Assembly: GCA_020052615.1 (NCBI GenBank)
Contig: JAGVOT010000069.1
Span: 1-41,813 of the forward strand
DNA: 41,813 nt
Source of the DNA: Nitrospirota bacterium
GTDB taxonomy: Bacteria; Nitrospirota; UBA9217
Direction of reading: 5' to 3'
Part shown: positions 1 to 41,813 of the stretch, in pieces
How positions within the stretch are numbered: the stretch's first letter is position 1
Layout of the letters: each line of letters starts with the position of its first letter
Made by a program: the position numbers and the translations under genes
The notes under the pieces: generated by a model
Told to the model about the DNA's origin: nothing
The model's database searches: none
Seen by the model: only the letters and a program-made list of their open reading frames with translations

Positions 1-639
1 GATTTCCCCCCGATCCCCGACACCAGCTTCGTGCCCGACGAGCCGCTGCCGGCGCCGCAGCAAGCGCATGCAACGGCCGGCGAGGCTGGAACACCGACGG
101 CGCAGCCCCTGAATCCGAAGGCTGCTGGTGCCGATGCCCCGCCTGCGGGCGAACGGAGGAGTGAACCGGCAGCAGAGCCGGGGTCCGAACCCGGGACCGA
201 ACCGGTGCAGGAGCAGGACCTCGAAATGCTCTCGTTCCTGCTGGGTACTGAAGAATATGTCGTGGCGGTGGACCGGGTCCGGGAGGTGCTGACGCCCCGG
301 GAGATCACCCCGGTGCCGAACACGGCGAATTATCTCCTGGGCGTCTGTTCGCTCCGGGGGGCCGTGATGCCGATCATCGACCTGAACCGTCGCCTGGGCC
401 TCGCCGCAAGCGTCCGGGACGAAAAATCCCGCATTATCGTGGTGAGCCTGGGTACGAATGACCAGGTGGGACTGTTCGTTGACCGCGTCCGTGGCGTCGT
501 GCGGTTCACGCCGTCCTCGGTCCAGCCCGCGCCGGAGACCGTCGAGCAGGGCGCCGGCGCGGAATTCCTGCAAGGCATCGCCCGGAAGAACGACCGTCTC
601 TATATCCTCCTGGACGTGGAAAAGGCGGCCGGATCATGA
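1..639 (+). CDS. cheW: CheW-domain protein, 5' end beyond the window
   Basis: The frame is open from base 1, so the true start lies outside; 212 residues are visible. The first 70 or so residues are a Pro/Ala/Glu-rich low-complexity linker. A CheW/SH3-like domain follows, from about LEMLSFLLGTEEYVVAV to the end. It carries the family hallmarks of a VREVL segment, a GVCSLRGAVMPIIDLNRRLG segment and a C-terminal LYILLDVEK strand. CheW couples chemoreceptors to the CheA kinase in the cytoplasm. The long linker suggests either a CheW with an extended N-terminus or the C-terminal part of a larger protein such as CheA or a CheW fusion. Which of these cannot be decided here. A cheA would be expected just upstream, as none is in the window. 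Confidence 0.9.
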   Translation, partial: DFPPIPDTSFVPDEPLPAPQQAHATAGEAGTPTAQPLNPKAAGADAPPAGERRSEPAAEPGSEPGTEPVQEQDLEMLSFLLGTEEYVVAVDRVREVLTPREITPVPNTANYLLGVCSLRGAVMPIIDLNRRLGLAASVRDEKSRIIVVSLGTNDQVGLFVDRVRGVVRFTPSSVQPAPETVEQGAGAEFLQGIARKNDRLYILLDVEKAAGS

Positions 640-664
640 CAAACGACGGGGCTCAGGCTATAAT
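635..664 (+). promoter_or_regulatory. Candidate sigma-70 promoter ahead of the cytochrome operon
   Basis: ATGACA at 635-640 (5 of 6 matches to the -35 consensus) is followed after 18 bases by a perfect TATAAT at 659-664. The -35 overlaps the stop codon of the upstream cheW. The following bases to 753 are strikingly AT-rich compared with the surrounding coding sequence. This would give the decaheme cytochrome genes their own transcript. It is a pattern match only. Confidence 0.5.
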
Positions 665-753
665 ATTTATTATTGTATTTACCAGTTTATTTTGGTACCA
701 TAGAAGGGCAATATACCGTTCCTTATCGAAATCAGAAAGACGGGAGGTAAGTT

Positions 754-3135
754 ATGAACATGCATAAAAAGATACACCCGGCATCGATGCTGCTGATAGT
801 CTTCGTTCTCGGCGCGCTGCTCGGCGCCTGTGGCGCCGAGCAACCTACGGGGTCGACGACGGGCACCGTGAGCGGCGTCGTTACCGTGGGGACGCCGACA
901 GCGGGATTGAACACCTGCGTGTCGTGCCATCCGGTAACGACGGCGGAATGGGAGACGACGAGGCACGCGAACCTGAATACCCGCCCGTCGTTCACGACAA
1001 CAGCGCACTGTGCGGGATGCCACGATAAAACCGGCGACAGCCAGTTCCTCTCGCCGCTTCGCATGGTGATAGCCTGCGAGGCCTGCCATAGCGGCGGCGG
1101 CGCCCATGCGGCCTCAGGAGGCGCTGATCCGATCGGTGTCGCCGTTTACACGGCAGGCGTGATCAGCGGAGCGGTGAGCGCGCTGCCGGTCTCAGCGCAG
1201 TTCGCCACGTGCACGAGCTGCCACCAGCTGCTCGATCTGAACGACCCGGCCAGCATGACGACCCCGACGACCGCGCCGCAGCATGCCAACGATGCGACCG
1301 AGTTCATCACGGATACGCATTTTGGAACACCCAACTCCTGGAACGCCTTCGGGAATACGAGCACCGCGCTCTATCCCATCACCGGCTATGCGCTGGACTA
1401 CGCCAGCGAGTCGGTCTGCACCGAATGCCACAATCCCCATAGCGTCAATAACATCAACCAGGAATGGGCCGCTTCTGCCCATGCCGCCCGCACGAACTTC
1501 AAAAAGGATCCGCAGGGATACTTCAGCGACGCCTGGTCCCATTACAACTGGAGTGAAAGCAGCCGGAGGACCTGCCAGCGGTGCCACACGGCCTCCGGTT
1601 TCAAGGCCTATGCCGACGCACTCGGCTCGGGGAACAGCGGCCTCGCGGAGCAGATCCGGCAGGGCCAGCTTTCAACCATTATTACTTCTACGCCCGGCTG
1701 GAAGCCCGAGATGCTGAAGTGCAGCGGTTGCCACTCGGATTTCAAGGGAACGCTCCGGAATCCCGGAGCCATCGACGCGGTGTACAGCTACACCGCTACC
1801 ACGAACAATGTAACGTACACGGTCTCCAACGCCTCGTTCGCCTACCCCGATGTGAACAAATCGAACGTCTGCGTTGCCTGCCACGTCGGGCTGGAGAGCG
1901 GGGACACGGTCAGGAACCTGTCCCTCTCGACAGCGCCGACGATTACGTCCATGGACAATATCGGCTTTATCAACTCCCACTATCTTACAGCCGGCGGCAC
2001 GGTTTTCACCGCCACAGGGTACGAGTTCGATGAGCGGTCCTACGACAATCCGACCAGCTATCAGCATAACCAGATCGGGGTGGGCGATTTCCGATCGACC
2101 GGGACGGCCGGCCCCTGCGTCGGTTGCCACATGTCCCGGCCGAACGGGAACGGCGATCATCTCTTCCTTCCGGTCAGCCGCTTCAACCGCGTGCGGTATA
2201 ACGCGGGAACGGTAGATGTCGCCCCGGGCAACATGATCGTGACCGGCGTGGCGACCACCTGGAGCACTGCCGGCATCGATACGGTCAACGACCGGTTCCT
2301 GGGGCCTGATGGCAACACCTACTTTATTGCATCAGTGGATAGCGATACACAGATAACGCTTACCTCGAACTATACGGGGACCACGGCGACCGGCCAGGTC
2401 TATGTCGTGGCCAGGGAGGGAGCGCGCATCACCGGTGTTGCGAGCGAGGTCTGTTTCAGCTGCCATGCCGGTGCGACGAGCGCCCTGGTGGACCAGCTCA
2501 ACGAGGAGCGCGAGATGTTCGAGGCGGCACTCACGGCCCTGGAGCGGTTCCTCGATACACGAGGGATCTGCTTCGTCGAGGCCTATCCCTATTTCCACAA
2601 GAGCCGGACCAGCACCGGCACGGTCAGCGCGACGACGGGAAGCACGATCGTCACGGGAGTCACGACCAGCTGGCTTACGGACAGCATCGGTGCGACCGAC
2701 CTGATCCGGACCGCCGATGGGAACACGTACGGGATCCAGAGCGTTGACAGCGACGCGCAGATCACCCTGAAGTCACCCTATCTCGGCCCGATCGTATCCG
2801 GCGCTCTCTATACCATCATGATGACCGGAAGCGCGAACGCCGTGAAGGACTGGGATGTCACCAACAAGGGAGAAACGTACGGAAAGAACTTCATGGGTTC
2901 GGCGTTCAACTTCAACCTGCTCGAGCATGATCCGGGCGCCTATGTCCACAACCGCACCTACGTCAAGCGTCTGATCTACGACTCGATCGACTGGCTTGAT
3001 GACACCAGGATGAACAATACGGTCGGCACCTCGCTCAACGCGCTGAGCGGGACGAGCTATGACTGGAAAGCGGATGCCATGAGCTATCTGCTGCCGAACG
3101 GCATTTTGAACGGCATACCGGCAGAGCGGCCCTAA
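754..3135 (+). CDS. Decaheme c-type cytochrome lipoprotein
   Basis: This 793-residue protein has an N-terminal signal with a lipobox ending at Cys26 (LGAC), so it is probably a lipoprotein. Ten CXXCH heme-binding motifs are visible: CVSCH, CAGCH, CEACH, CTSCH, CTECH, CQRCH, CSGCH, CVACH, CVGCH and CFSCH. The eight before the middle are widely spread, as in outer-surface electron-transfer cytochromes. Two copies of a roughly 68-residue beta-type repeat (from 2206 and from 2617) lie around the last heme and in the heme-free C-terminal third. GGGAGG precedes the ATG by a good distance. It is followed by an MtrA/DmsE-type cytochrome and an MtrB-type porin, so its likely role is the outer, cell-surface partner (MtrC/OmcA-like position) of a porin-cytochrome conduit. 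I see no recognisable similarity to MtrC itself. Heme number and lipobox are observed; surface location is inferred. Confidence 0.88.
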   Translation: MNMHKKIHPASMLLIVFVLGALLGACGAEQPTGSTTGTVSGVVTVGTPTAGLNTCVSCHPVTTAEWETTRHANLNTRPSFTTTAHCAGCHDKTGDSQFLSPLRMVIACEACHSGGGAHAASGGADPIGVAVYTAGVISGAVSALPVSAQFATCTSCHQLLDLNDPASMTTPTTAPQHANDATEFITDTHFGTPNSWNAFGNTSTALYPITGYALDYASESVCTECHNPHSVNNINQEWAASAHAARTNFKKDPQGYFSDAWSHYNWSESSRRTCQRCHTASGFKAYADALGSGNSGLAEQIRQGQLSTIITSTPGWKPEMLKCSGCHSDFKGTLRNPGAIDAVYSYTATTNNVTYTVSNASFAYPDVNKSNVCVACHVGLESGDTVRNLSLSTAPTITSMDNIGFINSHYLTAGGTVFTATGYEFDERSYDNPTSYQHNQIGVGDFRSTGTAGPCVGCHMSRPNGNGDHLFLPVSRFNRVRYNAGTVDVAPGNMIVTGVATTWSTAGIDTVNDRFLGPDGNTYFIASVDSDTQITLTSNYTGTTATGQVYVVAREGARITGVASEVCFSCHAGATSALVDQLNEEREMFEAALTALERFLDTRGICFVEAYPYFHKSRTSTGTVSATTGSTIVTGVTTSWLTDSIGATDLIRTADGNTYGIQSVDSDAQITLKSPYLGPIVSGALYTIMMTGSANAVKDWDVTNKGETYGKNFMGSAFNFNLLEHDPGAYVHNRTYVKRLIYDSIDWLDDTRMNNTVGTSLNALSGTSYDWKADAMSYLLPNGILNGIPAERP

Positions 3136-3168
3136 CCCACACTCAGACCGAAGGAGGAGTTACTTATC

Positions 3169-4176
3169 ATGGAACGAATGACGAAATGGAAAACCTGGAT
3201 CCTGGCCGGCATGCTCGGCGCCTTCTTTCTCGCTGGGTGCGCGGCGCTGAAAGAGTCGAGGCCCATCATCCTGAACAAGGAATACGAGAAGATGATCGCA
3301 GGCCGCCTGGACGCGGACTACATCGGCACGGACAACTGCCTGAAGTCCTGCCACTTCCACGATACAAGGCGCAAGGACTTCGACCTGTCCACCATGGGCG
3401 CCCAGCTGTCGCGCGAGTCGGGCATGCCCATTGTGAACTGCGAGTCCTGCCACGGACCGGGGAGCCTTGCCGTCGAGGGCCTCACGCCCGAGCGGGTGGC
3501 CAAGGACGCAAAGGCCGGGAAGCAGACGGCCTGCGACTACAAAACGCTGGTGGACATGAAGAAGATCCCGGCGCAGGCCAAGTCCCTCATCTGCCTCAAG
3601 TGCCATACGGCGAACGCGACCTTCAACCTGCATAACTGGAACGTCAGTTCGCACAACATGTCCGACGTCTCCTGTTCCGACTGCCACAACATCCACGCGG
3701 GCCACAACCTGAAGGTGAAGCCCCGCGAGATGACGGACCTGTGCTACAACTGCCACCAGGACGTGAAGGCGGCCTTCAGCCTCCCGAACCACCACCCGGT
3801 GCCGGAGAAGAAGATCTTCTGCACGGACTGCCACGACACCCATGGCGGCATGTCGACGAAGAACCTCCGGAAGGACACGGTGAAGGAGACCTGCACGCAA
3901 TGCCATTCCGAGAAGGAAGGCCCCTTCCTTTTCGAGCACGCCGACATAGCCGAAGATTGCCGGGCCTGCCATACGCCCCATGGATCGGTGAACCGGCACC
4001 TTCTGCCGGTGCGTGAGCCGTTCCTCTGTCTGCAGTGCCATGCGACCCACCGCCTGACCGGATCCACCACGGCGGAGCAGAAGCAGGCCGTCTACATACG
4101 GTGCACCGACTGCCATTCGACGATCCACGGCACCGATCTCCCCTCGCCCAGCGGCAAGGGCACGTTCGTACGATAG
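3169..4176 (+). CDS. mtrA: MtrA/DmsE-type decaheme cytochrome c
   Basis: The protein has 335 residues, close to the length of Shewanella MtrA/DmsE. It begins with a signal sequence and a lipobox at Cys24 (LAGC). Heme motifs are an unusual CLKSCH (one extra residue between the cysteines) and nine CXXCH: CESCH, CLKCH, CSDCH, CYNCH, CTDCH, CTQCH, CRACH, CLQCH and CTDCH. That makes ten hemes if the CX3CH site is used. The regular spacing and CHDTHGG/CHTPHG-type pairs match the MtrA/DmsE/PioA family. That family forms a heme wire inside an outer-membrane porin and carries electrons across the outer membrane. The porin gene starts 9 bases downstream. A GGAGGAG ribosome-binding site supports the start. 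The direction of electron flow (metal reduction versus oxidation of an external donor) cannot be read from the sequence. Confidence 0.88.
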   Translation: MERMTKWKTWILAGMLGAFFLAGCAALKESRPIILNKEYEKMIAGRLDADYIGTDNCLKSCHFHDTRRKDFDLSTMGAQLSRESGMPIVNCESCHGPGSLAVEGLTPERVAKDAKAGKQTACDYKTLVDMKKIPAQAKSLICLKCHTANATFNLHNWNVSSHNMSDVSCSDCHNIHAGHNLKVKPREMTDLCYNCHQDVKAAFSLPNHHPVPEKKIFCTDCHDTHGGMSTKNLRKDTVKETCTQCHSEKEGPFLFEHADIAEDCRACHTPHGSVNRHLLPVREPFLCLQCHATHRLTGSTTAEQKQAVYIRCTDCHSTIHGTDLPSPSGKGTFVR

Positions 4177-4185
4177 GAGGCTGTC

Positions 4186-6093
4186 ATGAAAAAGATCATT
4201 CTTTCGATAGTGTTGATAGTGCTCCTGGCACCGCTGGTGTCGGCCCAGGAGAATGTCCCCTCCGGGGGGCAGTACCAGCTCGGCACGCCGTTCGAGGGCG
4301 ATGTCAGGCTCGGGTACCGGTGGAACATGAACAGCGGGAACCCTATGGCGGGGGAATACGAATACCAGCACTCGTCCGCAGCGGGCTCGGCCGTCATCGA
4401 GTATGACCCGCTGCCGCACCGCTTTCTGTTCGAGACCTATGTCCAGAACGAGAAGGACTACTTTGGCGAACTGGACTACTCCTACAAGGATGTCTTCATG
4501 CTGAACATGACATCCCGGTCGCTGTTCCACAACCTGGACCATTATTCCCTCGGCCAGGACGACCCGTCGACCTTGACGCCGTATTTCACCGACATGAACA
4601 GCGGCGACCTGTACGGCACGTCGAACGCCATGAACCGGATCCAGGTCCGCGTCAAGACCCCTGACTTCCCCTTCCATATCTACCTTGAGGCCAAGAACCA
4701 GGAAAAGCACGGGACCATCCAGCAGCGCTTCCTGAGCTCCTTCAGCGGCGGATTCAATAAACTTTCCCGGTCGCGGGAGATCGATTACGAGACCGAAGAG
4801 GCGAAGGCCACCGTCAACAGCCACCTGGGCCCCGTGGAGGTCGAGTACAGCCACGCGGCGAAGAAATTCTCCGACACCCACGGCAAGGTCATGACCGACA
4901 CCGTGCCGGGCGGATCGCTGAGCTATACGCACAACCTGGTGCCCGACCTCGAGTCCGCGGTCGATACGGTGAAGATCCATACATCCCACACCGGCCGCAT
5001 CTCGGCCAGTGCCACCTATTCCTCGGGAGACCGGAAGAACACCGACAGCAATGCGAAGGCCACCTTCGTGAACGCGGCCGGCGACTTCGGCTGGATCCCG
5101 ACCAAGGATGTCACCGTTGCCGTGAAGTACCGGCGTCACAGCGTGGACCAGGAGAATCCGGACACGGTCTCGGTGCTTACCAGTCTCAACACGACGACGA
5201 CCGCATCGGTGCGAAACGCCATCAACTACCAGAAGGACATCATGAGCGGCATGATCCGGTACCGCGCCACGGACAGGCTCACGGTGCGCGCCGAGATCGC
5301 CTTCGAGTCCCTGAACCGCGACGTCTGGACAGGCGACCCGGCGGGCAACTGGCAGCTTGACGACAAGGTCACGAGGAACACCGCGCGCCTGGGTGCCACG
5401 TATCGGCTGACGAACAAGCTCATGCTGCGCGGCGACATCAGCCATCAGACCGCGGCAGTGCCGGCGAACAGCGATGACATCACCTATCCCGAAACGAGCG
5501 ACGTTGCTCGGGGAACGCTGACGTGGATGCCGAAGTCGTGGTTCAACTGGCTGCTCTCGGCCGGAACGATCCGCGAGGAGCGGAGCGACCTGGGCGGCGT
5601 TTTTACGGACAAGTGGACAAAGGAACAGAACCGTGTCTTGAGCGCGATCACCTTCATCCTGGGCAAGAAGACTTCGATCACGCCGAGCTATGCGTTCTTC
5701 CAGAACAAGCAGAACGGACCCATCGCCTATGCTGACAGCACCGGAGCCATCACGGCGGAGAGCGGTGTGCCCTACGCCGACACGTCACATGTGGCATCCC
5801 TTGCCGTCAGTTATGCGCTGGCCGACGCCATGCTGCTCACGGTGGAAGGGGGAAGGAGTTGGTCACGGGGAAGCTGGCAGAACTCCGGCGTGGTCGCCGG
5901 GAGCACCGGCATCGCCGAGCTGGCCAACCTCAAGCTGGTCGAGACCGTGGCAGTTGCAAACCTGGATGTTCGTTACACGAAGAACCTCGGCACCGAGTTC
6001 CGCTACCAGGTCCGGAAGCTTGACGATATCCTTGACAGCGCGCAGGATGGCACGAACCAGGTCGTTCTTGCCACCCTGTCGTACAGATGGTAA
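4186..6093 (+). CDS. mtrB: MtrB/PioB-type outer-membrane beta-barrel porin
   Basis: This 635-residue protein has a cleavable signal peptide (about residues 1-20, ending SAQ). It consists of alternating polar/apolar beta-strand segments throughout and ends in LSYRW, an aromatic-terminated last strand typical of BAM-inserted barrels. The start of the mature protein (EGDVRLGYRW) resembles the MtrB/PioB decaheme-associated family. Position directly after an MtrA/DmsE-type cytochrome, with 9 bases between the genes, supports a role as the sleeve that holds the heme wire in the outer membrane. Family assignment rests on topology, ending and context; there is no catalytic motif to check. An alternative would be an unrelated outer-membrane barrel, which the gene pairing makes unlikely. 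Confidence 0.8.
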   Translation: MKKIILSIVLIVLLAPLVSAQENVPSGGQYQLGTPFEGDVRLGYRWNMNSGNPMAGEYEYQHSSAAGSAVIEYDPLPHRFLFETYVQNEKDYFGELDYSYKDVFMLNMTSRSLFHNLDHYSLGQDDPSTLTPYFTDMNSGDLYGTSNAMNRIQVRVKTPDFPFHIYLEAKNQEKHGTIQQRFLSSFSGGFNKLSRSREIDYETEEAKATVNSHLGPVEVEYSHAAKKFSDTHGKVMTDTVPGGSLSYTHNLVPDLESAVDTVKIHTSHTGRISASATYSSGDRKNTDSNAKATFVNAAGDFGWIPTKDVTVAVKYRRHSVDQENPDTVSVLTSLNTTTTASVRNAINYQKDIMSGMIRYRATDRLTVRAEIAFESLNRDVWTGDPAGNWQLDDKVTRNTARLGATYRLTNKLMLRGDISHQTAAVPANSDDITYPETSDVARGTLTWMPKSWFNWLLSAGTIREERSDLGGVFTDKWTKEQNRVLSAITFILGKKTSITPSYAFFQNKQNGPIAYADSTGAITAESGVPYADTSHVASLAVSYALADAMLLTVEGGRSWSRGSWQNSGVVAGSTGIAELANLKLVETVAVANLDVRYTKNLGTEFRYQVRKLDDILDSAQDGTNQVVLATLSYRW

Positions 6094-6104
6094 GGGGAGG
6101 GAGC

Positions 6105-7031
6105 ATGAGAACGACAACCTGGCTGCTTTGTGCCGCACTCCTCATCTGCGCGGCGCCCGCACAAGCGGGCGATAAGACCATCGGCGTGGTGATGGCCGGG
6201 AACATCGGTTATTACCAGGACCTGCACCGCGCATTTGCCAACGGCCTGGTGAAAGAGGGTTTCGACCGCCGCAAGGTGGACACCCTGCTCCAGATGCCGG
6301 CGCCGGACCCTCTTTCCTGGACCAATGCCGTCCGGAAGCTGGTCGTGGCTGATGTGAATGTGCTTATTACGTACGGCGGCGCTCCGTCGCTGCTGGCCAT
6401 CAGGGAAACAAAGTCCATCCCCATCGTGTACGCCGGAGTGTACGACCCTGCGGGCATCGGGGTGGCGGCCCGCAACATGACCGGCATCAGCGCCAAGGTG
6501 CCGCTCACGAGCCTCCTGAAGTATGCCAAAAAGCTGGTTTCCTTCACCAAGGTGGCCGTGGTCTACAACGAGCTGGAGCCCGACTCGGTGCAGCAGGTCG
6601 AGGAGCTTACGGCCCTTGAGGGCCAGTACGGCTTCAAGACCGTGAAGATGGCCGTCAAGCGGGTCGATGATGCCCGGGCGCTCACCTTCGCCGGGAAAGC
6701 CGATATCGTGTTCATCTCGGTGAGCGCGACGATCAATGAAGCGCTGGTCGATATCGTGAAGTCCGCCCACGGCAGCAAGATCCCGACCATGAGTCAGACG
6801 GGCGGATCGGGTGACAAGGGGGTCATCCTGACCCTTGCCCCGAGCGCCGTGGAACAGGGCGAGGCAGCTGCACGGATCACGGCAAAGCTGCTGAACGGCG
6901 AGAGCCCCGCCAGCATCGCGCCGGAAATGCCCAAGCTGATCGAACTGGTCCTTAATCTGAAGGAAGCTTCGAGCTTGGGGCTGAAGCCTTCCATGGACCT
7001 GATCTCAGACGCTACGAGGTTGATAAAATGA
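6105..7031 (+). CDS. ABC-type periplasmic substrate-binding protein (ABC_sub_bind family)
   Basis: The 308-residue product has a signal peptide (about residues 1-21, cleaved after AQA). It then has the two-lobed fold signature of the ABC_sub_bind/TrpX-like family: a first beta strand TIGVVMAGN, a middle NVLITYGG and [11 protein letters not shown] region, and a second-lobe [17 protein letters not shown] chose ATG 6105 because GGGAGGGAG precedes it; an ATG at 6087 in the same frame would overlap the porin gene. No permease or ATPase gene follows. Instead the gene overlaps the next chemoreceptor by an ATGA, so it probably serves as a soluble ligand-capture module for that receptor and not for transport. 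The ligand is unknown; family members bind diverse small molecules. Confidence 0.8.
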
Positions 7032-9121
7032 AGCTGCGGGATGGAATGACGCTGAAAACCCGGGCGGTCGTCGCCACCGGCGGTATCCTGCTCGCGGCCC
7101 TGGCACTGAACACGGGCCTCAATATCTACAGCGCGGCGGGGAAATACCGGGACGCGGTCATCGGGCGGACCACGGCGCTGGCCGAAGGCGTCAAAAAGGA
7201 CATTGAAAAGGTCACCGGGTTCGGTCTGCCGCTGAGCGCGCTGGACGGCATGAGCGACAAGCTCCGCGGGCTTATGGAAAGCGACGGTGAGATTTCTCTC
7301 GCCATGGTCGTGGACCGGGAGGGCAAGATCCTCTATGCGACCGACAAGGCCCGCGAGGGCACGCAAGCGACCGATCCCGGCAGCCGCACAGCCCTTGATG
7401 CGATGGCTCCGCTGGTGCAGGAATACTCCGATGAAACAGGGGGCCAGTATGAGAAGATCATCCCTCTCATGGGTCCTGACGGCAAGAAGATGGGGGTGCT
7501 CCGGATCGCGCTTACGGCAAGCGCGGTGAACCGTCCCCTCCGGGAACTGTTCGTCCTGTCGCTTATGGTGGGACTCGTTACGTTCGTACTGGCCACCTAT
7601 CTGGTGACCATCTTTATGAAGCGTCTGATCACCGGCCCTCTGGGACACATGGCACGGAACGCGACCCTGATGGCGGGAGGAGATCTTGCCCGGCAGGTCG
7701 ACGTGAGCGGCAAGACCGAGATTGCCGAACTGGGCACCGCGATCAATACCCTCTCGTCGAGTCTCCGGGAGATGCTCGGCAGGATCAATCAGATGACCGG
7801 AGGGCTGGGCGAAGCTATGAAGATCATGAACACAGCTACCCAGAAGATGAGCCAGGGCGCCCGTGTCCAGCATGAGGCCGGAGAGCAAACGGCCATGACG
7901 GTCGGCGAGATGATCGCCTCGATCAAGGGCGTTGCGGAGAACGCAGCGGAGATGTCCCAGGCCGCTACGAACGCCTCTTCATCGGTGGCGGAGATGGCAG
8001 CCTCCATCGAGGAGGCCGCCGAGAACGCCGGCGGTCTGTCGTCGGCGGCCGAGGACACCGCATCCTCCATCGTGCAGACCCTGGCATCGATCCGCCAGGT
8101 GACCGAGAACACCGAGGCCCTATCTTCCGCGGCCGAGCAGACGTCCTCCTCCATTACGGAGATGAGCGCCACCGTGAAAGCAGTGGAGCAGAAGGCGCAG
8201 GAATCGGCGCGCCTCGCCGAGCGGGTCGCCCGGAGCGCGTCGCAGCAGGGGATGGCGGCGGCCCGGGAAGCGATGACGGGCATGGAGAACATCCGCTTGA
8301 CGGTGGAATCCACGGCGGAGGTCATCAACCGGCTCGGGAAGCGGTCGCAGGAGATCGGGCAGATCCTGAAAGTGATCGACGAGGTGACGGACCAAACCAG
8401 CCTCCTCGCCCTGAACGCGGCCATTCTTGCCGCCCAGGCCGGAGAGCACGGGAAGGGATTCTCCGTTGTCGCCGAGGAGATTCGCGAACTGGCGGAGCGC
8501 ACGGCGGCCTCAACCAAGGAGATCGCCAATGTCATCGCTGCAGTTCAGCAGGAGACGGCCGCCAGCGTGCAGGCCATGGGCAAAGGTCTGAAGGCCGTGG
8601 AGAGCGGCGTGGACCTCGTGAAAATCACGAGCGATGTCTTTCAGGATGTGGCGGACAGCTCCAAACAGTCAGCGGATATGGCGCGGGCCATCGAAATGAC
8701 CACGGCCGAGCAGGCCAAAGGAGTGGCGCAAATCACCGATGCGTCGGTGAACATTGCGGAGCAGATCGAGCAGATCGCCCATGCCATGCAGGAACAGCAA
8801 AAGGGGAGCGAGCGCATCGCCCAGGCTGCGGAGAAGATGCGGGACATCACCCGGCAGATGAAGGTGGCGACGCAGGAGCAGACCGTCGGGAGCAAGCAGA
8901 TCGCCAAAGCAATGGAAGCGGTAACCGTCCAGGCCGCCCAGGTGGCCAGGTCTACGTCGGAGCAGGGCCTCGGCGCGCAGCACATCAGCGAAGCCATCAC
9001 CCGAATCCAGAAGATCACCGAAGAGAACGTGAACGTGTCCGTGGAGATGGACATGGCGGAGATGGCCCTGCGGGAAAAGGGAGCCGCCCTCCAATCGGAA
9101 CTGCAGAAGTTCAAACTCTAG
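7028..9121 (+). CDS. Methyl-accepting chemotaxis protein, transmembrane
   Basis: The receptor has 697 residues. Transmembrane segments lie at about 12-32 and 175-197 and enclose a periplasmic sensor of about 140 residues with a Cache/PAS-like stretch ([15 protein letters not shown]). A HAMP domain (about 198-250) leads into a long coiled coil. The highly conserved hairpin tip is at about 451-492 ([20 protein letters not shown]). The product clusters in polar arrays and controls CheA through CheW. There is no C-terminal CheR/CheB-tethering pentapeptide; the protein ends in QKFKL. The ATG overlaps the stop of the binding-protein gene, implying translational coupling and a shared signal. Confidence 0.93.
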
Positions 9122-9139
9122 CCGGTGCACAGGAACGGT

Positions 9140-11242
9140 ATGGGAAAAACCTTTACAGAAAGACTTAAGGATGCGATCAGATCGAGCATGGGACTCAAGC
9201 TCGTGATCACCCTTTCGGGATGGGTCACCGTCCTCATGCTGCTGGGTTCGCTCTTCGTGGGGCGCATGCTGCTCGACTATCAGTACCGTGCCATGGAGCA
9301 ACGGGGACGGGACATCGGCATGGTGCTCGGAAAGGCCTCCGTCGACCGGCTGATCGCGAAAGACCTGATCGGCCTGAACATGCTCGTTGAGGACGTGGTC
9401 AGGTCCCAGGGCATCATCGCCGTCGTTTTTGCGGATACCGACGGGACGCCTATCACCAGCGCACGGGCAAGCTTCAACGCGCGGAACGAGGACGTAAAGG
9501 CAGTGCAGGATGCGGAAAACACTGATGACGTCGCCAAGCTGTCCTCGGCCATCCGCCGGGAACTTTCGCCGATCGAGGTGTCTGTCGATGTCCTGCTCGA
9601 GGGGACCAGGCTCGCCGAGGTCCGGATGGCCTTCTCCCGCGCCGAAGCGCGCATGAACGCCGCGAAGGTGGTGGCGCTGCTGCTGGGGACCAGCCTGGTG
9701 ATCGTCCTGTCGATATCGGGCCTTGTGTATTTCATGGCGCGGAGGATGATCGCGGCGCCGACAAGCGCCGCGGAAGCCGTGGCGTCGGCCATTGCGGCCG
9801 GCGACCTGACGCAGAACGTGCGGGTGAGCACGATCGACGAGATCGGCAACCTCGGACGGGGTCTCAACCGCATGGTCATCGGCCTCAAGGGGATGATCGG
9901 GAACATACGGGGGACCTCCGAACAGCTTGTGCTGGTGTCGGGAGAGGTCACGGACGTCGCGGTGAGCGTCTCGTCCGCAAGCCGCGTGCAGAACGAGGCC
10001 CTGGAAGAGGCCGCATCGTCGGTGAACGAGATGCATTTTTCCCTGAAAGAGATCGGCGGGAGCATGGACGATCTCAGCGAGACCGCCGAGCAGACCTCGT
10101 CCGCCGTGATCGAGACCGCGGCCTCCATTGACGAGGTCGCCCGCCTCATGACCGATCTCTCCTCCTCCATCGAAGAGACCTCCGCGGCCATTACGGAGAT
10201 GTCGGCCTCGATCCGTCAGAACGCCGAGAGCGTCGGGGTCCTTACGGTGCTGGCCAACGAGACTGCGTCGACGACAACCGAGATCAGCGCGGCTGTCCGC
10301 GAAGTGGAATCAGGCGCGAAACAGTCGGTCGCTCTCGCCGAAGCGGTCACCGCGGATGCCCGGGACCTCGGGATGCGGTCCATCGAGAAGACGATCGAAG
10401 GGATGCGCCGCATCGAGGAAGAGTCGCAGCGGACCGCAGATGTCATCAACCGGCTCGGTGAGCGCGCTGAGAACATCGGCGGCATCCTGACGGTCATCGA
10501 GGATGTCACGGACCAGACAAGCCTGCTTGCCCTGAACGCCGCTATTCTGGCGGCCCAGGCCGGCGAGCACGGAAAGGGGTTCGCCGTGGTCGCCGCCGAG
10601 ATCCGGGAACTGGCCAACCGCACGGCATCGTCGACCTCGGAGATCGGGAAGCTCATCGTGTCCGTGCAGGAGGAGTCCCGGGAGGCTGTGGAGGTCATGC
10701 GGACGGGCGTTCAGTTGGCGGCGGAGGGGACCCGCCTTGCGCGGGAGGCCGGGGACGCCCTTCGGAAGATCCTGGAACGGGCCGACCAGTCGCGCGAGAT
10801 GAGTCGAAACATCAGCAGGGCAACGGCAGAACAGGTCACGGGCATCCGTCAGGTGAGCGAGGCCGTGGACGGGATCAATAATATGGCCCACCAGATCGAA
10901 CGGGCCACGTCGGAGCAGAAGACCGGCAGCGAACAGATCATGCGTGCGTCCGAACGGATGCGGGAGATTACCCATTTCGTCAAGTCGGCGACGGCCGAGC
11001 AGGTAAAGGCCAGCCGCAACATCACCAAGGTCATGGAAACCATGGGCTCCAAGGTGAACATGGTGAAACGGGCATCGGGCGAGGTGAGGACGGGCAGCGA
11101 CCTCATCGTGAGGGCCATTGAACGGATCAAGATGACGGCACGGGAAAATGCCGAACTCGCCGCCAATCTGAACAGCGCCGTGGAAGTGCTCACGGTCCAG
11201 GCGGGCACGCTGAAGAAAGAGCTCGGCCGGTTCACGCTGTAA
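9140..11242 (+). CDS. Methyl-accepting chemotaxis protein, transmembrane (second)
   Basis: From ATG 9140 the protein has 700 residues. A GTG at 9125 in the same frame is possible, but AGGAAC sits well only for the ATG. Transmembrane helices are at about 20-43 and 177-200. The periplasmic domain is of similar size to the first receptor but different in sequence ([20 protein letters not shown]). HAMP follows, then the cytoplasmic hairpin with its tip near residues 453-495. It lies directly after the first receptor and shares its signalling-domain layout. The pair probably arose by duplication, with divergence of the sensor. No tethering pentapeptide is present at the end (GRFTL). Confidence 0.92.
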
Positions 11243-11476
11243 GCCCCGTTGATGCCTCTTAAAATGATCTTCAGCCCGCTTGGGGCCGCTGCAGTCCGCC
11301 ATGATGCGCTGGCCTGTTAAAATTCAGCCGGTTCCTTGACGGCTCTAATGGGTTTCAGTGAATCTTTCGGGACCGAATAAACGCGGACGAACCGATTTAA
11401 TCTCAATGAGTTTCTGCAACAGCGGGGTCAACACGGTCGGAAAAACGAGAGGACGACGGGCCACACCGAAACGATC

Positions 11477-11998
11477 ATGCTACGGGACACGAAAGAAAAG
11501 AAAACAGCAGTTGCCGAAGAGGTAGCGCAGATCGTCTCCTTTCACGTGGGGCAGGAAGAGTTCGGCCTCGACATCGGAGCGATCACGGAGGCCATCCGGC
11601 CGCTGCCGATCACGCCGCTTCCCCGCATGCCGCAGTTCGTAGAAGGGGTGATCAATCTGCGCGGCAGCATCATTCCGGTCGTTGATCTGCGCAAGCGGTT
11701 CGGTCTCACGGAGGTCCGGAACGAGCCCCGGAAGATGCGCATGATCATCATCCGGGGCGCCTTGAACGAGACCGCGCAGAAGCTGCTCGCCCTGGTAGTG
11801 GATTCCGTGCGCGAGGTCCTGCATATTCCCCTTCGCCAGATCGAGCCCGCGCCGGCGGCCGCGACCGGCAAGCAGGCCGGGTTCATCGGGGGGGTTGCCA
11901 AGGCCATGGACCGGCTCATCATCATCATCGACATCACCAAGATCCTGAGCGGCGAAGAACGGACGGCATTGGCGGAGGCGGGCAATGTCCACCCTTGA
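11477..11998 (+). CDS. cheW: CheW adaptor protein
   Basis: This is a single-domain CheW of 173 residues. The conserved elements are FGLDIGAITEAIRPLPITPL, FVEGVINLRGSIIPVVDLRK and the final DRLIIIIDITKIL strand. It scaffolds receptors and CheA. A long, gene-free leader (11243-11476) separates it from the receptors. A TTGACG at 11336-11341 could be a -35 box, but no convincing -10 follows. The gene ends 14 bases inside the next one, so it is probably translated together with the HEAT-repeat protein, cheR and cheB. Confidence 0.93.
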   Translation: MLRDTKEKKTAVAEEVAQIVSFHVGQEEFGLDIGAITEAIRPLPITPLPRMPQFVEGVINLRGSIIPVVDLRKRFGLTEVRNEPRKMRMIIIRGALNETAQKLLALVVDSVREVLHIPLRQIEPAPAAATGKQAGFIGGVAKAMDRLIIIIDITKILSGEERTALAEAGNVHP

Positions 11999-13976
11999 GC
12001 ATTTGAGCAGAAAGCTCGGCAGCAGCGATGCCGAGGAGCGCCGCGAGGCCGTGATAGATCTCGGGCGCACCGGCAAGGAGGCGGTCCCCCTCCTGCTCCG
12101 CGCGTTGGGAGACACGGACTGGCGCGTGAGGAAGACGGCGGTGGAAGGGCTGGTCTCCCTTCGTGATGATGAGGTCACCAACGGCCTGGTGCAGCGACTG
12201 AGCTCCGAGGACAACGCCGGCGCCCGGAACTCCGCCATCGAGGCGCTGGTCCAGATCGGGGCCCCCGCAGTCGGTCCGCTCCTTCCGCTCCTGGAGACCC
12301 GTGATCCCGATGTGCGGAAGTTCGCCGTCGATGTCCTGGGGGACATTCGGGACGAACGGGCGGTCCCGGGGCTCATGGAAAAGCTGAAGGACCTTGATGA
12401 GAACGTTCGGGTGGCTGCCGCGGAGGCCCTGGGAAAGATCCGTGACCGCCGCGCCGTCGACGCGCTCATCGGCTGCCTGTCCGCGAACGATCAGAGCTGG
12501 CTGGACTATGCTGCCGCCGAGGCCCTGGGAGAAATCGGCGACGAACGCGCCCTCGGCCCGCTCCTGGCCGCGTTGGAGCGGAGCAGTCTCCGGGAGCCGG
12601 TCCTGGAGTCCCTCGGCAAGATCGGCAACGTGAAGACGCTTTCTCCCCTTATCAACGGACTGGTCGACCCGCTCCGCATCGTGCGCGAAGTCTCTGTCGT
12701 CGCCCTTGCCGCCGTTTACCGAAAGAGCCTGCCTGCCGACCGCGGGAAGATCAGTGATGCGGTCCGTTCGGAGATCGAGGACCAGGCGTTCCCGCTGCTC
12801 AAGGAGCTTATCGATACGAGCGGAGGAGAGCTGCAAAAATCGGCGATTGCCGTCCTCGGATGGACCGGCCGTCCGTCGGTGATCCCGAAGCTCCTATCCC
12901 TGCTGCGCGACGAAGAAATGGAAGACGTGGTGGTCCAGGCGCTCCGTCACCTGGGGACGGAGGGAGTGTCGCTGCTTCTCGACCGTCTCGGGGACGACAA
13001 TGTCCTGGTCCGCCGCGTCGTTGCCATGGTGCTGGGAGAGCTCGGAAGGAACGAAGCCGAGAACGCGCTCCTCGCCCTGCTCGATGACGAGAACGGACAC
13101 GTCCGCGGCGCGGCTGCAGAGTCCCTCGGACAGCTCAGGAGCGCGAAGGCGATCCCTTCCCTCCTGCGGCTTCTGGAAGACGAGTATGAGAACGTCCAGG
13201 AATGCGCGATCCGCGCCCTCGCCGCCATCGGGAATGAGTCGGTCCTGGACGGCCTGCTGAAGGATTTTACCTCGCAGGGCGCCGGCATGCGCCGGAACAT
13301 CGTCCGTCTTCTCGGTCGGTTCGGCACGGAACGTGCCATGGACGCCCTGGCCTTTGCCTTGAAAGACGAGGAGCCGGCAGTGCGGAAGGCCGTTGTCATC
13401 GCCCTGGACACCATCCGCAGCAGCCAGGCATCACGTCCTCTCCTGCTGGCCATCACGGACGATGATCCGGAAGTGCGGATGCTGGCCGCGGAGGCGCTGG
13501 GAAAGTCCGGCGCAGCAGAGGCCGCCAAGGCCCTGATCCCCCTCCTCGATGACGAGGATCTCTGGGTCCGTGCCGCGGCGGCGCGGGCGCTGGGGAAGAT
13601 CGGCGCAGACCGGTTCGGCGCGGTCCTGGCCGGCCACCTGACGAAGGCCAGCGACATCTTTCTTCTTGCGCTCGTTGATGTGGCAGGCAGCGCAGCCGTC
13701 CGCGAGGCGCTGGAGCCGCTCCTCGCCCTGGAGTGCCATCCCGACCCTGAAGTACGCAAGACCGTCCTGCACGCCCTTTCGTTTTATGACTGGGTCCGCG
13801 TCCGCCCCGTTGTCCTGTCACGACTTTCCGATTCCCACTGGAGCGTACGAAAATCGGCAACGGAGATCCTGAAGCAGCGGAGAGACTCGGCCACCGACCT
13901 CCTGCTCGAGCAGCTGGCCGCGGCGGATCCGGATATGACCGTCCGACAGGCGGCCCGTGACGCCCTGGGGAGATAA
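11985..13976 (+). CDS. HEAT-repeat protein of the chemosensory cluster
   Basis: The protein has 663 residues built almost entirely of about twenty tandem HEAT/PBS-lyase-type repeats of about 31 residues. The recurring core reads like D-x-VR-x-AA-x-ALG-x-IGD/GDERA. No signal peptide, membrane segment or catalytic domain is visible, so it is probably a cytoplasmic protein-protein interaction scaffold. It overlaps cheW by 14 bases and is followed with no gap by cheR. HEAT-repeat proteins of the CpcE type occur in a few chemosensory clusters (for example Che7 of Myxococcus), where they modify signalling output. Its partner here is unknown. Confidence 0.85.
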   Translation: MSTLEHLSRKLGSSDAEERREAVIDLGRTGKEAVPLLLRALGDTDWRVRKTAVEGLVSLRDDEVTNGLVQRLSSEDNAGARNSAIEALVQIGAPAVGPLLPLLETRDPDVRKFAVDVLGDIRDERAVPGLMEKLKDLDENVRVAAAEALGKIRDRRAVDALIGCLSANDQSWLDYAAAEALGEIGDERALGPLLAALERSSLREPVLESLGKIGNVKTLSPLINGLVDPLRIVREVSVVALAAVYRKSLPADRGKISDAVRSEIEDQAFPLLKELIDTSGGELQKSAIAVLGWTGRPSVIPKLLSLLRDEEMEDVVVQALRHLGTEGVSLLLDRLGDDNVLVRRVVAMVLGELGRNEAENALLALLDDENGHVRGAAAESLGQLRSAKAIPSLLRLLEDEYENVQECAIRALAAIGNESVLDGLLKDFTSQGAGMRRNIVRLLGRFGTERAMDALAFALKDEEPAVRKAVVIALDTIRSSQASRPLLLAITDDDPEVRMLAAEALGKSGAAEAAKALIPLLDDEDLWVRAAAARALGKIGADRFGAVLAGHLTKASDIFLLALVDVAGSAAVREALEPLLALECHPDPEVRKTVLHALSFYDWVRVRPVVLSRLSDSHWSVRKSATEILKQRRDSATDLLLEQLAAADPDMTVRQAARDALGR

Positions 13977-14867
13977 ATGTTCAACGACCAGCTTATCCCG
14001 CTTCCTGAGGACGTTTTCCGGCTCCTGCGGGACTTCATTCACGACTATTGCGGCATTTTCTTCGACGACGGATCCAAGTTCCTGCTGGAGCGGCGGCTCA
14101 ACAGAAGGCTCGAGCAGCATCAGCTGAAGAGCTTTGAGGAATACTATCACTTTCTCCGGTATGACCGGAGACGCGAGGAAGAGATCGTCGTCCTCGTGGA
14201 CAATCTCACGACTAATGAAACCTATTTTTTCCGGGAAAGCGCCCAGCTCAAGGCGTTCTCCGACGAGATCCTTCCCGAACTTCGCGGCCGGAACCTCGAC
14301 AAAAAAAGCCTGCGCATCTGGAGCGCCGGGTGCTCGACCGGCGAGGAACCGTACACGATCGCGATCCTTCTGCTGGAGTCCGGCAACTGGTGGCGCGACT
14401 GGCAGGTGGAGATCATGGGGAGCGACATCAACCAGCGTGTCCTGCACACGGCACGGAAGGGAATGTACAAGAAAGGATCCCACCGGGCGACGCCGCCCCA
14501 TATGCTGCAAAAGTATTTTGTCGAGGAAGGCAAGGGCGACTATCGGATCATTGACGCTGTGCGGCAGCTCGTTTCCTTCAGTTACGTCAACCTGCTGGAC
14601 CCCTACAAGACCAGCCTGATCCGGGACCTGGACATCATTTTCTGCAGAAACGTCATCATCTATTTCGACCGCAATGCCAAGAAGAAGGTGATAGAGACCT
14701 TCTACGACAAGCTGCAGGAGGGCGGGTATCTTCTGCTCGGCCACTCGGAATCCCTCATCAACATTTCCACCGCGTTTACCCTGCGCACCCTGCAAAATGA
14801 CATGGTCTATCAAAAGCCGGTTCGCACGCGGCCCGGCTGGTCCCCGGTAGGAACGGCACAACCGTGA
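13977..14867 (+). CDS. cheR: CheR chemoreceptor methyltransferase
   Basis: This 296-residue enzyme methylates glutamates on chemoreceptors using S-adenosylmethionine. The helical N-terminal domain holds the conserved LTTNETYFFRE at about residues 77-87. The SAM-binding motif IWSAGCSTGEEPYT and the later DIIFCRNVIIYFD are intact. The ATG directly follows the stop of the HEAT gene. The end overlaps the GTG of cheB, the usual arrangement for an adaptation pair. No TPR or other extra domain is attached. Confidence 0.95.
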   Translation: MFNDQLIPLPEDVFRLLRDFIHDYCGIFFDDGSKFLLERRLNRRLEQHQLKSFEEYYHFLRYDRRREEEIVVLVDNLTTNETYFFRESAQLKAFSDEILPELRGRNLDKKSLRIWSAGCSTGEEPYTIAILLLESGNWWRDWQVEIMGSDINQRVLHTARKGMYKKGSHRATPPHMLQKYFVEEGKGDYRIIDAVRQLVSFSYVNLLDPYKTSLIRDLDIIFCRNVIIYFDRNAKKKVIETFYDKLQEGGYLLLGHSESLINISTAFTLRTLQNDMVYQKPVRTRPGWSPVGTAQP

Positions 14868-15949
14868 ACAGTTTAAAAAAGATCAAAGCACTGGTCGTCG
14901 ACGATTCGGCCTTCAACCGGAACGCCCTGTCGCAGATGCTGGCAAGCGACAGCGGCATTGAAGTGGTCGGGACCGCAACCGACGGCGTGGATGCCATCGG
15001 CAAGACGCTTCGCCTGAGACCGGATGTGATCACCCTGGACCTCGAAATGCCGAACATGGACGGCTTTACGTTCCTGCGGTGGCTTATGAAGGAGCGACCG
15101 ACGCCTGTTCTGGTCATCTCTTCCCGATCTGACAGCAGGAGCGTGATCCGGGCGCTTGAGCTGGGCGCCGTGGATTTCCTCGCCAAGCCCGAGGCGCGGA
15201 TATCAAAGAGCATCGAGGGCATTCAAGATGAGCTCGTTGCCAAGGCGCGCTCCATCCTTTCCCTCGAGATGGGCAAAGTACAATCAACCATCGCCCTCCT
15301 CGCGCAGGAGCGGACCGCCCCCATCGTCCACGAGGATGTAGAAGTGATCCCGCAGAAGAGCGATGTCGAGATCGTGGCGATCGCCTCATCCACAGGCGGC
15401 CCTCCCGCCATTCAGGCGATTCTTACCGGGCTTCCCGGCGATTTTGGATCGAGCATCGTGATCTCCCAGCATATGCCGTCGGGCTTTACCCGGAGCTTTG
15501 CCGAACGGCTGAACAAGATCTCGCCGCTCGTTGTGAGCGAAGCCGCAGCGGGAGACCGCATCAGGGCAGGCATGGCGTTTGTTGCGCCCGGCGGCTACCA
15601 CCTCCTGATCAGGCGCGACCGGGAGGGACTGTTCGCGGAGCTCATACCCCGGGTACCTGCCGATAAGTATGTGCCGTCGGCAGACCGGATGATGATCTCC
15701 GTTGCCGATGCCTGCGGGGCTGCAGCCCTGGGAGTGGTGTTAACGGGCATGGGAAATGACGGCGCACAAGGCGCCTTGGCCATCAAGAAGCGGAAAGGAC
15801 ACTGCCTTGCCGAGAGCGAGGAGAGCGCCGTGATCTTCGGGATGCCGCAGGAGGCGATCCGCGCCGGCGCTGTCGATAAGGTCCTGCCCCTGGCGAAAAT
15901 GGCGGAGGAGATTACGATCCGCTGCACAGGAAGGGGCGGCAGCTCGTAG
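14864..15949 (+). CDS. cheB: CheB protein-glutamate methylesterase/deamidase
   Basis: This 361-residue response regulator has an N-terminal receiver (ALVVDDSAFNR, phospho-acceptor Asp in VITLDLEMPNMDG) and a linker. A C-terminal methylesterase domain carries the Ser-His-Asp triad: Ser in ASSTGGPPA, His in SQHMPSGF and Asp in LTGMGNDGA. It removes the methyl groups added by CheR and adapts the receptors encoded upstream. Translation starts at a GTG whose last two bases begin the cheR stop codon, indicating coupling. Confidence 0.95.
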   Translation: MNSLKKIKALVVDDSAFNRNALSQMLASDSGIEVVGTATDGVDAIGKTLRLRPDVITLDLEMPNMDGFTFLRWLMKERPTPVLVISSRSDSRSVIRALELGAVDFLAKPEARISKSIEGIQDELVAKARSILSLEMGKVQSTIALLAQERTAPIVHEDVEVIPQKSDVEIVAIASSTGGPPAIQAILTGLPGDFGSSIVISQHMPSGFTRSFAERLNKISPLVVSEAAAGDRIRAGMAFVAPGGYHLLIRRDREGLFAELIPRVPADKYVPSADRMMISVADACGAAALGVVLTGMGNDGAQGALAIKKRKGHCLAESEESAVIFGMPQEAIRAGAVDKVLPLAKMAEEITIRCTGRGGSS

Positions 15950-15950
15950 G

Positions 15951-15966
15951 CTGTGTCCGGACACAG
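15951..15966. promoter_or_regulatory. Perfect 16-base palindrome upstream of the GAF gene promoter
   Basis: CTGTGTCCGGACACAG reads identically on both strands. It sits directly after the cheB stop codon and 9 bases ahead of the -35 box of a near-consensus promoter. This suits a dimeric regulator's operator. No T-run follows, so an intrinsic terminator is unlikely. Confidence 0.45.
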
Positions 15967-15975
15967 GAAATACGC

Positions 15976-16004
15976 TTGATAAATTATACCATCTCGTCTA
16001 TAAT
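15976..16004 (+). promoter_or_regulatory. Sigma-70-type promoter for the GAF-cheY pair
   Basis: TTGATA (15976-15981), a 17-base spacer and TATAAT (15999-16004) form a near-consensus promoter, about 120 bases upstream of the GAF gene start. It would allow the GAF and receiver genes to be transcribed apart from the cheW-cheB unit. Confidence 0.65.
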
Positions 16005-16123
16005 TATGTACGTTTTGCCATGGCAGACACAGGACAGATTCACTGCGGGAACGGGACCATGCCCCGTTTGTACACTGCCGCTGGATAAGCAGCGGGGTAA
16101 AGGGCTGATCCAAGGAGGATTGG

Positions 16124-16948
16124 ATGGACAAGGACGCCGGCTCTCTGAACAAGAAGGTTGAGGATTTTCTCCAGGTCTTCAGAAAAGGAGAGGAATTCAC
16201 CCAGGAACTGCTCAGAGAGAACGAGAAGCTCAGATACCGCCTCGCCCAGCATGAAGAGGTGTCAAAGTTCTCTGGCCGCGAGGGCGATTTCAGACTGCAC
16301 TCCATGGAAGAACGTCTCAAGTTCCTGGAGGATGAGAACAAGAACCTTCTTGATCGGTACCGCCAGGTGGAGGAGGAGAACAAGGACTTTGCCAGCCGCT
16401 ACATTGAAGTGGAGGCGGAGAACAATAATCTGGCGAACCTCTACGTGGCGAGCTACCAGCTGCATTCGACCCTGGACTTCAACGAGTCCCTGAAGATCAT
16501 CCTCGAGATCGTCATGAACCTGATCGGCGCCGAGGAATTTTCCATCATGATGCTCGATGAGAGCACCAACGAGCTGTCGATCGTGGCCCAGGAGGGGATG
16601 GGTCCGGAAGCTCACGAGAACATCAAGATCGGCGAAGGGGCCATCGGGGACGTGGTGAAGAACGGCGAGGCATTTTACCGCGAAGGGGACCCCACGAACC
16701 TCAGCGGCGTTGATTACAGCCATCCGCTGGTCTGCATTCCGCTCAAGATCAAAGAGCATGTGATCGGCGCCATTGTCATCTACAAGCTGCTCATACAGAA
16801 GACGCAGTTCTCCAACATGGATTTCGAGCTGTTCTCCATGCTGGCCGGACATGCTGCGACCGCGCTCTTCTCTTCGAAGCTCTATTCTCAGTCCGAGCGC
16901 AAGCTTTCCACGATCCAGAGCTTCCTCGATCTGCTGAAAGAGAAATAA
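16124..16948 (+). CDS. Coiled-coil GAF-domain protein
   Basis: This soluble protein has 274 residues. Residues 1 to about 105 form a strongly charged coiled coil. A GAF domain follows at about 115-265 (SLKIILEIVMNLIGAEEFSIM, then PLVCIPLKIKEHVIGAIVIY). GAF domains bind small ligands or serve as dimer modules; no output domain such as a kinase, GGDEF or HTH is attached. A strong AAGGAGG precedes the ATG. A CheY-like gene starts 12 bases after the stop, so the two may act together, perhaps at the receptor array or on a motor. The ligand and partner are unknown. Confidence 0.85.
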   Translation: MDKDAGSLNKKVEDFLQVFRKGEEFTQELLRENEKLRYRLAQHEEVSKFSGREGDFRLHSMEERLKFLEDENKNLLDRYRQVEEENKDFASRYIEVEAENNNLANLYVASYQLHSTLDFNESLKIILEIVMNLIGAEEFSIMMLDESTNELSIVAQEGMGPEAHENIKIGEGAIGDVVKNGEAFYREGDPTNLSGVDYSHPLVCIPLKIKEHVIGAIVIYKLLIQKTQFSNMDFELFSMLAGHAATALFSSKLYSQSERKLSTIQSFLDLLKEK

Positions 16949-16960
16949 CGGAGGTTTTAC

Positions 16961-17344
16961 ATGCCGGAATATAATTTTCTGGTCGTTGAAGACTCCCCTA
17001 CCATGCGGCAGCTCATTACCTTTGCCCTGAAGCGCATTCCCGGGAGCAAGGTCATCGAAGCGAACGACGGCATCGATGCGCTCAAAAAACTATCGACCCA
17101 GAAATTCGACATTATCCTTACCGACATCAACATGCCCATCATGGACGGCCTCAAGCTTGTTTCCATGGTCCGCAACGACCCTGTGCACAAGGCCATTCCC
17201 ATCGTCATCATTACCACCGAGGGCGCCGACGAGGACCGCAAGCGCGGCCTTGCCCTGGGCGCAAACGCCTATATCGCAAAACCTATCCAGACAGCCGACC
17301 TCCTGAGCGTGGTGAACCAGATCATCAGCGGCAGGAGCGCCTAG
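16961..17344 (+). CDS. cheY: CheY-like single-domain response regulator
   Basis: The 127-residue receiver is stand-alone. The acidic pair is in FLVVEDSPTMRQ, the phospho-acceptor Asp is in ILTDINMPIMDGL, the switch Thr is in VIITTEGADE and the conserved Lys is in YIAKPIQ. It is the best candidate for the output regulator of this chemosensory cluster. The target (flagellar motor, type IV pilus or another pathway) cannot be read from the sequence. Confidence 0.92.
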   Translation: MPEYNFLVVEDSPTMRQLITFALKRIPGSKVIEANDGIDALKKLSTQKFDIILTDINMPIMDGLKLVSMVRNDPVHKAIPIVIITTEGADEDRKRGLALGANAYIAKPIQTADLLSVVNQIISGRSA

Positions 17345-17374
17345 TAAGAACCTGCTCTGACGGGAACCCCTGAC

Positions 17375-17397
17375 AAGCCGCTCCGCAGCGGCTTTCC
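17375..17397 (+). terminator. Possible intrinsic terminator after cheY
   Basis: AAGCCGCT and AGCGGCTT form a perfect 8-base-pair stem with a CCGC loop, 30 bases after the cheY stop. Only three T residues follow the stem, so termination may be weak or Rho-assisted. Confidence 0.5.
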
Positions 17398-17834
17398 ATG
17401 CCCACCCGAAACGCCACCGAGATCGCAATAATAAACGACAGCCGCCCTCACCGAGCATCATTGCCTTTGGTTCGCGAAGACATGCCTCGCCTCCCACGCC
17501 GCCGGAAAAACCGGCGAAGCGGAAGCCGGAAAGCGAGAGGGTGACGGTATGTTCTATCGCCACAGCGTCGTGATATCGGCCCCTCGGGGAAGCAGCACGC
17601 TCATGCTGTCCGCGCCGGATCGGGGCGGGCTGTGTTCGTTGCACCATGGTAGTAGCTGCGTTGGCGGTCCAGTTCCCTCCTGCCCTGACTACCATAAGCA
17701 GCCGCGCCGTGGTCGTTGAAATATCGCCCGATTCTGCCGGGGGGAGCCCGAAAGGACCAGTCAAGTTGAACAGCCAGATTGTGCTACCGCGGGTTCACGG
17801 GGACGGGGAGATGGGGATAAGAACAGGATACAAA

Positions 17835-17862
17835 CAAGGAACGGGATAGCTCCCGTCCCTTG
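17835..17862. repeat. 12-base-pair hairpin in the non-coding region
   Basis: Arms 17835-17846 and 17851-17862 pair at 11 of 12 positions around a TAGC loop. No T-run follows on either side, so it is not a typical terminator. Confidence 0.5.
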
Positions 17863-18045
17863 AGAACATCGAGAGTGGTCTTCGACCGGACCTGCTAGAA
17901 GTTCGAAATAGGGTCGATCTGTTCCCCGGTCGTGCCCGTCCAGCGTGACCGACTAGGCAGGTTGGATGTGGAGGCAGCCAGGACCGTGAATAATTTCTGT
18001 ACCGACGGCCATTACCGATCTGCTGTCCACGAATAATATTAGTAC

Positions 18046-19101
18046 CTAATGCCTTCCCGCTGATGCGCGCTCCCTGAGCTGGCCGCAGGCGGCGGAGATG
18101 TCACGGCCGCGTGATTCGCGCACCAGCACCGTGTAGTGGCGGTCCTGCAGGATCTTCTGAAAGCGCTTCACAGAGATGTCAACAGGTCTCTTGAACTCGC
18201 TCCCGGGAAAGGGGTTGAACGGGATGAGGTTCACCTTGCACTTGATGCCCTTCAGCAGGCGGGCGAGCCGAAGCGCATCGTCCTCGGAATCGTTGATCCC
18301 TTTCAGCAGAACATATTCGAAGGTAATGCGCCGTCTCGGCTCGAGCGGGAAGCGTTTGCAGGCGGCCAGCAATTCCATGAGGGGATAGCGCCGGTTCACG
18401 GGCATGATCCGATCACGCGTTTCGTCGGTCGTTGCGTTAAGAGATACGGCGAGATTCACCTTGACGCCCGCTCTTCCCAATGCATCGATTTCGGGAACGA
18501 GGCCATCGGTCGACAGGGTGATCCTGCGGCCCGAAATGCCGAGCGCCCGGTCTGACGTTATGATCCGGACCGCCTTGAGCACTTCTTCTAAATTTGCCAG
18601 CGGTTCACCCATTCCCATGAGCACGATGTTGGTGATCCCCCGCGACCCCTCGTTCCTCAGGATGCGCGATACTTCCAGGACCTGGTCGGAGATCTCGTAG
18701 AACAAAAGGTTCCTCGCGAACCCGCCCTGTCCGGTCAGGCAGAAGCGGCAGGCCTGCTGACACCCGACCTGAGAAGATATGCAGAGGGTCAGCCGGTCGT
18801 CGTCCGGGATGAGAACACTTTCGATTGCGTGGCCGTCCTCAAGCCCGAACAAAAATTTGCGCGTGCCGTCCGATGATCGTTCCGCCTGCAGCAGCGAGGG
18901 GGCAGGCAGGGAGAACGCCGCTGCAAGCTGGTCCCGTTCGCCCTTAGCAATGTTCGTCATCTCCTCGAAGGTGACCGCATAGTGCTGATAGATCCATGAA
19001 GTGATCTGGCCGGCTCGGTATCCCCTGAGCCCCATGATTTCCAGCGTTGCTTGAAGCTCATCAAAGGTCAGGCGTTTAATTGATTTTTTCTCGCTGATCA
19101 T
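18046..19101 (-). CDS. rlmN: Dual-specificity 23S rRNA/tRNA adenine-C2 methyltransferase RlmN
   Basis: This radical-SAM enzyme of 351 residues methylates C2 of A2503 in 23S rRNA and A37 in some tRNAs. The cluster-binding CX3CX2C motif is in VGCQQACRFCLTGQ. The GEPLAN-type motif is in VLMGMGEPLAN, and the C-terminal methyl-carrying Cys is in SAACGQL. I chose the ATG at 19101 because GAGGAG precedes it by six bases; an upstream start at 19128 has no such site. It is the only minus-strand gene, separating the chemosensory region from the C1 island. Confidence 0.93.
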   Translation of the reverse strand: MISEKKSIKRLTFDELQATLEIMGLRGYRAGQITSWIYQHYAVTFEEMTNIAKGERDQLAAAFSLPAPSLLQAERSSDGTRKFLFGLEDGHAIESVLIPDDDRLTLCISSQVGCQQACRFCLTGQGGFARNLLFYEISDQVLEVSRILRNEGSRGITNIVLMGMGEPLANLEEVLKAVRIITSDRALGISGRRITLSTDGLVPEIDALGRAGVKVNLAVSLNATTDETRDRIMPVNRRYPLMELLAACKRFPLEPRRRITFEYVLLKGINDSEDDALRLARLLKGIKCKVNLIPFNPFPGSEFKRPVDISVKRFQKILQDRHYTVLVRESRGRDISAACGQLRERASAGRH

Positions 19102-19236
19102 CGATCTCCTCGCATGCCAGCGTATCATTATTCCTTTTTAAAAGCAAGATTGACGATTCCCGGCAGGTTTACGATGTTTGCTGTCGCGTTTTCGGTCATT
19201 CGAGGGGCCTATAATAAATGCAAGTAAATGATTTTA

Positions 19237-19245
19237 TGGTATAAT
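19237..19245 (+). promoter_or_regulatory. Extended -10 promoter element
   Basis: TGGTATAAT is a TGN-extended perfect -10 box upstream of the receiver gene. No -35 box is recognisable, as is common for extended -10 promoters. Confidence 0.5.
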
Positions 19246-19316
19246 CCAACAAGCATGAATGTTGCAATATGTCCCCTGGTCCAATCGAAATAACTGTTGG
19301 AGATGCCTTTATCCAC

Positions 19317-19712
19317 ATGAACGATGCAACGACACTGAAGAGGATACTCATCGTTGATGATGAACCAACCATCCTTCTGACGCTTTCCTACGCGCTGCGA
19401 ACGAAGAACGTGGAAGTGATCACGGCAAGCCGCCTTGAGCCGGCCGAGGAAGCCTTAAAAAGGTATAACTTTGACCTTGTGATCGCTGATATCCGGATGT
19501 CCGGGATGCTGGGAGTGGAGGGATTGGAACTTCTCACCTATATCAAGCGGTACTGGCCCGGAACCAAGGTCATCATCATGACCGCACATGGCTCCGAGGA
19601 GATCCAACAGGACGCATACGAACGCGGCGCTACCTACTATTATCAGAAACCGGTCGACATTCGGGAACTGATGCGAAAGATCGAGGAATTGGGGATCCCG
19701 CTCAATAAATAG
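19317..19712 (+). CDS. Stand-alone response-regulator receiver protein
   Basis: This is a 131-residue receiver with the acidic pair in ILIVDDEPT, the phospho-acceptor Asp in LVIADIRMSGM, the switch Thr in IIMTAHGS and Lys in YYQKPVD. No DNA-binding or enzymatic domain is attached. The start is uncertain. ATG 19317 places the first beta strand naturally, whereas ATG 19269 would add 16 residues; neither has a well-placed ribosome-binding site. No histidine kinase gene is adjacent. Confidence 0.85.
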   Translation: MNDATTLKRILIVDDEPTILLTLSYALRTKNVEVITASRLEPAEEALKRYNFDLVIADIRMSGMLGVEGLELLTYIKRYWPGTKVIIMTAHGSEEIQQDAYERGATYYYQKPVDIRELMRKIEELGIPLNK

Positions 19713-19761
19713 ACCGACGGTCGGAAGACCTGGACATCCAAAGATGCAGGAGGGAGAAACA

Positions 19762-20142
19762 ATGCTCAAGAAAGTACTGGTGGTTGATGATTCAGCTTTG
19801 ATACACCAGATGTATAAAATGGTGCTCATGCGCTACCGGTGCGAGATCGTCCAGGCGCTCAACGGACAGGACGGCCTTGACAAGCTGGAGAAGAACCCTG
19901 ATGTGAGCATGATGCTGGTGGACATCAACATGCCGCTGATGAACGGCCTGGAGTTCATCCAGAAGGTGAAAGCGCTCGAAAAGTACAACACGATCCCCAT
20001 CATCATTGTGAGCACGGAAGGCAAGGAGGAGGACACCAAGCGAGGGCTTGCCCTGGGGGCGCAGGGATATGTGAAAAAACCCTTCCAGCCCAGTGATCTC
20101 CACTCGCTGATCGGAAAGCTGTTCGGTGCCGCGCCTGCCTAG
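19762..20142 (+). CDS. CheY-like single-domain response regulator
   Basis: The receiver has 126 residues, with DD in VLVVDDSALIHQ, the acceptor Asp in MLVDINMPLMNGL, the switch Ser/Thr in IIVSTEGKEE and Lys in YVKKPFQ. It resembles the cheY-like gene at 16961 in its STEGKEEDTKRGLALGA stretch. GCAGGAGGGAG precedes the chosen ATG. A strong terminator lies about 100 bases downstream, so the two receivers form a short unit of their own. Confidence 0.9.
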   Translation: MLKKVLVVDDSALIHQMYKMVLMRYRCEIVQALNGQDGLDKLEKNPDVSMMLVDINMPLMNGLEFIQKVKALEKYNTIPIIIVSTEGKEEDTKRGLALGAQGYVKKPFQPSDLHSLIGKLFGAAPA

Positions 20143-20240
20143 CCGGTCTGCCGATGAAAACCGATCGTTCGGTCAGCGGGAGTTTTCTTGATCTAGCATA
20201 AGACTGCGTTAAGAGTACGTAGATGATTCGCGATGAACTT

Positions 20241-20272
20241 AAGGCCTTCCGGCATACCGGAAGGCCTTTTTT
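20241..20272 (+). terminator. Strong intrinsic terminator
   Basis: Arms 20241-20252 and 20257-20268 form a perfect 12-base-pair GC-rich stem with a 4-base loop, followed by a run of T residues. It closes the receiver transcript ahead of the C1 island. Confidence 0.92.
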
Positions 20273-20297
20273 ATCAATGATGAAGTTTCTAATATTC

Positions 20298-20322
20298 GTT
20301 ACCATTTGTAACCGTAGGTAAC
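20298..20322. promoter_or_regulatory. Inverted repeat upstream of the cooC promoter
   Basis: GTTACC (20298-20303) and GGTAAC (20317-20322) form an inverted repeat, with a related GTAACC between them. The element ends 9 bases before a TTGACA box. It could be an operator or activator site for the C1 island; nothing identifies the regulator. Confidence 0.35.
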
Positions 20323-20331
20323 AAAAAATCC

Positions 20332-20361
20332 TTGACACATCCTCTTTCGTGATGCTATTTT
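20332..20361 (+). promoter_or_regulatory. Candidate sigma-70 promoter of the C1 island
   Basis: A perfect TTGACA (20332-20337) is followed after 18 bases by TATTTT (20356-20361). The cooC GTG lies 28 bases further on, behind an AGGAG site. Confidence 0.6.
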
Positions 20362-20388
20362 GTTAAGTCTTTCTTCAGGAGATCTTCC

Positions 20389-21168
20389 GTGAAAATTGCA
20401 ATTACCGGCAAAGGCGGCGTGGGAAAGACCACACTGTCCGGCCTGCTGGCAAGGCTTTATGCCGCTGAGGGGCGGAAGGTCCTCGCGGTCGATGCCGACC
20501 CTGATGCGAACCTCGCTTCCGCACTCGGCATTTCTCCTGAGGCGGCGAAAAAAGCGGTGCCGCTGGCCGAACAGGCGGACATGATCGAGGAACGGACCGG
20601 CGCGCGGCCGGGCTCGTCGGCCAAGGTGTTCAGCATCAATCCCAAGGTCGACGATATCCCTGATGCCTACAGTGTGCAGCATGAGGGTGTCAGGCTCCTC
20701 GTGGTCGGGAAGTCCCGCGAAGCAGGTTCAGGTTGCTTCTGTCCGGAGAACACGCTGCTCCGGCGACTTATCAGCCATCTCATCCTCCGCCGCGATGAAG
20801 TGGTGATCCTTGACATGGAGGCGGGAATCGAGCACCTTACCCGCGGCACTGCCGGGAGCGTCGATGCCTTCATCGTGGTAGTTGAGCCGGGGCAGCGGAG
20901 CCTGCAGACGGCGCGACAGATCGAGTCCCTGGCACAGGGACTCGGTGTGAAACAGGTCTTTGTCGTGGGCAACAAGATCCAGAGCGAGACGGACAAGGAA
21001 TTCGTGCGGAAGAACCTCCCGGGGATGAAGGTCCTGGGCTTTATGAGCTATACGCCCGATACGGTCAGGTCCGACCTCGACGGCAGATCTCCCTTTGACG
21101 CGTCTCCCGGTGCCGTGGAAGAAGCAAAGAAGATCAAGGCCGCTCTGGATCAGTTGATAAAGAAATAA
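20389..21168 (+). CDS. cooC: CooC-type nickel-insertion ATPase
   Basis: The protein has 259 residues and is a deviant-Walker P-loop ATPase of the MinD/CooC class. It has GKGGVGKTT at residues 7-15, a VDADPDANL switch and the CXC pair in GSGCFCPEN that binds metal at the CooC dimer interface. CooC proteins load nickel into carbon monoxide dehydrogenase. The start is a GTG with AGGAG upstream. It is the first gene after the terminator at 20272 and appears to head the C1 island. A second, more divergent CooC-like gene lies at 31811, so the two may serve different nickel enzymes. Confidence 0.87.
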   Translation: MKIAITGKGGVGKTTLSGLLARLYAAEGRKVLAVDADPDANLASALGISPEAAKKAVPLAEQADMIEERTGARPGSSAKVFSINPKVDDIPDAYSVQHEGVRLLVVGKSREAGSGCFCPENTLLRRLISHLILRRDEVVILDMEAGIEHLTRGTAGSVDAFIVVVEPGQRSLQTARQIESLAQGLGVKQVFVVGNKIQSETDKEFVRKNLPGMKVLGFMSYTPDTVRSDLDGRSPFDASPGAVEEAKKIKAALDQLIKK

Positions 21169-21254
21169 AGCAGCGATCATTGCCGGAATGATCACGCCGG
21201 TTGACGTACATCTGCGGTACCGGTTCTTTCGTTCGCATAAGCACTCATCAATAA

Positions 21255-21812
21255 TTGAAAGACAAGCTACGAAAACAGGTTCTGAACAAGCGGTTCAACC
21301 TCGCACCGGAACAGCGGCGGGCTGCGAGCGCCGAGATCGAAGCGAGGCTGTTCGGCCTCCCTGAGTTCCGCGCGGCTTCCACGGTGATGTTCTACGCTTC
21401 CTTTCAGAGCGAGGTTGAGACGCACCATATGATCCGCCGGGCCCTTGCAGAGGGCAAGCGGGTCGTGCTTCCCCGGGTGAAGGGGAAGGAACTGGAACTC
21501 CTGGAGATCGAGAACTTCGACCGGGACATGGCGCCCGGGGCGTGGGGCATTTTGGAGCCCGAGGGCGGCAAGCCGGCTCAGCTCAAGGACATCGGGCTTA
21601 TTGTCCTGCCTGGCGCGGCATTCGACGAACAGGGGAACCGCATCGGCTACGGGGCGGGTTATTACGACAAACTCCTTCCTTTATATAGAGGACGGACCGC
21701 CGCGCTCGCGTTCGAGCTCCAGCTGGTGTCCGCTGTTCCCGCTGCATCCCATGATATCCCGGTACAGAAGATCATTACCGAGAAAAGAGTCATAGACGTA
21801 AGAGACCCATAA
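21255..21812 (+). CDS. 5-formyltetrahydrofolate cyclo-ligase
   Basis: This 185-residue enzyme converts 5-formyl-THF to 5,10-methenyl-THF with ATP, returning a dead-end folate to the C1 pool. The N-terminus KDKLRKQVLNKRF and the ATP-binding GYGAGYYDKLL near residues 133-143 are family hallmarks. The start is a TTG, because an in-frame TAA lies just before it and the family N-terminus begins here. No good ribosome-binding site is visible. It sits next to folE, both serving folate supply for the pathway encoded downstream. Confidence 0.9.
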   Translation: MKDKLRKQVLNKRFNLAPEQRRAASAEIEARLFGLPEFRAASTVMFYASFQSEVETHHMIRRALAEGKRVVLPRVKGKELELLEIENFDRDMAPGAWGILEPEGGKPAQLKDIGLIVLPGAAFDEQGNRIGYGAGYYDKLLPLYRGRTAALAFELQLVSAVPAASHDIPVQKIITEKRVIDVRDP

Positions 21813-21833
21813 GAGTTAAAATTCAGGGCGGAA

Positions 21834-22394
21834 ATGGACTTAAAAAAGATCGAAAAAGGGGTCCGTCTCATCATTGAGGGCATCGGGGAAGACCCCGAGC
21901 GGCCGGGGCTCAAGAGCACGCCCCAGCGCGTGGCTGAGATGTACCAGGAGATATTCTCCGGCATCGCGGCCGATATGAGCGAGCTGCTCAAGCCCATGGC
22001 GGGCGAGAATCACGACGAGATGGTGATGATCCGGGACATCCCGTTCTTCTCGGTCTGCGAGCACCACCTTCTGCCGTTCTTCGGCAAGGCCCACATCGCC
22101 TATATTCCCGGCGCTGGAAAGATCGTGGGCATCAGCGCCCTCGCACGGGCGCTCGAGGTCTTCGCCAAGCGGCCGCAGGTGCAGGAGCGGCTTACCACGC
22201 AGTTCGCCGACTTCATCGTGAGCAGCCTGAAGCCCAAAGGCGCCATGGTCGTCATCGACGCCGAACATCTTTGCATGAGCATGCGGGGCGTCAAGAAGCC
22301 CGGCTCCCGCGTGGTGACCTCGGCGGTGCGGGGGATCTTCCGCACCAAGGAGTCGACACGCATGGAAATGCTGGAGCTTCTGAAGGAACATTAA
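21834..22394 (+). CDS. folE: GTP cyclohydrolase I
   Basis: The 186-residue enzyme makes dihydroneopterin triphosphate from GTP, the first step of folate synthesis. The zinc ligands Cys75 and His78 (VCEHHLLPF) and Cys147 (EHLCMSMRG) are present, as is the QVQERLT helix. Length is typical of the bacterial FolE-I type. It lies 21 bases after the cyclo-ligase and 32 bases before hdrC. This places pterin/folate cofactor supply in the same run of genes as the THF-dependent methyl branch. Confidence 0.95.
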
Positions 22395-22426
22395 GTACGA
22401 GCAGCGGATAGATAAGGGGACAGAAC

Positions 22427-23029
22427 ATGTCATCATCGGTCTTAAAATACGAAACAGCGGCCTCGACATCGCTCCTGGCCGAGGTCACGAGGCGCTCGGG
22501 CCAGAACCTCCAGGCCTGCTATCAGTGCCGCCGCTGCGCCGCAGGGTGTCCGGTCGGCGAAGAGACGGGCGTTACGCCCGACCGGCTGATCCGGCTGATC
22601 GTGCTGGGCGACCGCGAGGAGGCCGTGAACAACCTCCTGGTCTGGAAGTGCGTGGCTTGCTACACCTGCGGAACGCGCTGCCCCAACAACATCCAGACCG
22701 CGCGGATCACCGAGACGCTGAAGCAGATGTCCAAGGAGGCCCATGCCAAACCCCTAACGCCACGCATCGCCGATTTCCACAGCGCATTCATGACCTCGAC
22801 CCGGCACCTGGGCAGGTTCAACGAGATCGAGGCCCTGGCCATCTATGAGACAAAGACGGCGATCAAGGAGCTGTCCCAGGGGAAGGTGAAGGCCGTCATT
22901 GACGAGATGATCGGCCAGGCGCGGCTTGCCCTCGATATGATGAAAAAGAAGAGGCTCCATCTCGGCGTGGACAGGATTAAGGCGCGCTCGGAAGTGCAGG
23001 CCCTCTACGAAAAGGCAAAAGGCCGCTAA
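22427..23029 (+). CDS. hdrC: Heterodisulfide-reductase-like iron-sulfur subunit HdrC
   Basis: The 200-residue protein has two ferredoxin-type [4Fe-4S] motifs: C31/C34/C37/C41 (ACYQCRRCAAGCP) and C75/C78/C81/C85 (CVACYTCGTRCP). The C-terminus is helical and lacks transmembrane segments, so this is the soluble HdrC type. HdrC carries electrons between HdrA and HdrB. The gene order hdrC-hdrB-hdrA-mvhD-metV-metF points to the methylene-THF reductase complex described in Moorella. It does not suggest a methanogenic or sulfur-oxidising Hdr. Confidence 0.92.
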   Translation: MSSSVLKYETAASTSLLAEVTRRSGQNLQACYQCRRCAAGCPVGEETGVTPDRLIRLIVLGDREEAVNNLLVWKCVACYTCGTRCPNNIQTARITETLKQMSKEAHAKPLTPRIADFHSAFMTSTRHLGRFNEIEALAIYETKTAIKELSQGKVKAVIDEMIGQARLALDMMKKKRLHLGVDRIKARSEVQALYEKAKGR

Positions 23030-23046
23030 GGGCCCCGGAGACATTC

Positions 23047-23925
23047 ATGACACAACTTGCGTATTACCCCGGCTGTTCACTGCACTCGTCGTCGGAGCTC
23101 TATGACGTCCAGTGCAAGATGGTGTTCAATAACCTCGGCATTGAGCTTAAGGAGATCGAAGACTGGAACTGCTGCGGCGCTACCGCTGCTGCCAAGACCA
23201 ACGACTTTCTTGCCGTGGCGCTGCCCGCGCGGAACCTGGGGCTTGCGACCGCAACAGGCCTTTCGGAGATCGTGATCCCCTGCTCGTCGTGCTACAGCAG
23301 GACGCTGGTCTCGCAGAAGACCCTGGCCAAAGATCCCGGCCTCAGGGACTCGATCAACGCGGAGCTATCCCAGAAGATCAAGGGCGACATAAAGGTCTCG
23401 AGCATCCTCGAGATTCTTGTGCCGAAGGCAAGATCCGGCGAGCTTGCCGCCAAGGCGGTGAAGAAGCTCGATGGTTTGAAGCCTGCCTGCTACTATGGCT
23501 GCCTCCTGACCCGCTTTCCCATTGACATGGACGTGCCCGATAACGTGGAGAACCCCCAGGGCATGGAGACGGTGCTGAAGGCACTGGGAGCTGCACCGGT
23601 CGACTGGAGCTACAAGACCGATTGCTGCGGGGCTTCCGCGTCGGTGAACGACGCCGACCAGTCGCAGCTCCTCATGTCCCGCATCTTCACCGATGCGGTT
23701 GCTCGCGGCGCGAACTGTCTTGTTGCCACCTGCCCGCTCTGCCAGTTCAACGTCGACGCCTATCAGGCCGAGGTGGGAAAGAAATTCGGCATTGAAAAGC
23801 AGCTCCCCGTCTATTTCATAACAGAGCTCATCGGCGCGTCCATGGGGCTTGATCCTGTCGAGATGCAGGTGGACCGCCATTTCGTGGATGCCATGGGACT
23901 GTTAAAGGAGTTGAACCTGTTATGA
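23047..23925 (+). CDS. hdrB: Heterodisulfide-reductase-like subunit HdrB
   Basis: The protein has 292 residues with two CCG domains. The first holds Cys42-Cys43 (NCCGATAAAK) and the CSSC at 79-82. The second holds Cys193-Cys194 (TDCCGASAS) and CPLC at 229-232. In HdrB these bind two noncubane [4Fe-4S] clusters at the disulfide-reducing site. Both CCG motifs are complete, so the unusual clusters should form even though no CoM/CoB heterodisulfide is expected in a bacterium. The stop overlaps the hdrA start as ATGA. Confidence 0.93.
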   Translation: MTQLAYYPGCSLHSSSELYDVQCKMVFNNLGIELKEIEDWNCCGATAAAKTNDFLAVALPARNLGLATATGLSEIVIPCSSCYSRTLVSQKTLAKDPGLRDSINAELSQKIKGDIKVSSILEILVPKARSGELAAKAVKKLDGLKPACYYGCLLTRFPIDMDVPDNVENPQGMETVLKALGAAPVDWSYKTDCCGASASVNDADQSQLLMSRIFTDAVARGANCLVATCPLCQFNVDAYQAEVGKKFGIEKQLPVYFITELIGASMGLDPVEMQVDRHFVDAMGLLKELNLL

Positions 23926-26900
23926 GCGCATCGAAAACCAATAAAAGCGGCTCTGTTCTTATCGTCGGCGGCGGCATCGGCGGCATGCAGGCAGGCCTCG
24001 ACCTCGCGGACAGCGGATTCAAGGTGCACATGGTCCAGCGCGACACGTCCGTCGGCGGCACCATGGTGATGCTCGACAAGACCTTCCCCACGGGCGACTG
24101 CGCCATGTGCATGATCTCGCCCAAGATGGTCGAAGTGGGCAGGCACCTCAACGTCAACATCCACACGCTGTCCGAGGTCACGTCCGTTTCCGGCCAGGCA
24201 GGAGACTTCACGGTCAAGATCAGGAAGACCGCGCGGTACGTCGATCCGAAGAAGTGCACGGGCTGCGGCGACTGCGAAGCGAAATGCCCCAAGAAAGTGC
24301 CGAGCGAGTTCGACCAGCAGCTGGGCCAGCGCAAGGCCATCTTCTCGCTCTTTCCGCAGGCCGTTCCGAACACCCGGGCCATCGACGCGAGCGTCTGCCT
24401 CTGCCTGACGGACCCGCAGAAGAAGCGCTGCCGGCTGTGCGAAAAGGTCTGCAAGGCGAACGCCATCAATTACGAGGACAAGGACCAGGAGATCGAGGTC
24501 AAGGTCGGCTCAATCATCCTGGGGCCCGGCCTTGCCCGCTACGACGCGCGGGTGCGTCCCGAGCTCGGCCTCGGCCGCTGGCCGAACGTGGTCTCGTCCA
24601 TCCAGTTCGAACGCATTCTTTCGGCATCGGGTCCCTATAAAGGCGTGGTCCAGCGCCCCTCGGACCAGAAGCACCCGGTCAAGGTCGCCTGGATCCAGTG
24701 CGTGGGCTCCCGGGACAACCACAACGCAAACCCCTGGTGTTCGTCGGTCTGCTGCATGTACGCCACGAAGCAGTCGATCATCGCCAAGGAGCACGACAAG
24801 AAGATCGAGCCCACGGTCTTCTACATGGAGATGCGGGCCTTCGGCAAGGACTTCGACAAATATGTTGAGCGTGCCAAGAATGACTACGGCGTCAAGTACC
24901 GCCGCGCCATGGTATCGGCCATCCGCGAGGAGCCGGGAACGGGCAACCTCATCCTGCGCACGGCCGGCGAGGACGGCAAGCTCTCGAACGAGACCTTCGA
25001 CATGGTGGTCCTGTCCGTGGGCTTCGAGCCCCACAGAGATGCCGAGGCCTTCGCAAAGACCTTCGGCATCGAGACGAACGAGTACCGCTTCGCCAAGACG
25101 TCGCACTTCACGCCGGTCAAGACTTCGCGCGACGGCGTATTCGTCACGGGCATCTACCAGGGCCCCAAGGACATTCCCGACACGGTCATGCAGGGGAGCG
25201 GCGTGGCAGGAAGCGTCATGGCCCTTTTGTCCGAGGCGCGCGGCACCGAGACGGTCAAGAAGGAACTGCCGCCCGAGAAGGACGTGGCCGGCGAAGCGCC
25301 GCGGATCGGCGTGTTCGTCTGCCACTGCGGCACGAACATCTCCTCGACCGTCGAGATCGACCAGGTCGTGGAGTCCATCAAGAAGGAGAAGGGCGTTACC
25401 TACGTCACGAACACGATCTACGCCTGCGCACAGGACAACCAGGACATGATCAAGCAGACGATCAAGGACCAGAACCTGAATCGCGTGGTGATCGCGTCCT
25501 GCACGCCCCGGACCCATGAGAAGCTGTTCCAGGAGACCATCCGCGAAGCCGGCCTGAACAAGTACCTCTTCGATCTCGCCGACATACGCGAGCAGTGCTC
25601 GTGGTGCCACAAGGGCCAGAACGAAGTGGCAACGAAGAAGGCCATCAAGATCGTCAGGATGGCCGTCGCCAAATCCCGCCTCCAGGAGCCGCTCAAGAGC
25701 GAGACGGTCGGCGTGACGCCCGCCGCGCTCGTCATCGGCGGCGGTATTGCCGGCATGACCTCGGCGCTCTCGCTTGCCGACCAGGGTTTCCCCGTCCATA
25801 TCATCGAGAAAGACACCGAGCTCGGCGGGCTGGCAAAGAACCTCTACCGGAGCCTCGACGGCTCCGATGTCCAGGAGTTCCTTGCCGCGAAGATCGCCGA
25901 AGTGAAGGCCCATCCGAAGATCACGGTGCACACCGGCGCCGAAGTGAAGAAGACCGACGGGTTTGTCGGCAATTTCGAGACGACCCTCTCCAGCGGCAGC
26001 ACGGTAAAGCACGGCGCGATCGTGCTCGCAACGGGAGGCATGGAATATCAGCCCACGGAGTACCTTGCCGGCAAGAGTGCCAATGTCATTACCCAGCGCG
26101 ACCTCGAAAAGAAGCTCTTCGGCGAGAAGCTCGTACCGCGGACCGGCGAGCGCTTCATCATGATCCAGTGCGTGGGTTCCCGCGAAGAGCCTGCCCAGTA
26201 CTGCTCCCGCGTCTGCTGCCAGGACGCCATCAAGAACGCCATCGCCATCAAGAAGAGGAATCCCGCGGCCGAAGTGGTGATCATCTACCGCGATATCCGG
26301 ACCTACGGCCTGCGCGAGGATTATTATAAGGAAGCCCGCGATCTGGGCGTTCTCTTTGTGCGGTACGATGTCGACCGCAAACCGGTCGTCGAGCAGGCGG
26401 GCAGCAAGGTCCTTGTCAAGGCCTGGGACTTCATGCTGAACCGGGAGCTTCAGTTCGACGCGGACTGGCTCGTACTTTCTGTAGGACTCAGGCCGCATCC
26501 TTCGACCGACAGTGTCGGCGCCATGTACAAGGTGACAAGGAATCCCGACGGATATTATCTGGAAGCGCACGTGAAGCTCCGTCCCGTTGACTTCCCGAGC
26601 GAAGGGCTTTTCGTCGCCGGCCTCGGCCACGCGCCGAAGAACCTCGATGAGACCATCACCCAGGCGCTGGCGGCTTCGGGACGCGCGGGCGTGATCCTGT
26701 CCCATGAGAAGCTCGCGGTCTCGGGCATTATCGCCAAGCATAAGCGCGAGCTCTGCATGTCCTGTCTCTCCTGCCTCCGGGTCTGCCCCTTCGGTTCGCC
26801 CTATATCGACAAGGACGGCAAGATCTCGCACAACGAGGTCAAGTGCATGGGCTGCGGCATCTGCGCCGGCATCTGCCCGGCCAAGGCGTTCCAGGTGAAC

Positions 26901-26978
26901 AACTTCCGGGACGACCAGATCATCGCCATGATCGACGCGGCGGTGGAATCTGAAGAGGCCGGTGTCATCGGATCGTAA
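23922..26978 (+). CDS. hdrA: Tandem HdrA-type flavoprotein subunit
   Basis: This 1018-residue protein has two flavoprotein halves. The first has an FAD site (GGGIGGMQAG, about residues 16-25) and the HdrA-specific GDCAMCMISPKMVEVGRH. It also has a ferredoxin motif at 112-122 and further cysteines at 159-177. The second starts with a canonical HdrA N-terminal segment (GVFVCHCGTNISS, about 463-475). It has a second FAD site (GGGIAGMTSA, about 606-615) and two C-terminal [4Fe-4S] motifs (945-955 and 975-985). HdrA proteins hold the flavin that can bifurcate electrons. Cys467 in VCHCG is an ordinary cysteine, unlike the selenocysteine seen at this kind of site in some methanogens. The doubled FAD domain may give two flavin centres; whether both are active is unknown. 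Confidence 0.93.
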   Translation: MSASKTNKSGSVLIVGGGIGGMQAGLDLADSGFKVHMVQRDTSVGGTMVMLDKTFPTGDCAMCMISPKMVEVGRHLNVNIHTLSEVTSVSGQAGDFTVKIRKTARYVDPKKCTGCGDCEAKCPKKVPSEFDQQLGQRKAIFSLFPQAVPNTRAIDASVCLCLTDPQKKRCRLCEKVCKANAINYEDKDQEIEVKVGSIILGPGLARYDARVRPELGLGRWPNVVSSIQFERILSASGPYKGVVQRPSDQKHPVKVAWIQCVGSRDNHNANPWCSSVCCMYATKQSIIAKEHDKKIEPTVFYMEMRAFGKDFDKYVERAKNDYGVKYRRAMVSAIREEPGTGNLILRTAGEDGKLSNETFDMVVLSVGFEPHRDAEAFAKTFGIETNEYRFAKTSHFTPVKTSRDGVFVTGIYQGPKDIPDTVMQGSGVAGSVMALLSEARGTETVKKELPPEKDVAGEAPRIGVFVCHCGTNISSTVEIDQVVESIKKEKGVTYVTNTIYACAQDNQDMIKQTIKDQNLNRVVIASCTPRTHEKLFQETIREAGLNKYLFDLADIREQCSWCHKGQNEVATKKAIKIVRMAVAKSRLQEPLKSETVGVTPAALVIGGGIAGMTSALSLADQGFPVHIIEKDTELGGLAKNLYRSLDGSDVQEFLAAKIAEVKAHPKITVHTGAEVKKTDGFVGNFETTLSSGSTVKHGAIVLATGGMEYQPTEYLAGKSANVITQRDLEKKLFGEKLVPRTGERFIMIQCVGSREEPAQYCSRVCCQDAIKNAIAIKKRNPAAEVVIIYRDIRTYGLREDYYKEARDLGVLFVRYDVDRKPVVEQAGSKVLVKAWDFMLNRELQFDADWLVLSVGLRPHPSTDSVGAMYKVTRNPDGYYLEAHVKLRPVDFPSEGLFVAGLGHAPKNLDETITQALAASGRAGVILSHEKLAVSGIIAKHKRELCMSCLSCLRVCPFGSPYIDKDGKISHNEVKCMGCGICAGICPAKAFQVNNFRDDQIIAMIDAAVESEEAGVIGS

Positions 26979-27007
26979 CACGAAGAAGCAAGATCGAAAT
27001 GCTTGAA

Positions 27008-27099
27008 CACGAATAGCACGAATGATACGAATGTCACGAATGAAATGCCGGGTTTGAAAGGTCTTATTCGTGTAATTCGTCCCATTAGTGTCTTTCGTG
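27008..27099. repeat. Long imperfect inverted repeat built of CACGAAT units
   Basis: Two 34-base arms (27008-27041 and 27066-27099) match as reverse complements at 26 of 34 positions around a 24-base loop. Each arm itself repeats CACGAAT-like units every 8-9 bases. It fills the hdrA-mvhD gap and would form a long stem in the transcript. Confidence 0.85.
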
Positions 27100-27135
27100 A
27101 TAAGGCTTTTAGATTAAGATGAGAGGAGTGCATCC

Positions 27136-27648
27136 ATGGCTGTAGCAGAAAAAGCTCCGGAAAAGGCAACGGCCCCGTCCGTCGAGAAGCCGCATGAGAC
27201 GCCTGCCGGATGGGAGCCCAACGTCCTGGCCTTCGCGTGCCACTACTGCGCCTTCGCGGCGGCGGACCTTGCCGGCGTGATGCGTCTGTCCTATCCGCCG
27301 AACGTGAAGATCATCCGCCTTCCCTGCACCGGCAAGCTCGACCACATCCACATCCTCCGGGCCTTCGAACGGGGAGTGGACGGCATCTTCGTTGCCGGCT
27401 GACTGAAGGGCCAATGCCATTACCTGGAAGGTAATAAGTTCGCAGCACGAAGGATCGAATACGCGCAAAAACTGCTGACAAGTGTCGGCATCGATCCGAC
27501 ACGCCTGGAGATGTTCAATCTCTCGGCGGCCATGGGCCCACGATGGGCGGAGATCTGCACCGAGTTCACCGAGAAGGTGCGGAAGCTCGGTCCTTCGCCT
27601 GTGGCGCTCGCAAAACACCAGAAGTTATGCGGTACGGAAAAGGAGTAG
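27136..27648 (+). CDS. mvhD: MvhD-type subunit with a selenocysteine codon
   Basis: Read through the TGA at 27400-27402, the protein has 170 residues. Before it are the [2Fe-2S]-type cysteines C35/C38 (ACHYCAF) and C64 (LPCTGKLD). After it, in the same frame, come LKGQCHYLEGN and a full MvhD C-terminus. The TGA (codon 89) occupies the first position of the family's C-x3-G-x-CHY-type motif, where MvhD proteins have Cys and methanococcal VhuD has selenocysteine. A stem with a GGA loop starts 16 bases after the TGA. MvhD passes electrons between a partner oxidoreductase and HdrA. The stop is 3 bases from metV. An ordinary nonsense mutation is less likely because everything downstream remains conserved. 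Confidence 0.9.
27419..27435 (+). promoter_or_regulatory. Predicted bacterial SECIS hairpin in mvhD
   Basis: Seven perfect base pairs (27419-27425 with 27429-27435) enclose a GGA loop, beginning 16 bases after the TGA at 27400-27402. Distance and a G at the start of the loop agree with the SelB-binding hairpins of bacterial selenoprotein mRNAs. Confidence 0.65.
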
Positions 27649-27651
27649 AAC

Positions 27652-28347
27652 ATGATCGTCGGACAACAGAAACCATTTGATGAGATCTGGGGCATGGTCA
27701 AGGGCTTCAAAAAGGTCCTGGTCTACGGCTGCAATACCTGTGTGGCCATAAGCCATGCCGGCGGAGGCAAGGAGGCGGAGATCCTCGCGTCCATGATCCG
27801 CATGAAGGCGACCCAGGAAGGGGTCGATATGCTGGTGGACAACGCGGCCATCGAACGTCACTGCGAGCCCGAGTTCTTCGAGCCGCTCATGGAAAAGGTC
27901 AGGACCTACGACCTGGTGCTGTCCACGGCCTGCGGGGTTGGGGTCAACTTCCTGTCCGACCGCATCGGCGACATCCCGGTCTACCCCGGCGTGAATACGT
28001 CATTCTACGGCGCCGTGCCCAAGGCGGGCTTTTTCGTGGAGCTCTGCGGCGGATGCGGGAACTGCATCCTGCACCTGACGGGCGGCATCTGCCCGGTGGT
28101 GCGCTGCTCCAAGTCCCTCATGAACGGGCCCTGCGGCGGAACGGACAAGGGCAAATGCGAGGTCAGCAAGGAGATTGATTGCGCCTGGTACCTGATCGTG
28201 GAGCGGATGAAGAAGCTCGGCAAGCTCGAAGAGCTGTTCTCCATCCAGCCGCCGCGGAACTGGGCGACGGGAACGCACGGCGGTCCGCGCAGGCTCGTGT
28301 ACGAGCATATCATGGAGCTGGAAGAAGAGAAGAAAGCCGGGAAGTAA
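27652..28347 (+). CDS. metV: MetV, zinc/iron-sulfur partner of methylene-THF reductase
   Basis: The protein has 231 residues and belongs to the MTHFR C-terminal family. It has an N-terminal pair C27/C30 (GCNTC) and a dense cysteine region, CGGCGNC followed by GGICPVVRCSK and NGPCGG. In acetogens MetV binds MetF and links it to an electron donor such as the Hdr-MvhD module. Its start lies 3 bases after the mvhD stop, with AAGGAG inside the end of mvhD, indicating coupled translation. It is one of the clearest markers that this Hdr set serves methylene-THF reduction. Confidence 0.9.
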   Translation: MIVGQQKPFDEIWGMVKGFKKVLVYGCNTCVAISHAGGGKEAEILASMIRMKATQEGVDMLVDNAAIERHCEPEFFEPLMEKVRTYDLVLSTACGVGVNFLSDRIGDIPVYPGVNTSFYGAVPKAGFFVELCGGCGNCILHLTGGICPVVRCSKSLMNGPCGGTDKGKCEVSKEIDCAWYLIVERMKKLGKLEELFSIQPPRNWATGTHGGPRRLVYEHIMELEEEKKAGK

Positions 28348-28357
28348 AAAAATCAAA

Positions 28358-28420
28358 CCACAGAGGCACAGAGGAAGTCTTTTTTTAGGGAATCTCTCTG
28401 TGTTCTCTGTGCCCCTGTGG
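28358..28420. repeat. Inverted repeat with CCACAGAGGCACAGAG arms
   Basis: Arms 28358-28373 and 28405-28420 pair at 15 of 16 positions; a run of seven T residues and a further partial CTCTGTG copy lie between them. It fills the metV-metF gap. Confidence 0.85.
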
Positions 28421-28457
28421 TGATATTTGCATTGGACGTTATCTTTTGGAGGTTTCG

Positions 28458-29429
28458 ATGAAGAGCGGAAGCAATCTGGAAAAGGTCATCGCAAGCGGCA
28501 AGCCCGCGGTCACGGCAGAACTCGGGCCGCCCATGAGCGCCGATCCCCATGAGGTCGTCGAGAAGGCCCACAAGCTGAAAGGGTTCTGCGACGCGGCGAA
28601 CATCACGGACTGCCAGACGGCCGTGGTGCGCATCTCGAGCATCGCGGCTGCCTACATTGCCCTGCGGGAAGGGCTCGAGCCGGTGATGCAGATGACCTGC
28701 CGGGACCGGAACCGCATAGCCATGCAGGCGGACCTGCTGGGCGCGGCTGCCCTGGGCCTCAAGAACTGCCTCTGCATCGCCGGCGACCACCAGAAGTTCA
28801 GCGCGGCGGGCAAGCTCAAGGGCCACCCGGGCGCGAAGAACGTCTACGATGTGGACACGACCCAGCTCGTCGGGATCATGAAGAAGATGCGCGACGAAAG
28901 CCTGCAGGAGGGCGGTGACAAGATCGATGTGCCGCCGAAGTTCTTCATCGGCGCCTCCTGGACGCCCATGGGAGACCCCATGGATTTCCGGCCTTACAAC
29001 CTCAAAAAAAAGGTGGACGCAGGGGCCGACTTCATCCAGACCCAGGGCATCTACGATGTCGAGCTCTTCAAATCGCAAATGGAGAAGGCCCGCAATCTGG
29101 GGCTGCACGAGCGGACGGCGATCCTCGGCGGCATTATCGTGCCCCGGAGCGCCATGATGCTCAAGTACATGGATTCCTCCGTTGCCGGCGTCACGGTCCC
29201 GAAGGCGTTGATCGACCGCATGAACAAGGCGAAGGAAGCCGCGGGGGACGACAAGAAGAAGATGCGCGAACTGCAGGAGGCAGAGGGCCTCAAGATCACC
29301 GTGGAGCTTATCCACCAGATCCTCGAGATCCCCGGTGTCAAGGGCGTGCATATCCAGGCAATCGAGTGGGAGAGCGCCATGGAGGGGATCGTCAAGGCGG
29401 CCGGGCTCTATCCGCGGCCGCAGGTATAA
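28458..29429 (+). CDS. metF: Methylenetetrahydrofolate reductase MetF
   Basis: This 323-residue TIM-barrel flavoenzyme reduces 5,10-methylene-THF to 5-methyl-THF, the last step of the methyl branch. The early Glu in VTAELGPP (substrate-binding Glu), the NITDCQ segment, the CIAGDHQKF strand and the TQGIYDVELF strand are family features. ATG 28458 has GGAGG six bases upstream. Together with metV and the Hdr-MvhD genes it probably forms one multi-subunit complex, drawing reducing power from NADH, ferredoxin or a hydrogenase. The actual donor is not shown by the sequence. Confidence 0.93.
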   Translation: MKSGSNLEKVIASGKPAVTAELGPPMSADPHEVVEKAHKLKGFCDAANITDCQTAVVRISSIAAAYIALREGLEPVMQMTCRDRNRIAMQADLLGAAALGLKNCLCIAGDHQKFSAAGKLKGHPGAKNVYDVDTTQLVGIMKKMRDESLQEGGDKIDVPPKFFIGASWTPMGDPMDFRPYNLKKKVDAGADFIQTQGIYDVELFKSQMEKARNLGLHERTAILGGIIVPRSAMMLKYMDSSVAGVTVPKALIDRMNKAKEAAGDDKKKMRELQEAEGLKITVELIHQILEIPGVKGVHIQAIEWESAMEGIVKAAGLYPRPQV

Positions 29430-29470
29430 GACCAGTGAGGGATCAGGATAAGGCAAAGGGGACGAACGAT

Positions 29471-29848
29471 ATGCCTCAAAGTACAGGGACAGTGCGTAAC
29501 GCTCTATGGGTGATCCTGTTCGGTCTGCTGCTGAACTGGTCGTCAGCGGCCCTTGCCGGCCCGCGAAGCGCCGTTGAGGGAGAGCCGAAACGGTCGTACG
29601 GCGCCATCGACGTTGTCATGTATCAGACCAGCTGGTGACCCTACTGCAACAAGGCGCGGGAGTTCCTGCGCGGGATGGGTGTCAGCCTTACTGAATACGA
29701 TGTCGAGAAGGACCGCCAGAAGGGCGAAGAGATGATGGCGAAAAGCGGCTCGCGCGGCGTTCCGGTCGTCGACATCGAGGGGATCATCATACGCGGTTAC
29801 TCTCCCGATGCGATGAAAGATGCGATCGAGCGGAAACGAAGGGAATAG
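29471..29848 (+). CDS. Exported glutaredoxin-like selenoprotein
   Basis: Read through the TGA at 29636-29638, this is a 125-residue protein. Residues 1 to about 30 look like a signal peptide or membrane anchor (ALWVILFGLLLNW, then ALAG). A glutaredoxin/NrdH-type domain follows: the beta strand DVVMYQTSW, then U56-PYC, KAREFL, and the cis-proline segment SRGVPVVDIEG. The TGA sits at the first position of the CXXC active site, giving UXXC, a known arrangement in glutaredoxin-like selenoproteins. A GC-rich hairpin lies 15 bases downstream of it. The product is probably a thiol-disulfide reductant outside the cytoplasm. Its target is unknown; c-type cytochrome maturation or metal delivery are possibilities only. 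Confidence 0.87.
29654..29671 (+). promoter_or_regulatory. Predicted bacterial SECIS hairpin in the glutaredoxin-like gene
   Basis: GCGCGGG (29654-29660) pairs with CCTGCGC (29665-29671), with one G-U pair, around an AGTT loop that contains the GU typical of SelB-binding loops. It starts 15 bases after the TGA at 29636-29638. Confidence 0.7.
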
Positions 29849-29901
29849 CAGCTGCAGGCATAAGAACCCGTTAGGCGTGAGGCATAAGGGGCAGGGAAAC
29901 G

Positions 29902-30702
29902 ATGCCGAAGACCACCGTACCGGATATCTATAAGAAGAAGGCCGAGGGCAGGAAGATCACGGTACTTACCGCCTACGACTTTCCGACGGCCCAGATCGTG
30001 GATGAAGCAGGTATCGACATCGCGCTCGTCGGCGATTCCCTCGGCATGGTGGTGCAGGGCATCGACAGCACCCTGCCCGTGACCATGGACGAGATGATCT
30101 ACCACACGCGGATAGTCTCGCGTGCCGTTAAGACCAGCCTCGTCGTAGGTGATATGCCGTTCCTGTCCTATCAGGCAGATAGGGCCGAAGCGGTGCTGAA
30201 CGCGGGCCGGTTCCTGAAAGAAGCGGGAGCGGAGGCGGTCAAGCTCGAAGGCGGTGTTGCCGTTGCGGAGACCGTCAGGGCGATCGTCGCTGCAGGAATT
30301 CCGGTGATGGGACACATCGGGCTGACTCCCCAGCATGTTAACGTGTTCGGCGGTCATAAAGTGCAGGGCAGGGACGAGGCGGCGCGGGAGAAGATCCTCG
30401 CGGACGCACGGGCCCTCCAGGAGGCCGGGGTATTTGCGGTTGTGCTCGAAGCGATCCCCTCAGCGCTGGCCAGGGAGATCGGCGGCATCCTCTCCATCCC
30501 CACCATCGGCATCGGCGCAGGACCTCACTGCGACGGGCAGGTGCTCGTTCTCCATGACCTGCTCGGACTTTTCGACCGGTTCACGCCGAAGTTCGTGAAA
30601 CGGTACGCTCACCTCAAGGACGAGGCGCTTCGGGCAGTAAAGGAATATAAGAAGGAAGTCGAGAGCGGCGCGTTCCCGACAGAGGAGCAGAGCTTCACGT
30701 GA
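29902..30702 (+). CDS. panB: 3-methyl-2-oxobutanoate hydroxymethyltransferase
   Basis: The 266-residue enzyme transfers a hydroxymethyl group from 5,10-methylene-THF to alpha-ketoisovalerate, making ketopantoate for coenzyme A. The N-terminal [13 protein letters not shown], the metal-binding [11 protein letters not shown], the [11 protein letters not shown] and the [14 protein letters not shown] segments are PanB signatures, and length is normal. GGGGCAGGG precedes the ATG. It uses the same folate intermediate as metF and supplies CoA, the acceptor in acetyl-CoA synthesis, so its place in the island is metabolically coherent. Confidence 0.95.
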
Positions 30703-30795
30703 TCGCCCTCGTTACATTTGGTAGCAATTTCATGCGGTTATGAGCGGTTATTATGCTTTTATTAAAAGAATTGACTTTTCAGATTTCAAATTTGC

Positions 30796-30825
30796 TTGAC
30801 GGAATAAAACAGCTCTCTATATAAT
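30796..30825 (+). promoter_or_regulatory. Sigma-70 promoter for thyX
   Basis: TTGACG (30796-30801), an 18-base spacer and TATAAT (30820-30825) lie in an AT-rich gap about 110 bases ahead of the thyX start. It would restart transcription within the island. Confidence 0.65.
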
Positions 30826-30937
30826 AGCCCTTCCCGTCGCTGGCAAATCGTTCTTTCATTTACCATCAGCAGAGCAGAACGTCAAAGGATAATGGCTTTT
30901 CGGACCTTCTCCGGGAAGCCCTGTGGAGGGATTGCCG

Positions 30938-31666
30938 GTGCCTGAAGCGGCATTGAAAGTTGTGCTCCTCCGGCACACGCCGGAACCGGAAGAGGTCGTG
31001 GCCATGGCCGCCAAGCTCTGCTACAGCCCGTCGGGTGTGGGGGAGTTGAGGGAGAAGATCGAGGCCAGGGACCAGGCGGCGTTCGTCGAGAAGCTCGCAT
31101 CCATCGGCCATCTGTCGCCGATCGAGCATGTGTCCTTCACCTTCGGCATCGAGGGGATATCGCGGGCCTGCTCTCACCAGCTCGTCCGGCACCGCCTCGC
31201 GTCCTATTCGCAGCAAAGCCAGCGGTATGTGAAGGCAGAGCAGTTCGATTACGTCATACCGCCGAGCATCAAGCAGGACCCGGCGCTTGTCCGTGAGTTC
31301 GAGCAGTGCATGGCCGAAGCACAGACGAACTATACCAAAGTGCTGAAACGGCTCGACGAGCTTGGGTACAAAGGGGAGTCAGGACAGCAGGACGCGCGGT
31401 ATCTGCTGCCGAACGCGGCCGAGACCAGGATCGTCATGACCATGAATGCCCGGGAATTGCTGCATTTCTTCCGGGTGCGATGCTGCAACCGGGCGCAGTG
31501 GGAGATCCGGGAGATGGCGGAACGGATGCTCGGCCTCGTCAAAGGCATCGCGCCGACGATCTTCGGCAAATCCGGACCGGGATGCCTCTACGCGGCCTGC
31601 CCCGAGGGCAAGATGACCTGCGGGAAGATCGAAGACGTCAGAAAAAAATACGGCGTGAAAAAATAA
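30938..31666 (+). CDS. thyX: Flavin-dependent thymidylate synthase
   Basis: The 242-residue enzyme makes dTMP from dUMP using methylene-THF, FAD and NAD(P)H. The ThyX motif RHRxxSxxxxSxR is present at residues 84-96 (RHRLASYSQQSQR). I chose the GTG at 30938 because GGAGGG lies seven bases upstream; a GTG at 30923 would add five residues. ThyX, unlike ThyA, releases THF and not dihydrofolate, which suits an organism that runs large fluxes through THF. Confidence 0.94.
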   Translation: MPEAALKVVLLRHTPEPEEVVAMAAKLCYSPSGVGELREKIEARDQAAFVEKLASIGHLSPIEHVSFTFGIEGISRACSHQLVRHRLASYSQQSQRYVKAEQFDYVIPPSIKQDPALVREFEQCMAEAQTNYTKVLKRLDELGYKGESGQQDARYLLPNAAETRIVMTMNARELLHFFRVRCCNRAQWEIREMAERMLGLVKGIAPTIFGKSGPGCLYAACPEGKMTCGKIEDVRKKYGVKK

Positions 31667-31703
31667 CTGTATTTACCGCAGCCAGAAGCAGGCGCTTCTA
31701 AGC

Positions 31704-31790
31704 GAGGACACAGAGGTCGCAGAGAAGGATCCCGATACCATGGCAACATCGTTTTTCTCTGCGCTCTCTGCTCTCCGCGGTCTCCGCGGT
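31704..31790. repeat. Imperfect inverted repeat of CAGAG/CTCTG units
   Basis: The left part has CACAGAGGTCGCAGAGAA (around 31709-31726) and the right part TTCTCTGCGCTCTCTGCTCTCC (31755-31776). The exact core is CGCAGAGAA/TTCTCTGCG. Two CTCCGCGGT copies close the element. It fills the thyX-CooC gap. Confidence 0.65.
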
Positions 31791-31810
31791 GGGACGGTTT
31801 TGAGGGAGTA

Positions 31811-32581
31811 ATGGGTTTTTCAATAGCAGTGGCAGGCAAGGGCGGCACGGGCAAGACCAGTCTCTGCGGCCTCACGATCCGGTATCTGACAGAAAAGAAG
31901 CGCGGTGCGGTGCTTGCCGTTGATGCCGACGCCAATTCGAACCTGAACGACGTGCTGGGCGTCAAGGTCCATGCCACCGTAGGGAAGCTGCGGGAGACGT
32001 CGCTCGAAGCGGTCAAGTCCACGGCCCCGCGGCCGGGCGGCATGAGCATGGAGCAGCTCTTCGACTATCAGATCCAGCAGGCGCTCATCGAGGCAAAGGG
32101 GTTCGATCTCCTGGTGATGGGCAGACCCGAAGGGTCCGGCTGCTACTGCGCGGCGAACAACATCATCCGCAAGTACATGGACAAGCTTGCGGACAATTAT
32201 CCCTATACCGTCATGGACAACGAGGCGGGTCTCGAGCATCTTTCCCGCCGGACCACGCAGGACACGGACCTGCTGCTTATCATCAGCGACTCGTCGGTGC
32301 GGGGCGTGATGACGGCGGGCCGTATCGGCGAACTGGTGAAGGAGCTGAACCTGAACGTGAAGCGCGTGGTGCTGATCGTGAACCGGGTGCAGGACGGGAC
32401 GAGCGGGGACAAGTCGCTCCTTCGTGCGATCGAACAGCAGGGCGTTGAGTTCGCGGGCTTTGTGCCCGCCGACGAGCTGATCTTTGATTATGACCTGAAC
32501 GGCAAGCCGCTTGTCCAGCTTCCTGCCGGCTCAAAGGCGCTTACCAGCTATTATGCCGTGCTGGACAAGCTGATCCCGTGA
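31811..32581 (+). CDS. acsF: CooC/AcsF-type nickel-insertion ATPase
   Basis: The 256-residue P-loop ATPase has GKGGTGKTS at residues 9-17, VDADANSNL and the CXC pair in GSGCYCAANN. It belongs to the CooC family but differs clearly from the gene at 20389. In acetogens the member next to acs genes (AcsF) helps nickel loading of acetyl-CoA synthase. Its place just upstream of acsE-acsD-acsC-acsB favours that role here. The AcsF versus CooC split is inferred from position and would need a tree. Confidence 0.78.
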   Translation: MGFSIAVAGKGGTGKTSLCGLTIRYLTEKKRGAVLAVDADANSNLNDVLGVKVHATVGKLRETSLEAVKSTAPRPGGMSMEQLFDYQIQQALIEAKGFDLLVMGRPEGSGCYCAANNIIRKYMDKLADNYPYTVMDNEAGLEHLSRRTTQDTDLLLIISDSSVRGVMTAGRIGELVKELNLNVKRVVLIVNRVQDGTSGDKSLLRAIEQQGVEFAGFVPADELIFDYDLNGKPLVQLPAGSKALTSYYAVLDKLIP

Positions 32582-32590
32582 GGACGCGTT

Positions 32591-32657
32591 AGACGTGAAA
32601 CGTCAGACGTTAGAGGAAAACCGGAATATCTGTATGGCCTGCTCACGTTTCACGTCT
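32591..32657. repeat. Inverted repeat with AGACGTGAAACGT arms
   Basis: A perfect 13-base inverted repeat (32591-32603 with 32645-32657) is embedded in longer imperfect arms made of GACGT units. It fills the gap ahead of the DUF2520 gene. Confidence 0.8.
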
Positions 32658-32674
32658 TACGTCTCACGATCCTT

Positions 32675-33559
32675 ATGAAGACGGTCGCCATTATCGGTGC
32701 GGGCCGGGTCGGCGGCGCAGTGGGCCGCCTGCTTGCGCAGGCCGGTTATACCGTGACCGGGGTGGTGTCCCGGAGCAGGGAGGACGCGGAGCGGGTCCGG
32801 GAGTTCATCAGCGCCGGTACCGCGATGATCGATCCGGTCAGGGCTGCAGCTTCAGCGGACATCGTTCTCATCACGACGCCGGACGGTGTCATTAAGGGCG
32901 TCTGCGATTCGATCGCGGCAGGTAAGGGCTTCAGGGCCGGCGCGGTCGTCGTGCATATGTCCGGCGCACAGACGCTCGACCTGCTGGAGGGAGCGAAAGG
33001 CTCCGGGGCATACCGGGCGGTGATTCATCCGCTCCAGTCGATCCCGAGCAGGGAGCTGGGCGAGCGGAACATCCCCGGCTCGTATTTCCGGATCGAAGCG
33101 GACCCGGAGGCCTCAACAATTGCACGGGAGCTCGTGAAAGCCCTGGGCGGCATCGAGCTGGTGATGCCGAAGTGGAGTTCCGACAAGGGGTCGGCCGCGC
33201 TGTACCACGCCGGCGCTGTCGCGGTCTCCAATTTTTTCGTTGCCCTGGTGGACTTCGGGCTTCGATACTATCAGGCGCTGGGCGCGGACAAAAAAGACGC
33301 GCTCAAGGCGGTGCTTCCGCTCATCAAGGGGACGCTGGCGAACATCGAGAGCGCCGGCATTCCCGCCGCCCTCACGGGCCCGATCATGCGGGGAGATGTC
33401 GGGACGGTAAAAGACCACCTGCGGGCCATGTCAGAGCGCGCACCGGAGCTGCTTCCGCTGTACCGGGAACTTGCCCTGCATACGGTCATGGTGGCTCAAG
33501 ACAAGAACAGCATTGACCCGCAGACGGCTGCGGATATCCAAAAACTGATGAAACTTTAG
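32675..33559 (+). CDS. Rossmann-fold/DUF2520 oxidoreductase
   Basis: The 294-residue protein begins with a dinucleotide-binding fold (VAIIGAGRVGGAVGRLLA) and has a ProC-like TPDGVIKG and HMSGAQTLD core. An all-helical C-terminal DUF2520-type domain follows (KGSAALYHAGAVAVSNF). The RVGG and VVSRSREDAER pattern suggests NADP. Substrate is not known for this family in general. With panB 2 kb upstream and no panE in view, ketopantoate reduction is a reasonable hypothesis but unproven. The gene lies 38 bases before acsE. Confidence 0.82.
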   Translation: MKTVAIIGAGRVGGAVGRLLAQAGYTVTGVVSRSREDAERVREFISAGTAMIDPVRAAASADIVLITTPDGVIKGVCDSIAAGKGFRAGAVVVHMSGAQTLDLLEGAKGSGAYRAVIHPLQSIPSRELGERNIPGSYFRIEADPEASTIARELVKALGGIELVMPKWSSDKGSAALYHAGAVAVSNFFVALVDFGLRYYQALGADKKDALKAVLPLIKGTLANIESAGIPAALTGPIMRGDVGTVKDHLRAMSERAPELLPLYRELALHTVMVAQDKNSIDPQTAADIQKLMKL

Positions 33560-33597
33560 AGTGATCGTCAGATCGACGTGAAAGGAGATTTGAAAGA

Positions 33598-34386
33598 ATG
33601 ATAGTTATCGGAGAGAAGATCAGTGTAATGGCGAAGAAGGTGCGCGAGGCGCTTATGAATCGCGATGCCAAGCCGATCCAGGACCTTGCCGTGGCGCAGG
33701 CCAACGCGGGCGCGCACTATATCGATGTGTCCATCGGCCCGGCCGAGGATGACGGCCCCCAGCTCATGGATTGGGCCGTGAAGATCGTGCACGAGGTCGT
33801 GCAGAAGCCCATCTGTCTTGACACGACCAACGTGAAGGCCATGGAGGCGGGGATCAAGGCGCACAACAACGCCTGGGGCCTGCCGATCGTCAATTCCACG
33901 TCTAACGAACCCGAGCGGTTTCCCATGCTCGAGCTGGCGGGTAAATACGGTACGAAAGTCGTTGCGCTCACTCTCGGCAAGGGCGGCCTTCCCGCCGACG
34001 CCGAGGACCGCTGTGTCATAGCGTCGGAGATCATGGCGCGCGGCATGGAGTTCGGCGTTCCCATGGAGAACATCCTGCTCGATCCCCTCATCCTGCAGAT
34101 CGCCACCATGCAGAACCAGGCCCTCCAGTCCGCCCGGGCGATCAGGATGTTCAAGGACCTGAACGACCCGCCCATGAGCACCGTTGTCGGGCTCTCGAAC
34201 ATATCGAATGGCGCTCCCAAGCATGTGCGCCACATCATCAACCGGTACTATCTGGCCATGCTTATCATGGAAGGGCTCACCCACGCGATCATCGATCCGC
34301 TCGACAAGGACATGATGGACACGGCGAAGACCGTGGAGATGATCATGGGCAAGACCATGTACGCCCATTCCTATCTTGAAATGTAG
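33598..34386 (+). CDS. acsE: Methyl-THF:corrinoid iron-sulfur protein methyltransferase
   Basis: The 262-residue TIM-barrel enzyme has the same length as the Moorella protein. It moves the methyl group of 5-methyl-THF to the cobalt of the corrinoid iron-sulfur protein. Pterin-binding family segments are ICLDTTNVKAMEAG, IVNSTSNEPERF and VVGLSNISNGAPKHVR. No separate cobalamin-binding domain is attached, which distinguishes it from MetH/MtrH fusions. It joins the folate branch (metF) to the acsCD genes that follow. Confidence 0.93.
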   Translation: MIVIGEKISVMAKKVREALMNRDAKPIQDLAVAQANAGAHYIDVSIGPAEDDGPQLMDWAVKIVHEVVQKPICLDTTNVKAMEAGIKAHNNAWGLPIVNSTSNEPERFPMLELAGKYGTKVVALTLGKGGLPADAEDRCVIASEIMARGMEFGVPMENILLDPLILQIATMQNQALQSARAIRMFKDLNDPPMSTVVGLSNISNGAPKHVRHIINRYYLAMLIMEGLTHAIIDPLDKDMMDTAKTVEMIMGKTMYAHSYLEM

Positions 34387-34493
34387 TTTTCCGGATCAGG
34401 GCCGCTTGCAAGGCAGAAATATATATAAGCTCAAGCTGCAGATTTATGCAATTCCTTGATAGTGTTACAAATTGTGATATTTCTCTGTTGTTC

Positions 34494-34521
34494 TTGACCG
34501 TTAAATCTGATAGTATATGCA
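34494..34521 (+). promoter_or_regulatory. Possible promoter ahead of acsD
   Basis: The 156-base gap before acsD is AT-rich. TTGACC at 34494-34499 and a weak TATGCA at 34516-34521 (16-base spacer) could form a promoter. A GAGGAGG ribosome-binding site follows. Confidence 0.35.
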
Positions 34522-34542
34522 AAATTTTTCGAGGAGGCTTTT

Positions 34543-35484
34543 ATGGCACTGGTGATTCCGAAAGAGTCTTACAGCGGAAAGATCTATAATGTGACGCTCG
34601 GGACCGGCGCAAAGGCCGTTACCATCGGCGGTGCGAGCGCACTTCCCTATCTGGCCTTCGAAGGCACGTTCCCGAATAAACCGGCCGTCGCGCTCGAAGT
34701 GACGGACATCGCTCCCGATGACTGGCCCGAGACGGTAAAGAAAGCCGTCAGCGGCGCGGCCTCGAACCCCGTCCAGTGGGCCAAGTTCTGCCAGCAGAAC
34801 GGCGCGGACGCAGTCGCGCTTCGGCTCATCGGGACCCATCCCGACCAGCAGAACAAGAGCGCTGAAGAGGCAGCCAAGATCGCGGCTGAGGTTGCCGCCG
34901 CCATCGATATCCCGCTCATCATCCTCGGCAGCGGACATGTGGAAAAGGACACCCAGGTACTTCAGGCAGCGGCTGCAGCCACGCGCGGGAAGAATTGCAC
35001 CATCGGCAAGGCGGTGGAGGAGAACTACAAGACCATCGCAGCGGCCGTCATGGCGAACGATCACAAGCTCATCGCCATGAGCCAGCTCGATGTGAACCTG
35101 GCGAAGCAGTTGAACATCCTGCTCAGCCAGATGGGCTTCGACAAGGAACGCATCATCATGGACCCCATGTCGTCGGCCCTGGGCTATGGCCTTGAATATA
35201 CCTACAGCGTCATGGAGCGCATCCGTCAGGCAGCGCTCCTCCAGAACGATCCCATGATGCAGACGCCGGTCGTGTGCGACATCGGCGCGAACGTCTGGAA
35301 GGTCAAGGAGACCATGGCGGCTGATGCGGAAGTGCCCGAGTGGGGCAGCCTCGAGGACCGCGCCCTTGCCTGGGAGGCGGTCACCGCTTCGGCCATGATC
35401 ACGGCGGGCGCGGACATGCTGATCATGCGGCACCCCGGCGCAGCGGCAAAGACGAAGGAGCTTATTGCCGAGTTGATGGGGTAA
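34543..35484 (+). CDS. acsD: Corrinoid iron-sulfur protein small subunit
   Basis: The 313-residue TIM-barrel subunit pairs with AcsC to hold the methyl-carrying corrinoid. Recognisable stretches are ALEVTDIAPDDWPE, ALRLIGTHPDQQNKS, IILGSGHVEKD and MDPMSSALGYGLEYTYS. GAGGAGG precedes the ATG with good spacing. Order acsE-acsD-acsC-acsB matches a complete methyl-transfer-to-acetyl-CoA module. Length agrees with bacterial AcsD. Confidence 0.94.
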   Translation: MALVIPKESYSGKIYNVTLGTGAKAVTIGGASALPYLAFEGTFPNKPAVALEVTDIAPDDWPETVKKAVSGAASNPVQWAKFCQQNGADAVALRLIGTHPDQQNKSAEEAAKIAAEVAAAIDIPLIILGSGHVEKDTQVLQAAAAATRGKNCTIGKAVEENYKTIAAAVMANDHKLIAMSQLDVNLAKQLNILLSQMGFDKERIIMDPMSSALGYGLEYTYSVMERIRQAALLQNDPMMQTPVVCDIGANVWKVKETMAADAEVPEWGSLEDRALAWEAVTASAMITAGADMLIMRHPGAAAKTKELIAELMG

Positions 35485-35498
35485 AATAACAAATAACG

Positions 35499-35585
35499 AA
35501 GTTAAGAAGGTCGGAAGGGGGGGAAGGTAGGCAAAGGCGGCAAACCGGCCGTCCTCGTATCTTCCCAACCTCTCAACTTCCCAAC
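35499..35585. repeat. Imperfect inverted repeat of GGTTGGGAAG-type units
   Basis: GTTAAGAAGGTCGGAAGG on the left (around 35501-35518) partly pairs with CTTCCCAACCTCTCAAC on the right (35561-35577). A second CTTCCCAACCTCC copy follows. It fills the acsD-acsC gap and is weaker than the other gap repeats. Confidence 0.55.
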
Positions 35586-35613
35586 CTCCGGTGTGATTGA
35601 AAGGAGTTCAGAA

Positions 35614-36954
35614 ATGGCACTTTCCGGTGTTGAAATATTCAAGCATCTGCCGAAGACCAATTGCAAGAAATGCGGCCACCCGACCTGTCTCGCCTTCGCC
35701 ATGAAACTGGCGGCGAAGCAGGCGAGTCTCGACGCCTGCCCCGATGCGTCGGAGGACGCCAAGAAGATCCTGGGCGAATCCGCGGCTCCGCCGATCCGCG
35801 GCATCACGCTTGGACTGGGCGACAAGGCCGTGAAGGTTGGAGAAGAGATCTGTCTTTTCCGCCACGATAAAAAGTTCTTCAATCCGAACGTCTTCGCGGT
35901 CGCGATCAAGGCCTCCGAGGCGGGCGACGCCGCGGCCAAGAAGATCGACGCCGTGAAGAATTCCGAGATCGATCGCGTGGGACAGAAGCTCCGCGTTGAT
36001 GCCATTGCCGTGACCGACGAGGGCGGCGATGCCGCAAAGTTCGCGTCCGTCGTGAAGCAGGTCGTGGACGGCGCCCCGGGCGTGCCGATCATTCTGGTCA
36101 GCAAGGACCCCGCGACGATCGAGGCCGGCATTGCGCATTGCGCCGACAAGCGGCCGCTCATCTACGCCGCCACGGCGGAAAACGCCGAGGCCATGGCGAA
36201 GATCGCCAAGGAAAAGAAGGCATCCCTGGCCATTGCGGCCGACGGGCTCGACGCGCTAACCGCGCTCTCCGAGAAGGTCAAGGGCCTGGGCGTGGACGAT
36301 CTGGTCCTCGATTCCGGCGCACGCAAGGTCAAGGACATGATCGAGCATTACACCATCATCCGCCGCGCCGCCATCAAGAAGAACTTCAAGCCCCTCGGCT
36401 ACCCCATCATTGCCTTTGCCGGCCGCGACAACTCGGTCTCGGAGACCATGGCGGCGGCAATCGGAACGATGAAGTATGCATCCATCATCATTCTGAACAA
36501 CGTGGAAAAGTGGAAGATGCTGGCGCTCCTGTCGCTGCGCCAGAACATCTACACCGATCCGCAGGTGCCGATGCAGGTGGCGCAGAACGTCTACAAGGTC
36601 GGCGATGCCAAGGACTCCTCGCCGCTCATGATCACGACCAACTTCTCGCTCTCCTACTTCATCGTGCGGGGCGAGGTCGAGAACAGCAAGGTCCCCGCGT
36701 GGCTCGCGGTCATGGACAACGAGGGGCTTTCCGTGCTCACGGCCTGGGCGGCCGGAAAATTCACGGCCGGCAAGATCGCGGCGTTCATCACCGAGAGCGG
36801 AGTGGAAAAGAACATCAAGCACAAGGAGCTCATCATCCCCGGCTATGTCGCCATCCTCTCGGGCGCGCTGGAAGAGAAGCTCCCGGGCTGGAAGATCACC
36901 GTGGGGCCGCGCGAGGCGAACGGCCTGCCGAGCTTCCTGAAGGGCCGGGCGTAA
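35614..36954 (+). CDS. acsC: Corrinoid iron-sulfur protein large subunit
   Basis: The 446-residue protein has the [4Fe-4S] cluster cysteines at 17, 20, 25 and 42 (CKKCGHPTC, then DACP). This is the same spacing as in characterised CFeSP. A TIM barrel and a C-terminal corrinoid-binding domain follow. The cluster keeps cobalt reduced so that it can accept the methyl group from AcsE and donate it to AcsB. ATG 35614 is chosen because GGAG lies just upstream and the family N-terminus (ALSGVEIFKHLPKTNC) starts there. Confidence 0.95.
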   Translation: MALSGVEIFKHLPKTNCKKCGHPTCLAFAMKLAAKQASLDACPDASEDAKKILGESAAPPIRGITLGLGDKAVKVGEEICLFRHDKKFFNPNVFAVAIKASEAGDAAAKKIDAVKNSEIDRVGQKLRVDAIAVTDEGGDAAKFASVVKQVVDGAPGVPIILVSKDPATIEAGIAHCADKRPLIYAATAENAEAMAKIAKEKKASLAIAADGLDALTALSEKVKGLGVDDLVLDSGARKVKDMIEHYTIIRRAAIKKNFKPLGYPIIAFAGRDNSVSETMAAAIGTMKYASIIILNNVEKWKMLALLSLRQNIYTDPQVPMQVAQNVYKVGDAKDSSPLMITTNFSLSYFIVRGEVENSKVPAWLAVMDNEGLSVLTAWAAGKFTAGKIAAFITESGVEKNIKHKELIIPGYVAILSGALEEKLPGWKITVGPREANGLPSFLKGRA

Positions 36955-37070
36955 TTTCAAGCAGGTCAGAAGGCAAGAGGGAAAGAGGGTAAACAAGGGC
37001 AACGGCCTTTTCTTACCGTCGTACCTTCCTCCTTTCTTTCCATCGAAGATTCTTACAAAGGAGCAGAACA

Positions 37071-39272
37071 ATGTCAAAAGTCATTGCCACTGGTGCCATT
37101 CTGGGTTCACATTATTATGTGAAACAGGCCGAAGCGCTCGTCGAGAAGGCCATTTCCGAAAAGGGCGCGGATTTCAAGTTCGAGTTCCCCGACACGGGAT
37201 ACTACCTGCCGCAGATGTTTGCCATGACCGGTTTCGAGGTCAAGACCGTCGGCGACATGAAGACCGCCCTCGAGAAGCATGTGAAGCCGCTCGTCACTGC
37301 TGCTCCGGTCGACAAGCTTTACGTGCCCTATCTGGGAGAGGCGCTGGACGCCGGCATGGCGACCTTGTTCGCGCAGGAAATGATCATGGCCGTCCGCTAC
37401 ATCTACGGCCAGGAACCGGTGAAGGATGACTCCATCGGGCTCACCTACAACGGGTTCATCTCCGACACCATCCTCCGGAACCTGGGCGTGCAGCTGGTGG
37501 ACGGCTCCATGCCGGGATATGTCTGCATCATCGGCGCGGCGAATGACGATGACCACGCGTTCGAGATCGCCCGGGACCTCCAGCAGAAGAACATCCTCAC
37601 CCTCATGTGCGGGAACGTGAACGGCGACAGCATGACCAAACAGCTCCTCCGCAAGGGCGTGCAGCTCGGCTGGGACACGCGTCTTGTCCCGCTCGGCCCC
37701 GAGGTGGAGCATGCCATCTACGCCCTCAACTGGGCGGCCCGCGCCGGCATCACCTTCGGCGGCATGAAGGGCGGCGACTATAAGAAGATCCTCAAATACT
37801 CCAAGGACAAGGTGTTCGCGTTTGCCATGGTCCTCGGCCCCCTGAACGACCGGATCTGGACCACCGGCGCCGGCGCCATCAACATGGGCTTCCCGGCCAT
37901 CGCGAACACGGACATCCCGACCATCCATCCTACCGGCGTGACGATCTACGAGGAGGTCGAAAAAGAGCTCGATCCCAAGAAGATCGTGGAGCGCTGCATC
38001 GAGGTCCGCGGCCTCAAGATCACGGTTTCGAAACCTCCGATCCCGGTGGCCTTCGGCCCGGCCTTCGAGGGCGAGCGCATCCGCAAGGAGGACATGCACA
38101 TCGAAATGGGCGGGCAGCGCACGCCCGCCTTCGAATGGCTCCGCACGGTCGACCTGGACAAGGTGGAAGACGGCAAGGTAACGATCGTCGGCACCGACGC
38201 CGAGGCGCGCTACAAGAAGGGCGGTCAGATGCCCCTGGGCGTCGTCATCGAGGTTGCCGGCCGCAAGATGCAGAAGGACTTCGAGCCCGTGCTGGAACGG
38301 AAGATCCACCACTTCGTCAATGAGGCGCAGGGCATCTGGCATATGGGCCAGCGTGATCAGAACTGGTTCCGCGTCAGCAAGGCTGCCTTGAACGAAGGCT
38401 ACGAACTGCGCCATTTCGGCGATATCCTGACCACCCAGCTCAAGCATAAGTTCAACAACATCGTGGACAAGGCCCAGGTGACGCTGTACGTGGACGAGGC
38501 CGACGTCAAGAAGATGCATGCCGAGGCATTGAAGGCCTATCATGAGCGCGACGTCCGGCTTGCCTCCATGACCGACGAGTCCGTCGATACCTTCTATTCC
38601 TGCATCCTCTGCCAGAGCTTCGCGCCGAACCATGTGTGCGTCGTGTCGCCGGAGCGTCTCGGGCTCTGCGGCGCGTACAACTGGCTTGACGCCAAGGCCG
38701 CATTCGAGATCGACCCCAACGGCGCGAACCAGCCCGTCCTGAAGGGCGAGGTCCTCGACGCGGTCAAGGGCCGCTGGAAAGGCGTTGACGAATATGTGTA
38801 CACCAATTCCCATCAGTCGCTGGAGTATTTCAACGCCTACAGCATCATGGATGCGCCCATGACATCGTGCGGCTGCTTCGAGTGCATTATGGCCATCGTG
38901 CCCGAAGCGAACGGCGTCATGATCGTGAACCGGGGCTTTACGGGCATGACCCCCATCGGCATGAAGTTCTCGACGCTCGCAGGCACGGTGGGCGGCGGCG
39001 CCCAGACCCCGGGCTTCATGGGCATCGGCCGGTTCTTCCTCACCAGCAAAAAGTTCCTTTTCGCTGAAGGCGGATTCAAGCGGGTTGTCTGGATGACCAA
39101 GAACCTGAAAGAGTCCTTTGCCGAGGAGTTCAAGAAGCGGGCGATCGAAGAGGGCATTCCCGACCTGATCGACCGGATCGCCGACGAGACCGTAGCCGAG
39201 GATTCCGAGAAGCTGGTGGCGTTCCTTACGGAAAAACAGCACCCGGCGCTCACCATGGAATCGATGTTCTAA
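37071..39272 (+). CDS. acsB: Acetyl-CoA synthase subunit of CODH/ACS
   Basis: The 733-residue enzyme joins CO, a methyl group and CoA into acetyl-CoA. The A-cluster ligands are complete: Cys511, 514, 523 and 533 hold the [4Fe-4S] cluster, and Cys600-Gly-Cys602 (SCGCFEC) hold the distal nickel. Spacing is identical to Moorella AcsB (506/509/518/528 and 595/597). The full N-terminal domain is present, so this is the bacterial and not the shorter archaeal CdhC type. The CO dehydrogenase subunit acsA is not in the window. A strong terminator follows, so acsB closes this transcript. Confidence 0.97.
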   Translation: MSKVIATGAILGSHYYVKQAEALVEKAISEKGADFKFEFPDTGYYLPQMFAMTGFEVKTVGDMKTALEKHVKPLVTAAPVDKLYVPYLGEALDAGMATLFAQEMIMAVRYIYGQEPVKDDSIGLTYNGFISDTILRNLGVQLVDGSMPGYVCIIGAANDDDHAFEIARDLQQKNILTLMCGNVNGDSMTKQLLRKGVQLGWDTRLVPLGPEVEHAIYALNWAARAGITFGGMKGGDYKKILKYSKDKVFAFAMVLGPLNDRIWTTGAGAINMGFPAIANTDIPTIHPTGVTIYEEVEKELDPKKIVERCIEVRGLKITVSKPPIPVAFGPAFEGERIRKEDMHIEMGGQRTPAFEWLRTVDLDKVEDGKVTIVGTDAEARYKKGGQMPLGVVIEVAGRKMQKDFEPVLERKIHHFVNEAQGIWHMGQRDQNWFRVSKAALNEGYELRHFGDILTTQLKHKFNNIVDKAQVTLYVDEADVKKMHAEALKAYHERDVRLASMTDESVDTFYSCILCQSFAPNHVCVVSPERLGLCGAYNWLDAKAAFEIDPNGANQPVLKGEVLDAVKGRWKGVDEYVYTNSHQSLEYFNAYSIMDAPMTSCGCFECIMAIVPEANGVMIVNRGFTGMTPIGMKFSTLAGTVGGGAQTPGFMGIGRFFLTSKKFLFAEGGFKRVVWMTKNLKESFAEEFKKRAIEEGIPDLIDRIADETVAEDSEKLVAFLTEKQHPALTMESMF

Positions 39273-39322
39273 CGCCGAAGAAGAGGCCCAGACCCTTCAC
39301 CGAGCCTTCAGGACGAAACCAC

Positions 39323-39357
39323 GAGCCGCCGAATTGCTTTCCGGCGGCTCTTTTTTT
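39323..39357 (+). terminator. Strong intrinsic terminator after acsB
   Basis: GAGCCGCCG (39323-39331) pairs perfectly with CGGCGGCTC (39342-39350) around a 10-base loop, followed by seven T residues. It lies 50 bases after the acsB stop. Confidence 0.93.
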
Positions 39358-39415
39358 CATTGCCTGACAGCGTCATGATGCAGGCTGTTCCAAGGACACA
39401 AGCGGTCAAACGATC

Positions 39416-39892
39416 ATGGAAAAAGTTCTTACGAAAATACTGGACCGGCACCGGAAGGAGAAGGGCAGCCTCATTGCGCTTCTTCAGCACATCCAGGAGA
39501 CCTTCGGCCACATCTCGGAAGAGAACGTGGCCTGGTTCGCCCGGATGCTGGACATCCCCGAAAGCAGGTTCTTCGGCGTCATCACGTTCTATCCGAAGTT
39601 CCGCACCCGGCCGGTCGGGAAGAACACGATCACGGTCTGCTGCGGCGCCGCCTGCCATATCAAGGGCGCGGACAAACTGCTCGATACGGCCCGCGAAGAG
39701 CTCGGCCTGTCGGGTGACGAGGATACGACCCGTGACCTCAGCTTCACGCTCGAGAAGGCGACCTGCATCGGCGCCTGCAATATTGCGCCGGTGGTGATCC
39801 TGAACAAACAGGTGCACGCAGGTATGGACCCGGTCAAAGTGACCAAACTGATCAAAGGCTACGAACGCGAAGAGTTCCTCGGCTACCTCTAA
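39416..39892 (+). CDS. nuoE: NuoE-like [2Fe-2S] subunit
   Basis: The 158-residue thioredoxin-like ferredoxin subunit has the NuoE/HndA cluster ligands as C-x4-C in CCGAACHIKGA and C-x3-C in CIGACNIAP. The helical N-terminus (LIALLQHIQETFGHIS) is typical. It pairs with the NuoF-like protein encoded 21 bases downstream. Such pairs occur in complex I, in NAD-dependent hydrogenases and formate dehydrogenases, and in bifurcating enzymes. Neither complex I genes nor a hydrogenase large subunit follow in the visible sequence, so a stand-alone or WL-linked oxidoreductase is likely. Confidence 0.9.
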   Translation: MEKVLTKILDRHRKEKGSLIALLQHIQETFGHISEENVAWFARMLDIPESRFFGVITFYPKFRTRPVGKNTITVCCGAACHIKGADKLLDTAREELGLSGDEDTTRDLSFTLEKATCIGACNIAPVVILNKQVHAGMDPVKVTKLIKGYEREEFLGYL

Positions 39893-39913
39893 GGAGGCGC
39901 CAACAACACGAAC

Positions 39914-41677
39914 ATGAGCAGTCTGCCCATCGAAATAAAGGTCTGCCTTGGCACGTCGGGAAGCGCCGCCGGCGGAGAAGAGGTGCTCAGGACGTTCCAG
40001 CATCGCATCTCCGAGCAGGGCATCGAGGCGCAGCTCGGCCGGCGATGCTCGCCCAAGAAGGTCGGGTGCCGCGGTTTCTGCTCCCGGGACGTGCTCGTTG
40101 ACGTCATCCGGGACGGCAGCAAGACCACCTACCAGTCGGTAACGCCGATCATGGTCGAACGCATCGTCCGGGACCACATCGTCGGCGGCACCGCCATCGC
40201 CGAGTGGACGGTCACGGACGAATATGCGTCGTTCCATGAGCAGCAGTACAAGATCGTCCTCGGCCCCTGCGGCGAGATCGATCCGGAGAACATCGACGAA
40301 TACACAGCCATGCAGGGCTATCTCGCCGCCCGAAAGGCGATGACCCGGATGACGCCGGACGATGTCATTGACGAGGTGGTCCGTTCCGGCCTGCGCGGCC
40401 GGGGCGGCAGCGGATTCTCCACCGGCGAGAAGTGGAAGGTATGCCGGCGCGAGGAACAGCACCCGAAGTATATCATCTGCAATGTCGGAGAAGTGAACCG
40501 GCCCCTCGCGGAAGGCAATCCCCACGCCATCATCGAAGGCCTGCTTATCGGCGGGTACGCCATCTGCGCGTCCAAGGGCTACCTGTATATCCGGGAGCGG
40601 TACCATCGGTCCGTCGAGCGGCTCCGGATCGCCATCGAACAGGCGCGGGAAAAGGGATTCATCGGCCCCAATGTCTTCGGGACCGGGTTCGATTTCGATA
40701 TCGAGTTCAGCTTCGGGACCGAGGCGTTCATCTGCGGAGAAGAGACCGCGCTCATGGAGTCCATCGAGGGAAAGCGCGCCATGCCGCGCGTGCGGCCGCC
40801 CTTTCCCGCCGTCCAGGGACTATGGGGGAAACCGACGGTCATCAACAACGCCGAGACGTTCTCGAACATTCCCATCATCATCGGCAGGGGCGGGGCGTGG
40901 TTCTCATCGATCGGCACCAAGGAGAGCAAAGGCACCAAGGTGTTCACCCTTTCGGGCAAGGTCAGGAACAACGGCCTGGTCGAGATCCCGATGGGCATGT
41001 CCTTTCGCGACATCGTCTACGGCATCGGCGGAGGGATCGAAGGGGACAAGGCGCTGAAGGCGATCCAGGTAGGCGGCCCCTCGGGCGGGATCATACCGAC
41101 GTCGATGCTCGACCTGGGCCTGGATTACGAGAACCTGGCGAAGGTCGGCAGCATCGTGGGCTCGGGAGGCATGGTCGTCTTCGACGAGGATGACTGCATC
41201 GTTTCCGTGACGAAGTTCTACATGGAGTTCCTGCAGCGCGAGTCCTGCGGCAAGTGCACCCCCTGCCGGGTGGGCACCAGGCGCATGCTGGAGCTTCTCA
41301 CGAAGATCACGGAAGGCGCCGCTCGGGACGAGGACCTGAAGACGCTTGAACGCCTCAGCGGCGTCATGGCATCGACCTCGCTCTGCGGCCTGGGGAGGAG
41401 CGCCCCGAATCCCTTCCTCACGAGCTTCAATCATTTCAAGGACGAATACCTCGCCCACATCCGCGACCGGAAATGTCCGGCAGGCGTCTGCACAGCCCTC
41501 ATCACCTTCTCAGTCAGCGAGGAGCGCTGCAAGGCCTGCGGTATCTGCAAGCGGGTATGCCCGGCGAAGGCCATATCGGGCGAGCCGAAAAAAGTACACG
41601 TCATAGATCCCGACCGCTGCATCAAGTGCGGCGCATGCTTCCGGGCGTGCAAGTTCAAGGCTATTAAGAAGCAGTGA
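39914..41677 (+). CDS. nuoF: NuoF-like flavoprotein with extra iron-sulfur domains
   Basis: The 587-residue protein has the HndC/HydB layout. It has an N-terminal thioredoxin-like [2Fe-2S] domain, an FMN/NADH-binding core, the SCGKCTPCRVGT cluster region and two C-terminal ferredoxin motifs (CKACGICKRVC and CIKCGACFRAC). Two features are odd. The N-terminal domain has Cys11, 52 and 56, but the second expected ligand is Gly16. In the core, the usual NADEG(D/E)PG...DR loop is shortened by about six residues to NVGEVNR (190-196), changing residues that contact FMN and NADH. GRGGSGFSTGEKW and CGEETALMES are intact. The AAGGAGG site is 16 bases before the ATG, unusually far. Either the nucleotide specificity has changed or NAD binding is lost. 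Confidence 0.88.
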   Translation: MSSLPIEIKVCLGTSGSAAGGEEVLRTFQHRISEQGIEAQLGRRCSPKKVGCRGFCSRDVLVDVIRDGSKTTYQSVTPIMVERIVRDHIVGGTAIAEWTVTDEYASFHEQQYKIVLGPCGEIDPENIDEYTAMQGYLAARKAMTRMTPDDVIDEVVRSGLRGRGGSGFSTGEKWKVCRREEQHPKYIICNVGEVNRPLAEGNPHAIIEGLLIGGYAICASKGYLYIRERYHRSVERLRIAIEQAREKGFIGPNVFGTGFDFDIEFSFGTEAFICGEETALMESIEGKRAMPRVRPPFPAVQGLWGKPTVINNAETFSNIPIIIGRGGAWFSSIGTKESKGTKVFTLSGKVRNNGLVEIPMGMSFRDIVYGIGGGIEGDKALKAIQVGGPSGGIIPTSMLDLGLDYENLAKVGSIVGSGGMVVFDEDDCIVSVTKFYMEFLQRESCGKCTPCRVGTRRMLELLTKITEGAARDEDLKTLERLSGVMASTSLCGLGRSAPNPFLTSFNHFKDEYLAHIRDRKCPAGVCTALITFSVSEERCKACGICKRVCPAKAISGEPKKVHVIDPDRCIKCGACFRACKFKAIKKQ

Positions 41678-41736
41678 CGAGAGACGAGTGACAAGAAACG
41701 AACGATTAGATACAAGCAGCAAGAGAAAAACAAACT

Positions 41737-41813
41737 ATGAAATGGCATCACAATCTAGACGTGTGGAAGCGTTCGATCGAATTGGTGACCGAGATATATA
41801 GGATCACGGAGCA
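41737..41813 (+). CDS. Four-helix-bundle (23S rRNA intervening-sequence-type) protein, 3' end beyond the window
   Basis: Only the first 25 codons are visible. The start HNLDVWKRSIELVTEIYRIT matches the typical opening of the four-helix-bundle S23/IVP family (L-x-VW-x-x-x-x-x-L-V-x-x-IY). These small proteins were first noted in intervening sequences of 23S rRNA genes and occur as stand-alone genes in many environmental genomes. Function is unknown. The flanking bases 41678-41736 carry GACGAG/GACAAG-type short repeats, resembling one arm of the gap repeats elsewhere in the island. Confidence 0.7.
   Translation, partial: MKWHHNLDVWKRSIELVTEIYRITE

Follow-up and report, generated by a model that had tools for sequence, protein, structure and literature searches.

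A predicted selenocysteine at the fourth conserved cysteine of MvhD in a MetVF-linked gene set of Nitrospirota

Described Sec-MvhD proteins and the gene set in the window

Bacterial MvhD/FrhD proteins that contain selenocysteine (Sec) form a well-established selenoprotein family, and Moorella is known to have a MetFV-HdrABC-MvhD complex. The survey by Zhang (2006, PMC1794560) counts 19 FrhD proteins with Sec in bacteria, notes conversions between Sec and Cys in both directions, and names Moorella thermoacetica, Carboxydothermus and Syntrophobacter among the carriers; the Moorella FrhD listed there as Sec may or may not be the metFV-linked copy. Four Sec-MvhDs (mvhD1,2,3,5) are given for D. autotrophicum in a 2009 paper (PMC2702500), and a 2026 review gives the family motif as CxxU, with 2 Sec (PMC13188914). 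In MvhD-type subunits, a single [2Fe-2S] cluster sits close to HdrA's bifurcating FAD (PMC12350162; PMC6019823). The MetFV-HdrABC-MvhD methylene-tetrahydrofolate (methylene-THF) reductase of M. thermoacetica has been described (PMC5861303, PMC5736913). Its proposed role is to link the oxidation of NADH to the reduction of methylene-THF, and its HdrA carries two FAD (PMC5861303).

The DNA analysed here (the window, 41,813 nucleotides on contig C37) belongs to a 4.0 Mb, 98% complete, multi-contig draft genome, and the named homologues nearest to its MvhD are from Nitrospirota. The window is a Wood-Ljungdahl gene neighbourhood. A methylene-THF reductase gene set, already claimed in the preliminary description, is found there as the six adjacent genes hdrC, hdrB, hdrA, mvhD, metV and metF, in a one-direction run at 22427-29429. 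Upstream of the run are genes for GTP cyclohydrolase and 5-formyl-THF cyclo-ligase; downstream (33598-39269) follow those for methyltransferase and CODH/ACS (acs). The features of the run are:

22427-23029, plus strand: hdrC; 4Fe-4S domains; TIGR03290, E 5e-16, below cut-off
23047-23925, plus strand: hdrB; PF02754 CCG domain, E 4.5e-19; TIGR03288, E 3.6e-45, below cut-off
23922-26978, plus strand: hdrA, 1018 aa; NF040770, E 2e-292, below cut-off
27121-27128, plus strand: ribosome-binding-site-like GAGAGGAG, separated by 7 nt from the ATG of mvhD (27136)
27136-27645, plus strand: mvhD (flpD), 170 aa with predicted Sec at residue 89; PF02662 match, homologues in the same gene context
27400-27402, plus strand: in-frame UGA, predicted to be read as Sec; TGA in the nearest homologues, Cys codon in more distant metV-linked ones
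27403-27418, plus strand: 16-nt spacer from UGA to hairpin, read from the sequence
27419-27435, plus strand: putative bacterial SECIS-type hairpin, 7-bp stem, loop GGA; synonymous constraint and one compensatory pair
27652-28347, plus strand: metV; PF12225 (DUF5981, methylene-THF reductase C-terminal), E 6e-35
28446-29429, plus strand: metF; PF02219 MTHFR, E 3.4e-34

The same six gene types are adjacent for the Moorella complex, and HdrA again has two FAD-binding units (FAD-type Pfam matches from residues 12 and 603), together with ferredoxin domains; an open reading frame check of hdrA found no in-frame TGA. The difference lies in the hosts, which are Nitrospirota and former Deltaproteobacteria, where the complex is a predicted one. 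With the bacterial Sec-FrhD/MvhD proteins the locus shares the PF02662 domain, the in-frame UGA, the bacterial host and the hdrA association, whereas Nitrospirota and metV-linked copies are not discussed in the available portions of those papers (PMC1794560, PMC2702500). In contrast to the reviewed CxxU motif with 2 Sec, a single Sec is predicted here, at the fourth conserved Cys and outside the CxxC.

The hdrA-mvhD gap contains clustered inverted ATTCGT/ACGAAT repeats at 27009-27080 (4 matches against 0.03 expected), looking like a short palindromic repeat element. In the same-genus relative L042, mvhD and metV are separated by an insertion of about 1.8 kb (8499-10207), the first gene of the insert encoding a DUF4258 protein (PF14076, E 2.5e-24) and the second resembling a zinc-binding antitoxin, with no Pfam match; about 0.85 kb lies between the same two genes in L041.

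Codon 89 of mvhD and its relatives

From the reading frame, it is clear that the TGA at 27400-27402 is the sole interruption of mvhD, being followed by 81 codons (27403-27645) and a TAG, just as the preliminary description had it. The read-through product matches PF02662 (FlpD) with 163 bits (gathering score 22.3, E 3.9e-48) over positions 1-123 of 123, and since it matches solved MvhDs at E 1e-40, its fold can be taken as fixed. Residue 89 is the U in AG-U-L-K-G-Q-C-H-Y; of the five positions at which Cys is conserved (35, 38, 64, 89 and 94), it is the fourth. The earlier placement of the TGA at a conserved Cys therefore stands, while the spacing then given, G-C-x3-G-x-CHY, has to be corrected to G-U-x2-G-x-CHY. 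As for the parallel once drawn with methanococcal VhuD, PDB 9sfi_K, a chain that bears the name of this subunit, carries a nonstandard letter at this column; it differs in having a second nonstandard letter at the CxxC site. Sec-MvhD is already well documented in bacteria and so is not special to methanococci.

A contig scan with the five closest proteins gave the 80 nearest loci in named genomes, which span two lineages, Nitrospirota and former Deltaproteobacteria. Cultured carriers in the clade include Desulfofustis glycolicus (L106), Desulfopila aestuarii (L115) and Desulfoprunum benzoelyticum (L117). These homologues are 60-93% identical and share the same gene context, the protein is strongly conserved past the TGA, and codon 89 is TGA in 80/80 (76 by script and the other 4 separately), including the complete chromosomes L095 and L098. 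Using tblastn, hdrA was found before mvhD and metV nearby at every one of these loci; metV lies downstream of mvhD in 79, the exception being L072, where it lies upstream.

We have also checked broader samples. In a draw of 396 genomes from the phylum, the TGA is present in each of the 26 closest matches (E below 1e-88); an E-value gap from 1e-88 to 1e-45 follows, and then weaker matches, mostly TGA-free paralogues, of which those examined have Cys at codon 89 and no metV within about 1.5 kb. All 26 TGA-bearing genomes have selA, but so do most other genomes of the phylum, and this co-occurrence therefore carries little weight. Among 395 Desulfobacterota genomes, the 6 closest matches all have the TGA, and the next tier is mixed: the loci examined there are mostly metV-linked MvhDs, and their codons predict Cys at the two sites, Sec89 (L162) or, in four loci, Sec at CxxC. 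The four loci, L163, L172, L177 and L178, are metV-linked, with the TGA at the second CxxC Cys and Cys at the residue-89 position. Beyond the Sec89 clade, metV-linked MvhDs have TGC or TGT at codon 89, and no sense codon other than Cys was found at this position among the relatives examined, so that the homologue comparison called for at the outset returned TGA or Cys codons only. Four MvhD-type matches (G220, G576, G738 and G718) have two in-frame TGAs, possibly specifying Sec at both sites. In G396 (Desulfosediminicola flagellatus), selB is present and selA was not found by our search; as 43 selenoproteins have been reported for this strain (PMC12013277), we take the miss as an artefact of the search or of the sequence copy.

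The downstream hairpin and the decoding machinery

In bacteria, SelB delivers Sec-tRNA to a UGA that has a suitable hairpin downstream. The 7-bp stem with a G-first loop that was previously placed 16 bases after the TGA is indeed present at 27419-27435 (ATTACCT-GGA-AGGTAAT), with a G early in the apical loop. It lies within the coding frame, in contrast to archaea, where SECIS elements are sought in 3' untranslated regions (PMC11227280). A single sequence makes a weak case for the hairpin: the bare 17-mer folds with a z of -2.4, its 41-71 nt surroundings are unremarkable (z -0.1 to -0.8), and synonymous resampling of the peptide yields a 6-bp stem by chance in 5% (HYLEGN) to 12% (HFLEGN) of cases. 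Rfam gave no match at the gathering threshold anywhere in the window, which we regard as uninformative.

Comparison across relatives is far stronger, and it is this conservation that takes the hairpin beyond chance. The 6-bp stem is retained in 78/80 homologue sequences. Across 77 sequences, synonymous entropy is near zero at codons +6 to +11, with the exception of a covarying Gly codon, while codons up to +5 and from +12 on vary freely, the only bias before the stem being at Gln codon +4 (CAA in 66/77); the collapse at +6 to +11 coincides exactly with the stem-loop. One stem pair is variable: Nitrospirota have A-U there (TAC with GGT), the other lineage U-A (TTC with GGA), and the association is perfect (GGT with TAC 29/29, GGA with TTC 48/48); since the Gly codon change is synonymous, it is not demanded by the protein. 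Of the cells in 29 distinct rows, 99% pair, and only 28-71% do so when the partner is slid; the covariation score is 0.134 against 0.032 when shuffled (0/500 as high) and 0.000-0.008 in slid controls. Covariation is confined to 1/7 stem pairs, it may reflect a single event at the split of the two lineages, and relatedness inflates such counts; the synonymous constraint is thus the broader support.

The genome was also searched with profiles for the Sec machinery. All four genes whose presence the preliminary description had wanted checked (selA, selB, selC and selD) were found: selA with 613 bits (cut-off 268), selB with 384 bits (cut-off 242), selD with 362 bits (cut-off 125), and a tRNA-Sec with anticodon TCA (UCA) on contig C50. 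The selD gene (L009, C59:21410-22333) has one in-frame TGA itself (SCG-U-AAK), and its product is probably also a selenoprotein. A second, divergent TCA-anticodon tRNA (L004, C130:47997-48087) scores 52.9 bits, lower than the tRNA-Sec on C50; a search at E<=1e-8 showed no counterpart in G001, of the same genus, or in G008, of the same family.

A second putative selenoprotein gene, absent from the earlier account, lies 2 kb downstream of mvhD (29471-29848, plus strand; TGA 29636-29638). The product is glutaredoxin-like (PF00462, E 8.9e-18), with a UPYC motif and a hydrophobic N-terminus, and may be exported. A 7-bp hairpin starts 15 nt past this TGA, which is conserved in L042 (12118-12474).

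Alternative readings, proposed function and origin

Several alternatives to Sec insertion have to be weighed. The TGA could be a genuine stop, come from a sequencing error or be a nonsense mutation of recent date, so that mvhD is truncated or broken. This would agree with the standard gene caller, which ends the product at residue 88, and with the multi-contig draft state of the assembly; however, the same TGA in 80 assemblies of two lineages, among them complete chromosomes, and the strong protein conservation downstream of it make this explanation extremely improbable, and a true stop or assembly error was rejected on the conservation of the TGA. UGA could also be read by another tRNA, as Cys through a selC*-like tRNA(UCA), or as Trp or Gly in a recoded genome. 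Transfer RNAs resembling tRNA-Sec and carrying Cys have been described, and the divergent TCA tRNA on C130 would be a candidate. Yet G001, G008, G017, G112 and G129 keep the UGA-containing MvhD with only one tRNA-Sec match each (E<=1e-8), a general suppressor tRNA would not need the conserved SECIS-type hairpin, and other long genes such as hdrA are free of in-frame TGA, so we give this reading hardly any credence. Whole-genome recoding of TGA was rejected on the long genes without in-frame TGA and the complete sel machinery. We therefore regard it as nearly certain that the TGA of mvhD is decoded as Sec, with the insertion predicted to be directed by the hairpin: SelB with Sec-tRNA(UCA) would bind the hairpin 16 nt past the UGA and place Sec at residue 89.

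The partner of such a subunit is a separate matter. Methanogen MvhD is a shared connector that receives electrons from Vhu or Fdh (PMC6019823), and a Sec-containing MvhD could likewise serve a general HdrABC complex supplied by other donors, instead of a MetVF complex. This is rather unlikely, as metV adjoins mvhD in 80/80 loci, acs genes lie downstream in the window, and the presence of two FAD units in HdrA agrees with the Moorella complex (PMC5861303). We infer that Sec-MvhD probably works in a MetVF-Hdr complex, a MetVF-HdrABC-MvhD methylene-THF reductase like that of Moorella, in which Sec89-MvhD would act as the connector with the [2Fe-2S] cluster. The five Cys/Sec positions, residue 89 included, are expected to hold the [2Fe-2S] cluster, which is known from relatives with solved structures, and electrons would pass between HdrA and the partner enzyme. 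The altered redox link to HdrA suggested in the preliminary description is conjecture.

For the origin of Sec89, a tree was built after U had been replaced by C, which neutralises the Sec column. It places 31 Sec89 proteins on one side of one branch (support 90/80), with L162 on a long branch. Sec89 needs one change on this tree, compared with 19.8 in shuffles, and Sec at CxxC needs three; a single origin within the tree sample is thus favoured, not proven. A further reading, which we hold only tentatively and consider doubtful on balance, is that Sec89 arose once in the MetVF-linked clade and has never been seen reverting to Cys. Sec would then be functionally required there, to tune how labile the [2Fe-2S] cluster is or what potential it has when methylene-THF is reduced, and sister metV-linked MvhDs would do the same task with Cys, or with Sec at CxxC.

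Set against the described systems, the new content is modest: a predicted Sec at the fourth conserved Cys, probably of one origin, with no Cys reversion seen. Clade-wide invariance, SECIS covariation and metV linkage were not found in the open-access literature, most subscription journals lying outside the search.

With gene callers ending the subunit at residue 88, many CO2-fixing Nitrospirota and sulfate reducers may be annotated as having a methylene-THF reductase complex that lacks MvhD. The MvhD family also offers a natural series at two positions of a single [2Fe-2S] protein (Cys/Cys, Cys/Sec and Sec/Cys) in the same operon type, which would allow the role of selenium to be tested outside a catalytic site, in an iron-sulfur connector.
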